The notes under the pieces: generated by a model
Database searches by the model: none
What the model saw: the letters and a program-made list of their open reading frames with translations, nothing else
Told to the model about the DNA's origin: nothing
Part shown: positions 1-44,555 of the stretch, one piece after another
Layout of the letters: every line of letters starts with the position of its first letter
Position numbering within the stretch: the stretch's first letter is position 1
Position numbers and translations under genes: made by a program
Origin: Alphaproteobacteria bacterium
Lineage (GTDB): Bacteria > Pseudomonadota > Alphaproteobacteria > Caulobacterales > Aquidulcibacteraceae
Direction of reading: 5' to 3'
Assembly: GCA_016124255.1 (NCBI GenBank)
Contig: WGOB01000035.1
Coordinates: 1 to 44,555 of the forward strand
DNA length: 44,555 nt

Positions 1-1483
1 GCGCTTCGATCGTTTCTTCTGCGATGGCGAGGAGATCGGCGAGACCCATGCCCCACGCGGAAAGGACGCCCGCCAGGGGGTGCAGCAGGATCGTGCGGAC
101 CCCCGCCACCTCGGCGACGGCGCAGGCATGCTGTCCGCCCGCGCCGCCGAAGGCGACGAGCGCATACTCGGCGGGATCGTAGCCGCGCTGGATCGAGATC
201 TTCTTGATCGCCTCGGCCATCGTCTGGTCGGCGATGCGCACGAACCCTTCAGCGGCCTCAAGCGGCGTCATCGCGGCGCCGGTCGTCTCGGCGATCTCGG
301 CGCAGAGACGGTCGAACGCCTCCACGACGGCCTCCAGGCTCGGCGGTTCATCCGCGTGCGGACCAAAGATTGCGGGAAAGTGCGCAGCCTGGATGCGGCC
401 CAGAAGCAGGTTGCAGTCGGTGATGGTGAGCGGGCCGCCGCGGCGATAGCAGGCAGGCCCCGGATCGGCGCCGGCGGAGTGGGGACCAACGCGCAGCCGT
501 GCGCCGTCGAACCGGCAGATCGATCCCCCGCCCGCCGCCACCGTATGCACTTGAAGCATCGGCGCGGAGAGCCGCACGCCCGCGACCACCGTCTCATGCG
601 TGCGGTCGAACGCGCCGGCGACATGCGACACGTCCGTCGAGGTCCCGCCCATGTCGAACCCCAGCGCCTGCGTGAATCCCGCGCGCTTCGCCGCCGCCGC
701 CATCGCGACAACGCCGCCCGCGGGGCCCGAAAGAACCGCATCGCGGCCTCGAAACGCGTCTGCATGCGCGAGCCCGCCGTTCGACTGCATGAACAGAAGC
801 CGCGCGCCGTCCGCTTCAAGCGCCGCCGCCACGCTGTCGACATAGCAGCGCAACACCGGAGAAAGATACGCGTCGGCGACGGCCGTGTCCGCGCGCGGAA
901 TGAATTTGATCAGCCCGCTGATTTCCGAACTCGCCGAAATCTGCGTGAACCCGATCTCGCGCGCGATCTCGACAAGGCGGCGCTCGTGCGCCGGATGCGC
1001 CCAGCCATGCAGGCACGCGATGGCGATGGCCCAGCGTCCTGCATCATATTCGCGCACGAACGCCGTGCGCGCCGCGTCTTCATCGAGCGGCGTGAGCACA
1101 TCGCCCTCCGCCGTCACGCGCTCGCTGACCTCCACGACGCTGCTGTACAGCATGTCGGGCTTGACGATCCGGCGCGCGAAAATCTTCGGCCGCGCCTGCT
1201 GGCCGATCGCGAGCGCGTCCTTGAACCCGCGCGTCACCGCGAGCACGAGATCGGCGCCTTTGCGCTCCAAGAGGGCGTTGGTCGCCACGGTGGTGCCGAG
1301 CCGCACCTCGTCGACGCCGCCGCCGTGCGCGGCGAGCACGCGCCGGATCGCTTCCACGGCCGCATCGGCGTAGTCCCGCGCCGCCGACAAGAGCTTCAAG
1401 ACGTGCAGGCGCCCGTCCGGCGCGCACGCGACGACGTCGGTGAACGTGCCGCCGCGATCGATCCAGAACCGCCACCCTTTCAT
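1..1483 (-). CDS. 5-oxoprolinase / hydantoinase A-type protein (3' end outside window)
   Basis: ATP-dependent amidohydrolase of the hydantoinase/5-oxoprolinase family, probably opening 5-oxoproline to glutamate. About 494 N-terminal residues are visible and the reading frame is open to the left edge. The start [19 protein letters not shown] carries the family's N-terminal ATP-binding signature, followed by [15 protein letters not shown] near residue 70 and a later [12 protein letters not shown] motif. The [13 protein letters not shown] start is typical of the long fused 5-oxoprolinase (about 1200 residues) rather than stand-alone HyuA, but the missing C-terminal half would be needed to decide. 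The ATG at 1483 has no clear Shine-Dalgarno sequence. It lies downstream of, and co-directional with, the nitronate monooxygenase gene, with a hairpin between them. Confidence 0.85.
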
Positions 1484-1522
1484 GCGCGCATCATCGCGCG
1501 GGCGCCGCGATGTGCAAGCGTT

Positions 1523-1546
1523 TGCTCCCCCGTTCACGGGGGAGCA
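1523..1546. repeat. Perfect 10-bp stem palindrome between two minus-strand genes
   Basis: TGCTCCCCCG at 1523-1532 and CGGGGGAGCA at 1537-1546 form a perfect 10-bp stem with loop TTCA. No T-run follows on either strand, so it is not a standard intrinsic terminator. The CTCCCCC/GGGGGAG arms resemble the palindromes at 41986-42006 and 42064-42082, so it is probably a member of a dispersed palindrome family that may also act as an attenuator or mRNA end. Confidence 0.7.
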
Positions 1547-1583
1547 ATGGCGCAAGCCGTGATCGCATTTATGGCGCGACGCG

Positions 1584-2564
1584 TTACGCGAGATACCCCG
1601 CAAGGCGCTTTCTGAGGAGCCCTTCGGCCTCGGCGATGGTGCGGTCGATCAATTCCTTCACGGTCGGGATGTCGTGGATGAGCCCCGCAACCATGCCGCA
1701 GCTCCAGCCGCCGGCGTCCATTTCGCCGGACTTCATGATCCGCGGATACACGCCCGCCACCTCTTCGATGATGTCGGCGAAGGTGAGCTTCTCGCCGAGC
1801 GTCCGTTCCTTCTCCAGCAGCCGCTCGACGGCGGCGTTGTTCAGCACGCGCTCGGTGTTGCGCAGCGGACGCATGATCAGCCGCGTGTCGAGTTCGCTGG
1901 CGGCGACGAGCGCCTGCTTCACGTTCTCATGCACGGGCGCTTCCTTCGTCGCGATAAAGCGCGTGCCCATGTTCATGCCTTCCGCGCCCAGCGCCATCGC
2001 CGCGACGAGGCTGCGCCCGTCCGCCATCCCGCCGGAAGCGACGAACGGAATCTTGAGCTCCTCCGCCGCGCGCGGCAACAGGATGAAGTTCGGCACGTCG
2101 TCTTCGCCCGGATGGCCCCCGCACTCGAAGCCGTCGACGCTGACGGCGTCGCATCCGATCGCCTCCGCCTTCAGCGAGTGCCGCACGGAGGTGCATTTGT
2201 GGATCACGCGGACGCCCGCCTCCTTCATCGCCGGCAGCCATTTCTGCGGATTGTTGCCGGCGGTCTCCACGATCTTGACGCCGCCCTTGATGATCGCCTC
2301 CACAAAGCCCGGATAATCGGGCGGCGTGACCGCGGGCAGGAAGGTGAGGTTCACGCCGAACGGCTTGTTGGTCATGTCCCGGCAGCGCGCGATCTCGGCG
2401 GCGAGCTTGTCGGGCGTGCCCTGCGTCAAGCCGGTGATGATCCCAAGCCCGCCCGCCTCGGAGACCGCCGCCGCCATTTCGGCGAACCCGACATAATGCA
2501 TGCCGCCCTGGATGATCGGGTGCTCAATGCCGAAGAGTTCGGTGATGCGGGTCTTGATGGCCAT
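1584..2564 (-). CDS. Nitronate monooxygenase (2-nitropropane dioxygenase family)
   Basis: FMN-dependent TIM-barrel enzyme that oxidises alkyl nitronates; some relatives are enoyl-ACP reductase-like (FabK). 326 residues. The start [22 protein letters not shown] is the classical family opening. The interior shows [20 protein letters not shown] and GHPGEDDV, matching the FMN-phosphate-binding and glycine-rich segments, then [31 protein letters not shown] chose the ATG at 2564 because GAGGAGC precedes it at good spacing; the open frame upstream runs into the tRNA gene and is not real coding. The physiological substrate cannot be told from sequence. Confidence 0.9.
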
Positions 2565-2655
2565 GTTTGCTCCTCGCGCGGCGGCGCTTCTGTTATCGGC
2601 GCCGCCGGCGCGCCCGTCCAGCGTCCCTGATCGGGGCTGAGCGCGGATCGAGTGC

Positions 2656-2745
2656 TGGCGGACAGGGTGGGATTCGAACCCACGGAGCGCTTGCACGCTC
2701 GGCGGTTTTCAAGACCGCTGCCTTCAACCGCTCGGCCACCTGTCC
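2656..2745 (-). tRNA. tRNA-Ser (anticodon UGA)
   Basis: Minus-strand cloverleaf with acceptor stem GGACAGG/CCTGTCC, the anticodon-loop sequence CTTGAAA (anticodon TGA), a long class II variable arm (CCGAGCGTGCAAGCGCTC region) and the T-arm GGTTCGAATCC. CCA is encoded at the 3' end (2658-2656). The long variable arm and the TGA anticodon identify serine, reading UCN codons (mainly UCA). Confidence 0.96.
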
Positions 2746-2942
2746 GGAACCTCGAAGCGGGCCGCGCGCTCTATCAGGCGCATCGCGTGGCCGCAACGCA
2801 CCGCGGCGTCCGCGCCCTGGTTAAGCCCACGAACACCATGAAACCTAACCGTAATTCAAGGAGGGCGGGGCTATTGCGGGCTCAGATTTGAAAAAGCGCC
2901 GGGGCTGCACCGCCCCCAAGGCGCATCGGTGGGAGCTCCTTC

Positions 2943-3824
2943 GTGACCCTTCAGCGCTCGCTCGTCATGCTCGCCGCGGCCCTCTTCCTCGCCGCGCCCG
3001 CGGCCGGGCAGGGGGCGCCCCCGGCGTACGGCTACGGCGCGACATCGAACTTCCGCGGCGGCGAGCCGATCGATCTGCGCCGCACCGCCCGTCCCGCGCC
3101 GGACGCGCTGGCCGCACTCCCCGACGACGGTGAGGAAGAGGAGGCGGAAGAGGCGACTGTCGCGGTCTCGGCGCCGGCACCGGCCAACGCGGCGCTGGAC
3201 GCCCCGCTCCGCCAACGCGCCAACGAGACGGGCGTCGCCTCCTGGTACGGCGCCGAATTCGCCGGGCGCCCGACCGCAACCGGCGAGATTTTCGATCCCA
3301 ACGCGTTGACCGCGGCGCATCCGAGCCTGCCGCTGCCGAGCCTTGTGGAAGTCACCAACACCGAGAACGGCGCAAGCGTGGTGGTGCGCGTGAACGACCG
3401 CGGGCCCTTCGTGCATGGGCGCGTGCTCGATGTCTCGCGCAGCGCCGCCGAAGCGCTCGGCTTCGCAACCGCCGGGCAGGCGCGCGTCGAAATCCGCTAT
3501 CTGGGGCCAGCGCCCCGCTCGCTCGTGCGGGAGGAGGCGGCCGCCCTCGGCCCTGTCGGCGCGCCGCTCGCCGCGGCCCCGGCGCCGCGCCCGCCCAACG
3601 CGGCCTTCGTGGTTCAGGTCGGCGCCTTTTCCGATCCCGCCAACGCCGAGCGCGTCCGCGCCGATCTGGCCAACGCAGGCCCCGCATTCGTCGAGGCCGG
3701 CTGGGTAGGGGGCCGCCAGCTCCACCGGGTGCGGCTCGCGGCCGCCACGGACGCCGAGGCTGAACAGCTCCGCCAGCGCGTCGCCCGTCTCGGCTACCAG
3801 GACGCCATCGTCCAGCCCCGCTGA
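2943..3824 (+). CDS. rlpA: RlpA-like septal ring lytic transglycosylase with SPOR domain
   Basis: Envelope protein predicted to act on denuded septal peptidoglycan. 293 residues from a GTG start; GGGAG lies about 8 bases upstream. Residues 1-22 are a signal peptide (hydrophobic core LVMLAAALFLAAPAA). Residues 30-95 are a low-complexity linker with an acidic run (EEEEAEE). Residues 96-187 form the double-psi beta-barrel, with GVASWYG, TATGEIFDPNALTAAHP and the signature VNDRGPF (D152). Residues 222-293 are a C-terminal SPOR domain (FVVQVGAFSDPANAERV). I see no lipobox cysteine, so unlike E. coli RlpA it may be periplasmic rather than a lipoprotein. A D,D-carboxypeptidase gene follows 88 bases downstream. 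Assignment is firm at family level; lytic activity is inferred. Confidence 0.9.
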   Translation: MTLQRSLVMLAAALFLAAPAAGQGAPPAYGYGATSNFRGGEPIDLRRTARPAPDALAALPDDGEEEEAEEATVAVSAPAPANAALDAPLRQRANETGVASWYGAEFAGRPTATGEIFDPNALTAAHPSLPLPSLVEVTNTENGASVVVRVNDRGPFVHGRVLDVSRSAAEALGFATAGQARVEIRYLGPAPRSLVREEAAALGPVGAPLAAAPAPRPPNAAFVVQVGAFSDPANAERVRADLANAGPAFVEAGWVGGRQLHRVRLAAATDAEAEQLRQRVARLGYQDAIVQPR

Positions 3825-3912
3825 CCCTGCCTTCCGCCGCGGCCTCAGGTCCGCCGCGCGTCTGTGCTAGACGAGCGCTGAAGACGGCGATTCTCGACGC
3901 GGGAGAGGGTTC

Positions 3913-5061
3913 ATGAAGGCGCTTGGCGCGCTTGGTTTCTTGGCGGCGCTCTCCATGGTCGCGCCCGCGTCGGCGCAGACGGCGTTCGAGAGCGCCGCGC
4001 CCAACGCCGTGATCCTCGATGCGCAAACCGGCATCACGCTCTATTGCAGGGAGTGCGATGCGCCGGTGGCCCCGGCGTCGATGTCCAAGCTGATGACGAT
4101 GCTGATAGTCGCTGAAGAACTGCAATCGGGCCGCATCAACGAGAACACCGAGTTCGTCGTCAGCGAACGCGTCTGGCGCGCGCACGGCGCCATGAGCGAC
4201 AACTCGCACATGTTCCTCGCCGTCAACAGCCGGGTGCGCGTCGGCGATCTCGTGCGCGGCGCGATCATCGTATCCGCCAACGACGCCTGCGTGGTGCTCG
4301 CCGAAGGCATCGCCGGCAGCGAAGACGCTTTCGTCGCGCGGATGAACCGGCGCGCGCGCGAACTTGGCCTGCGCACGGCGCGGTTTCGCAACGTCACCGG
4401 GCTCGACGATCCCGATCAGGTCATCAGCGTGCGCGATCTTGCGCGGCTGGCGCGCCACATGATCGCCGCCTATCCCGATCTCTACCGTCTCTATTCGCAG
4501 CGCGACTTCACCTACAACAACCGCACCCAGCCCAACCGCAATCCGCTGCTCGGCGCCTTCGAAGGCGCCGATGGCGTCAAGACCGGGCACACGGCCGCAT
4601 CCGGCTATGGATTGATCGGCTCCGCGGTGCGTGACGGGCAGCGCCGCATCGTGGCGTTTCGCGGCATGGCGACCATGGCCGCGCGCGCGACGGAAGCCGA
4701 ACGCCTGTTGCGCGCGGCGTTCTACGACTTCCAGATCCAGTCGCTCTATCCGGCGAACGCGGAGGTGGCGCAGGCGGACGTGTGGCTGGGCGGGCGGGCC
4801 ACGGTGCCGCTGGTGACGCGCGCGCCGATCGCCATCGGCCTCGGCGTCGGCCAGCGCGAGGGCTTGAGCGCCCGCGTCGTCTACCAGCGCCCGATCCCCG
4901 CGCCGATCGCGGAAGGCGATGAACTCGGCCGCCTCGTGATCGAAGGGCCGCACTTTGCGCGCCGCGAATATCCGCTCTATGCCGGACGCCGGATCGGGCG
5001 CGCCAACTGGTTCGCCCGCGCCTGGGCGGGACTTGGCGACCTGTTCGGCGGCGGTCAGTGA
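3913..5061 (+). CDS. dacA: D-alanyl-D-alanine carboxypeptidase (peptidase S11, PBP5/6 type)
   Basis: Serine D,D-carboxypeptidase that removes the terminal D-Ala of peptidoglycan stem peptides in the periplasm. 382 residues. The signal peptide (residues 1-21) ends ASAQT. The three penicillin-binding motifs are intact: SMSK (S56-K59), SAN (S121-N123) and KTG (K223-G225). A C-terminal beta-rich domain follows from about residue 260. The ATG is preceded by GGGAGAGGG. It lies between the RlpA-like gene and tmk; tmk begins 9 bases after its stop, so the two are probably co-transcribed. Confidence 0.93.
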   Translation: MKALGALGFLAALSMVAPASAQTAFESAAPNAVILDAQTGITLYCRECDAPVAPASMSKLMTMLIVAEELQSGRINENTEFVVSERVWRAHGAMSDNSHMFLAVNSRVRVGDLVRGAIIVSANDACVVLAEGIAGSEDAFVARMNRRARELGLRTARFRNVTGLDDPDQVISVRDLARLARHMIAAYPDLYRLYSQRDFTYNNRTQPNRNPLLGAFEGADGVKTGHTAASGYGLIGSAVRDGQRRIVAFRGMATMAARATEAERLLRAAFYDFQIQSLYPANAEVAQADVWLGGRATVPLVTRAPIAIGLGVGQREGLSARVVYQRPIPAPIAEGDELGRLVIEGPHFARREYPLYAGRRIGRANWFARAWAGLGDLFGGGQ

Positions 5062-5070
5062 AGAGGACAA

Positions 5071-5700
5071 TTGAGCGGGAAGTTCATCACCCTGGAAGGC
5101 GGCGAGGGCGCGGGCAAATCGACATTGGCGCGCGCGCTCGCTGAACGTTTGGAGGCGGCGGGCGTGCAGACGACGCTGACGCGCGAGCCGGGCGGCTCGC
5201 CGGGCGCCGACGCCATCCGCGCGCTCTTCGTGCGCGGCGATGCTGAGAAATTCGCGCCGCTCACCGATGCGCTGCTGATCGCGGCGGCGCGCGCCGATCA
5301 CATCGCGCACACGATCGCACCGGCGCGCGCGGCGGGGCGCTGGGTGATCTGCGATCGCTTCACCGATTCCACGCACGCGTATCAGGGCGCCGGGCGCGGC
5401 GTGGACATGGCCGTGCTGACGACGCTCGACGCCCTGATCGATGCGCCCAAACCCGATCTCACCTTGGTGCTCGACGTCGATCCGAAAGCCGGCGTCCGCC
5501 GCTCCAAAGGCGCGCACAGCGGCGAGGACCGCTTTGAGCGCATGGACCTCTCCTTTCACCAAACCGTCCGCGCCGCGTTTCTCGGGATCGCCCGCGACGA
5601 ACCGGACCGCTGCGTTGTGATCGATGCGGCGCTGGATAAGGACGCCGTGCGCGCTGCAGCGCTCGACGCGATCGCGTCGCGGCTTGGCGTACACGCATGA
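5071..5700 (+). CDS. tmk: Thymidylate kinase
   Basis: Phosphorylates dTMP to dTDP, essential for dTTP supply. 209 residues. P-loop GGEGAGKST at residues 10-18; the Asp-Arg motif CDRFTDSTHAYQGAGRG near residue 91 binds dTMP. The lid region contains RSKGAHSGEDRFERM. The start is a TTG at 5071, preceded by GAAGAGGA at ideal spacing; no ATG or GTG stands ahead of the P-loop. The stop overlaps the holB start by ATGA (5697-5700), implying translational coupling. Confidence 0.95.
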   Translation: MSGKFITLEGGEGAGKSTLARALAERLEAAGVQTTLTREPGGSPGADAIRALFVRGDAEKFAPLTDALLIAAARADHIAHTIAPARAAGRWVICDRFTDSTHAYQGAGRGVDMAVLTTLDALIDAPKPDLTLVLDVDPKAGVRRSKGAHSGEDRFERMDLSFHQTVRAAFLGIARDEPDRCVVIDAALDKDAVRAAALDAIASRLGVHA

Positions 5701-6635
5701 CCGCGGCCGAGACTTTCACCTTCGTCGGCCATGACGCGGCGGAGCGCGAACTCGCCGGCGCCATCGACAGCGGTCGTTTTCATCATGCGTGGCTGATCAA
5801 CGGCCCGCGCGGCGTCGGCAAGGCGACGCTGGCGTTCCGCGCCGCGCGCGCGGCTCTTGGCGCACGCCGCATCGGGCCGCGCCCGCTGGACGCTGCGCCC
5901 GACGACATCGTCGCCAGGCAGATCGCGGCGCAGGCGCATCCGGACTTTTTTCTTTTGCAGCGCGGCCTCAACGAGCGCGGCAAACTCCGCCGCGAGATCA
6001 CGGCCGAGGATGCGCGCAGCGTCGGCGCCTTCTTCACGATGGGCTCGGCCTCCGGCGGATTGCGCGTGGCGATCATCGACTCCGTCGACGACCTCAATCG
6101 CCACGCGGCGAATGCGATCCTCAAGACGCTGGAAGAACCGCCGCCGCGCACCCTGTTGCTGCTTGTCTGTCATGCGCCCGGCGCGATCCTGCCCACGATC
6201 CGCTCACGCTGCCGCAGGCTCACCCTGCGCCCATTGCACGACGCCGAGATGGCGCAACTCGGCGATTTCGATGCGCCGACGCGCACGCTCGCGGCCGGCC
6301 GCCCTGGGCGCGCGTTGACGCTGGAAGCGGAGCCGGGCTTTGCCAGCGCGGTCGTCGACGCCCTGGGCCGGCTGGAAAAGAACGGCGGCGCAGCGCTTCT
6401 CGCCCTTGCCGGCGGCGGCGACCGCGCCGAACGGCTCTCGTTTGTGCTCGACGCACTGGAGGATTGGCTGCACGCGGCCGCCGTCCGCGGCGATCCGCGC
6501 GCAAACGCATACGCCGCGCTTTACAGCGAACTGGAGGCGCTGCGCGCGCAGGCGGACGGCCTCGACCTCGATCCCGGCCATGCGCTGGCGCGCGCGGCGT
6601 TGCTGTTTGATCGCGCCGCGGCCGCGCCCACATGA
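5697..6635 (+). CDS. holB: DNA polymerase III delta' subunit
   Basis: Clamp-loader subunit of the replicative polymerase. 312 residues. The AAA+ start shows FVGHDAAERELAGAI, Walker A GPRGVGKAT (about residues 36-44), a Walker B region with a D-D pair in VAIIDSVDDLNRHAANAILK, and LEEPPPRTLLLLVCH followed by the sensor segment IRSRCRRL. The cysteine quartet of the zinc module of E. coli delta' is not obvious. It overlaps tmk upstream and tatD downstream by ATGA, so the cluster is one operon. Confidence 0.92.
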   Translation: MTAAETFTFVGHDAAERELAGAIDSGRFHHAWLINGPRGVGKATLAFRAARAALGARRIGPRPLDAAPDDIVARQIAAQAHPDFFLLQRGLNERGKLRREITAEDARSVGAFFTMGSASGGLRVAIIDSVDDLNRHAANAILKTLEEPPPRTLLLLVCHAPGAILPTIRSRCRRLTLRPLHDAEMAQLGDFDAPTRTLAAGRPGRALTLEAEPGFASAVVDALGRLEKNGGAALLALAGGGDRAERLSFVLDALEDWLHAAAVRGDPRANAYAALYSELEALRAQADGLDLDPGHALARAALLFDRAAAAPT

Positions 6636-7429
6636 GCACCATGCTCATCGACAGCCACGTGAACCTGCATCACGAGAAGTTCGACGCCGACCGGAGCGAG
6701 GTGATCGCCGCTGCGCGCGCGGCCGGCGTCGGCGTGATGATCACGATCTGCGACCGGATCGAGAACGTCCCGCACGTGCTGGCGATCGCGGAGCGCGACC
6801 CCGACATCTACGCAACGATCGGCGCGCATCCCCACTACGCCAAGGATCACCTTTGGCTGACGCCTGAGCGTCTGATCCAGGATGCGAAGCAGAACCGCGC
6901 CAAGGTCGTCGGCATCGGCGAGACCGGGCTCGACCTGCACTACGGCTTCAGCGCGCTCGACGATCAGGAGCGCGTCTTCCGCGCCCACATCGAAGCCGCG
7001 CGCACGCTCGATCTGCCGCTCATCGTGCACACGCGCGCGGCCGACGACCGCACCGGCGACATTCTCGAAGAAGAGCACGCCAAGGGCGCTTTTCCGCTGC
7101 TGATGCATTGCTACACCAGCGGCGCGGATCTGGCGCGGCGCGCCGTAGCGCTCGGCGGCTACATCTCGTTTTCCGGCATCATGACGTTCAAGAACGCAGC
7201 CGATGTCCGCGCGATTGCGGCAGAGACGCCGCTTGACCGCGTCATCCTGGAAACCGATTGCCCCTACCTCGCGCCTGTGCCGTTTCGAGGCAGGCGCTGC
7301 GAACCGGCGATGGTGGCGGAGGTCTACCGCTTCTTCTGCGCCGAGAGGGGGATCGACACGGAGGAGGGGGCAGCGATCGTCGCGGACAATGTGCACCGCC
7401 TCTTCCGCGCCATTCCAAGGGCCGCGTGA
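6632..7429 (+). CDS. tatD: TatD family metal-dependent deoxyribonuclease
   Basis: TIM-barrel metallo-hydrolase, TatD/YcfH type, implicated in 3'-5' DNA exonuclease activity. 265 residues. Visible motifs are GETGLDLHYGF (metal-binding Glu), PLIVHTRAADDRT, LMHCYTSGADLARRAV and VILETDCPYLAPVPFRGRRCEP. The N-terminal metal motif reads DSHVNLHH, where most TatD proteins have HxH (DSHCHLD): the second His is Asn here. The start overlaps the holB stop by ATGA, and its stop overlaps the next gene by TGATG. In many alphaproteobacteria metG lies between holB and tatD; it is absent here. Confidence 0.9.
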   Translation: MSTMLIDSHVNLHHEKFDADRSEVIAAARAAGVGVMITICDRIENVPHVLAIAERDPDIYATIGAHPHYAKDHLWLTPERLIQDAKQNRAKVVGIGETGLDLHYGFSALDDQERVFRAHIEAARTLDLPLIVHTRAADDRTGDILEEEHAKGAFPLLMHCYTSGADLARRAVALGGYISFSGIMTFKNAADVRAIAAETPLDRVILETDCPYLAPVPFRGRRCEPAMVAEVYRFFCAERGIDTEEGAAIVADNVHRLFRAIPRAA

Positions 7430-8244
7430 TGGGCGCGATCCGCGTCACGATTCTCGGCTGCGGCTCCTCCGGCGGCGTGCCCCGCACGAATGGCGATTGG
7501 GGCGCATGCGATCCGGGCGAACCGCGGAACAAACGCACACGGTGCGGATTGCTGCTGCAGCGCTGGCATGGCGCGCCCGGCGACGCGGCCGACGCCACCA
7601 GCGTCCTGATCGACACCGCGCCCGATCTGCGCGAACAGATGATCGCCGCCGGGGTCCGTCGCCTCGACGCTGTGGTCTACACCCACGATCACGCCGACCA
7701 GGCGCACGGCATCGACGATGTCCGCGCGTTCGTTCTGGCGCAGCGCAAACGCATGCCCGTGTGGATGGACGCACCCACGCGCGCCACGCTGACGCGCCGG
7801 TTTGCGTATTGCTTCTATGGCGAAGGCGGCTATCCGCCGATCCTTGAGGACGCCGGCGCGATCAGGCCGCGCGAAACGTTTCGCATCGACGGCCCGGGCG
7901 GCGCGGTGTCGTTGACGCCGCTGCTGCAGGACCATGGCTTGTCGCAATCGCTGGCGTTCCGCTTCGGCGCCGGCGCGTATTCCAACGACCTGGTCGCGAT
8001 GCCGGAGGAAACCTTCGCCGGTCTCGCCGGCCTCGACCTCTGGATCGTCGACGCGCTCCGCTACACGCCGCATCCGACCCACGCCCATCTTGAGCGTACG
8101 TTGTCCTGGATCGACCGGCTCAAACCGCGCCGCGCGATCCTGACGAACATGCACATCGATATGGACTACCGACGCCTGGCCGCGGACCTGCCGGCGGGCG
8201 TCGAACCAGCGTATGACGGCCTGCAGATCGATCTCGAGGATTAG
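7429..8244 (+). CDS. MBL-fold metallo-hydrolase, PhnP-like
   Basis: Metallo-beta-lactamase-fold phosphodiesterase similar to PhnP (phosphoribosyl 1,2-cyclic phosphate phosphodiesterase), here in the housekeeping tmk-holB-tatD cluster rather than with phosphonate genes. 271 residues. The N-terminus TILGCGSSGGVPR is family-typical; the metal motif THDHADQAHGIDD gives HxHxDH. Later motifs are DHGLSQSLAFRF and NMHIDMDY. I chose the ATG at 7429 because it overlaps the tatD stop (TGATG); the frame is open further upstream but only inside tatD. Substrate unknown; the cluster position is shared by other alphaproteobacteria (from memory). The IS1595 transposon begins 85 bases after the stop. Confidence 0.88.
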   Translation: MGAIRVTILGCGSSGGVPRTNGDWGACDPGEPRNKRTRCGLLLQRWHGAPGDAADATSVLIDTAPDLREQMIAAGVRRLDAVVYTHDHADQAHGIDDVRAFVLAQRKRMPVWMDAPTRATLTRRFAYCFYGEGGYPPILEDAGAIRPRETFRIDGPGGAVSLTPLLQDHGLSQSLAFRFGAGAYSNDLVAMPEETFAGLAGLDLWIVDALRYTPHPTHAHLERTLSWIDRLKPRRAILTNMHIDMDYRRLAADLPAGVEPAYDGLQIDLED

Positions 8245-8321
8245 CCGGGAGTTTGGACTTCATGGCGCGAGTCAGCGGATGCTCGCTTCCGACGGCCTCG
8301 ACGGCCCGCCCCTCAAGGGTC

Positions 8322-8329
8322 ACCGTATT
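8322..8329. repeat. Left copy of 8-bp target-site duplication
   Basis: ACCGTATT directly abuts the left end of the transposon. The identical octamer is at 11088-11095 next to the right end. Eight bases is the usual duplication length of the IS1595 family. Confidence 0.9.
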
Positions 8330-8362
8330 GGCGACGTTACACTTGACAGCCCCAGCCCCAAT
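8330..8362 (+). repeat. Left terminal inverted repeat of the IS1595 element
   Basis: Begins GGCGACGTTACACTTGACAG. Compared with the reverse complement of the right end it differs at positions 1, 3, 17, 19, 26 and 29 of 33. Positions 17 and 19 fall inside the -35 box TTGACA, so only the left end has the consensus -35. Confidence 0.88.
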
Positions 8363-8371
8363 ATCTAGATT
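8343..8371 (+). promoter_or_regulatory. Transposase promoter inside and next to left inverted repeat
   Basis: TTGACA at 8343-8348 and TAGATT at 8366-8371 are separated by 17 bases. The -10 ends six bases before the transposase ATG, which places the expected transcription start at the ATG itself. GGAGG at 8372-8376 is only one base from the ATG, too close to serve as a Shine-Dalgarno sequence, so the mRNA is predicted to be leaderless. Confidence 0.65.
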
Positions 8372-8377
8372 GGAGGC

Positions 8378-9310
8378 ATGGCGAAATCTGTTCTCTCTGC
8401 CCCTCATTTCCAAGACGAAGACGCTGCCTTTGAGTACGTCGAAGCGCGCCTTTGGCCGAACGGCGCGGTCTGCCACCATTGCGGCGCGACTGGCGAGAAA
8501 ATCGGCCGGCTAACCGGCAAGACCGCCCGCGCCGGTCTGCGCAAGTGCTACGCCTGCCGCAAGACGTTCACCGTCCGCATGGGAACAATCTTCGAGTCGT
8601 CGCATCTGCCGCTGCGCTTTTGGCTCCAGGCCATCCACCTGATCTGCTCAAGCAAGAAGGGCATTTCGACCCGCCAAATCCAACGCTTGTTCAAGTGCAG
8701 CATGAAGACGGCGTGGCATCTCATGCACCGCATTCGCTTCGGAATGGAGCCCGCGCCCGGCAGCCCGATGATGGGCGGCGCCGGCCAGCGAGTTGAGGCT
8801 GACGAAACGTTTCTGACGAACTCGCCCAAGACGGAGAAGCGCCAAGGCTATCAGCATAAGATCGCGGTGCTGACGGTTGCGGAGCGCGGCGGTCGCCAGC
8901 GTTCCGTCATGCTCGAACGTTCTCCCGCGCGTCGTGAAATCGGCAGCTTCATCCGCGAGAACGTCGACCCGGAATCCATACTTGTGACCGATGGCGCGCA
9001 GTATTATCGCGCCATCCTTGTGAACCACGAGACGGTCGATCACAGCAAAGACGAGTGGGTGCGGGGCGACGCGCATGTAAACACGCTAGAGGGCTGGTTC
9101 AGCGTGCTGAAAAGAGGGCTGATCGGCACGTATCAGAACGTGAAGGAGAAACACCTTCATCGGTATCTGACCGAGTTCGATTTCCGCCAGAACAACCGCG
9201 AACGCCTTGGCGTTGACGATGAGCAGCGCGCTGAGATCGCCCTTGCTGGCTTCAAGGGTCGCCGCCTCAGCTATACAGCACCTGGTAAACTCGACGCGGG
9301 CGCCAACTAG
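8378..9310 (+). CDS. IS1595-family transposase
   Basis: DDE-type transposase of the IS1595 (ISXO2-like) family that would cut and insert the surrounding element. 310 residues, a normal length. An N-terminal zinc ribbon has cysteines C32, C35, C57 and C60. A helix-turn-helix-like stretch (STRQIQRLFKCSMKTAWHLM) covers residues 97-116. The catalytic domain has D142 in VEADETFL, D205 in LVTDGAQYY and H233/N235/E238 in HVNTLEGWFSVLKRG, the signature of this family. The frame is intact. The start is fixed by the typical MAKSVLSAPHFQDE opening and by the promoter spacing (leaderless). It is the first gene inside the inverted repeats. Confidence 0.95.
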   Translation: MAKSVLSAPHFQDEDAAFEYVEARLWPNGAVCHHCGATGEKIGRLTGKTARAGLRKCYACRKTFTVRMGTIFESSHLPLRFWLQAIHLICSSKKGISTRQIQRLFKCSMKTAWHLMHRIRFGMEPAPGSPMMGGAGQRVEADETFLTNSPKTEKRQGYQHKIAVLTVAERGGRQRSVMLERSPARREIGSFIRENVDPESILVTDGAQYYRAILVNHETVDHSKDEWVRGDAHVNTLEGWFSVLKRGLIGTYQNVKEKHLHRYLTEFDFRQNNRERLGVDDEQRAEIALAGFKGRRLSYTAPGKLDAGAN

Positions 9311-9390
9311 GACCAAGCCCCGCAAACGGCGCGCGAAACGCAAGAAGAATTCTGAAGACCCTGGCGATTCCGCCTAAACAAGGGATGTGG

Positions 9391-9396
9391 TATAGT
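9391..9396 (+). promoter_or_regulatory. Candidate -10 box for the cargo operon
   Basis: TATAGT lies six bases before the ATG at 9403, the same -10-to-ATG distance as at the transposase gene, so a leaderless transcript is possible. The -35 position (TTCCGC, 17 bases upstream) is poor, so the promoter would be weak or need help. Confidence 0.4.
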
Positions 9397-9402
9397 CTTT
9401 CG

Positions 9403-10284
9403 ATGGCGAAGCCTAAGGACCCCGCGTCTAGGCGCGTAGTGATCACCGTAGAACCTACGGAGGCGCACGGCGGAAAGCCGCGTGTTGAAGAGGTCATGCA
9501 GCAGGTCTTGGACTTCCTGCGCGTTGCGGAGGACGCCAAAGCACATCTCGGTTGGTCAGGTTTCGACTTTGATTGGCGGCTGGAAAAAGCGTCCACGAAC
9601 TCGCCATTTAGCCTCACGGCTATCGCCGAGCCAGTCGCCGACATTCCTGTCGCGTCTATTGTAGCCCATGTCGATGAAGTCGAGCGCGTAGCGGTTGGGG
9701 CCTTTAAGGACCTTGCGCGCGGCCTGCCGATGCCATCCTGGCTTTCGCAGGACGGAGCCGCGTCGCTCGCTCAATTGCACCGGCGTGCGCTGAACGGCAT
9801 CCGAACAACCCGATTTGATTTCGGCGGCGCCGTAGGCAGGATTGAGGTTGCCGCAGAGCAAGCCACGAACGCACTCTCCGTGTTGGAGCGCGCAACAGCA
9901 ACAGCGCCAGAACAGTTCCCGTACCGCGTCGCTCACGGCGAAATCGATGGCCGAATGGTCTCGGTGGCTAGGTGGCGCAACTACCCAGCTATCCAAATAA
10001 CCAACGCAGCGTACGGACTCATCTGGTGCGTTCTGACTGAGCGGCAAATGGAGCAGTTTGGAGGCGAGCAGACTCTTTCGGATGTGTGGCGCGGACGGCG
10101 AGTAAGCGTTCCAGGTCGGATTTACTATGGGCAGAACGGCAAACCAACGCGGATCGAAGCTATCGATATTCGCGCGAAGGAAGTTCCTGAGGTGCAGATC
10201 GAAGACGTGCTAGACGCGGACTTCACTGGCGGCTTGAGCCCGGTCGAGTACCTGGACAAATTGCACGAGGGCCGTCTTGGCTAG
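9403..10284 (+). CDS. Transposon cargo protein of unknown function (partner of PIN protein)
   Basis: I do not recognise this 293-residue protein. It has no signal peptide or membrane segment. The N-terminus is basic (MAKPKDPASRR), followed by a predicted helix (RVEEVMQQVLDFLRVAEDA), mixed alpha/beta sequence, and a C-terminal part (about residues 190-290) rich in beta strands: VSVARWRNYPAIQITN, GLIWCVLTERQMEQFG, RVSVPGRIYYGQNGKPTRIE, ending in acidic sequence. An ATG at 9385 would add six residues, but the -10-like TATAGT lies between the two. Its stop overlaps the start of the PIN-domain gene by 8 bases, so the two are translationally coupled. By position it could be an antitoxin or regulator of the PIN protein; that is inference, and it is much larger than a usual VapB. 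Confidence 0.75.
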   Translation: MAKPKDPASRRVVITVEPTEAHGGKPRVEEVMQQVLDFLRVAEDAKAHLGWSGFDFDWRLEKASTNSPFSLTAIAEPVADIPVASIVAHVDEVERVAVGAFKDLARGLPMPSWLSQDGAASLAQLHRRALNGIRTTRFDFGGAVGRIEVAAEQATNALSVLERATATAPEQFPYRVAHGEIDGRMVSVARWRNYPAIQITNAAYGLIWCVLTERQMEQFGGEQTLSDVWRGRRVSVPGRIYYGQNGKPTRIEAIDIRAKEVPEVQIEDVLDADFTGGLSPVEYLDKLHEGRLG

Positions 10285-10813
10285 GCGCGTCTATTGGGAC
10301 TCGTGTTGTTTCCTCGGGCTCATCAATCCCACCGAAGCGAAGCACGCCGACTGCATGGCGGTGTGGAGGGAAGCAACGCAACGCAAAACGACAATCATTA
10401 CGTCCTACTGGACCTTTGCTGAGGTCTTCAAAGCCAAATGCGAGGGCACCGCCAAGCCACTGGATGAGCAGGGAGACGCAAAGATTGAGGCGCTACTTCT
10501 TCAGCGCTGGATTGAGCCCGTCCTCGTGGATGAGCGGATTGGCACATACGCACGACGTCTGATGCGACTGCACCCGGAGTGCAAGAAACCAACCGATGCA
10601 GTGCATCTCGCCAGCGCCTTGGTGGTTGGGCCAGATGAAATGCATACCTACGACGGTTCAGATTTGTTACATTTGGACGGAAAAATTCTAGCCGTGAACA
10701 CGCGCCCTTTGGTTATCTGCACGGCGCGGCCTACCCCTCCGCCACCGCCGCCTCCGGCGCCGTTGTTGGACGAATTGGAAAAGGACGAGGGCAAAGAAAA
10801 AGACGCCACCTGA
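10277..10813 (+). CDS. PIN-domain protein (VapC-like ribonuclease), transposon cargo
   Basis: Predicted metal-dependent ribonuclease with a PIN fold, as in VapC toxins. 178 residues. The four acidic positions are present: D8 (VYWDSC), E49 (TFAEVF), D107 (KPTDAVHLASAL) and D126 (TYDGSDLL). After residue 150 comes an unusual tail with a seven-proline run and an acidic/lysine end (LDELEKDEGKEKDAT), not part of a normal VapC. The start is a TTG at 10277 that overlaps the preceding gene; GAGGG lies just upstream and no other start precedes the first catalytic Asp. The target RNA is unknown. Toxicity is not shown by sequence. Confidence 0.85.
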   Translation: MARRVYWDSCCFLGLINPTEAKHADCMAVWREATQRKTTIITSYWTFAEVFKAKCEGTAKPLDEQGDAKIEALLLQRWIEPVLVDERIGTYARRLMRLHPECKKPTDAVHLASALVVGPDEMHTYDGSDLLHLDGKILAVNTRPLVICTARPTPPPPPPPAPLLDELEKDEGKEKDAT

Positions 10814-10841
10814 CTAGCAAATCGGATTACCGTCCAGGCGC

Positions 10842-11030
10842 ATGCCTAAGAAGGAAGTCTCAGCCCAGAAGTCGACCGCGAAGCGGGGACGCAAGCAGGC
10901 ACCGCGCGGCAAGACCGATCCAGAACAGCACGAGCGATTTTTGGAGACCGCGATGGAGGCGGACGCCAGCGACGATCCGAAGGCGTTCGACCGCGCGTTT
11001 GAGCGGATCGCCAAATCACCTAAGGAATGA
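10842..11030 (+). CDS. Small basic protein of unknown function, transposon cargo
   Basis: 62 residues. The first 25 are lysine/arginine rich (MPKKEVSAQKSTAKRGRKQ), which could bind nucleic acid; the rest is charged and helical (HERFLETAMEADASDD, FDRAFERIAK). It lies 28 bases after the PIN gene, on the same strand and inside the inverted repeats, so it is probably the last gene of the cargo unit. I recognise no family. Its short length leaves some doubt that it is translated; a weak AGG is the only ribosome-binding candidate. Confidence 0.55.
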   Translation: MPKKEVSAQKSTAKRGRKQAPRGKTDPEQHERFLETAMEADASDDPKAFDRAFERIAKSPKE

Positions 11031-11054
11031 CGGCAAGCACCGGAATGACCAGTA

Positions 11055-11087
11055 ATTGTGGATGGGGCGGCCAAGTGTAACGTCCCG
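11055..11087 (-). repeat. Right terminal inverted repeat of the IS1595 element
   Basis: Read on the minus strand from 11087 it begins CGGGACGTTACACTTGGCCG and matches the left end at 27 of 33 positions. The -35-like hexamer here is TTGGCC, so it lacks the promoter seen at the left end. Confidence 0.88.
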
Positions 11088-11095
11088 ACCGTATT
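11088..11095. repeat. Right copy of 8-bp target-site duplication
   Basis: ACCGTATT, identical to 8322-8329. It lies 29 bases before the mazG start codon. Confidence 0.9.
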
Positions 11096-11124
11096 TCCCA
11101 TAATCTATCTTATGCGAGAAACCG

Positions 11125-11967
11125 ATGGATGCGCGTAAGGCCCTGAATAGCCAGGGAAATCACTCCGCAGTCGAGCAAGAGGCGCGCACCGCCCGCGCGG
11201 TGGCCGATCTCCTGGCGCTGATGGCCAAGCTGCGCGACCCGGACGGCGGTTGCCCATGGGACCTTGAACAGACGTTCGCGACCATTGCGCCGTACACGAT
11301 CGAAGAAGCCTATGAGGTGGCCGATGCGATCCAGCGCGGCGCGATGGGCGATCTCAAGGAGGAGCTGGGCGACCTCCTCTTCCAGGTCGTCTTTCACGCG
11401 CGCATGGCCGAGGAGGCCGGCCAGTTCGATTTCACCGAGGTCGCCGAGACGCTGACCGCGAAGATGAAGCGGCGCCACCCGCACGTCTTCCTCGCCGCCG
11501 ACAATCGCAGCGCCGCCGAGCAGACCCGCGCCTGGGAAGATCAGAAGGCCGCGGAACGCGCCGCAAAGCGCACCGGGCTTCTCGACGATGTGCCGATGGC
11601 GCTGCCGGCGCTCCAGCGCGCGGAGAAGCTCACAAAGCGCGCCGCGCGGATCGGCTTCGATTGGCCGACCCCCGAAGCCGTTCTTGAGAAGCTCGACGAA
11701 GAACTCGGCGAGGTCGCCGACGCCCGCGCCGAGGGCGACAAGGCAGCCATCGCGGAAGAGATCGGCGACGCCCTCTTCGTCATGGCCAACCTCGCCCGGA
11801 AGCTCGACGTCGATCCCGAGGAGGCGTTGCGCCAGGCCAATGCGAAGTTCGTGCGCCGCTTCGGCCATATCGAGCGCCGCCTGGCCGAAACCGGCCGCAC
11901 AGGGCCTCAGCCGCTCGATGAGCTCGAGGCGTTGTGGCAGGCGGCCAAGCGCGCGGAAAAATCCTAG
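11125..11967 (+). CDS. mazG: Nucleoside triphosphate pyrophosphohydrolase MazG
   Basis: Hydrolyses (d)NTPs to NMP and pyrophosphate, a house-cleaning enzyme that can also lower ppGpp by depleting precursors. 280 residues with two MazG-type repeats. The first half shows CPWDLEQTFATIAPYTIEEAYEVADAI and EELGDLLFQVVFHARMAEE; the second shows EELGEVADARAEGD and EEIGDALFVMANLARKL, giving the EExx...ExxD metal-binding pattern. The ATG at 11125 has only a weak GAG upstream. The right end of the transposon is 37 bases upstream, so the native promoter may have been separated. The TAG stop is the first three bases of the palindrome that follows. Confidence 0.93.
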   Translation: MDARKALNSQGNHSAVEQEARTARAVADLLALMAKLRDPDGGCPWDLEQTFATIAPYTIEEAYEVADAIQRGAMGDLKEELGDLLFQVVFHARMAEEAGQFDFTEVAETLTAKMKRRHPHVFLAADNRSAAEQTRAWEDQKAAERAAKRTGLLDDVPMALPALQRAEKLTKRAARIGFDWPTPEAVLEKLDEELGEVADARAEGDKAAIAEEIGDALFVMANLARKLDVDPEEALRQANAKFVRRFGHIERRLAETGRTGPQPLDELEALWQAAKRAEKS

Positions 11968-12025
11968 AGCAACATCCGACCTACTGGAATCGCTTTGCGA
12001 TTCCGAGGTCGGATAAAGTTGCTCT
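11966..12025. repeat. Large palindromic repeat, copy 1
   Basis: Long imperfect hairpin: AGAGCAAC / TCCGACCT / GGAATCGC, loop TTT, GCGATTCC / AGGTCGGA / GTTGCTCT, giving three 8-bp stem blocks with small bulges. It belongs to the type of CTAGAGC-ended palindromes scattered in many alphaproteobacterial genomes (from memory). Its edge supplies the mazG stop codon. It could also end the mazG transcript. Confidence 0.8.
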
Positions 12026-12038
12026 CTATTCAAATGTG

Positions 12039-12101
12039 TAGAGCATCTTTTTCCGACCATTCGATCGCGGGGGCGATCGCGTATGGTCGGAAGATGCTCT
12101 A
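12039..12101. repeat. Large palindromic repeat, copy 2
   Basis: TAGAGCATCTT, CCGACCAT, then GATCGC, loop GGGG, GCGATC, then ATGGTCGG and AAGATGCTCTA. The outer arms are 11 bp, the middle arms 8 bp, the inner 6 bp. It lies 13 bases after copy 1, with the same TAGAGC outer sequence and a shared CCGACC block but a different centre. The remaining gap to the next gene (12102-12221) holds nothing else I recognise. Confidence 0.8.
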
Positions 12102-12221
12102 GCGCCCTCCCCTTCGGCCGATCCGGCTCGCCTGCAGGGCGAGCACGCCAGCGACAAAGTTATGCACGCCGGCGCCGCGCATTCCGTCACGCATCTTGCT
12201 AGGTTCGGCCGATGTTGAGGC

Positions 12222-13328
12222 ATGCGAGCCGACGGGGCTCGTGCGCGTCGGCCGGGGAATGGTCCGTTGGGCGCCAAACGGCTGGCCTATATCGAGACGA
12301 TGCGGGGGCTTGCCTGCCTTCTGCTGGTGTCTTGGCACATTGTCGGCGAACGGCCGACCGACGGCCTGCACCTCGCGCTCGACCACCCCTTGCACCAGGT
12401 GGGCGAGTTCTTCCTCCCGCTCCGGATGCCGCTGTTTTCGTTTATCTCGGGCTTTGTCTTCGCAGCGGCGATGGCGGAATGGGGCGCCGCGCGCGGCGTG
12501 ATCGCGACCAAGGCGCGCCGCCTGTTGCTGCCGCTCGTGTGCGTCGGGACGCTGCACTTCCTGCTGCGTTCCGCCGCCTACGGTCATGACCTGCACAACA
12601 TCTGGAAGGTGTATCTTACCGGATACGAACACTTCTGGTTCCTCCAGGCGACTTTCCTGATCATGGCCGCCCTGACGATCGCCAACGTCGCCATGGGCGG
12701 GCGCGCTCTCGCCGCGGCGCTTGTGTGCATGGCGATCGCGGTCCCGCTCTATCCGATCGAAATGAACCTCGATCCGAACTGGTTCTCGATCACCAAGGTC
12801 TTCTATCTGGCGCCGTTCTTCCTGCTTGGGCAGATTTTCCGGACCGCGCAGGTGGAGCAGCGCATCGAGGCGCTTGGCCCGCGGCGCATGTGGCTTCTGC
12901 TGGGAACCGGCGCCCTGATCATAGGGCTCGTCGCGCTGCGCGAGACCGGGGCGCTCGGGCGCGGCTTCGCGCTGCACTCCGCGCCGATGCTGCTCTTGTC
13001 CCTCTCGCTGTGCACGTTCTTCTTTGCGCTGCGCTGGCGGAACAGCTGGCTCGCGATGATCGGTCCGTATTCCTACGCGATCTATCTGTTCCACGTCATG
13101 TTCACCGCGGGGTTCCGGTTCTTCGAAGTGAACGTCGTCCACGAACAATCCCCCTACGTGATCTGGGCGCTCAGCATGATCGTGGGCGTGGCCGGGCCCA
13201 TCATCGTGGCTCTAGCGCTCAAACGCGCGCCGCCTGTGCTGGAGACGATGCTTCTGGGCGTGCGCTATGCGCGCCGTCCCCCGCCGGTGGTTTCCGCGCC
13301 TGGAACCGCGCGTGCGCCTGAACATTGA
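12222..13328 (+). CDS. Acyltransferase family 3 membrane protein
   Basis: Multi-pass membrane acyltransferase that probably O-acylates a surface or periplasmic glycan. Up to 368 residues. The start of the core, LAYIETMRGLACLLLVSWHIVG, is the hallmark first helix with the conserved Arg and His. About ten hydrophobic segments follow, including PLFSFISGFVFAAAM, FWFLQATFLIMAALTI and YSYAIYLFHVMFTAGF, where the late His is also typical. The ATG at 12222 gives an arginine-rich 15-residue leader; an in-frame TTG at 12267, directly before GAKRLAYIE, is an alternative start. The acceptor is unknown and the neighbours do not help. Confidence 0.85.
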   Translation: MRADGARARRPGNGPLGAKRLAYIETMRGLACLLLVSWHIVGERPTDGLHLALDHPLHQVGEFFLPLRMPLFSFISGFVFAAAMAEWGAARGVIATKARRLLLPLVCVGTLHFLLRSAAYGHDLHNIWKVYLTGYEHFWFLQATFLIMAALTIANVAMGGRALAAALVCMAIAVPLYPIEMNLDPNWFSITKVFYLAPFFLLGQIFRTAQVEQRIEALGPRRMWLLLGTGALIIGLVALRETGALGRGFALHSAPMLLLSLSLCTFFFALRWRNSWLAMIGPYSYAIYLFHVMFTAGFRFFEVNVVHEQSPYVIWALSMIVGVAGPIIVALALKRAPPVLETMLLGVRYARRPPPVVSAPGTARAPEH

Positions 13329-13347
13329 AGCCGATACATGCTAGTCG

Positions 13348-14115
13348 ATGGTGAGTCGGCGCCGCGCCGCTCAAACCGCGATGATCAGAACTGCACTCGT
13401 CCATACCAAGTCGCGGGAAAGCGTTCTCGCCGCAGCGCGAAAGATCGGCCTGGAATGCCGGTTCCATCCGTATTCCGCCAGCCATCTGGAGCGCCTGAAG
13501 CAGCCGGCGCTGCTCATCTTCGACACCGACGCGGTCGAGCATCTGACGCCGGCGCTGCTGCAGGCGCTGCGCCGCGATCACGTCACGGGCGTGCGTCATT
13601 CACCGGCGCTGGCGTTGTGCAGAACGCGCAGTGAAGCGGGCGCATGGCGCGACGCCGGCGCCGTTGCGGCGTTGCGCAGCTCCACCGCAGAGACGCTTGC
13701 ACGCGCGATGCGCGAAGCGCTCGCCGGCGCCGACGATTGGGTGACAAGCAAAGCCTATGTCGGCCCAAGCCGCCGCAAACGCGCGCCGATCCTCAAGCTG
13801 CGCACCCGCCGCGCGGGCGATTACGCCGCCAAGGCGCGCGCAGGCGCCGGCGCCGCGCCCACCGCCTCTCTCGGCGTAATCGCGCGCCGCCTGCATCTGG
13901 GGGCTGCGCTGCTTTCCGGGTCGTCGCTGGAGAACCGGCAGGCGTTCCTGGCGCTCGCCCAGGAGCTTGCACGCGCGATCGTGTTGCAGCACCGGCCCGA
14001 TCTCGCGATGCTGGCCCGCGCGATCCAGGACCAGGCGCAGCTGTTCTTGAAGGACGAGCAACGCTCGACCGCGATCCTCGATGCGCTGGTCGCTGAATTG
14101 GCGCAAAAGCTCTGA
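13348..14115 (+). CDS. Uncharacterised protein with receiver-like N-terminus
   Basis: 255 residues; I do not recognise a named family. From the in-frame ATG at 13381 the protein reads MIRTALVHTKSRESVLAAA, then LLIFDTDAVEHLTPALLQAL near the position of a receiver phospho-site, so a degenerate response-regulator fold is possible. The middle is strongly basic (PSRRKRAPILKLRTRRAG), and the C-terminal 85 residues are helical (NRQAFLALAQELARAIVL, MLARAIQDQAQLFL). No signal peptide. Neither start has a good ribosome-binding site; 13381 may be the true one. It converges on hflX with only three bases between the stops. Confidence 0.7.
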   Translation: MVSRRRAAQTAMIRTALVHTKSRESVLAAARKIGLECRFHPYSASHLERLKQPALLIFDTDAVEHLTPALLQALRRDHVTGVRHSPALALCRTRSEAGAWRDAGAVAALRSSTAETLARAMREALAGADDWVTSKAYVGPSRRKRAPILKLRTRRAGDYAAKARAGAGAAPTASLGVIARRLHLGAALLSGSSLENRQAFLALAQELARAIVLQHRPDLAMLARAIQDQAQLFLKDEQRSTAILDALVAELAQKL

Positions 14116-14118
14116 TCG

Positions 14119-15459
14119 CTATTCCGCCGCCAGCGTCTCGGGCGAAGCGATCAGCGCCGGGTCGAGCCGCGCGGCGTCGTCGCCGGCGAGTTCCGCCGTC
14201 AGCGCGATGCGCCCGTCAGCGAGCACGCGCTCGTCCGTGATCCGCCCGCGCGCCGCGATCCATGCGCGCGTCTTTCCGTCGGCGGGATCGAGGATCAGGT
14301 CAACCAGGCGTGCGGCGCCGAACGCGGCGCGATCGACCGCGTCAAGGAGGGCGTCCACCCCCTCCCCCGTCAGCGCCGAAACCGGAAGAGGGGTCTCGCC
14401 GCCCTGTTTGGCTGCGCGCGCGAGGCGGCCCGCCCGACGCTCCGGATCCAGACGATCGATCTTGTTCCACGCTTCCAGCATCGGCGGCAGCGCGCGTCCG
14501 CCGCTCTCCGCGGCGACTTGCGCCAGCACCGCAAGCACGTCGGCGCGCTGCGCTTCCGTCTCCGGATGCGCGATATCGCGCACATGCACCAGGAGGTCTG
14601 CCTCCATCACCGCCTCGAGCGTCGCGCGGAAAGCGGCGATCAGTTCGGTCGGGAGATCGGTGATGAACCCGACGGTGTCAGCGACAATGACAGTGCGTCC
14701 GCTCGGCAGCGCGATCAGGCGCGCTGTGGGATCGAGCGTCGCGAACGGCATGTCCTTGGCCAAAACGTCGGCGCTGGAGATGCGGTTGAAGAGGCTCGAC
14801 TTGCCGGCGTTGGTGTAGCCCACCAGGACCACGGCGGGGTATCCCGCGCGCGCGCGGGCGCGCCGCTGCAGCGCGCGCGTGCGCCGCACGTCCTCCAGCT
14901 CCCGCTTCAGTCTGATGATGCGCGCCGCGATCTGACGCCGGTCGAGTTCGATCTGCGTTTCGCCGGGGCCGCCGGTTTTTCCGAGGCCGCCGCGCTGGCG
15001 CTCCAGGTGCGTCCACGTGCGCACCAACCGCGATCGTTCATAGGCCAGGCGCGCCAGCTCCACTTGCAGCCGGCCTTCGCGCGTCCGCGCGCGGCGCGCG
15101 AATATCTCCAGGATGAGCCCGGTGCGATCAACCACCTTTGCGGCCAGCGCGTTCTCAAGATTCCGCTGTTGCACGGGCGAGAGCGCCGCGTCGATCACGA
15201 TGACGTCCGCGGATGCGGCGCCCGCTTGCTCCTTCAGCGCGGCGACGCGCCCTTCGCCGAGATAGGTGGCGGGATTGAGCGCGCGCAGGCGCACGACGGC
15301 GGCGTCGGCGACGGCGAGATCGAGCGCTTCGGCGAGGCCCTTGGCTTCCTCCAGGCGGAGGTCGGGGTCGCGCGCTGGCGGCGCGCCGCTCGCCGCCAGC
15401 GGCAGGACGACGATCGCCGTCTGGCGTTCGTCTCGGCGTACGCCGGGTTCAGTCCTCAC
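14119..15459 (-). CDS. hflX: Ribosome-associated GTPase HflX
   Basis: GTPase that splits stalled or heat-damaged 70S ribosomes. About 446 residues. The N-terminal HflX domain contains [16 protein letters not shown], then a coiled region ([19 protein letters not shown]) and [19 protein letters not shown]. The G domain has G1 [10 protein letters not shown]3 DTVGFI and G4 NKID. The start is probably the GTG at 15459, which overlaps the hfq stop by 11 bases and has GAAGCGAAGAG upstream; a TTG at 15483 is also in frame. Placement straight after hfq, overlapping it, implies coupled expression as in the classical hfq-hflX pair. Confidence 0.93.
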
Positions 15460-15718
15460 CCTCTTCGCTTCCGCCTCCCTCAAACAATTGGAGGGTTCCA
15501 GACGGCATCACCGTCGATATCGCATGCTTATAGACAAGTTGAACTTGGCCGTCCCGCCGAAGAAGCACGCAAAAATTGTCAAACCACGTGATGACGCCCT
15601 GTAGCTTTACGCCATTGACCAAGAAGATCGTCAGCGGCGTGCGCTGTTTGCGCACCGCGTTGAGGAACGTATCTTGGAGATTCTGCTTCCGGTCCGTTTG
15701 ATTTGTTGTCTTTGTCAT
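15449..15718 (-). CDS. hfq: RNA chaperone Hfq
   Basis: Hexameric Sm-like protein that pairs small RNAs with mRNAs. 89 residues. The Sm1 motif is in [20 protein letters not shown] through [16 protein letters not shown], and the Sm2 motif is YKHAIST. The C-terminal tail is short and acidic ([11 protein letters not shown]), typical of alphaproteobacterial Hfq. About 100 bases separate it from the upstream transaminase gene, so it may have its own promoter; I see no strong consensus. The end overlaps hflX. Confidence 0.97.
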
Positions 15719-15818
15719 ATCGGATTATCCGTTCTTGTTATCAGGCGCTCCGCACGAGAGATGACGGAGCGGCAGGGCTATACCGCGACCGGCGCAGCCG
15801 GCCAACACCCCGCCGCGA

Positions 15819-16700
15819 TCAGCGTCCGCTGGGCGCTTTGGCGCCCTCCCGATACGCAGCCTCTAGATACGCCGCCCGCAGCGCGCGCGCGACCGGCCCT
15901 GGCGCGCCGTCGCCGATCGTGTGCGCGTCGATGCGGACCACGGCGAGCGCGCCCGCGGTCGCGGACGTGATGAACGCCTCGCGCGCGGCGAGCGCTTCCT
16001 CGATCGTGAAGCTGCGTTCTTCCACACGCATCTGGCGCTCGGCGGCGATCTTAAGGATCGCAGCGCGCGTGACGCCGCGCAGGATGTTTTCGCGCTCGGG
16101 CGCTGTGCGGATGACGCCGCCGGAATCGACGATCCACGCGTTGGAGGCGCAGGCTTCGGTGACGACGCCGTCGCGCACCAGCCATGCCTCGAACGCACCG
16201 CTCTCCTTGGCCTGTTGGCGCGCCAGCGCGTTGGGCAGCAATCCAGTCGTTTTGATATCGCAACGACTCCACCGGATGTCCGGCGCGGTGATCACGGCCA
16301 CGCCCTTCTCCGCGCGTGCGTCGAGCCCGCGCCGATCCATGCGCGACGCGGTCACGATCATCGTCGGGGCGACGGCGGGATCTGGAAAGGCATGGTCGCG
16401 CCGCGCCGCGCCGCGCGAAATCTGCAGGTAGACGAGGCCGTCCCGCACCCGATTGCGCCGCGCGACTTCGCAGAGCACATGGCGCAGCGCCGCCTCGCCC
16501 ATCGGCGCGGCGATCCGCAATTCCCCGAGCGACCGCTTCAGCCGCGCAAAGTGACCGGCCTCATCGGCGAAGCGCCCGTCGCGCAGCCCCCAGACTTCGT
16601 AGATCGAGTCCGCAAACTGGACGGCGCGATCTTCGATCGAAATCCCGGCCTGCGCGCGCGGCACATAGGCGCCGTTCACATACGCGACCCGGCCGCTCAT
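15819..16700 (-). CDS. D-amino-acid transaminase (PLP fold type IV)
   Basis: Class IV aminotransferase, probably converting D-alanine plus 2-oxoglutarate to pyruvate plus D-glutamate. 293 residues. The start is MSGRVAYVNGAYVPRAQAGI followed by EDRAVQFADSIYEV, a D-amino-acid transaminase-like opening. The PLP lysine is in DIKTTGLLPNALARQQA (residue about 149), with EACASNAWIV and ENILRGVTRAAIL later. The ATG at 16700 overlaps the ntrX stop (ATGA), so it is part of the ntr transcript. Branched-chain aminotransferase or aminodeoxychorismate lyase are less likely alternatives of the same fold. Confidence 0.88.
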   Translation of the reverse strand: MSGRVAYVNGAYVPRAQAGISIEDRAVQFADSIYEVWGLRDGRFADEAGHFARLKRSLGELRIAAPMGEAALRHVLCEVARRNRVRDGLVYLQISRGAARRDHAFPDPAVAPTMIVTASRMDRRGLDARAEKGVAVITAPDIRWSRCDIKTTGLLPNALARQQAKESGAFEAWLVRDGVVTEACASNAWIVDSGGVIRTAPERENILRGVTRAAILKIAAERQMRVEERSFTIEEALAAREAFITSATAGALAVVRIDAHTIGDGAPGPVARALRAAYLEAAYREGAKAPSGR

Positions 16701-18094
16701 TCGACCTCGACGCCGCCGCGGCCCGGCGCATCCACACCAAGCGACTTGAGCTTGCGGTGCAGCGCCGAGCGCTCCATGCCGATGAACGCCGCCGTGCGCG
16801 AGATGTTGCCGCCGAAGCGCGTGATCTGGACGTTCAGGTATTCGCGCTCGAAGCGCTCGCGCGCGTCGCGCAGCGGCATGCCGATCACCTCCTGCAGGCC
16901 TGAGTGCTGGGAAAATGCAGCGCTCGGCCAGGCCTCTGGCGGCAGCGCGTCGACGGTGACCGGCGTCGTGGCGTCGCCCGGCGCGAGGATGAGGATGCGC
17001 TCCACAACGTTGCGCAGCTGGCGCACGTTGCCCGGCCAATCCGCCGCCTGCAGCGCAGCCATCGCGTCTTCCCCGATCGACCGCGGCGAGAGCCCGCTCA
17101 TATCCGCAAGGCGCTGCACATAATAGGCGGCGAGTTCGGGGATGTCCTCGCGCCGCTCGGCAAGGCTCGGCACCCGCAGCGGCATCACATTGAGCCGATG
17201 GAAGAGATCTTCGCGGAAGCGCCCCTGCTCGATGTCCCCGCGCAGGTCGCGCGAGGAGGAGGAGACGACGCGCACGTTGACCTGCACATCGGCCGACCCG
17301 CCGAGGCGGCGGAAGCGCTGATCCACGAGCACGCGGAGAATCTTCGCCTGCGTCTCCGGCGGCATGTCGCCGACTTCGTCGAGGAAGAGCGTGCCGGTGT
17401 GCGCCTGTTCGAACACGCCGATCTTGCGCGGCTGCCCGTCGGGGCCTTCCTCGCCGAAAATCTCACTTTCCATGCGCTCCGGCGCGATGGAGGCCGCGTT
17501 GATCGCCACGAACGGCCCTGCGCCCCGCGCGCTGCGCTCATGTAGCAGCCGCGCGACCAGCTCCTTGCCGGCGCCGGCCGGTCCGGTGATGAGCACGCGC
17601 GAATTGGTCTGCGCGATCTTGTCGATGGCGCCGCGCAATTGCTGGATCACCGGCGAAGAGCCGATCAGGTCCGCAGACGCGACCGCGCCGCGCCGCAGCG
17701 CCGCGTTCTCGCGTTTCAGCCGCGCATTCTCCAGCGCGCGCTGGATAACCACCAGGAGGCGGTCCGCCGTGAACGGCTTCTCGATGAAATCGTACGCGCC
17801 CTTGCGGATTGCGCCGACCGCCGTTTCGATCGTGCCGACGCCGGAGATCACGATGATCGGCAGATCCAGATCGATCTCCTTCATCACGCTCAGCACTTCG
17901 AGCCCGTCGAGACGGCTGCCCTGCAGCCACACGTCCAGGATCACGAGAGCAGGCCGGCGCTGACGCACCGCCTCGATCGCTTCATCGCCGTCGCGCGCGG
18001 TGCGCACCTGGTGGCCGTCGTCCTGCAAGATGCCGGAGATCAGCTCGCGGATATCGGCTTCATCGTCGATCACAAGAATGTCGGACGACATCAT
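16697..18094 (-). CDS. ntrX: Response regulator NtrX
   Basis: Two-component regulator paired with NtrY, controlling nitrogen, redox and envelope genes in alphaproteobacteria. 465 residues. Receiver domain 1-125 with phospho-acceptor D54 and K107 (EKPF). The AAA+ domain has Walker A GPAGAGKE (171-178) and Walker B TLFLDE (235-240). Where sigma-54 activators have GAFTGA there is GEEGPDGQPRK (about 214-224), so direct sigma-54 remodelling is unlikely; this loss is known for alphaproteobacterial NtrX. The C-terminal HTH is FGGNISRTAAFIGMERSALH. The start codon overlaps the ntrY stop (18091-18094). Confidence 0.94.
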   Translation of the reverse strand: MMSSDILVIDDEADIRELISGILQDDGHQVRTARDGDEAIEAVRQRRPALVILDVWLQGSRLDGLEVLSVMKEIDLDLPIIVISGVGTIETAVGAIRKGAYDFIEKPFTADRLLVVIQRALENARLKRENAALRRGAVASADLIGSSPVIQQLRGAIDKIAQTNSRVLITGPAGAGKELVARLLHERSARGAGPFVAINAASIAPERMESEIFGEEGPDGQPRKIGVFEQAHTGTLFLDEVGDMPPETQAKILRVLVDQRFRRLGGSADVQVNVRVVSSSSRDLRGDIEQGRFREDLFHRLNVMPLRVPSLAERREDIPELAAYYVQRLADMSGLSPRSIGEDAMAALQAADWPGNVRQLRNVVERILILAPGDATTPVTVDALPPEAWPSAAFSQHSGLQEVIGMPLRDARERFEREYLNVQITRFGGNISRTAAFIGMERSALHRKLKSLGVDAPGRGGVEVE

Positions 18095-20328
18095 GCGGCT
18101 CCTTGTTCGATGGTGATCTGCGCCTCGTCGGGCGCTTCGCTGCGTTTGGGGAGGATGAAGCGCACGAGCGCCCCGGGCGGATTGGGCGCGTCCGCCAGTT
18201 CGATCAGCCCGCCATGGTCCTCCACGACGCGCGAGACGATGGCGAGCCCGAGGCCGGTGCCTTTCGCGCGCGTGGTGATGTACGGCTCCAACAGCCGCGC
18301 GCGATCATGGACAGGGAAGCCCATGCCGTTGTCGATCACTTCGAACACGACCCCGGTCTCGGCGTCGGTGAGGCGCAGGATCACCCAGCCGTCCTTGGGT
18401 TCGCCGTCGCGTGCGCGGCGCGCCAGCACGCTCTCGGCCGCGTTCTTCAGGAGATTGAGCAGCGCCTGCGCGATCAACCGCTCGTCGCAGACGATCCCGA
18501 TCGGCGCATCGGCGCCTTCGGCTTCGAACCGTACATCGGGCTCCGCCAGGCGCAGCGAGAAGACCGCCGCCTTGGCGATCTCGCTCATATCGGCGAACGC
18601 CATGCGCGGCGCCGGCATGCGCGCGAGTTCGTTGAACTCTTCCACCATGCGCCCGATGTCGGCGACCTGGCGCTGGATCGTGTCGATGCAGCGCTTGAAC
18701 GTCTCCGGATCGGATTGGATCTCGCCGCCATATTTGCGTTGAAGCCGCTCCGCGGAGAGCTGGATCGGCGTCAGCGGATTGCGGATTTCGTGCGCGATGC
18801 GCCGCGCGACATCTTTCCACGCCTCCTGGCGCTGCGCCGCGATCTCCTTGCTCACGTCATCGAACGTCAGCACCACGCCGCCTTCGGCCACGGGGTTCAT
18901 CCGCACGCTGAGCTGCGCGGGGCCGCTCTCGTTGCTCATGTCGATCCGCACCGGCGGCGTTTCCGCCTGCGGCGTCGGCTGATTGAGCAGCTCCGCGAAT
19001 TCCGGGACGACGTCGATCAACCGCCGGCCTTCGAGCGCGCCGCCTTCAAGGCCCAGAAGCTGCGACGCCGAGCGGTTCGCGGACGTGATGCGCCCGTCGC
19101 GGTCAAGCCCGATGACGCCTGCCGACACCCCGCCCAGGACCGCCTGCGTGAAGCGCGTGCGCGCCTCCGCCTCGCGCTGCGCGCTGACGAGATCGGCGCG
19201 CTGTGATTCAAGCTGCGCCGTCATCTGGTTGAACGCAACGCCGAGCGCATCGACCTCGTCGGTGTCAGTCTTGACGTCGACGCGCGCGCCGAGATCGCCT
19301 TGCGCCACGCGCCGCGCCGCGCCAGCAAGGCGCCCGATCGGATCGGAGATGCGGCTGGCGAACGAGAGCCCGAGCCACACCGCGCCGAGCAGCACCAGCA
19401 CCGCCGTCGCGAAATAGGAGAGCGCAAACAAGTTCTGGATGGTGCGCCGGCTGCCCTCAGCCTCGCGATAGGCGTCCACCCCGTCCGAGAACTCACGCAT
19501 GCTGTTGAGCAGCTGCGGATCGACCGGCCGCGCGACATAGAGATACGCGTTCTCATAGCCGTCGAGCCGCGCGAGCGCGCGGATCATGCTGGTGCGCTCG
19601 TTCAGGCGGTCGGAGATTTCGCCGGAATCAGCCTCGGCGAAGGCGTCCGACGTCGGCGGCGAATAGGCCGGCGCCTGATCGCTTTCGGCGCGCGCCAGGA
19701 TCTCGCCCTCCCGGTCGATGACATAGGCCGCGACCATGAACCGGCCTTCCGCCTGCTGCGCGAGATAGCGCCCGTAGGTCTCCGGCGCCGATCGCAGCCC
19801 CTCCGCCGCCAGGTTCAGATCGTTCGCCATCAGACGCACCGATTCCGCGATGTCGGTGCGCACGGTGTCGACCATGTAGGCGCCGACGCCGGCGCCGCGC
19901 TCCACCACGGTCCGCACGCGCGCGGAGAACCAATTCTCCAGCCCCTGCGTCAGCGCCGCGCCCATGAAGAGCGCCACGATCACCGCCGGCGCCATCGCTG
20001 CGAGCGAAAACATGGCCACGAACTTCAGGTGCAGCCGGGCGCCGGGAATGGCGCCCGCATGGCCCCGCGCAATGCGGACAATGCGGTGGACGATGATCGC
20101 CACGAGCACCACGGAAATGACGAGGCTCGCGCCAAGGAAAGCGAAGAGCGCAGGGCTGCCCGGATCGCCCAGCCCGCCGCCGGACACCGCCGTGAACGTC
20201 ACCAGACCCGTGAGCACCGCTGCGACCGCAAACCCGATCGCAAAGCCGATCGCGCCTTTCGAGCGCCGCTTCAGCGCAGGCGCGTCCGCCGGGAGGGCGG
20301 CGCCGGTCGCGATCGGGGCTGATGTCAT
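18091..20328 (-). CDS. ntrY: Nitrogen regulation sensor histidine kinase NtrY
   Basis: Membrane sensor kinase for NtrX. 745 residues. Hydrophobic segments at about 27-48, 58-82, 102-124 and 303-323; the loop 125-302 is the periplasmic sensor. HAMP about 320-372, PAS about 390-490, then the histidine kinase core with phospho-acceptor H513 (RRIAHEIRNPLTP), N-box NLLKNAAE (625-632), G1 DNGMGFP and G2 GTGLGLAIV. The start is an ATG. The 145-bp gap to ntrC contains inverted repeats, so ntrYX may have its own promoter in addition to read-through. Confidence 0.94.
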   Translation of the reverse strand: MTSAPIATGAALPADAPALKRRSKGAIGFAIGFAVAAVLTGLVTFTAVSGGGLGDPGSPALFAFLGASLVISVVLVAIIVHRIVRIARGHAGAIPGARLHLKFVAMFSLAAMAPAVIVALFMGAALTQGLENWFSARVRTVVERGAGVGAYMVDTVRTDIAESVRLMANDLNLAAEGLRSAPETYGRYLAQQAEGRFMVAAYVIDREGEILARAESDQAPAYSPPTSDAFAEADSGEISDRLNERTSMIRALARLDGYENAYLYVARPVDPQLLNSMREFSDGVDAYREAEGSRRTIQNLFALSYFATAVLVLLGAVWLGLSFASRISDPIGRLAGAARRVAQGDLGARVDVKTDTDEVDALGVAFNQMTAQLESQRADLVSAQREAEARTRFTQAVLGGVSAGVIGLDRDGRITSANRSASQLLGLEGGALEGRRLIDVVPEFAELLNQPTPQAETPPVRIDMSNESGPAQLSVRMNPVAEGGVVLTFDDVSKEIAAQRQEAWKDVARRIAHEIRNPLTPIQLSAERLQRKYGGEIQSDPETFKRCIDTIQRQVADIGRMVEEFNELARMPAPRMAFADMSEIAKAAVFSLRLAEPDVRFEAEGADAPIGIVCDERLIAQALLNLLKNAAESVLARRARDGEPKDGWVILRLTDAETGVVFEVIDNGMGFPVHDRARLLEPYITTRAKGTGLGLAIVSRVVEDHGGLIELADAPNPPGALVRFILPKRSEAPDEAQITIEQGAA

Positions 20329-20349
20329 CCGGCGGGCGAAGCCTTAACG

Positions 20350-20410
20350 ATTGACGCAAGGTTGTGGCGAGAGCGCCACAGGTGTGGCGCCCCGGACGCG
20401 ATCCGTCAAT
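20350..20410. repeat. Nested inverted repeats in the ntrC-ntrY gap
   Basis: TGTGGCG (20363-20369), loop AGAG, CGCCACA (20374-20380), with a further direct TGTGGCG at 20383-20389. An outer pair ATTGACG (20350-20356) and CGTCAAT (20404-20410) encloses it. On the minus strand the right copy reads ATTGACG and could be a -35 for ntrY. The arrangement could be an operator; no named regulator can be assigned. Confidence 0.4.
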
Positions 20411-20473
20411 CCGAAGCTTCAGTAATGTTGCGGGCACAAAGTGCTTGTTAGACAGAGGCTTGCGCGCGTTCCT

Positions 20474-21853
20474 CTAATCGGCGGCGGTGCGGACGCCCAG
20501 CACCTGTATCTTTTTTCGCAGCGTGTTCCGGTTAATCCCGAGCAGGCTGGCGGCCTTCACCTGGTTGCCCTTGGTCGCCTGCAGCGCGAGCCGGATCAAG
20601 GGCCGCTCCACATCCGCCAACACCTGTTCGTAGAGGTCCCCGGATTCAAGCGCCTCGGAGCCGACCGTGAACAGCGGCCGCAGCCGGCGCAGCGTCAGCT
20701 CCTCGAAGCTCTCGTCCGCGGCCGCGTCATCGCGGGCCACCGCGCGATCCGCACGCAGCGCCGCCGCCACGTCTTGCGCGGTGATGACATTGGCTGGCGA
20801 CAACGCCGCCAGCCGCCGCAAGAGATTGTCGAGCTCGCGCACATTGCCGGGCCAATCGTGCGCCTTCAGGACATCGACGGCGCCGGCCTCCAGCGTCTTC
20901 TCCGGACCGGCGTCGCGGCTGGCGCGAACGAGAAACGCGCGCGCGAGATCGCCGATGTCGTCCAGCCGCTCGCGCAATGGCGGAATGCGGATCGCAACGA
21001 CGTTCAGCCGGTAGAAGAGATCGCCCCGGAACCCGCCCGCGCGCACCAGGCCGGCAAGACTGCGCTGCGCGCCGGCGATGATGCGCGGGCGAGGGCCCTG
21101 CCCTTCGCCATACGCCTGCAGCAATCCTGCGAGGCGGACCTGCGCCTCGCCCGGCGCCTCGTCGACATCCTCCAGGTAGAGCGCGCCGTCGCGCGCCTGG
21201 TCGCGCTTTCCTCCGGGTGCGGAGAATTCCTCCTCCAGCCGCCCCGCCGCGATTCCAGCGAGGTTGAGCGTGACGAACGGCGCCGCGCGCCGCCGCGAAT
21301 GTTCGTGCAGCGCGCGCGCGACCCGGCTTTTGCCCGCGCCGCTTTCGCCCTCGATCAGCACGGTGAGATCGGCCCCCGCGACACGCGCCATGGTGCGGTA
21401 AACGTCCTGCATCGCGCGCGAGCGCCCGATCAGCGGCAGGCGCTCTTCCTGCTTGCCCTTGGCGAGGCTGACACGGCTCTTGGCGTCCGGCGCTTGCGAC
21501 AGCGCCCGCCGGATCGCGCTCATGAGATCGTCGAGATCGAACGGCTTGGGCAGATAATCATAGGCGCCGGCGCCGGCCGCCGAGAGCGCGGTCGTCACCG
21601 TCGATTGCGCGCTCATGACGATGATCGGCAGGCTCGGGCGCGCCGCGCGCAGCAACGGCAATTCGTCGAACACGTTTGAATCGCCCATGAACACATCGGA
21701 CACGACGATGTCGCCTTCGCCTTCCTTCACCCATTTCGACAGCGTCTGCACGTTGCTCGTGGCGCGAACCTGGAAGCCCTCCTTGGTCAACGCCTGGGAC
21801 AGCACGAAGCGCAACGAAGAGTCGTCGTCGGCCAAAAGCACGCTGGCGTTCAT
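20474..21853 (-). CDS. ntrC: Nitrogen regulation response regulator NtrC (divergent)
   Basis: Partner of NtrB. 459 residues. Receiver domain 1-120 with D10, D11, phospho-site D53 and K103. AAA+ domain: Walker A GESGAGKS (169-176) is intact, but the GAFTGA loop is absent (about 208-222 reads EEFSAPGGKRDQARD), and the Walker B acidic pair is ED (ALYLEDV, 224-230) instead of DE. The arginine-containing segment RGDLFYRLNVV and the C-terminal DWPGNVREL are normal. Fis-type HTH at 426-452 (ATKGNQVKAASLLGINRNTL). It should bind DNA but probably does not remodel sigma-54 RNA polymerase in the usual way. Start overlaps the ntrB stop (21850-21853). Confidence 0.92.
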   Translation of the reverse strand: MNASVLLADDDSSLRFVLSQALTKEGFQVRATSNVQTLSKWVKEGEGDIVVSDVFMGDSNVFDELPLLRAARPSLPIIVMSAQSTVTTALSAAGAGAYDYLPKPFDLDDLMSAIRRALSQAPDAKSRVSLAKGKQEERLPLIGRSRAMQDVYRTMARVAGADLTVLIEGESGAGKSRVARALHEHSRRRAAPFVTLNLAGIAAGRLEEEFSAPGGKRDQARDGALYLEDVDEAPGEAQVRLAGLLQAYGEGQGPRPRIIAGAQRSLAGLVRAGGFRGDLFYRLNVVAIRIPPLRERLDDIGDLARAFLVRASRDAGPEKTLEAGAVDVLKAHDWPGNVRELDNLLRRLAALSPANVITAQDVAAALRADRAVARDDAAADESFEELTLRRLRPLFTVGSEALESGDLYEQVLADVERPLIRLALQATKGNQVKAASLLGINRNTLRKKIQVLGVRTAAD

Positions 21854-22935
21854 GCATCCTCCGTGGTGCGCGCAGGGGCGATGGGCAGAAGCGCCCGAAA
21901 GGCCGTCGCGCCAGGGGCGCTTTCGACCTCGATGCGCCCTTCGTGGCGCGCGATGATGTCGGCGGCGACCGTCAGCCCAAGCCCCATGCCTTTGGGCTTC
22001 GTGGTCGCGAACGGCTCGAACACGCGGTCGACGACGGCGGGATCGACGCCGGGGCCGTTGTCGGAAACGGTGATTTCAAGCTGCGCGCGGGACGCGCCGC
22101 CGTGGGCGGAGCGGATCCGCAGGCCCGGCAGGTAGCGCGTCGAAAAAATGATCTCGCCGCCGTCGCTGCAGAGCCGCGCGGCCTCCGCCGCGTTCTTGGC
22201 GATGTTCAGGAACGCCTGGATCAGCTGATCGAAATCGCCCTGAATCTCGGGAAGGCTTGGATCGTAGCGCTCGCGGATCGCGATGTCGGGAAAACTGGCG
22301 GCCACCACCTGGCGCACGCGTTCCAGAGTCTCGTGGATGTTGAGCGTCGCGAACGGGGCCGCAGCCGCCTGGCCGCGCGGGTCCATGCGCTCGGTGAGGC
22401 GCTGGATGCGATCGGCCTCCTCCACGATCAGCGCCGTGAGCGGCCCATGTTCCGCGCCTTCGCTCTTGGCGATCAGCTGCGCCGCCGCGCGGATGCCGGC
22501 GAGGGGATTGCGCACTTCGTGGGCGAGGGTGCGGACCGCGGCGCCATGGAGCGCGCTGGACCGCATCCGTCCCATCGGATGGATGACCACGCCGATATAG
22601 CCGCGGTCGCCGACCGGCGCGGCGGTGACCGCGGCGCGGCCGAGCAGGAACCCCGGCCCCGACAGGGACACGTCGAACTCCCCCACGGCCGCCTGCCCCA
22701 GGATCGCGCGCCGCACGATGGAGACAAGCGCGCCCTCCTCCCCGAACACTTCGGCGAGAAGTCTGCCCTGCAGACCGCGGCCTGCGGGCACAAGCAACTC
22801 CGCAGCGGCGGCGTTCACGAAGCGCACACGCTCGCTGCGGTCGACGCCGATCACCGCGGCCGGCAGCGAGTCCAGCCATTGGTCGGCGTCCGGCGGCGCC
22901 TGCGGCGGCGACGTTTTGCGGTGCGACACGGGCAT
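21850..22935 (-). CDS. ntrB: Nitrogen regulation histidine kinase NtrB
   Basis: Soluble kinase/phosphatase for NtrC, in other bacteria controlled by PII. 361 residues. PAS domain about 18-125, HisKA with H139 (RTLAHEVRNPLAGIRAAAQL), N-box IAKNAAEA (about 245-252), G1 SDNGPGVD and G2 KGMGLGLTV. No membrane segment. I chose the ATG at 22935 (MPVSHRK), which has GGAAAG about ten bases upstream; the frame is open further but with non-homologous sequence. It heads the ntrBC-ntrYX series. dusB (nifR3), which often precedes ntrB, is missing; ispDF lies divergently 152 bp away. Confidence 0.93.
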   Translation of the reverse strand: MPVSHRKTSPPQAPPDADQWLDSLPAAVIGVDRSERVRFVNAAAAELLVPAGRGLQGRLLAEVFGEEGALVSIVRRAILGQAAVGEFDVSLSGPGFLLGRAAVTAAPVGDRGYIGVVIHPMGRMRSSALHGAAVRTLAHEVRNPLAGIRAAAQLIAKSEGAEHGPLTALIVEEADRIQRLTERMDPRGQAAAAPFATLNIHETLERVRQVVAASFPDIAIRERYDPSLPEIQGDFDQLIQAFLNIAKNAAEAARLCSDGGEIIFSTRYLPGLRIRSAHGGASRAQLEITVSDNGPGVDPAVVDRVFEPFATTKPKGMGLGLTVAADIIARHEGRIEVESAPGATAFRALLPIAPARTTEDA

Positions 22936-23087
22936 TGATGCGTACTTTCCAGCGCCTACGGCCGCATCAAGCAGGCCTGGGACCTCGGCGCCGCAATTGA
23001 GGGTAAGGCGCCCAATGTTTAGGCGCCAGCGCCCGCTCCGCAGCGCAGCATGGGCAAGCCGCGCCGCCCGTTCTAGGAACAAGCCGC

Positions 23088-24227
23088 ATGCGGATCGGGG
23101 CGATACTGGCGGCGGCGGGCCGCGGCGAGCGCGCGGGCGAGGGCCCGCCGAAGCAATATCGATTGCTTGCCGGACGGCCGGTGATCCGCTGGTCGCTCGA
23201 GGCGCTGGCGCGGCGCGCCGAAACCATCGTCGTCGTCGCCGATCCCGCGCACGCCGAAATGGCGGGCGCGGCTGCGGACACGGCTTATGTTCGGTGGGTC
23301 CCCGGCGGCGCCACCCGGACCGCATCGATCCGCGCCGGCCTGGCCGCCATCGCGGGCGTCGACACGGTCTTGATCCATGACGCGGCGCGGCCTGGTCTGA
23401 CCGCCGCGCACATCGATGCGCTCACCGCAGCGCTCGCGCACGCGGATGGCGCCGCCCCCGCCCTCCCCCTCTCCGACGCGCTCAAGCGCACCGATGGGCA
23501 GGGGGGCGTGACCGGGGAGGCGCAGCGTGATGGCTTGATGCGCGTGCAGACGCCGCAGGCGTTCCGGTTCGCCGCAATCGCGGCGGCCTATGACCAGGCG
23601 CCGGCGGGGGCGGCTTTCGATGATGATCTCGCAGTGCTGCGCGCCGCCGGCGGGCGCGCGACGCTGATCCCCGGCGACTTGCGGCTCACCAAACTGACCT
23701 ATCCGGAGGATTTCGCGGCGATGGAGGCGTTTCTGGGCGGCGGCATGATCAGCGTGACGGGCGCCGGGTTCGACGCCCACCGCTTTGGCGACGGCGATCA
23801 CGTCACGCTGTGCGGCGTACGGATTGCGCATGACCGCGGCATGATCGGGCATTCCGACGCTGACGTCGGCTGGCACGCGATGACGGACGCGCTGCTGGGC
23901 GCGATCGGCGCCGGCGACATCGGGGCCCATTTCCCGCCAAGCGATCCGCAATGGCGCGGCGCCAAGTCTGAAATCTTCCTCGCCCACGCCGCGCGCCTCG
24001 TTCGTGAGGCCGGCGGGCGCATCGTGCACGTCGACGTCACGCTGATCTGCGAGCGCCCGAAGATCGGCCCGCATCGCGAAGCGATGCGCGTACGAACCGC
24101 CGAGGTTCTGCAGCTGCCGCTGGACCGCGTCAGCGTGAAAGCCACGACGACAGAGCGGATGGGTTTCACCGGCCGCGGCGAGGGGCTCGCCGCGCAGGCG
24201 ACCGCGACCGTTGAAGTGCCGCGCTGA
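23088..24227 (+). CDS. ispDF: Bifunctional IspD/IspF isoprenoid enzyme
   Basis: Fusion of two MEP-pathway enzymes: 2-C-methyl-D-erythritol 4-phosphate cytidylyltransferase (residues 1 to about 219) and MECDP synthase (220-379). IspD motifs are [39 protein letters not shown] and [10 protein letters not shown]. IspF begins [15 protein letters not shown], with D229 and H231 in the metal site, then [33 protein letters not shown] and [16 protein letters not shown]. Such fusions are common in alphaproteobacteria. Divergent from ntrB; followed by a palindromic repeat. Confidence 0.96.
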
Positions 24228-24297
24228 GGACCGCGGGCTTCCAGCCCGCATGACCACCACGCGGTCGCGAAAAGGTCAGGCTGGAAGCCCGCGGCCC
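24228..24297. repeat. REP-like inverted pair, copy shared with 39309
   Basis: CCGCGGGCTTCCAGCC (24231-24246) faces GGCTGGAAGCCCGCGG (24279-24294), a 16-bp perfect inverted pair with about 32 bases between, extended by imperfect matches (TGACC/GGTCA). Each arm can also fold by itself (GCGGGCT-TCC-AGCCCGC). The 23 bases 24228-24250 recur exactly at 39309-39331. It lies between the convergent ends of ispDF and the next gene and may end both transcripts, though no T-run follows. Confidence 0.8.
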
Positions 24298-24301
24298 GAG
24301 G

Positions 24302-27133
24302 TCACTCGTCCGCGCTGCCGCCTGTGAGGTTGGCCCAGAGCGCGCGCGGGAGATTGATGTAGTCGTCCGTCCACGGACGGCCTGGCGGCGCCGGGATTTG
24401 CGTCCACCCGCCTTCCATCGCGCGCAGCCACGCTTCGTTTTCCGGATGGGTGAGCGCCATCGCGCTCGCCGGCAGCCCGCCGAAACGGCCCGCAATCGGA
24501 TCGCGCACATAATCGCTGACGCGCCAGACATACGGCACGCCCAGCGCATGCGCCACGCGCGCGGATTCCCCGACAAGATCGAGGTTGCGGTTGGAAAGGT
24601 GCAGCACCAGCGTCCCAGTCGGCGAGAGCTTGCGCATGTACATCGCCACCGCTTCCTGTGTGAGCAGGTGCGCTGGGATGGCGTCCGACGAGAACGCGTC
24701 GACCACGATCACATCGTAATGCCCGTCCGGCTCCTCCGCGAGCTGCAGCCGCGCATCGCCAAGCTCGACGCGGGCGCTCGGCGCGCACCGTTGGACATAG
24801 GTGAACGTATGGCCCTGCGGCCCCGAATAACGCACGACCAGCGGATCGATCTCAAAGATCACGAGTTCGTCGGTGGGGCGCAGCAGGCACGCCGTCGTGC
24901 CCGTGCCGAGGCCGATGAGCGCGACGCGGGAGTTTTCCTTCATCCCGAGGCCATGCAGCGTGGATTGTCCGAGCGCGGTCTCAGGATTGTAGTAGGTCAG
25001 CGGCCGCGTCTCGGCGGCGCTGTGCGTGACCTGCGCGCCGTGGATGGTCGTGCCGTGCATGAGGATGCGCAGGCCGGCCGTGTCCGTGATCGGCGCCTCC
25101 TGCACGCGCAGCACGCCGAAGAAGCTGCGGTCCTGGCGAATGACGCGCGAGCCTTGCTCGTCCTCAAGATAGAGCATGACGAAGAGGCCCACGATCAGCC
25201 CCGCCATCAGGTAGGGCCGGTTGCGGTTGAGGAAGAGCGCAAGCGCCATCACGCCGAGCCCGATGAGGAAGATCACCTCGTTGCTGAAGCGCTGTTCAAG
25301 CGCCATGAACACCATCGACGTGAAGATGAGCGGCAGCGACGCGCCAAGCGCGATGTTCGCGTACGGCTGTGGCGCCTGCTCCTTCTGCAGCGCTGCATGG
25401 ATGACGAAGCCGAGCATCAGAAGCGCTGCGCCCATCACGACGAGGCGGATCGTCGGCGCAACCGTGAGGTCGAGGCGCCCGTCGACGATCGTGCGGGTGA
25501 TGAATGCGTCGGACGCCAGGGAAATCCAGGCGCTGAGCCCCGCAAACACGACCGCACAGATCAGAAACGCCGCGCGGTGGATAAGAGTCTGGCTCGGCGA
25601 GCGCGGCAGCGCCGCGCCCAAGAGCGCCAACGCCGCCCCGATCGCCCCCGCCGCCAGCGCCGTGCCGACCGCGTCGCGCACGAGGAGCGCCCCCATCACC
25701 ACGACCATTGCGCCGCCGGCCGCCGCGCACATCGTCGCGAACTTGCCGACGAGTGCTGGGAAGACGCCGATCAGGCTCACCACCATCACCGCCAGCACAA
25801 GCGCGATGGTCACCGCGATCGATTGCTGATCGACGCCCTGCAGGGTCGACGCATCCGGAAAGAGGTTTGGCGCAAACAACGGCGCCATGAGCGCAATGGT
25901 GCACAATCCAAGCGCCAGCGCGACGCCCTGATCCAACAGCTTGTCCCGGATCGGCTCGCGCGGGCGCAGGAGCGCCACGGCGGCGAGCGCCAGCGGATAT
26001 TCATAGACGCCGTTGAAGATCACCGGCGCAACGAGCGCCGTCAGCGCCCCGCCGAGCACGCCGCCGAGCGAGACGAACAGATAGAATTCCGTCAGGTGCT
26101 GCGCGTCTGGGCGCGTTCGTGCGAGCGCCAGATGGCAGATGAGCGCGCTGAGGAAGAAGCAGATGAGGTGCGCCAGGAGCGCCGGCGCCCAATCGTTCGC
26201 CATGAACGTCACCGCCATCAGCACGAGCGTCAGCGGATGGATGACGAGCACGGCCGGCGCGATCTTTTCAGACCCGCGCATGAATGCGACGATGAACGTG
26301 ACAAGATAGAGCGCGAGCGGCGCCACCCACAGGAACGGCGCCGAGGCGACATCCGTTGAGAGGTGCTGCGTCACGCCCAGGAGCAGGCCCGACGGGGCCG
26401 CCGCCGCGCCCATCCAGAACAATCGGTTGCGCCAGGTCGGCCGCGCCGCGCCGCTTTCGGCGCTTGCCGCCGCGCCGGTCGGCGCCATCACGGGATTTGG
26501 ATCGCGCGGTCCGTGCGCGGTGACCGCCAGCGCGCCGCATCCGATGATCGCCAGCGCCGCAGCCGCAAAGCCCCACGTCCAATAAGCGCTCTGCTCCGCC
26601 GCGCCGAATGTCGGCTCCACCCAGATCGGATAGAGCAAGAGCCCGAGGAACGACCCGAGATTGCTGGCGGCGTAGAGATAATAGGGATCGTGCGCATCGG
26701 CGCGCCCGGTGCGCGAATACCACGCCTGCAGCAGCGGCGCGGTCGCGCTCGCCGCCGCGAACGGCGCGCCGATCGAGACCGTCAGCACGCCCAGCAGCCA
26801 CGGGATCGGAAACGATGAATTCGGCGGCCCAAGCAGCGTCGTCACCTGCACCGCCGGCAAGAGCGCGACGAACGAAGCCGCGAGCACGCCCGCATGGATC
26901 AAAGTCTGCAGCCGCATGTCGCGCACGCGCTGCAGCAGATGCGCATAAAGATAGCCCGCCAGCAGCGCCGCCTGGAAGAACACCATCGACGTGTTCCAGA
27001 CCGACGGCGATCCCCCCAGGAGCGGCGTCGTCAGCCGCGAGAACATCGGCTGCAGCGCAAAGATAAGCGCCGCGCTCGTGAACATCGCCAACGCGAAGGC
27101 GGGCGCCGCGAGCCCTCTGGCGACAGCCTGCAT
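24302..27133 (-). CDS. Large membrane protein with spermidine-synthase-like domain
   Basis: 943 residues. The N-terminal two thirds contain many hydrophobic helices (for example [47 protein letters not shown]). The C-terminal third is a methyltransferase-like spermidine synthase fold with [41 protein letters not shown] and [13 protein letters not shown]. Fused transporter-like/spermidine synthase proteins of this kind are widespread, and their reaction is not established. I chose the ATG at 27133 ([13 protein letters not shown]), which has GGGGGAGGGG upstream; the frame continues upstream through the tandem repeat, which is not coding. Divergent from cinA. Confidence 0.87.
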
Positions 27134-27191
27134 CGATGCCCCTCCCCCGCTTTCCCGCGCCCGTGCGTTCGGCGGGCCTTCTGCCACGCCC

Positions 27192-27205
27192 TCCCCCAAA
27201 GGGGA
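27192..27205. repeat. Short CTCCCCC/GGGGA palindrome
   Basis: TCCCC and GGGGA with CAAA between, inside CTCCCCCAAAGGGGAAATGG. It resembles, in shortened form, the palindromes at 1523, 41986 and 42064. It lies in the divergent region between the membrane protein and cinA. Confidence 0.4.
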
Positions 27206-27252
27206 AATGGACAATCCAGCCGGGACGCTGATTAATCGTCGCAATCCTGATC

Positions 27253-27308
27253 GCCCCGACTTGTTCGCCCCCACTTGTTCGCCCCCACTTGTTCGCCCCC
27301 ACTTGTTC
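27253..27308 (+). repeat. Four tandem 14-bp direct repeats before cinA
   Basis: Unit GCCCCCACTTGTTC at 27267-27280, 27281-27294 and 27295-27308, all identical, with a first copy at 27253-27266 that differs by one base (GCCCCGACTTGTTC). It lies in the 190-bp region between two divergent genes, ending 15 bases before the cinA ATG. Possible explanations are a multi-site operator or a slippage-prone microsatellite. Confidence 0.92.
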
Positions 27309-27323
27309 GCAACCGAGGCCGCC

Positions 27324-27815
27324 ATGTTCCCAGACGCGCTGATGATGTCCGCCCGCCTGCTGCTCGCCGATTGCGAGGAGCGGCGCTTGAAGATCGCGAC
27401 TGCGGAGAGCTGCACCGGCGGGCTCGTGGCGGCGCTGCTGACCGAGGTCGCCGGCTCATCCAAAGTCGTTGAGCGCGGCTTCGTCACCTATTCGAACCGC
27501 GCCAAGGAGGAGATGCTCGGCGTGCCCGGAGACCTGATCGCCGATCACGGCGCGGTGAGCGAGCCGGTCGCGCGCGCGATGGCGGAAGGCGCGCTGCGCG
27601 AGAGCAACGCCAACCTCGCGGTCGCGATCACCGGCGTTGCGGGGCCAGGCGGGGGCACGCCGCTCAAGCCGGTGGGCCTCGTGCACATAGCCGCCGCGCG
27701 CGAAAACCGCTCGATCCTTCACGAAGCCTGCCGCTTCGGCGACATCGGCCGCAGCGAAGTGCGATTGCGGAGCGTCGAGGTCGCGCTGGCGCTTCTCCAA
27801 CGGATGGTCAGTTGA
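27324..27815 (+). CDS. pncC: CinA-type nicotinamide-nucleotide amidase (PncC)
   Basis: Deamidates NMN to nicotinate mononucleotide in pyridine-nucleotide recycling. 163 residues, the stand-alone C-terminal CinA domain. Motifs are [20 protein letters not shown] (catalytic Ser in ESCTGG), [31 protein letters not shown] and [11 protein letters not shown]. The ATG at 27324 is used; the long open frame upstream covers the tandem repeat and is spurious. A DUF1428 gene starts 10 bases after its stop. Confidence 0.92.
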
Positions 27816-27825
27816 GGAGGATGTC

Positions 27826-28188
27826 GTGGCCTATGCAGACGGATTCATCGTGCCTTTGCCCAAGGCGAACGTCGCCGCCTACAAGAGGCTCTCGACCTTG
27901 GCGGCCAAGATCTGGATCGAGCACGGCGCGCTCGATTACCGCGAGTGGATCGCCGATGACGTGCAACCCGGCAAGCTCACCTCGTTCCCGCAAAGCGTGA
28001 AGCTCAAACCGAGTGAAACCGTGGTGTTCGCCTACATCGTCTACAAGTCGCGCGCGCACCGGGATCGCGTGAACGCCAAGGTGATGGCCGATCCCCGGCT
28101 CAAGATGGACGCCGCCCCGCCGTTCGATTCCAAGCGCATGATCTTCGGCGGCTTCGCTCCGCTGGTGACGCGCACCGCCAAGGCGTGA
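27826..28188 (+). CDS. DUF1428 family protein (YbaA-like)
   Basis: Small conserved protein of unknown function, 120 residues, with an alpha/beta barrel-like dimer fold known for this family. Typical motifs are YADGFIVPLPKANVAAYKR, ALDYREWIADDV, VVFAYIVYKSRAHRD and FDSKRMIFGGFAPLV. The GTG start at 27826 has GAGGAGG seven bases upstream. Probably co-transcribed with pncC. No role can be assigned. Confidence 0.9.
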   Translation: MAYADGFIVPLPKANVAAYKRLSTLAAKIWIEHGALDYREWIADDVQPGKLTSFPQSVKLKPSETVVFAYIVYKSRAHRDRVNAKVMADPRLKMDAAPPFDSKRMIFGGFAPLVTRTAKA

Positions 28189-28194
28189 ACAGAC

Positions 28195-28845
28195 CTAGGT
28201 CTCGGTCCCCGGGACGGGTCGGGTCTGACGCCGCCTCGGCGCCTCTTGCCCGGCCGGACGCACCGCCGCTGCAATCCGCTGCAGCGCGCGCCCGATCGGC
28301 GCCGCCGCCGCTTGGCGGACCGCCGCGTCCTCGCTTTCGACGCTGAAGCGCAGCATGACCGCACCCTCGCCAGGCGAGATGGCGGAGAAACCGATCCACC
28401 CGAATTCATTCTCCGCCTGCGTCGCTAAGGTGCAGGACAGCCGAACCAGGCCATGGGTCGCTGCGCGGGACGTTGACGTCGCCGTGACGCGCGCTTCTCC
28501 AATGTCGACATAGCCGCCGCAGGCGCGGCCGTCCTCCGGCGCGGTTTCGCGGCGCCAGGCGATGTCGAGATCCGCCCGCCAGCGCAGCCGCGAATCCTGC
28601 GCGAGCGCTGCTGCGTCAGCGAAATCCTCGCCAAGCTGCGCCTCCAGCACCTCCAGATCGCTGACGACGAGGCGCTCCTCTGAACGGTCGAGCGCGCGCC
28701 CGAGGTCGCGCACGACGGCGGCGGCGGCGGCGCGGGCGTCGCCGCGCACGAGCGCGCGGCCGGCGTCCTGGGCCCAAGCGGCGGGCGCAAACACGGCGCA
28801 CGCCATTGCGACGGCCGCGGCGAGAGGGATCAGGGAGAAGCGCAT
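28195..28845 (-). CDS. Exported protein of unknown function
   Basis: 216 residues. Residues 1-25 are a clear signal peptide (MRFSLIPLAAAVAMACAVF, cleavage after AAWA). The mature part is alanine/arginine rich with two cysteines that could form a disulfide (GRACGGYVD and LVRLSCTLA) and no membrane segment. I recognise no domain. The end is proline/arginine rich. It converges on the DUF1428 gene with six bases between stops. High GC codon use matches its neighbours. Confidence 0.75.
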   Translation of the reverse strand: MRFSLIPLAAAVAMACAVFAPAAWAQDAGRALVRGDARAAAAAVVRDLGRALDRSEERLVVSDLEVLEAQLGEDFADAAALAQDSRLRWRADLDIAWRRETAPEDGRACGGYVDIGEARVTATSTSRAATHGLVRLSCTLATQAENEFGWIGFSAISPGEGAVMLRFSVESEDAAVRQAAAAPIGRALQRIAAAVRPAGQEAPRRRQTRPVPGTET

Positions 28846-28906
28846 GCGCGAGACATAGCGCCCCCTGCTGCGGCGCCAAGCCGCCGATCGCAGCCGGGCG
28901 CAGCGC

Positions 28907-29293
28907 TTACGCGGGGTAGCTCACCACCTCGAACTCGACGGCGTCTCGGTCGCGGAAATAGAAGCGCTTGCCAGGGTCGTAGTCATCGTGGCCGTAGGGC
29001 GCAAAGCCCGCCGCGCGCACCGCGCGCTCTGCCGCGTCGAGATCGCCGACGACCACGCCGATGTGGTTGAGCCCGCCCTTCATTTCATAGCTCGCGGAGG
29101 GCGCATCCGCGGGTGCGCCGTCATAGGAATAGACCGCGAGATACATCGTCTCGTCGCCGACATGATAGGTCGTCCCGCCATTGCGCGAACGGCCGCGCCA
29201 GCGCACGCGCCAACCGAAGAGATCGCACAGCATGCGCGCCGTACGTTCAGGGTCTGTGACGGTGAGATTCACATGTTCGAGCCGTGCGGGCAT
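28907..29293 (-). CDS. VOC-family (glyoxalase-like) protein, likely SoxR-controlled
   Basis: 128 residues with the paired beta-alpha-beta-beta-beta units of the vicinal-oxygen-chelate fold. Likely metal ligands are H7 (LEHVNLTV), the His in GLNHIGVVVGD and the Glu in EFEVVSYPA. The start MPARLEHV at 29293 has GGAGGAGG upstream. It is transcribed away from soxR, and its promoter region contains the SoxR-type dyad, so it is probably induced by redox-active compounds. It may act in detoxification of a redox product or an electrophile; the substrate is not visible from sequence. Confidence 0.88.
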   Translation of the reverse strand: MPARLEHVNLTVTDPERTARMLCDLFGWRVRWRGRSRNGGTTYHVGDETMYLAVYSYDGAPADAPSASYEMKGGLNHIGVVVGDLDAAERAVRAAGFAPYGHDDYDPGKRFYFRDRDAVEFEVVSYPA

Positions 29294-29339
29294 CGTCTTG
29301 GCCTCCTCCAAGCAGCGCGGTTGCGCCTCCACGCCAACG

Positions 29340-29370
29340 ACGCTAATTCCTCAACCTAACTTGAGGTCAA
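29340..29370 (-). promoter_or_regulatory. SoxR-type operator and MerR-type promoter
   Basis: CCTCAACCTAACTTGAGG at 29349-29366 is a near-perfect 18-bp dyad matching the known SoxR box (CCTCAAGTTAACTTGAGG) at 16 of 18 bases. On the minus strand it lies between TTGACC (29370-29365) and TAGCGT (29345-29340), a spacer of 19 bases, the overlong spacer typical of MerR-class promoters. The box therefore sits where SoxR would twist the VOC-gene promoter. Confidence 0.85.
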
Positions 29371-29378
29371 GCTTCTTT

Positions 29379-29846
29379 ATGGCCCCCGCTCCCCCAAGAC
29401 CCGGAGACCTGCTGACCATCGGCGCGCTTGCGCGCCGCACAGGCCTCTCTGTCTCCGCCATCCGCTTCTATGAGACGCGCGGCCTCGTCGCGCCGATCCG
29501 AAACGCCGGCGGCCAGCGCCGATTCCCGCGCTCCGACATCCGACGCCTTTCCTTCGTGCTGATCGCCCAGCGACTCGGCTTCACCATCGAGGAGATCGCG
29601 GCGCTCCTCTCCGCCCTCCCCGAAGGCCGCACGCCGACGCTCAAGGACTGGACCGCCATCAGCCGACGCTTCCGCGCCGCGCTCGACGTGCGCATCGCCG
29701 CCCTCACCCGGATGCGCGACAATCTCGACGGCTGCATCGGGTGCGGCTGCCTGTCGCTGAAGAAGTGCCGGCTCTATAACCCGCAGGATCGGGCGCAACG
29801 CCTGGGCGCGGGCCCGCGTTATCTGCTTGGCGACAAGAGCTCCTAG
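29379..29846 (+). CDS. soxR: Redox-sensitive transcriptional activator SoxR
   Basis: MerR-family regulator with a [2Fe-2S] cluster that senses redox-cycling compounds. 155 residues. The DNA-binding domain contains LLTIGALARRTGLSVSAIRF and YETRGL (residues 11-36). The dimer helix is followed by the cluster motif with cysteines C119, C122, C124 and C130 (CIGCGCLSLKKC), matching E. coli SoxR numbering. The ATG at 29379 begins 12 bases after the operator dyad, so the gene is probably auto-regulated. No soxS is present; the divergent VOC gene is the likely direct target. Confidence 0.95.
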   Translation: MAPAPPRPGDLLTIGALARRTGLSVSAIRFYETRGLVAPIRNAGGQRRFPRSDIRRLSFVLIAQRLGFTIEEIAALLSALPEGRTPTLKDWTAISRRFRAALDVRIAALTRMRDNLDGCIGCGCLSLKKCRLYNPQDRAQRLGAGPRYLLGDKSS

Positions 29847-29963
29847 CCCCCTCCCCCGGAGCGCTCGCGGGCTTGCGCGCGGGGGGCAAGGCGCCGTCCT
29901 TAACTCGAAGGCAACCGAAGCCTGTTGCGGTGGGGGGCTAGACTCCTCTTAGGAAAGCCTCCT

Positions 29964-32159
29964 ATGGCGCGCCCGCAGCCAAAGCCGCGTCCTCCAGCCC
30001 AGAAGGGTCTTTGGGACTTGTTTGGAAAGAAGAAAGACAAGGCGCCGCCGCCTCCGCCCGCGCCGGCTGAGCCGCCCCCGGTCCAAACGGCCGCGGCGCC
30101 CCCCAAGCCGTCGCCGGCCGCCGCGCGAGAGAAGATCGAGGCGAGCCTCTTCCCGCCGGATGCGCCCGCGCGCAAACCGGCGAAGACCGCCGCCAAAGTC
30201 GAACGCGCACCGTCGAACGGCGAATACACCGCCAAGGACATCGAGGTCTTGGAGGGGCTGGAGCCCGTGCGCCGCCGGCCGGGCATGTATATCGGCGGCG
30301 TCGACGAGCGCGCGCTGCACCACCTCTTCGCCGAAGTGCTCGACAATTCCATGGACGAGGCCGTCGCCGGCCACGCCGACCGGATCGAAGTCGAATATTG
30401 CGCGGACGGAACGTTGGTCGTGACCGACAACGGGCGCGGCATCCCGATTGATCCGCACCCGAAGTTTCCCAAGAAGTCGGCGCTCGAAGTGATCCTCACC
30501 ACCCTGCACGCGGGCGGGAAATTTTCCGACAAGGTCTACCACACCTCCGGCGGTCTCCATGGCGTCGGCGTCTCGGTGGTCAACGCACTTTCCGATCGCC
30601 TCGACGTCGAGGTCGCGCGCGACCGCACGCTCTATGGTCAGAGCTTCGCCCGCGGCGCGCCGCAGGGGCCGCTGAAGAAGCTCGGGCCCGCGCCCAACCG
30701 GCGCGGCACCACGGTTCGCTTTCATCCCGACCCGGAGATTTTCGGCGCCAACGTCGCGTTCAAGCCCTCGCGGCTCTTCCAACTCGCACGCTCGAAGGCG
30801 TATCTGCACCGCGGCGTGGAGATCCGCTGGCGTTGCGCGCCGGAGCGGCTGAAGGAAAATGACGCGACGCCGGCGGAGGCCGTCTTCAAATTCCCCGGCG
30901 GCCTGCGCGATTTCCTCGAAGAGCTGATCAAGGACAAGAAGGCGGTCGTCGCCGACATCTTCCACGGCAAGGTTGATCGCGAGAAGGGCCATGGCCGCGT
31001 CGAATGGGCGGCCGCCTGGATCAGCGACGGCTTCGGCGAGGCCGACGGCTTCCTCCGCTCCTATTGCAACACCATCCCAACGCCCGACGGCGGCTTTCAC
31101 GAGCAGGGCATGCGCGCCGCGCTGTCCAAGGGGCTCAAAGCCTATGGCGAACTGATCGGCGACAAGAAAGCCGCGATCATCACGCCCGACGACGTCATGG
31201 GCACGTCCGCCGCGATGGTGTCGGTCTTCATCCACGACCCGCAATTCGAAGGGCAGACCAAAGGCCGTCTCGTCACCACCGAAGCCGCCAAGATCGTCGA
31301 ACAGGCCGTGCGTGATCCCTTCGATCATTGGCTTGCGGCCAGCCCCGCGGAAGCCAAGCGCCTGCTCGAATGGGCGATCGGCCAGGCCGAGGATCGGCTG
31401 CGCCGGCGCAAAGAGAAAGAAGTCTCCCGCCAGAACGCCACGCGCAAACTGCGCTTGCCCGGCAAGCTCACCGATTGCGCGCGGCAAGCGGCGCAAGGGA
31501 CCGAGATCTTCATCGTGGAAGGCGATTCCGCCGGCGGCTCCGCGAAATCTGCGCGCGACCGCGACACCCAGGCGATCCTGCCGCTGCGCGGCAAAATCCT
31601 CAACGTCGCCTCCGCCGGCGGCGACAAGCTCGCCAGCAACGCCGAGCTCTCAGACTTGGCGCTGGCGCTGGGCAGCGGCATCGGCGCGCGCTTCAGGCTC
31701 GACGATCTGCGCTACGAGCGCGTGGTGATCATGACCGACGCCGACGTCGACGGCGCCCATATCGCCGCGCTGCTGATCACGTTCTTCCATCGCCAGATGC
31801 CGGGCCTCATCCGCTCGGGCCGGCTCTATCTCGCGATGCCGCCGCTCTATCGGATCACCGCCGGCAAGCTCAGCGTCTACGCCCGCGACGACGCCCACCG
31901 GGACGAACTTCTGGCGACGACGTTCAAAGGCAAGAAGGTCGATGTCTCCCGCTTCAAGGGCCTTGGCGAAATGATGCCGGGCGACCTCAAGGAAACGACC
32001 ATGAACCCGAAGACGCGCACGCTTGCGCGCGTGGTTCTGGAAGAGGACGAACTCGCCGATTTCGACGGCCTCGTCGAGACGCTGATGGGCCGCAAGCCCG
32101 AACTGCGCTTCCACTATATCCAGCAGAACGCCCGGTTTGTGGAGGAGGTGGACGTCTGA
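29964..32159 (+). CDS. parE: DNA topoisomerase IV subunit B
   Basis: ATPase subunit of the decatenating type II topoisomerase. 731 residues. The GHKL ATPase region has VRRRPGMYIGG, AEVLDNSMDEAVAGHAD, VTDNGRGIP and TSGGLHGVGVSVVNAL. The TOPRIM domain starts EIFIVEGDSAGGSAKSARDR, followed by PLRGKILNV and IMTDADVDGAHIAALL. Residues 1 to about 88 are an added proline/lysine-rich leader (GLWDLFGKKKDKAPPPPPAP) that is not part of the E. coli protein. The ATG at 29964 has AGGAAAG upstream and is preferred to an ATG at 29925. A small exported protein gene follows after 5 bases. Confidence 0.95.
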   Translation: MARPQPKPRPPAQKGLWDLFGKKKDKAPPPPPAPAEPPPVQTAAAPPKPSPAAAREKIEASLFPPDAPARKPAKTAAKVERAPSNGEYTAKDIEVLEGLEPVRRRPGMYIGGVDERALHHLFAEVLDNSMDEAVAGHADRIEVEYCADGTLVVTDNGRGIPIDPHPKFPKKSALEVILTTLHAGGKFSDKVYHTSGGLHGVGVSVVNALSDRLDVEVARDRTLYGQSFARGAPQGPLKKLGPAPNRRGTTVRFHPDPEIFGANVAFKPSRLFQLARSKAYLHRGVEIRWRCAPERLKENDATPAEAVFKFPGGLRDFLEELIKDKKAVVADIFHGKVDREKGHGRVEWAAAWISDGFGEADGFLRSYCNTIPTPDGGFHEQGMRAALSKGLKAYGELIGDKKAAIITPDDVMGTSAAMVSVFIHDPQFEGQTKGRLVTTEAAKIVEQAVRDPFDHWLAASPAEAKRLLEWAIGQAEDRLRRRKEKEVSRQNATRKLRLPGKLTDCARQAAQGTEIFIVEGDSAGGSAKSARDRDTQAILPLRGKILNVASAGGDKLASNAELSDLALALGSGIGARFRLDDLRYERVVIMTDADVDGAHIAALLITFFHRQMPGLIRSGRLYLAMPPLYRITAGKLSVYARDDAHRDELLATTFKGKKVDVSRFKGLGEMMPGDLKETTMNPKTRTLARVVLEEDELADFDGLVETLMGRKPELRFHYIQQNARFVEEVDV

Positions 32160-32164
32160 GGGTG

Positions 32165-32581
32165 ATGCGGTCCAACATTGTCGCGCTCGTCGTTGCCGCT
32201 TTGCTTTGCGCTTGCGTTGCCGGCGCAGCGGACGAACTGCTCCCTGTCGAGGCGGTAAGCGCAATGAGCGAAACAGAAGTTCGCGACGCCTTGGTCGGAA
32301 AAGTGAGCTCCTTCCATGCTCCCTCGCACGGTCATCGGCTGACGCAACTCTATTGCCCGGACGGGAGGGCGTTCGCCCTTGGCGGCATCGTTCCCGTGCA
32401 CGGGACTTGGCGTTCGAGCCGGAACCAGATCTGCCTGCAGTTCGGACACCCGCCGGTCGAGACTTGCGTCGCGTATTTCAAAGGCCCTCGCGGGACGCTG
32501 TACGCGGGGCGCCCGGCGCCGCAAACGGTGCGGCGGGTGTGGGCGGAAGACTCGGCAGGCGCTGACGAGTTGTGCCAATGA
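32165..32581 (+). CDS. Small exported protein of unknown function
   Basis: 138 residues. Residues 1-21 form a signal peptide (MRSNIVALVVAALLCACVAGA); LLCAC resembles but does not match a lipobox, so lipid attachment is uncertain. The mature part has cysteines in LYCPDG, QICLQF, ETCVAY and ELCQ that may pair. Short motifs such as LYCPDGRAFALGG and GTLYAGRPAPQTV suggest a compact beta fold. It starts 5 bases after the parE stop, so it is probably co-transcribed. I recognise no family. Confidence 0.7.
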   Translation: MRSNIVALVVAALLCACVAGAADELLPVEAVSAMSETEVRDALVGKVSSFHAPSHGHRLTQLYCPDGRAFALGGIVPVHGTWRSSRNQICLQFGHPPVETCVAYFKGPRGTLYAGRPAPQTVRRVWAEDSAGADELCQ

Positions 32582-32628
32582 AGCCGCCCGCGTCGTTGCG
32601 CTATGCGCGACTGCGACGCCGCCTCGCG

Positions 32629-32696
32629 TTGACAACCCCGTCAAGTTCCACCATGTCCACAGCGTCCGTTGTGCGCGCCGAAGGGCGTGCGCCCTT
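32629..32696 (+). promoter_or_regulatory. Leader region before the DEAD-box helicase gene
   Basis: The 219-bp gap contains TTGACA at 32629-32634, a possible -35 with a poor -10, and a small hairpin AAGGGC/GCCCTT at 32681-32696 with loop GTGC. It may be a 5' leader for the helicase, but the evidence is thin. Confidence 0.3.
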
Positions 32697-32800
32697 TGCT
32701 GACCGCCCCCGTCTCACTCGGAGACGACGCCGGCGGGAAAGCGCCAACCATGTGACGCGCCGCATCCTGACGACCATGCGGCCCACCCTCGAGACCATGA

Positions 32801-34261
32801 ATGTCCGCTGACGACGCCGCGCAAGACGCGCAAACCTTCACAGACCTCGGGCTTTCCGAGCCCCTCCTCCAGGCCATTTCCGAGTCCGGCTACACGATTC
32901 CGACGCCGATCCAGGCGAAGGCCATCCCGATCGTGCTCCAGGGCCGCGACGTGCTCGGCATCGCCCAGACCGGCACCGGCAAGACCGCCTCGTTCACGTT
33001 GCCGATGATCGAGATCCTCTCCGCCGGCCGCGCCAAGGCGCGCATGCCGCGCACGCTGATCCTGGAGCCGACGCGCGAACTTGCTGCACAAGTGGCCGAG
33101 AGCTTCGACAAGTACGGCAAGAACCACAAACTGACCAAGGCGCTGCTGATCGGCGGCGTCTCGTTCGGGGATCAGGAAGCGCTGCTGAACCAGGGCGTCG
33201 ACGTTCTGATCGCCACGCCAGGACGCCTGCTCGATCACTTCGAGCGCGGCAAGCTGCTGCTCTCCGGCGTGCAGGTGATGGTCGTCGACGAAGCCGACCG
33301 CATGCTCGACATGGGCTTCATCCCGGACATCGAGCGCATCTTCAAACTGACCCCGTTCACCCGCCAGACGCTCTTCTTCTCCGCCACCATGCCGCCCGAG
33401 ATCACGCGGCTGACGGATCAATTCCTCTCCAATCCCAAACGCATCGAAGCCGCCCGCCCCGCGACCGCCGCCGCCACGATCGACCAGCGCGTCGTCGCCA
33501 TTCCAGGCGGCGATCCGCGCACGCGCCGCGCCGCGCTGCGCGCCGTTATGCGCCATGGCGATGTGAAGAACGGCATCGTGTTCTGCAACCGAAAGACCGA
33601 TGTCGATGTCGTCGCCCAATCGCTGCGCCGCCATGGCTTCAATGCAGCTCCGCTCCACGGCGATCTCGATCAGCGCCAGCGCATGCAGACGCGGGATCGG
33701 TCCAAGACCGGCGACCTGCAACTCCTGATCGCGTCCGACGTCGCGGCCCGCGGCCTCGACATTCCCGCCGTAAGCCACGTCTTCAACTACGAGCCTCCGC
33801 GCCACGCCGAAGACTACGTCCACCGCATCGGCCGCACCGGCCGCGCCGGGCTTTCCGGCCAGAGCTATACCCTCGTATCGCCCCATGATCAGAAATCGAT
33901 CGACGGCATCGAGAAATTGATGGGCCGCACGATCGACGCCGCCGACGTTCCCGAACTGCCCGCGAGCGCGCTCGGCGACGCGCGCGACAGCGGCGGGCGC
34001 GGACGCCGCGCCGAAGAGCTGAAGGAAGAGCGCCGGCGCGGGCGCGGTGGGCGCGACAAATCCCGTTACAAGCAGCGCGATCCTGATCGTCCGACAGCGG
34101 CGACCGCGCCTGTTGCGCCACGCGAAGAGCGCAATCCCGAACCCCGGCGCGATCGCGATCGCCAGCGCCCGGAGAAGCAGCGCAGCGAGCGCGGCGAGAA
34201 GAACGGCCAGGTGCAGGGCTTCGGCGACGACCTGCCCGCGTTCCTCCGCACCAAGAGCTGA
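32801..34261 (+). CDS. rhlE: DEAD-box ATP-dependent RNA helicase, RhlE-like
   Basis: RNA helicase for ribosome assembly or RNA decay. 486 residues. Q motif FTDLGLSEPLLQAISESGY with TPIQAKAIP, Walker A AQTGTGKT (55-62), DEAD at 163-166 (VVDEADRMLDMGF), SAT (FFSATMP), then ARGLDIPAVSHV and HRIGRTGRAG. From about residue 390 there is a long arginine-rich, low-complexity tail (RRGRGGRDKSRYKQRD) typical of RhlE-type RNA-binding extensions. The ATG at 32801 is used. A TIR-domain gene converges from the right with 21 bases between stops. Confidence 0.93.
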   Translation: MSADDAAQDAQTFTDLGLSEPLLQAISESGYTIPTPIQAKAIPIVLQGRDVLGIAQTGTGKTASFTLPMIEILSAGRAKARMPRTLILEPTRELAAQVAESFDKYGKNHKLTKALLIGGVSFGDQEALLNQGVDVLIATPGRLLDHFERGKLLLSGVQVMVVDEADRMLDMGFIPDIERIFKLTPFTRQTLFFSATMPPEITRLTDQFLSNPKRIEAARPATAAATIDQRVVAIPGGDPRTRRAALRAVMRHGDVKNGIVFCNRKTDVDVVAQSLRRHGFNAAPLHGDLDQRQRMQTRDRSKTGDLQLLIASDVAARGLDIPAVSHVFNYEPPRHAEDYVHRIGRTGRAGLSGQSYTLVSPHDQKSIDGIEKLMGRTIDAADVPELPASALGDARDSGGRGRRAEELKEERRRGRGGRDKSRYKQRDPDRPTAATAPVAPREERNPEPRRDRDRQRPEKQRSERGEKNGQVQGFGDDLPAFLRTKS

Positions 34262-34282
34262 GCCGCCGCGCAGGCGGCGCCG

Positions 34283-35533
34283 TCACCCGGACGTGGGGCG
34301 AACGCCGGCGCAATCGTCATCACGCTGCTCGGCCGCGGTGAAGCCCTCATTGAACGCGCGGATCAGATCGGCGCGGCGCGGCTCGGGACTGGACGCAATC
34401 AGGTGGCGCGCACGCAGGCGGCTTTCCTGCGCGCTTCGCCCCGTGCATCGGACCGCCACCGAATGCGCAGCGCCCAGATCGCGCAGCTGATTGGCCAAAC
34501 TCGCGATCTCGACCGCCGGCATCACCGTCGGCGTCGGCGGCTGTTGCGCGATCTGAACCGGCGCAGGCGCGGGCGCGCTCACCGGCGGCGCGGCGGCGAC
34601 TTGAACCGGCGCCCGCGATGGCGGGGGCTGGGCGGGCGTCGCCGCCGGCGTGCGCGCCTCCGGCGGTTCTGGCGCAGGTGCGGCCACCAGCGGCGCTTCC
34701 TCTTCAATCGCCTGATCGGCGATCACATCCGGCGCAGCGGGCGCGGCGGGCTGCGGCGGCGCGAGCGGGGGGTCGAGCGCGGCGATCTGCGTGTCGGGGG
34801 CCGCCGCCGTGACGCTCTGTGTCGGCGCGCTTTGCGGCAGGTTGGAAACCACCCAGGCGGCGCCGCCGACAACGACCAGCACCAGCATGGCCCCAGCCGC
34901 CACCCCGGCCGAATGCGCCGAAACCGACGGCAGCCTCACCGCGGGCAATTTCGGCAGGTCCGGCCGCGGCAATTTCGGCGGCTTGGGCAGCTTCGGCAGC
35001 GTGAGCGCCGGCGCCGGTTTCTCCTCCAATTCCTCAATGTCGAGATCGTAGAGCGTCGCGATCAGCTTGAGTTTTGCGCCCTCGCGCTGGGCCTTGGTGT
35101 CGGCGCGAAAATCGACCGCGGCGCCCTCCTCCTCTGGAGCGCGCGGCGCGCCGTCATCCACCAGCTTGCGCCAGACGAACGGCTGCGCCCCGCGTGGCGC
35201 CTCGCCGACAAGCGCGCTGACGATCCTGCGCCGCCCGAGGCTCGCGAAATGGCGAACTTCATCGCGCGCATCGAGCCGCGCGGCTTCGGCGGGACGCAGC
35301 ACGACAAGCGCATCGCTGCGTTCCAACGCCGCCCGCGCTTCCGCGCCGAGCCCATGTTCGACATTGTGGAGATAGACCTCGCCCAGCTTCTTGCCGATCG
35401 GGCCGTTCGGCCCTTCATAGCCGACCAGAGCGTCGGGGACGCGAAAGCCCTCGAGGCTGCGCTGCAGCCACGACGCCAGCGCCTCATCGCTCTGGCTGTA
35501 ACTCAGAAACGCGGCGTAGCGCCCCCCGGACAT
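34283..35533 (-). CDS. Membrane-anchored TIR-domain protein
   Basis: 416 residues. The N-terminal TIR domain (residues 1 to about 125) begins YAAFLSYSQSDEALASWLQR, continues EGFRVPDALVG, has ALERSDALVVLRP, and a Glu (E92, ARDEVRHFASLG) near the usual catalytic site of TIR NADases. AKLKLIATLYDLDIEELEEK (153-172) matches the tail of bacterial TIR_2 proteins. Then come KLP repeats (PKLPKPPKLPRPDLPKLP), one membrane helix (about 208-231), a long proline/alanine-rich stretch and a short C-terminal domain with two cysteines. The start at 35533 has GAGGAGAG upstream. It could be a signalling or defence protein; the TIR domain would face the cytoplasm and the tail the periplasm. Enzymatic activity is not proven. 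Confidence 0.85.
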   Translation of the reverse strand: MSGGRYAAFLSYSQSDEALASWLQRSLEGFRVPDALVGYEGPNGPIGKKLGEVYLHNVEHGLGAEARAALERSDALVVLRPAEAARLDARDEVRHFASLGRRRIVSALVGEAPRGAQPFVWRKLVDDGAPRAPEEEGAAVDFRADTKAQREGAKLKLIATLYDLDIEELEEKPAPALTLPKLPKPPKLPRPDLPKLPAVRLPSVSAHSAGVAAGAMLVLVVVGGAAWVVSNLPQSAPTQSVTAAAPDTQIAALDPPLAPPQPAAPAAPDVIADQAIEEEAPLVAAPAPEPPEARTPAATPAQPPPSRAPVQVAAAPPVSAPAPAPVQIAQQPPTPTVMPAVEIASLANQLRDLGAAHSVAVRCTGRSAQESRLRARHLIASSPEPRRADLIRAFNEGFTAAEQRDDDCAGVRPTSG

Positions 35534-35715
35534 CGCGCTCTCCTCAGCGCAGATTAAAGCATCAACACATCGCGTCAAACGGACAAGGCGTCCGGCTCTG
35601 CATCAATGCGACGCCGATGCGCGCACCGCGTGCAAGCGCTGTTCCCAAGGGCGCGCCGACGCTTTCGTCTAGCCGGCGAAAAATGGAACCCTGCCTGCGT
35701 CCGCTCACGGAACAG

Positions 35716-37176
35716 CTAGGGCTTGATGCGTCCCGCGATCTGCTTGCGGAACGCATCGCCGTACGGCGGGCGCATCATCGCCAGGACTTCCGAGCCGATC
35801 TGCTTGTAGATCGCCTTGCGGTGGGAGAATTCGAGGAACCCGTCCCGCCCGTGATAGGCGCCCATGCCGGCGGGCCCGACGCCGCCGAACGGGAGGTCCT
35901 CCATCGACACATGAAAGATGACGTCGTTCACCGTGGCGCCGCCGGACGTCGTCCGCGTCAGCACGGTATCCGCCTCCGCGGAATCCTCGCCGAAATAATA
36001 GAGCCCGAGCGGGCGCGGATTGGCGTTCACATAATCGACCGCCTCGGCGACGTCCGTGTACGTCTTGATCGGCAGGACCGGACCGAAAATCTCCTCCTGC
36101 ATGATCTTCATGTCGTCGGTGGGATCGAGGACCAGCGTGGGCGGCATCCGCCGGTGCTCTTGCTGCGAGAAATCCTCGTTCGCCGGGTTCACTTCGACCA
36201 CGCGGGCGCCCTTCGCCTTGGCGTCCGCGACGAGGCCCTGGATGCGGTCGAAATGGCGCTGGTTGATGATCGCGGTGTAGTCGGGGTTGTCCTTGATCGT
36301 GGGGTACATCTTGGTCGCGGCCGCCTGCGCGGCGGCGACGAAATCGTCACGCTTCTCCTTCGGCAGGATGGCGTAGTCCGGCGCCAGGCAGATCTGACCG
36401 GCGTTCATCGTCTTGCCCGCCATCACCCGCGCCGCGGTTTTCTGGATGTCGGCGCTGCGGCCAACGATCACCGGGCTCTTGCCGCCAAGCTCAAGCGTCA
36501 GCGGCGTGAGATTTTCCGCCGCCGCACGCATCACATGATAGGCGATCGACGTGCCGCCAGTGAACACCAGGTGGTCGAACGCCAGGCCAGCGAACGCGCC
36601 GCCCACGTCGGGCCCGCCGGCGATCACCGCGATCTCATCCTCTTCGAACACAAGATCGATCAGCCGGGCCAGCAACGTCGACGTCTCGGGCGTGAACTCT
36701 GAGGGCTTGATCATCGCGCGGTTGCCCGCGGCGATCACGCCTGCCAGCGGTGCGAACGTCAGGTTCACCGGGAAATTCCATGGGCTGATGATCCCCACCA
36801 CGCCCTTGGGCTGGAACCGGACCTCGGCTTTGGCGCCGAACAGCGCCAGCGGCGCTGGATCAACCTTGCGCTTTTCCGGCCGCATCCACCGATCGAGATT
36901 GTCGCGCGCGTGCTTGAGCGGCCCGATCGAACCGGCGATGTCGGTCAGCGCGCTCATTTCCTTCGACCGCGCGCCGAAATCCGCATTCAACGCGGCGACG
37001 ATGTCGTCCTGATGATCGATGAGCAGGCTGATGCAGCGGTTGAGCCAATCCTTGCGCTTGGCTGCGCTGGGAGGCCCTTCGCGCAGATTGGCCTGCTTCT
37101 GCGCCGCCAGGATCTGGCCCATGCGGGCGATCGTTTCGGGGCTGGCCGGATGGGGCAAGGACGGGGCCGCGCTCAT
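35716..37176 (-). CDS. Aldehyde dehydrogenase, coniferyl-aldehyde type
   Basis: NAD(P)-dependent aldehyde dehydrogenase similar to coniferyl aldehyde dehydrogenase (CalB). 486 residues. Motifs are IISPWNFPVNLT (catalytic Asn), FTGGTSIAYHVMRAAAENL, LELGGKSPVIV (general-base Glu), NAGQICLAPDYAI (nucleophilic Cys) and EEIFGPVLPI. The C-terminus has SHRKAIYKQ, typical of this subgroup. GAGGAGG precedes the ATG. It stands alone, so the true substrate (aromatic or long-chain aldehydes) is not settled. Confidence 0.9.
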   Translation of the reverse strand: MSAAPSLPHPASPETIARMGQILAAQKQANLREGPPSAAKRKDWLNRCISLLIDHQDDIVAALNADFGARSKEMSALTDIAGSIGPLKHARDNLDRWMRPEKRKVDPAPLALFGAKAEVRFQPKGVVGIISPWNFPVNLTFAPLAGVIAAGNRAMIKPSEFTPETSTLLARLIDLVFEEDEIAVIAGGPDVGGAFAGLAFDHLVFTGGTSIAYHVMRAAAENLTPLTLELGGKSPVIVGRSADIQKTAARVMAGKTMNAGQICLAPDYAILPKEKRDDFVAAAQAAATKMYPTIKDNPDYTAIINQRHFDRIQGLVADAKAKGARVVEVNPANEDFSQQEHRRMPPTLVLDPTDDMKIMQEEIFGPVLPIKTYTDVAEAVDYVNANPRPLGLYYFGEDSAEADTVLTRTTSGGATVNDVIFHVSMEDLPFGGVGPAGMGAYHGRDGFLEFSHRKAIYKQIGSEVLAMMRPPYGDAFRKQIAGRIKP

Positions 37177-37362
37177 GATGCCTCCTCGTTGGGTTCGCGG
37201 GTGACGCGTGCGTCACTAAGGATCAGCCCCTTCCCCCGAAATCAAGGGCCCGCGGAAATCCGCGACCCTTTCCCGGCGTTTACCACTCGTCCACGAACGC
37301 AGCCTAACCTTTGACGCAGCACTGGATTGATCGGGGCGGGGGCTGTGGATTCAACCGAGGCC

Positions 37363-38400
37363 ATGATGGTGGGGCCAGCAGGCATGGCGCTGGCTCATGA
37401 GACCATCGAATTGATGAGCGGGCATGGCGTGCCCGCCTGCGGCGAGAATTATGAGGTCTGGCTGGCGTACCGCCTGTCGCTCAACGCCGACCTCAAACAG
37501 GCGATCGACAGCCGCATCCGCGCGGGACTGGGCTTCAACGACGAGGTCAATCGCGAACTTTACCAGCGCTTCTTCGACAATTCCCGCGCCGCCGCGGCGA
37601 TCATGAGCGCCACCGAACGCATCGCCCGCGATCTTCATGCGATGGTCGGCGCGATGCAGGGCACCGCGGAGAAGACCAGCGCCTTCGGCAAGACGCTCGA
37701 AGTAGCCGCGATCAAGCTTGAGCACGGGCTCGACAGCGAACGCCTGCGCGAGATCATTTCCTCGCTTGCGGCCTCGACGATCGACATGGCCGCGCACAAC
37801 CGCTCGCTGACGGAGAACCTCCAGCGCTCGACCCGCGAGATCGAGGGCCTGCGCGCCAGTCTCGCCTCGGTGCGCGCCGAATCCATGACCGACGGGCTCA
37901 CCGGCTTGGCCAACCGCCGGATGTTCGATGAAACCCTCCGCGCCCGCGTCGGCGAGGCGCGCGCGCACAGCGCCGATCTCTGCCTGATGCTGTGCGACAT
38001 CGACTTCTTCAAGCGCTTCAACGACACCTGGGGCCACCTGACCGGCGACCAGATCTTGCGCTTCGTCGCCGCCACGCTTTGCCAGCACGTGCTGCCCGAC
38101 CACGTCGTCGCCCGCTATGGCGGCGAGGAATTCGGCGTCATCATGCCCCGCACCGGCGCCTCGGCGGCGCGCTCCATTGCAGAAGCGTTGCGCATGGCGA
38201 TCCAGAACAAGCGCTTGCGCCGCCGTTCGACCAATGAAGAGCTCGGCCAGGTGACGGTGTCGATCGGGGTTGCGCGGTTGCGCGCGGGCGAAACGATGGA
38301 GGCGCTGATCGAACGCGCCGACGCGTGCCTCTACGAATCCAAGCGCGCCGGGCGCAACCAGACCACCACCGACAGCGCGCCCGCACTTTCCGTTGCGTGA
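37363..38400 (+). CDS. GGDEF-domain diguanylate cyclase
   Basis: Makes cyclic di-GMP. About 345 residues. The N-terminal part (to about 165) is helical and cytosolic, with NYEVWLAYRLS and a coiled stretch (RSLTENLQRSTREIEGLRAS), so it is a sensor or dimerisation region rather than a membrane domain. The GGDEF domain starts MTDGLTGLANRRMFDE and has active site RYGGEEF. The inhibitory-site RxxD is not present (VLPD at that position), so product inhibition at the primary I-site is unlikely. Starts in frame are TTG 37327, GTG 37345 and ATG 37363/37366; GAGG precedes the ATGs. The regulated output is unknown. Confidence 0.88.
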   Translation: MMVGPAGMALAHETIELMSGHGVPACGENYEVWLAYRLSLNADLKQAIDSRIRAGLGFNDEVNRELYQRFFDNSRAAAAIMSATERIARDLHAMVGAMQGTAEKTSAFGKTLEVAAIKLEHGLDSERLREIISSLAASTIDMAAHNRSLTENLQRSTREIEGLRASLASVRAESMTDGLTGLANRRMFDETLRARVGEARAHSADLCLMLCDIDFFKRFNDTWGHLTGDQILRFVAATLCQHVLPDHVVARYGGEEFGVIMPRTGASAARSIAEALRMAIQNKRLRRRSTNEELGQVTVSIGVARLRAGETMEALIERADACLYESKRAGRNQTTTDSAPALSVA

Positions 38401-38475
38401 TCGCGGCTTCCGCGGCGAGACGGCTTGGACGCATAACGCGCGCGGCGTAGGGTGTCCCCGACCAGGGAGATCCGC

Positions 38476-39285
38476 ATGTCCGCAGCGCCGCAAGCCCAAA
38501 CGAAAGTCAAATATGCCCTAGAGGACGGCGTTGCGATCATCACGCTCGCCGATCCCGGGACGCTCAACGCGCTCGGCGTCGATATGGCGGCCGAACTGCG
38601 CGCCGCGATCGACCGCGCCGGCAAGGAAGCGCGCGCGGTGGTGATCACGGGCGAAGGCCGCGGCTTCTCCTCGGGCGCAAATCTCTCCGCGCCCCGCGCA
38701 ACGGATGCGCAGCAAGGCGGCCCCGACCCGCGCGACGCGGGCTCGGCGCTTGAGACCGTCTACAACCCGCTCGTCACCGCCGTGCGCGATCTGCCCGTGC
38801 CGGTGGTGACGGCCGTGAACGGTCCCGCCGCCGGCGTCGGCTGCTCGCTCGCGCTCTTGGGCGACATCATCGTCGCCGGCGAGAGCGCCTACTTCCTGCA
38901 GGCGTTCCGCCGCATCGGCCTGGTCCCCGACGGCGGCTCTTCGTACCTCCTTCCCCGCATGATCGGCCGCGCCCGCGCGATGGAGATGATGCTTCTTGGC
39001 GAGAAGGTGCCCGCCAAGACTGCGCTCGACTGGGGCATGATCAATCGCTGCGTGCCGGATGGGGAGCTGATGGCGACGGCGCTTGCCTTCGCCAAGCAAT
39101 TGGCCGATGGGCCCGCCTCCCTCGGCATCATCCGGAGGCAGGCCTGGGACGCGCTCGATGCGCATTGGAAAGACCAGCTGCACAACGAGCGCATGAACCA
39201 GCAGGTCGCGGGGCGCACCGAGGATTTTGTCGAGGGCGTCAGCGCGTTCGTCGGCAAGCGCCAGGCGCAGTTCAAGGGCAAGTAA
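38476..39285 (+). CDS. Enoyl-CoA hydratase/isomerase family protein
   Basis: Crotonase-fold enzyme, probably hydrating enoyl-CoA in fatty-acid or aromatic-acid degradation. 269 residues. Oxyanion-hole motifs GRGFSSGANLS and GPAAGVGCSLALLGDIIVA, then RRIGLVPDGGSSYLLPRMIG with the likely acid/base Asp, which resembles PaaG-type isomerases. The ATG at 38476 has AGGGAGA upstream. PaaG-like 2-(1,2-epoxyphenylacetyl)-CoA isomerase is possible but no paa genes are nearby. Confidence 0.88.
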   Translation: MSAAPQAQTKVKYALEDGVAIITLADPGTLNALGVDMAAELRAAIDRAGKEARAVVITGEGRGFSSGANLSAPRATDAQQGGPDPRDAGSALETVYNPLVTAVRDLPVPVVTAVNGPAAGVGCSLALLGDIIVAGESAYFLQAFRRIGLVPDGGSSYLLPRMIGRARAMEMMLLGEKVPAKTALDWGMINRCVPDGELMATALAFAKQLADGPASLGIIRRQAWDALDAHWKDQLHNERMNQQVAGRTEDFVEGVSAFVGKRQAQFKGK

Positions 39286-39308
39286 GTCCCTCCTGGCGCG
39301 CCGTCTTT

Positions 39309-39331
39309 GGACCGCGGGCTTCCAGCCCGCA
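39309..39331 (+). repeat. REP-like repeat, exact copy of 24228-24250
   Basis: These 23 bases (key core CCGCGGGCTTCCAGCCCGC) are identical to 24228-24250. The core folds as GCGGGCT-TCC-AGCCCGC. Unlike the first locus there is no inverted partner. It lies 24 bases after the hydratase stop. Confidence 0.85.
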
Positions 39332-39372
39332 ACTTGCCGGTTTGCTAACCTTGCGCGCGTACAATCACGCGC

Positions 39373-39627
39373 ATGCAGGAGCTTATCTGGCTCATCGATA
39401 GCGTGCGCGCGTTCGCCGACGGCGGCTGGGAGGCGCTGCAGATGTCGCCCAGCTTCTGGGCGCTGATGCTGCTGGCCGCGGTGCTCGTCCCGCCATCGCT
39501 CATCTTCATGGGCATGAGCGACGACGCGTTTCATGACACGCCGCTGGGACGCTGGTTCGGCGTGGAGGATGATGAATACGCTTGGAAGCGCCGCCCCGAC
39601 ATAGACGGCGACGGGTTGCCTGACTGA
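39373..39627 (+). CDS. Small membrane protein of unknown function
   Basis: 84 residues. One strong hydrophobic helix (FWALMLLAAVLVPPSLIFMG, about 28-47), then a charged C-terminal part ending PDIDGDGLPD, which has the DxDxDG pattern of a calcium-binding loop. No family is recognised. The ATG at 39373 has no strong ribosome-binding site. It converges on the TfoX-like gene. Confidence 0.7.
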   Translation: MQELIWLIDSVRAFADGGWEALQMSPSFWALMLLAAVLVPPSLIFMGMSDDAFHDTPLGRWFGVEDDEYAWKRRPDIDGDGLPD

Positions 39628-39637
39628 ACCGGCGGTC

Positions 39638-40009
39638 TTAGCGCTTGGCTTTGCGTTTCGGCGCCTTTGCCGCCGCCTTGGCGCGGGCGACGGCGAGCGC
39701 TTTTCTCGCCCACCGCACCGCTTCGTCAGGATCGTCGAGCGCGCGCTCCGGCAAACGCCAATAGCCCATGTCGACCTTCTCGCCTTTGCGCGGGCCGTTC
39801 TGCGGTTCCCAGATGAACGGACCAGAGCCCGCCTCCGCCAACGCCGCTTTCAGCGCGTCGTCGACCTTGAGGTGCAGCACTTCGCCCGCGATCAAGCCGA
39901 ACATCAGCCCGTCAGCGTAAACGCCCGCACCGCCGAACATCCTGCGAATTGTGATTGGCCCCATGCCCTCGAGCAATTCGGAGACGAAGTCATGGAACGG
40001 CTCGGCCAC
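39638..40009 (-). CDS. TfoX/Sxy N-terminal domain protein
   Basis: 123 residues, matching the TfoX N-terminal domain: PITIRRMFGGAGVYADGLMFGLI and LHLKVDD, then EPQNGPRKGEKVDMGYWRLPE and a lysine-rich tail (AAAKAPKRKAKR). The domain is found in the competence regulator Sxy but also alone in many alphaproteobacteria with no known link to competence. It starts 5 bases after the A-type carrier gene stop, so it is probably at the end of the suf operon. Confidence 0.88.
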   Translation of the reverse strand: MAEPFHDFVSELLEGMGPITIRRMFGGAGVYADGLMFGLIAGEVLHLKVDDALKAALAEAGSGPFIWEPQNGPRKGEKVDMGYWRLPERALDDPDEAVRWARKALAVARAKAAAKAPKRKAKR

Positions 40010-40014
40010 GGCGC

Positions 40015-40374
40015 CTACCCGTCAAGCTTCGCCGGCGCGATGGTCACGCTCTCGCCGCAGCCGCACGCGTCGGTCTGGTTCGGATTGCGGAACACGAACT
40101 TGGAGGAGAGCCGCGTCGTCTCGTGATCGATCTCCGAGCCGAGCAGGAACAGGATCGAGTCCGCCGCGATCAGGATTTTCACGCCCTTCTCTTCGACGAC
40201 CTCGTCCAGCGCCTCCGGCGCCTCGGCGTACGCCAGCACGTACTCCATTCCAGCGCAGCCGCCGTTCTTCACGCCAACGCGCAGATAGGGCTTCTCACCG
40301 GCGGCCTGCAGCGCCTGCACCCGTGCAGCGGCGGCGTCGGTCAGCGTCACGACTTTGGGTCTCGGTCTCGCCAT
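40015..40374 (-). CDS. A-type iron-sulfur carrier (SufA/ErpA/IscA family)
   Basis: Carries Fe-S clusters from the SufBCD scaffold to target proteins. 119 residues. The three conserved cysteines are C40 (NGGCAGMEY), C104 and C106 (DACGCGES). MARPRPKVVTLTDAAAARV and GSEIDHETTRLSSKFVFRNPN are typical. Placed after sufT in the suf operon, so SufA-type by context. The start is the ATG at 40374. Confidence 0.93.
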   Translation of the reverse strand: MARPRPKVVTLTDAAAARVQALQAAGEKPYLRVGVKNGGCAGMEYVLAYAEAPEALDEVVEEKGVKILIAADSILFLLGSEIDHETTRLSSKFVFRNPNQTDACGCGESVTIAPAKLDG

Positions 40375-40389
40375 CGGATCAATATGGGG

Positions 40390-40746
40390 TCAAAGCATGT
40401 TGAGTTCGAGTTTGGCTTCATCGCTCATACGCGCCGGGCTCCAGGGCGGCTCGAAGACGAGGTTCACTTTGGCGCTCTTCACGCCCTTCACCCGCAGCGC
40501 CGCTTCCTCCACCCAGCCCGGCATTTCGCCGGCCACGGGGCAGCCGGGCGCGGTGAGCGTCATCTCGATATCGACATGATAATCGTCGTCGATGTCGACC
40601 TTGTAGATGAGCCCGAGCTCGTAGATGTCGACCGGGATCTCCGGGTCGTAGACCGACTTCAGCTCAGCGACGAGATCATCGGTGATCCGATCAAGCTCCG
40701 CCTGCGGGATCTTCGAGGGGGAATTGGTTGCGCCGTCCATGGTCAT
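40390..40746 (-). CDS. sufT: SufT-type Fe-S assembly protein (MIP18/DUF59)
   Basis: 118 residues with the DUF59 core: LKSVYDPEIPVDIYELGLIY, DIEMTLTAPGCPVAGEMPGW and KVNLVFEPPWSPARMSDEAK, including the conserved Cys in APGCP. Linked to Fe-S cluster maturation. The ATG at 40746 overlaps the sufS stop (ATGA), so it is translationally coupled to sufS. Confidence 0.93.
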   Translation of the reverse strand: MTMDGATNSPSKIPQAELDRITDDLVAELKSVYDPEIPVDIYELGLIYKVDIDDDYHVDIEMTLTAPGCPVAGEMPGWVEEAALRVKGVKSAKVNLVFEPPWSPARMSDEAKLELNML

Positions 40747-41969
40747 GCCAAGAGCCTGCGCGCCTTCTCCAGCGCGTCGATGAATGAATCCACGTCGTCG
40801 AGGGTGTTGTAGAGCCCGAACGAGGCGCGCGCGGTCGCGCTGACGCCGAGGCGCTGCATCAGCGGTTGCGCGCAATGATGGCCTGCGCGGATCGCGACGC
40901 CCTGCTGATCGAGAAGTTGGGCCACGTCATGAGGATGGGCGCCCTCCACGCTGAACGCAACGATCGCCGCCTTCTCCGGCGCACGCCCGTGCAGCGTCAC
41001 CCAATTGAGCGCGCGCAGCCGCTCCATCGCCGCGTCGCGCAGCTGCGCTTCGTGCGCGGCGATCGCGGCGCGATCCTGCGCGCTGAGCCAGTCGATCGCG
41101 GCGCCAAGCCCGATCGCTGCCAGGATCGGCGGCGTGCCCGCTTCGAAGCGATGTGGCGGGTCGTTGTAGGTGATGCGTTCCCGCTCGACGACGTCGATCA
41201 TCTCGCCGCCGCCCTCGAACGGCTTGAGCGCGGCGAGCCGGTCCGGCTTCCCGTAAAGCACCCCGATCCCGGTGGGGCCGTAGAGCTTGTGGCCCGTGAA
41301 GGCGTAATAATCGACGCCGAGCGCCTCCACATCCACCGGCCCGTGCACGACCGCCTGGCACCCATCGAGCAGCACGGGGACGCCGCGCGCGTGCGCGCTC
41401 TCGATCAGCGCTTTCCCGGCGCCCACGCCCAGCACGTTCGAGCAATGCGTGAGCGCGACCATCTTCGTGCGCGGCGTGATCAGCGCGTCGAGCGCGGCCG
41501 GATCGAGGCGGCCGTCGTTGTCGATGTCCAGCCACTTCAGCGCCGCGCCACGGCGTTCGCGCAGGAAATGCCACGGCACGATGTTGGAATGATGCTCCAT
41601 CACCGAAACGACGATCTCGTCGCCGTCGTGCACGTCGATCCCGTTGGCGACGATGTTGATCGCCTGCGTGCCGCCCTTGGTGAAGACGATCGTTTCAGGG
41701 CTCGGCGCATTGATCAGCCGCGCCGCCTTCGCGCGCGCCGCCTCGTAAGCTTGCGTCGTCTCGTTGGCCAGCGCGTGGATGCCGCGGTGCACGTTCGCGT
41801 AGGACGTCCGCATCGCGCCCGCCATCGCGTCGATCACCGCCTCCGGCTTTTGCGCAGACGCTGCGCTGTCGAGATAGACCAGCGGCTTGCCGTGCACTTG
41901 GCGTGACAGGATCGGGAAGTGCGCACGCACGGCGTGCGCGTCGAACGGACGGCGGATCGGCGCGTTCAT
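40743..41969 (-). CDS. sufS: Cysteine desulfurase SufS
   Basis: PLP enzyme that supplies sulfur for Fe-S assembly. 408 residues. PLP lysine K228 in FTGHKLYGPTG; H126 in SVMEHHSNIVPW; persulfide Cys C366 in AGHHCAQPL. The start MNAPIRRPFDAHAVRAHFPI is usual for group II enzymes. It is separated from sufD by a 139-bp gap containing two inverted palindromic repeats; the rest of the suf genes overlap. Confidence 0.96.
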   Translation of the reverse strand: MNAPIRRPFDAHAVRAHFPILSRQVHGKPLVYLDSAASAQKPEAVIDAMAGAMRTSYANVHRGIHALANETTQAYEAARAKAARLINAPSPETIVFTKGGTQAINIVANGIDVHDGDEIVVSVMEHHSNIVPWHFLRERRGAALKWLDIDNDGRLDPAALDALITPRTKMVALTHCSNVLGVGAGKALIESAHARGVPVLLDGCQAVVHGPVDVEALGVDYYAFTGHKLYGPTGIGVLYGKPDRLAALKPFEGGGEMIDVVERERITYNDPPHRFEAGTPPILAAIGLGAAIDWLSAQDRAAIAAHEAQLRDAAMERLRALNWVTLHGRAPEKAAIVAFSVEGAHPHDVAQLLDQQGVAIRAGHHCAQPLMQRLGVSATARASFGLYNTLDDVDSFIDALEKARRLLA

Positions 41970-41985
41970 GGCGTTTCTCCCTTTT

Positions 41986-42006
41986 CCTCCCCCTGCAAGG
42001 GGGAGG
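41986..42006. repeat. CCTCCCCCT/AGGGGGAGG palindrome, copy A
   Basis: Nine-base arms with loop GCA, in the sufD-sufS gap. Copy B at 42064-42082 is nearly the reverse complement. Together they make a potential larger stem around 57 bases. Confidence 0.75.
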
Positions 42007-42063
42007 TCAGGAGGGGGTCAAAGGCGCGCAAGCGCCCGCAGACGTCGCGCCGACCCGCTCTCA

Positions 42064-42082
42064 CTCCCCCTTGCAGGGGGAG
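42064..42082. repeat. CTCCCCCT/AGGGGGAG palindrome, copy B
   Basis: Eight-base arms with loop TGC. Faces copy A, the reverse-complement arrangement. Between A and B lies a GC-rich stretch with no visible gene. Confidence 0.75.
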
Positions 42083-42108
42083 AATGCGAAGCGGAGTGTG
42101 CAAGAAGC

Positions 42109-43002
42109 TCATCGCAGCCATCCCGCGATACGCGCGAGAATCTCCGCACGCAGATCCCCTGGCAGATGCTCCGGCACGGCCTCGCCCAGGAACGCCTCCA
42201 CAAGCAGCGCGCGCGCCTCCGTTTCGGGGATGCCGCGGGCGCGGGCGTAGAACAATTGCTGATCATCGAGCGCGCCGATCGCGTTGCCGTGCGCGCATTG
42301 GACGTCGTCGGCGTAGATTTCGAGCTCCGGCTTGGCGTCGATCTCGGCGCCCTCCTCCAGCATCAACGCAGCGTGATGCTGGCGCGCGTCGGTCTGCTGG
42401 GCGCCATGCGCGACGAGGATCTTGCCCTGGAACACCCCGCACCCGCCGGCGCGCGCGGCGCCCTTTATCAGCTGGCGCGTGGCCGCGCCTGGAACGTTGT
42501 GCGACACCACCGAAGTGAGGTCGGCGTGGCGGCCGTCGGCGCACATATAGACGCCGTTCAGCTCAATTTCGGCGCCTTCGCCTTCGACGCTCACATGCGT
42601 CTCGATCCGCGCGAGCTTGGCGCCCTCGGCAAGGATAAACTGACGGAACGCGCCGCCGGCCTCAATCGTGACGTGCGCGGCGTTCAGCACGACACCGCCG
42701 CCCGTCTGCAGCACAACACGCGTCAACGCGCCCCCGGGCAGCACTTGGATCTCGCGCACGCTGGCGTCGAGGCCCTCGCCGCCGACGCGTTCGACCAGGA
42801 CCTCCTCCTCGCCCGCGCGCACCTTTGTAATCGCGTGGCGGCCCTGGCCGAGCGCGAGGCGATCAATGACGCCGTCCAGCGCGCCCCACGCATGCTTTGG
42901 ACGCGGCGCCGCCTCCGGCAGCGGCGTCTCCGCGAGCGCGGCGCGCAGGTCGGAATATTTCCACGCCTCGACGCGGCGATTGGGGAGATCGGCCGCGATC
43001 AT
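42109..43002 (-). CDS. sufD: Fe-S scaffold protein SufD
   Basis: Partner of SufB and SufC in the scaffold complex. 297 residues, shorter than E. coli SufD (423) as is usual in this group. The start MIAADLPNRRVEAWKYSDLR has the family's N-terminal pattern; CAHGNAIGALDDQQLFYARARGIPETEARALL at the end is shared with SufB. Start overlaps the sufC stop (ATGA). Confidence 0.92.
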   Translation of the reverse strand: MIAADLPNRRVEAWKYSDLRAALAETPLPEAAPRPKHAWGALDGVIDRLALGQGRHAITKVRAGEEEVLVERVGGEGLDASVREIQVLPGGALTRVVLQTGGGVVLNAAHVTIEAGGAFRQFILAEGAKLARIETHVSVEGEGAEIELNGVYMCADGRHADLTSVVSHNVPGAATRQLIKGAARAGGCGVFQGKILVAHGAQQTDARQHHAALMLEEGAEIDAKPELEIYADDVQCAHGNAIGALDDQQLFYARARGIPETEARALLVEAFLGEAVPEHLPGDLRAEILARIAGWLR

Positions 43003-43745
43003 GCGGCCTCCAGGTATTTGTCATAACCTTCGCGCTCGAGATCGAGCGCGAGGTCGGGACCGCCGGAATGGACGATCCGCCCCTTCGCGAGCACATGCAC
43101 GCGATCCGGCTTGATGTAGTCCAGAAGCCGCTGATAGTGCGTGATCACCAGCATCGCGCGTTCGGGCGACCGCAGCGCGTTCACGCTGTCTGCGACGATG
43201 CGCAGCGCATCGATGTCGAGCCCGGAATCGGTTTCGTCGAGGACGGCGAAACGCGGTTCGAGCATCGCCATCTGCAACGCTTCCAGCCGCTTCTTCTCCC
43301 CGCCCGAGAAGCCGACGTTCAGCCCGCGCTTCAGCATGTCCTGCGGGATCTTGAGCGCGTCGGCCTTCTCCCGCACGCGTTTGAGGAAATCCGGCGCCGT
43401 GATCTCCGGCTCGCCCCGCGCCTTGCGCTGGGCGTTCATCGCCGTGCGCAGGAAGGTGAGCGCCGGGACGCCGGGGATTTCCACCGGATATTGGAACGAT
43501 TGGAAGAGGCCCTTGGCCGCGCGCTCTTCCGGCGCCAGCGCAAGCAGGTCCTCGCCGCCCAGCGTCGCTGTCCCCTGCGTGATCGCGTACCCGTCCCGCC
43601 CCGAGAGCGCATAAGCGAGCGTCGACTTGCCCGCCCCGTTGGGACCCATGACCGCATGCACTTGGCCGGCCGGGACCGACAAACTCAGCCCACGGATGAT
43701 TTCGGCGTCGCCGACCGAGACGTGGAGGTCCTTCACCTCAAGCAT
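42999..43745 (-). CDS. sufC: Fe-S assembly ATPase SufC
   Basis: ABC-type ATPase driving SufBCD. 248 residues. Walker A GPNGAGKST (34-42), signature FSGGEKKRLEALQMAML, Walker B FAVLDETDSGLD and H-loop VITHYQRLL. The ATG at 43745 overlaps the end of the preceding small membrane gene by 8 bases. Confidence 0.96.
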   Translation of the reverse strand: MLEVKDLHVSVGDAEIIRGLSLSVPAGQVHAVMGPNGAGKSTLAYALSGRDGYAITQGTATLGGEDLLALAPEERAAKGLFQSFQYPVEIPGVPALTFLRTAMNAQRKARGEPEITAPDFLKRVREKADALKIPQDMLKRGLNVGFSGGEKKRLEALQMAMLEPRFAVLDETDSGLDIDALRIVADSVNALRSPERAMLVITHYQRLLDYIKPDRVHVLAKGRIVHSGGPDLALDLEREGYDKYLEAA

Positions 43746-44033
43746 TCGCTTTATACTCCGCGACCGTCTTTTGCTGGTCGCCGTGCTGCGCAACGGCGAT
43801 CAGCAGCATACCGGCGCCCATCGCCGTCAGCGCGACGAACACGACCACGCCCCACAGGAATTGCCCGCCGATCGCGGAAAGGCCGAAGCCCAAGGCGCCC
43901 ACCGCCATGCAGGCGATGAAGACGCCGAACATCATCCAGCCCTTCCAATGCACTGGCGCCATGCCCGCGCGCGGGTGGCCGACGGGAAAACGCCGCGCGA
44001 ACCAGATCTCCTGCGGTTCGTTCCGCGCAGCGC

Positions 44034-44037
<4 letters not shown>
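43738..44037 (-). CDS. Small membrane protein within the suf operon
   Basis: 99 residues. Hydrophobic helices about 34-56 ([20 protein letters not shown]) and 60-82 ([20 protein letters not shown]), preceded by [20 protein letters not shown]. No known family. It overlaps sufB (ATGA at 44034-44037) and sufC, so it is translated as part of the suf operon. Its role is unknown. Confidence 0.82.

Positions 44038-44555
<518 letters not shown>

Follow-up and report, generated by a model that had tools for sequence, protein, structure and literature searches.

What guides a cargo-carrying transposon to its place in a bacterial chromosome is the question raised by a 2,758-bp unit (8330-11087) in a 44,555-nucleotide stretch of alphaproteobacterial DNA, hereafter the window. 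The unit holds four ORFs on the same strand, of which the transposase is listed here with the ends:

8322..8329, no strand: left copy of the target-site duplication, 8 bp, ACCGTATT
8330..8362, plus strand: left terminal inverted repeat (IR), 27/33 identical to the right IR
8378..9310, plus strand: IS1595-family transposase, 310 aa, frame intact (PF12762/PF12760, NF033547)
11055..11087, minus strand: right terminal IR, 27/33 identical to the left IR
11088..11095, no strand: right copy of the duplication, ACCGTATT, its last 3 bp being the outer 3 bp of a dif arm

Elements of the IS1595 family have terminal repeats and an 8-bp duplication. The unit in the window shows these family features, namely an ISXO2-like DDE domain, a zinc ribbon, imperfect terminal IRs, and an 8-bp duplication. 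Its transposase ORF matches Pfam DDE_Tnp_IS1595 (2.2e-28), the zinc ribbon (2.4e-9), and NCBIfam NF033547 (181 bits; cut-off 75), and a string search located the acidic motifs VEADETF, VTDGAQYY, and NTLEG, which we take to be catalytic. A repeat search returned an inverted pair of 30 nt (8333-8362/11055-11084; 87% complementary), and G+C content is 0.57-0.62 inside the element versus ~0.63-0.72 outside. The first-pass annotation of this DNA had described a complete IS1595-family transposon with four genes, an intact transposase, and ends placed to the base by the IRs and the perfect duplication, and all of this was borne out; its suggestion of a recent insertion is consistent with that perfect duplication.

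Copies with the same type of cargo and other duplications, which the same annotation had proposed to look for, do exist (L006, L007, L023, and L029). Those at L006 and L007 combine a homologous transposase with 293-aa-type and PIN genes and are flanked by perfect duplications of their own (AATCGGAA and AGTAGCCT). Since the congeners G003 and G001 also lack the element at this place, the arrangement is more than a chance association. The anticipated empty site was thus found in these congeners, but no genome examined reads ACCGTATT once; with a flank that differs from species to species, the unoccupied sites have GGTACATT and TTCGCGTT instead.

The DNA to the right of the element contains a dif site, the kind of site at which chromosome dimers are resolved and duplicated chromosomes untangled. 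It does not figure in the first-pass annotation and is situated just beyond the coordinates given there:

11093..11120, minus strand: chromosomal dif, 28 bp, two 11-bp inverted arms and a 6-bp centre
11125..11967, plus strand: mazG homologue, the first gene past dif

Read on the minus strand from C to D, the site is TTCTCGCATAA GATAGA TTATGGGAAAT, and on this reading it is the XerD-like arm (11093-11103) that the element adjoins, 5 bp (11088-11092) lying between them. Judged by its sequence, this is the chromosomal dif, an identity based on homology, single copy, and terminus position in one complete genome. The site is similar to published alphaproteobacterial dif sites. Its 22-mer, with up to 3 mismatches allowed, occurs in exactly one copy in 45 of 60 family genomes and has no match in the other 15 (reversed control, 0); further afield there is one copy each in G326, G421, G497, G205, and G466 and two in G425. 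In the single-contig genome G044, GC skew flips sign within ~10 kb of dif, which lies mid-chromosome. Around dif in G039 the skew is irregular, and within the window it shows no sign change at 11.1 kb.

The conserved 28 bp might instead belong to the control region of the neighboring gene, which we take to be mazG. Among 30 dif loci, mazG is near in 25, and both mazG and the MBL gene are near in 23, so the conservation could partly reflect such a region. The missing skew switch in the window would fit as well, as would the second target of this group of elements, a palindrome upstream of rplM that is a plausible control site. The paired 11-bp arms with their 6-bp centre, the likeness to published dif sites, the single copy, and the skew switch and mid-chromosome position in G044 nevertheless make a mazG control region in place of dif very unlikely, as do five loci where no mazG was found nearby (L106-L109, none within 1.5 kb; L100, neither mazG nor MBL within 1.6 kb).

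With the site taken as dif, the position of the element beside it proves to be shared. Related elements adjoin dif in six further genomes, and an eighth genome (G497) retains a lone end. The order of IS end, 8 bp, 3 bp, and CATAA-N6-TTAT is the same at 8/8 ends in 8 genomes of three families, with 5 bp between each end and the 11-bp Xer arm next to it, and both arms are used rather than that of XerC alone. This tally includes G421, at a contig end, and G497; in both, the end was placed solely by likeness to terminal repeats. Both are outside the stricter count, in which 6 of the 48 elements whose two ends and duplication could all be resolved sit at dif, a target that spans 28 bp and occurs once in genomes of 2.9-5.1 Mb. 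The end search covered 66 loci (L083 and L084 without transposase; L032, fragments only) and passed 34 elements over the threshold; the 48 comprise these 34, 7 accepted by hand with looser ends, 1 more, and 6 of a further 13. In genome family f61, dif was examined in five of seven genomes, G757 and G758 being the two left out. No dif motif was found at the near relatives G425 (59% identity), G011, G059, G288, and G386, nor in the stretches surrounding 13 transposases of 49-53% identity recovered by a search of the order; ends were resolved for 6 of those 13.

The transposases of six dif elements form one clade, and that of G466 stands apart. With five dif rows in the tree, SH-aLRT support was 88 and the number of label changes was 2 versus a shuffled mean of 5.8 (0/500 shuffles as low). 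With G759 added as a sixth dif row, support was 93, and here the shuffle test, which pits dif against rplM rows only, gave 29/500 as low for dif. The window's element is very probably a unit transposon ("transporter IS") of the IS1595 family, within this dif-targeting clade; its cargo may be toxin-antitoxin-like.

Could a single ancient insertion at dif in each family, inherited and later refitted with new cargo by recombination, account for the pattern with little targeting? The window and G002 share homology at 8325-9269 and again at 10911-11118, with none in between, and G326 and G759 have a common backbone and different cargo; in both pairs the elements lie on the same side and in the same orientation. 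Four-fold-site divergence between the window and G002 is 0.41 for the transposase, 0.42 for TatD, 0.61 for MBL, and 0.80 for mazG. Because the transposase has diverged about as much as TatD, one ancestral insertion could give the same result, and for this pair only the duplications and the cargo favor two events. The duplication copies are identical within each of these two genomes and unlike at 4/8 positions between them, and across the dif elements the duplications differ (ACCGTATT, GGTATATT, TAGGTTTA, CCTCTATA, AATTCATT, and AATGTCTA). Moreover, the f61 genomes G205, G421, and G326 show opposite element ends and arms in use, the DNA left of the element in G759 resembles the end of an older element inserted at the same bond, and the G466 transposase is distant. 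A single inherited insertion is accordingly improbable. Recurrent insertion at dif is the preferred reading, as both arms and both ends have been used and the duplications differ.

We infer that the transposition complex would find dif by one of two routes, contact with a Xer recombinase seated on its arm or direct reading of the palindrome. The cut would be staggered by 8 bp and fall 5 bp beyond the 11-bp arm, so that the 28-bp dif stays intact. A site of this kind, found in most related genomes, would offer a safe landing place.

Other elements of the group have provided a second target. Those of G288, G386, G676, G747, and G079 adjoin a GGTA-N6-(T/A)ACC palindrome upstream of rplM-rpsI in the order IS end, 8 bp, 2 or 3 bp, palindrome, which is nearly the spacing seen at dif; three elements of the six with resolved ends mentioned above are at this site. 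The five belong to two clades other than the dif clade, and each transposase clade keeps its own palindrome. Homing to palindromes may thus be a wider habit. That nearly the same spacing recurs at the rplM palindrome, where there is no Xer site, weakens the case for Xer as the transposase contact.

This result raised the standing of an alternative in which the transposases read conserved AT-rich palindromes directly and at a fixed distance, with no Xer protein involved and dif merely one such palindrome. Besides the five rplM-site elements, some relatives inserted within hairpins speak for it: centered stems occur at 4 of 34 targets at p<=0.01, versus 0.34 expected (G011, p = 0.002; G059, p = 0.066). 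The other 30 targets are without one, however, as are the four dif targets tested (window, 0.87; G002, 0.52; G326, 0.996; G466, 0.46), and clade-specific palindromes would also result from docking on different bound proteins. Direct reading is almost an even proposition. Insertion at hairpin centers as a general rule was rejected on the same figures (4/34 targets; 0/4 dif targets). Put tentatively, IS1595 transposons of Alphaproteobacteria may home to conserved host palindromes at a fixed distance, probably by docking on a bound protein, with one clade going to dif, at a 5-bp spacing that unrelated IS1202 elements also evolved, and two others to the rplM-rpsI palindrome. The palindromes may then serve as shared pads on which elements bearing interchangeable toxin-like genes (PIN, HEPN) land again and again and pile up.

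The three remaining genes of the window's element are as follows:

9403..10284, plus strand: cargo gene 1, "HYP", 293 aa, with a predicted OB-fold-like domain at ~170-261 and a conserved C-terminal tail
10277..10813, plus strand: cargo gene 2, PIN-domain protein, 178 aa, its TTG start overlapping the end of HYP
10842..11030, plus strand: small gene, 62 aa, with related genes in other elements

Relatives of the 62-aa gene were found in 21 of 42 elements, also beside unrelated cargo, and in none of 298 kb of flank (7 of the 21 positives seeded the profile). The small gene is probably part of the element's backbone, and it would be kept together with the transposase while toxin-like cargos are swapped.

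The PIN domain scores 25.3 bits against a cut-off of 23.6, and the acidic residues D8, E49, D107, and D126 are invariant in 4/4 aligned homologues. HYP has no family match in Pfam, NCBIfam, or PADLOC at E<=1 and falls in no known antitoxin family. It probably contains an OB-fold, according to a model of moderate quality (pLDDT 79; pTM 0.51) whose OB matches stand close to background (Z no higher than 8.8); a single-sequence model of the G002 partner protein was unusable (pLDDT 37). In VapBC type II systems, the PIN toxin is encoded directly behind a partner gene that it overlaps. The PIN gene of the window likewise overlaps the gene directly ahead and has the conserved acidic residues, whereas its partner, at ~290 aa and with a probable OB-fold, matches no VapB family. 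With less confidence than for the recognition of dif, the overlapping pair can be viewed as a toxin-antitoxin-like module, in which PIN would be an RNase and HYP an OB-fold partner whose conserved tail covers it. Such a module might stabilize the element or defend the host.

The pair might also be a mere hitch-hiker, an anti-phage or host-control module with no part in upkeep of the element. IS1595 transposase is absent from the stretch around the HYP/PIN pair at 17 of 24 loci (L008 and L038 being one place, and several stretches being short), and other IS1595 elements of the group bear unrelated cargo. The transposase is present at the other 7, however, and the window's proteins match nothing in PADLOC. 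A hitch-hiker is quite possible, if somewhat short of an even chance; the toxin-antitoxin-like module is the reading retained here. The first-pass annotation had regarded cargo free of the IRs as evidence against its transposon. The 17 loci do show the pair without an IS1595 transposase, but they hold distant relatives (~24-43% identity over the principal aligned region), not the window's element minus its ends. An anti-phage label was dropped after the PADLOC scan, which was confined to the window's four proteins. Among annotated plasmids, HYP and PIN each gave one record, in both cases Methylobacterium oryzae pMOC1. In phage records HYP had no match at 1e-5, and in viral contigs it gave none as a single-protein query and three as an alignment query.

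To our knowledge, dif targeting by a DDE transposase is known only for IS1202-type elements. Titles and abstract openings among the matches listed for the IS1595, dif, and Xer literature, with subscription papers outside the search, contain no report of an IS1595 element at dif. The "dif site hunters" of the IS1202 family (ISAjo2 group) lie at a distance of 5 bp from a Xer arm, either in chromosomal dif or in the pdif of plasmids; they leave dif intact, and several insertions are on record (PMC10132070). As far as the available part of that source goes, these are 1.5-kb elements with a Tn7 TnsB-like transposase of 441-457 aa and a 5-bp duplication (3-5 bp in the dif-targeting group), inserted on the XerC side in one orientation, and cargo goes unmentioned there. 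Set against this partial account, the window's group has the same 5-bp spacing and repeated insertion, but it differs in its 310-aa IS1595 transposase, 8-bp duplication, use of either arm and either end, length of 2.1-2.8 kb, and cargo. Passenger genes occur in IS1595 tIS such as ISNha5 (PMC11891212, citing Siguier 2009). The transposase family, terminal repeats, 8-bp duplication, and passenger genes are alike, whereas the window's group carries PIN or HEPN-like genes in place of a transcription regulator. Tn3-family transposons that bear toxin-antitoxin pairs resemble the window's group in having toxin modules that can be exchanged, including PIN and HEPN (PMC7157771); their transposase and mechanism are unrelated, and the protein presumed to partner PIN in the window falls outside every known family.

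That a second family, with no relation to the first, keeps the 5-bp spacing and has sister clades at another conserved palindrome would suggest a general principle, for instance docking on a host protein already bound there, and this principle thereby becomes testable. The chromosome terminus emerges as a place where small transposons with cargo land time and again. Finally, the insertion point beside dif is site-specific and widely conserved, and it might find use in genome engineering.

The first-pass annotation had described a complete IS1595-family transposon with fixed ends and four genes inside, and both parts of that description held up. In the window sequence, the element spans 8330–11087 (2,758 bp), with 27 matching positions in a comparison of the terminal 33 bases of its two ends, an 8-bp duplication (ACCGTATT) on either side, and a transposase that IS1595 models from Pfam and NCBIfam score above cut-off. 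All four genes were found as ORFs:

8378–9310: transposase
9403–10284: HYP, a 293-aa cargo protein
10277–10813: PIN, a 178-aa PIN-domain cargo protein
10842–11030: small, a 62-aa protein

The PIN protein exceeds the Pfam cut-off for its domain, and HYP and the small protein have no match at E ≤ 1 in Pfam, NCBIfam or PADLOC. G+C falls to 0.57–0.62 inside the element from about 0.63–0.72 outside. Unlinked to the element, a tRNA-Ser gene (anticodon tga) lies on the minus strand at 2656–2745.

The right flank contains ATTTCCCATAA TCTATC TTATGCGAGAA, the chromosome-dimer-resolution site dif (11093–11120), with two 11-bp Xer arms around a 6-bp centre. On the minus strand its arms follow the XerC-XerD arrangement of dif sites published for Alphaproteobacteria, among them the Brucella site TAATCGCATAAGATAGATTATGGAACTG (PMC2731167, Table 1). 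The inner 22-mer, allowing up to 3 mismatches, occurs in exactly one copy in each of 45 of the 60 family genomes and has zero matches in 15; a reversed control also gave 0. In the single-contig genome G044 (4.18 Mb) the site is at 2.18 Mb, and the switch of GC skew from positive to negative, located with ten sampled 20-kb stretches, falls within roughly 10 kb of the site. The G039 site lies at 1.92 of 3.86 Mb, with irregular skew, and no skew switch is seen within the 44.6 kb of the window. An MBL-fold gene and mazG both occur near dif in 23 of 30 loci examined, mazG without the MBL gene in two (the two element-bearing ones), the MBL gene without mazG in four, and neither in one. The window's genome has a single HYP copy and only one other IS1595 transposase (50% identity, different surrounding cargo). 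This second element (locus L009, contig C62) has inverted repeat copies some 3.6 kb from each other, an imperfect duplication and, inside, an ORF resembling, by eye, a Clp/SDH-type serine protease; the dif motif is absent from the stretch examined.

Transposase searches of the family (21/60 genomes at 1e-40), the whole class (39/385 at 1e-60), the f61 family (4/7 at 1e-90) and the order (17/398 at 1e-88), together with the HYP loci, yielded 48 elements with ends and duplications resolved. Six of these lie at dif, in the window, G002, G205, G326, G759 and G466; in G421 one element end sits at dif before the contig ends, and G497 retains a lone end there. All eight ends read, outward from the element, 8 bp, 3 bp, CATAA, N6, TTAT. 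In each case 5 bp separate the element from the 11-bp Xer arm, whose outer 3 bp belong to the duplication, so dif remains whole. As the arms are read here, the XerD side was used by four insertions (window, G002, G205 and G466) and the XerC side by the other four; the ends facing dif are right in five cases and left in three, the G497 end being assigned by likeness. In a first transposase tree, five dif elements formed one clade (SH-aLRT 88), and the tree needed 2 label changes where none of 500 shuffles (mean 5.8) gave so few. Adding G759 gave a dif clade of six (SH-aLRT 93); the G466 transposase falls outside it on a long branch.

The congener G002 carries an element with similar ends at the same place as that of the window, with a 90% identical transposase and its own perfect duplication, GGTATATT; no element was found at this place in the congeners G003 and G001. 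DNA homology between the two spans window positions 8325–9269 and 10911–11118, and the middle is without homology. Here G002 encodes a different pair, of 245 aa and 202 aa, the latter with a sub-threshold PIN match (15.3 vs. 23.6 bits). Judged by divergence alone, the two elements could descend from one old insertion, as their transposases differ at four-fold sites by 0.41, similar to TatD (0.42) and below MBL (0.61) and mazG (0.80). However, duplications agree within each genome and differ between genomes, which for the window and G002 argues for two events. To its left, the G759 element is flanked by what resembles a terminal repeat from an older element at the same bond; this repeat is similar to the lone end of G497.

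Backbone is likewise common to G326 and G759 (85% over 1.2 kb, and 88% over a 124-bp stretch that runs across the right end and dif), and their cargo is not shared, being a 313-aa protein with HEPN likeness by eye only and no Pfam match vs. a 300-aa protein with DUF3800 likeness by eye. The G205 cargo has a Pfam HEPN match (22.6 bits, cut-off 22), and the Pfam scan found a PIN_10 and a DUF3800 protein in other elements. Several cargo proteins show, by eye, a HEPN-like R-x4-H motif. Of ten proteins scanned, five lacked any Pfam match at E ≤ 0.1 and a sixth had just an implausible one below cut-off, so only some of the cargo has support for being toxin-like. The 62-aa protein probably belongs to the machinery of the transposon itself rather than to its cargo, because its profile finds relatives in 21 of 42 elements (7 of the 21 being profile seeds) and zero within 298 kb of flanking DNA.

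The HYP family is thinly spread, with matches in 3 of 150 relatives, 5 of 299 genomes of the window's order and 12 of 385 in the class (5 of them weak and partial), each count including the window's genome, and in 3 of 82 genomes of the order of G494. A PIN gene lies beside HYP in 24 of 24 loci picked by HYP, and an IS1595 transposase in only 7, the other 17 having none in the stretch examined; HYP-PIN is therefore a two-gene module existing also outside IS1595 elements and aboard several of them. Its IS1595 carriers are Methylobacterium oryzae plasmid pMOC1, a viral contig, G083, G429, G165 and G446; on the viral contig (L023, from IMG/VR) the element occupies 3901–6563 with a perfect duplication, GCGAACTT. 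Four acidic residues are kept in all four aligned PIN sequences. In the predicted HYP structure (11 sequences, pLDDT 79.3, pTM 0.51), residues 170–261 form an OB-fold-like domain. Foldseek gave a best E of 6.8e-4 (TM-score 0.20 on query) and VIA a best Z of 8.8 (82 residues, rmsd 3.4) against the single-stranded DNA-binding protein 4dam_L, which makes the OB-fold reading of the model suggestive, not strong. The C-terminal tail is among HYP's best-conserved parts, the sort of region by which an antitoxin would be expected to hold a PIN toxin, and the pair might, more tentatively, play a toxin-antitoxin-like role.

A second target lies upstream of rplM and rpsI, ribosomal genes as judged from the look of their proteins. 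All five elements of G288, G386, G676, G747 and G079 (L162, L168, L247, L248 and L251) are inserted there, the first two genomes being a sister pair of the dif clade and the others a separate trio; these five alone carry rplM among 79 loci scanned. In all five the order is IS end, 8 bp, 2 or 3 bp, and a palindrome (GGTATTATAATACC, GGTATAATAATACC or GGTAGGATATAACC) of GGTA-N6-(T/A)ACC type. Homing to a conserved palindrome at a fixed distance thus has at least one target besides dif. Among further relatives, 4 of 34 targets were centred in hairpins at p ≤ 0.01. Separately, IS1595 elements at L085, L086, L167, L175 and L183 lie within G+C-rich hairpins resembling REP elements or terminators. L170 has, around 7020–9970, two elements of one lineage that point in opposite directions and are adjacent or overlapping; their duplications are CTTAAAAA and TTTTAAGG. 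At L088 and L093, apparent element ends begin CGATATAG and are flanked by GTGACC-N2-GTCAC-type palindromes; these are perhaps a subgroup with another duplication length.

PMC10132070 describes IS1202-family dif hunters, which insert 5 bp from the XerC site with a 5-bp duplication and have a transposase different from the IS1595 type. The 5-bp spacing to the Xer arm is the same in both groups, whereas the IS1202 hunters use the XerC side and the IS1595 elements either arm, with an 8-bp duplication. Structure, target, spacing, recurrence and different cargo in one backbone are direct observations. Recognition may proceed through a protein that occupies the palindrome, which at dif would be Xer. 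This is favoured because an unrelated family has the same 5 bp and because either arm and either end are used. Alternatively, the palindrome would be read directly, as favoured by the rplM site; that site puts direct reading, or docking on different bound proteins, on a par in likelihood with a special Xer bond.

Passenger genes in IS1595 elements (PMC11891212) and toxin-antitoxin pairs exchanged between Tn3 transposons (PMC7157771) are already known. A text search of PMC10132070 found no mention of IS1595, and no report of an IS1595 element at dif appeared among the papers listed by searches on IS1595 with XerC or dif. Given this, and the differences from the IS1202 hunters, the IS1595 dif lineage is counted as new: it behaves as the IS1202 dif hunters do although it is not one of them, and its cargo is exchangeable and in part toxin-like.
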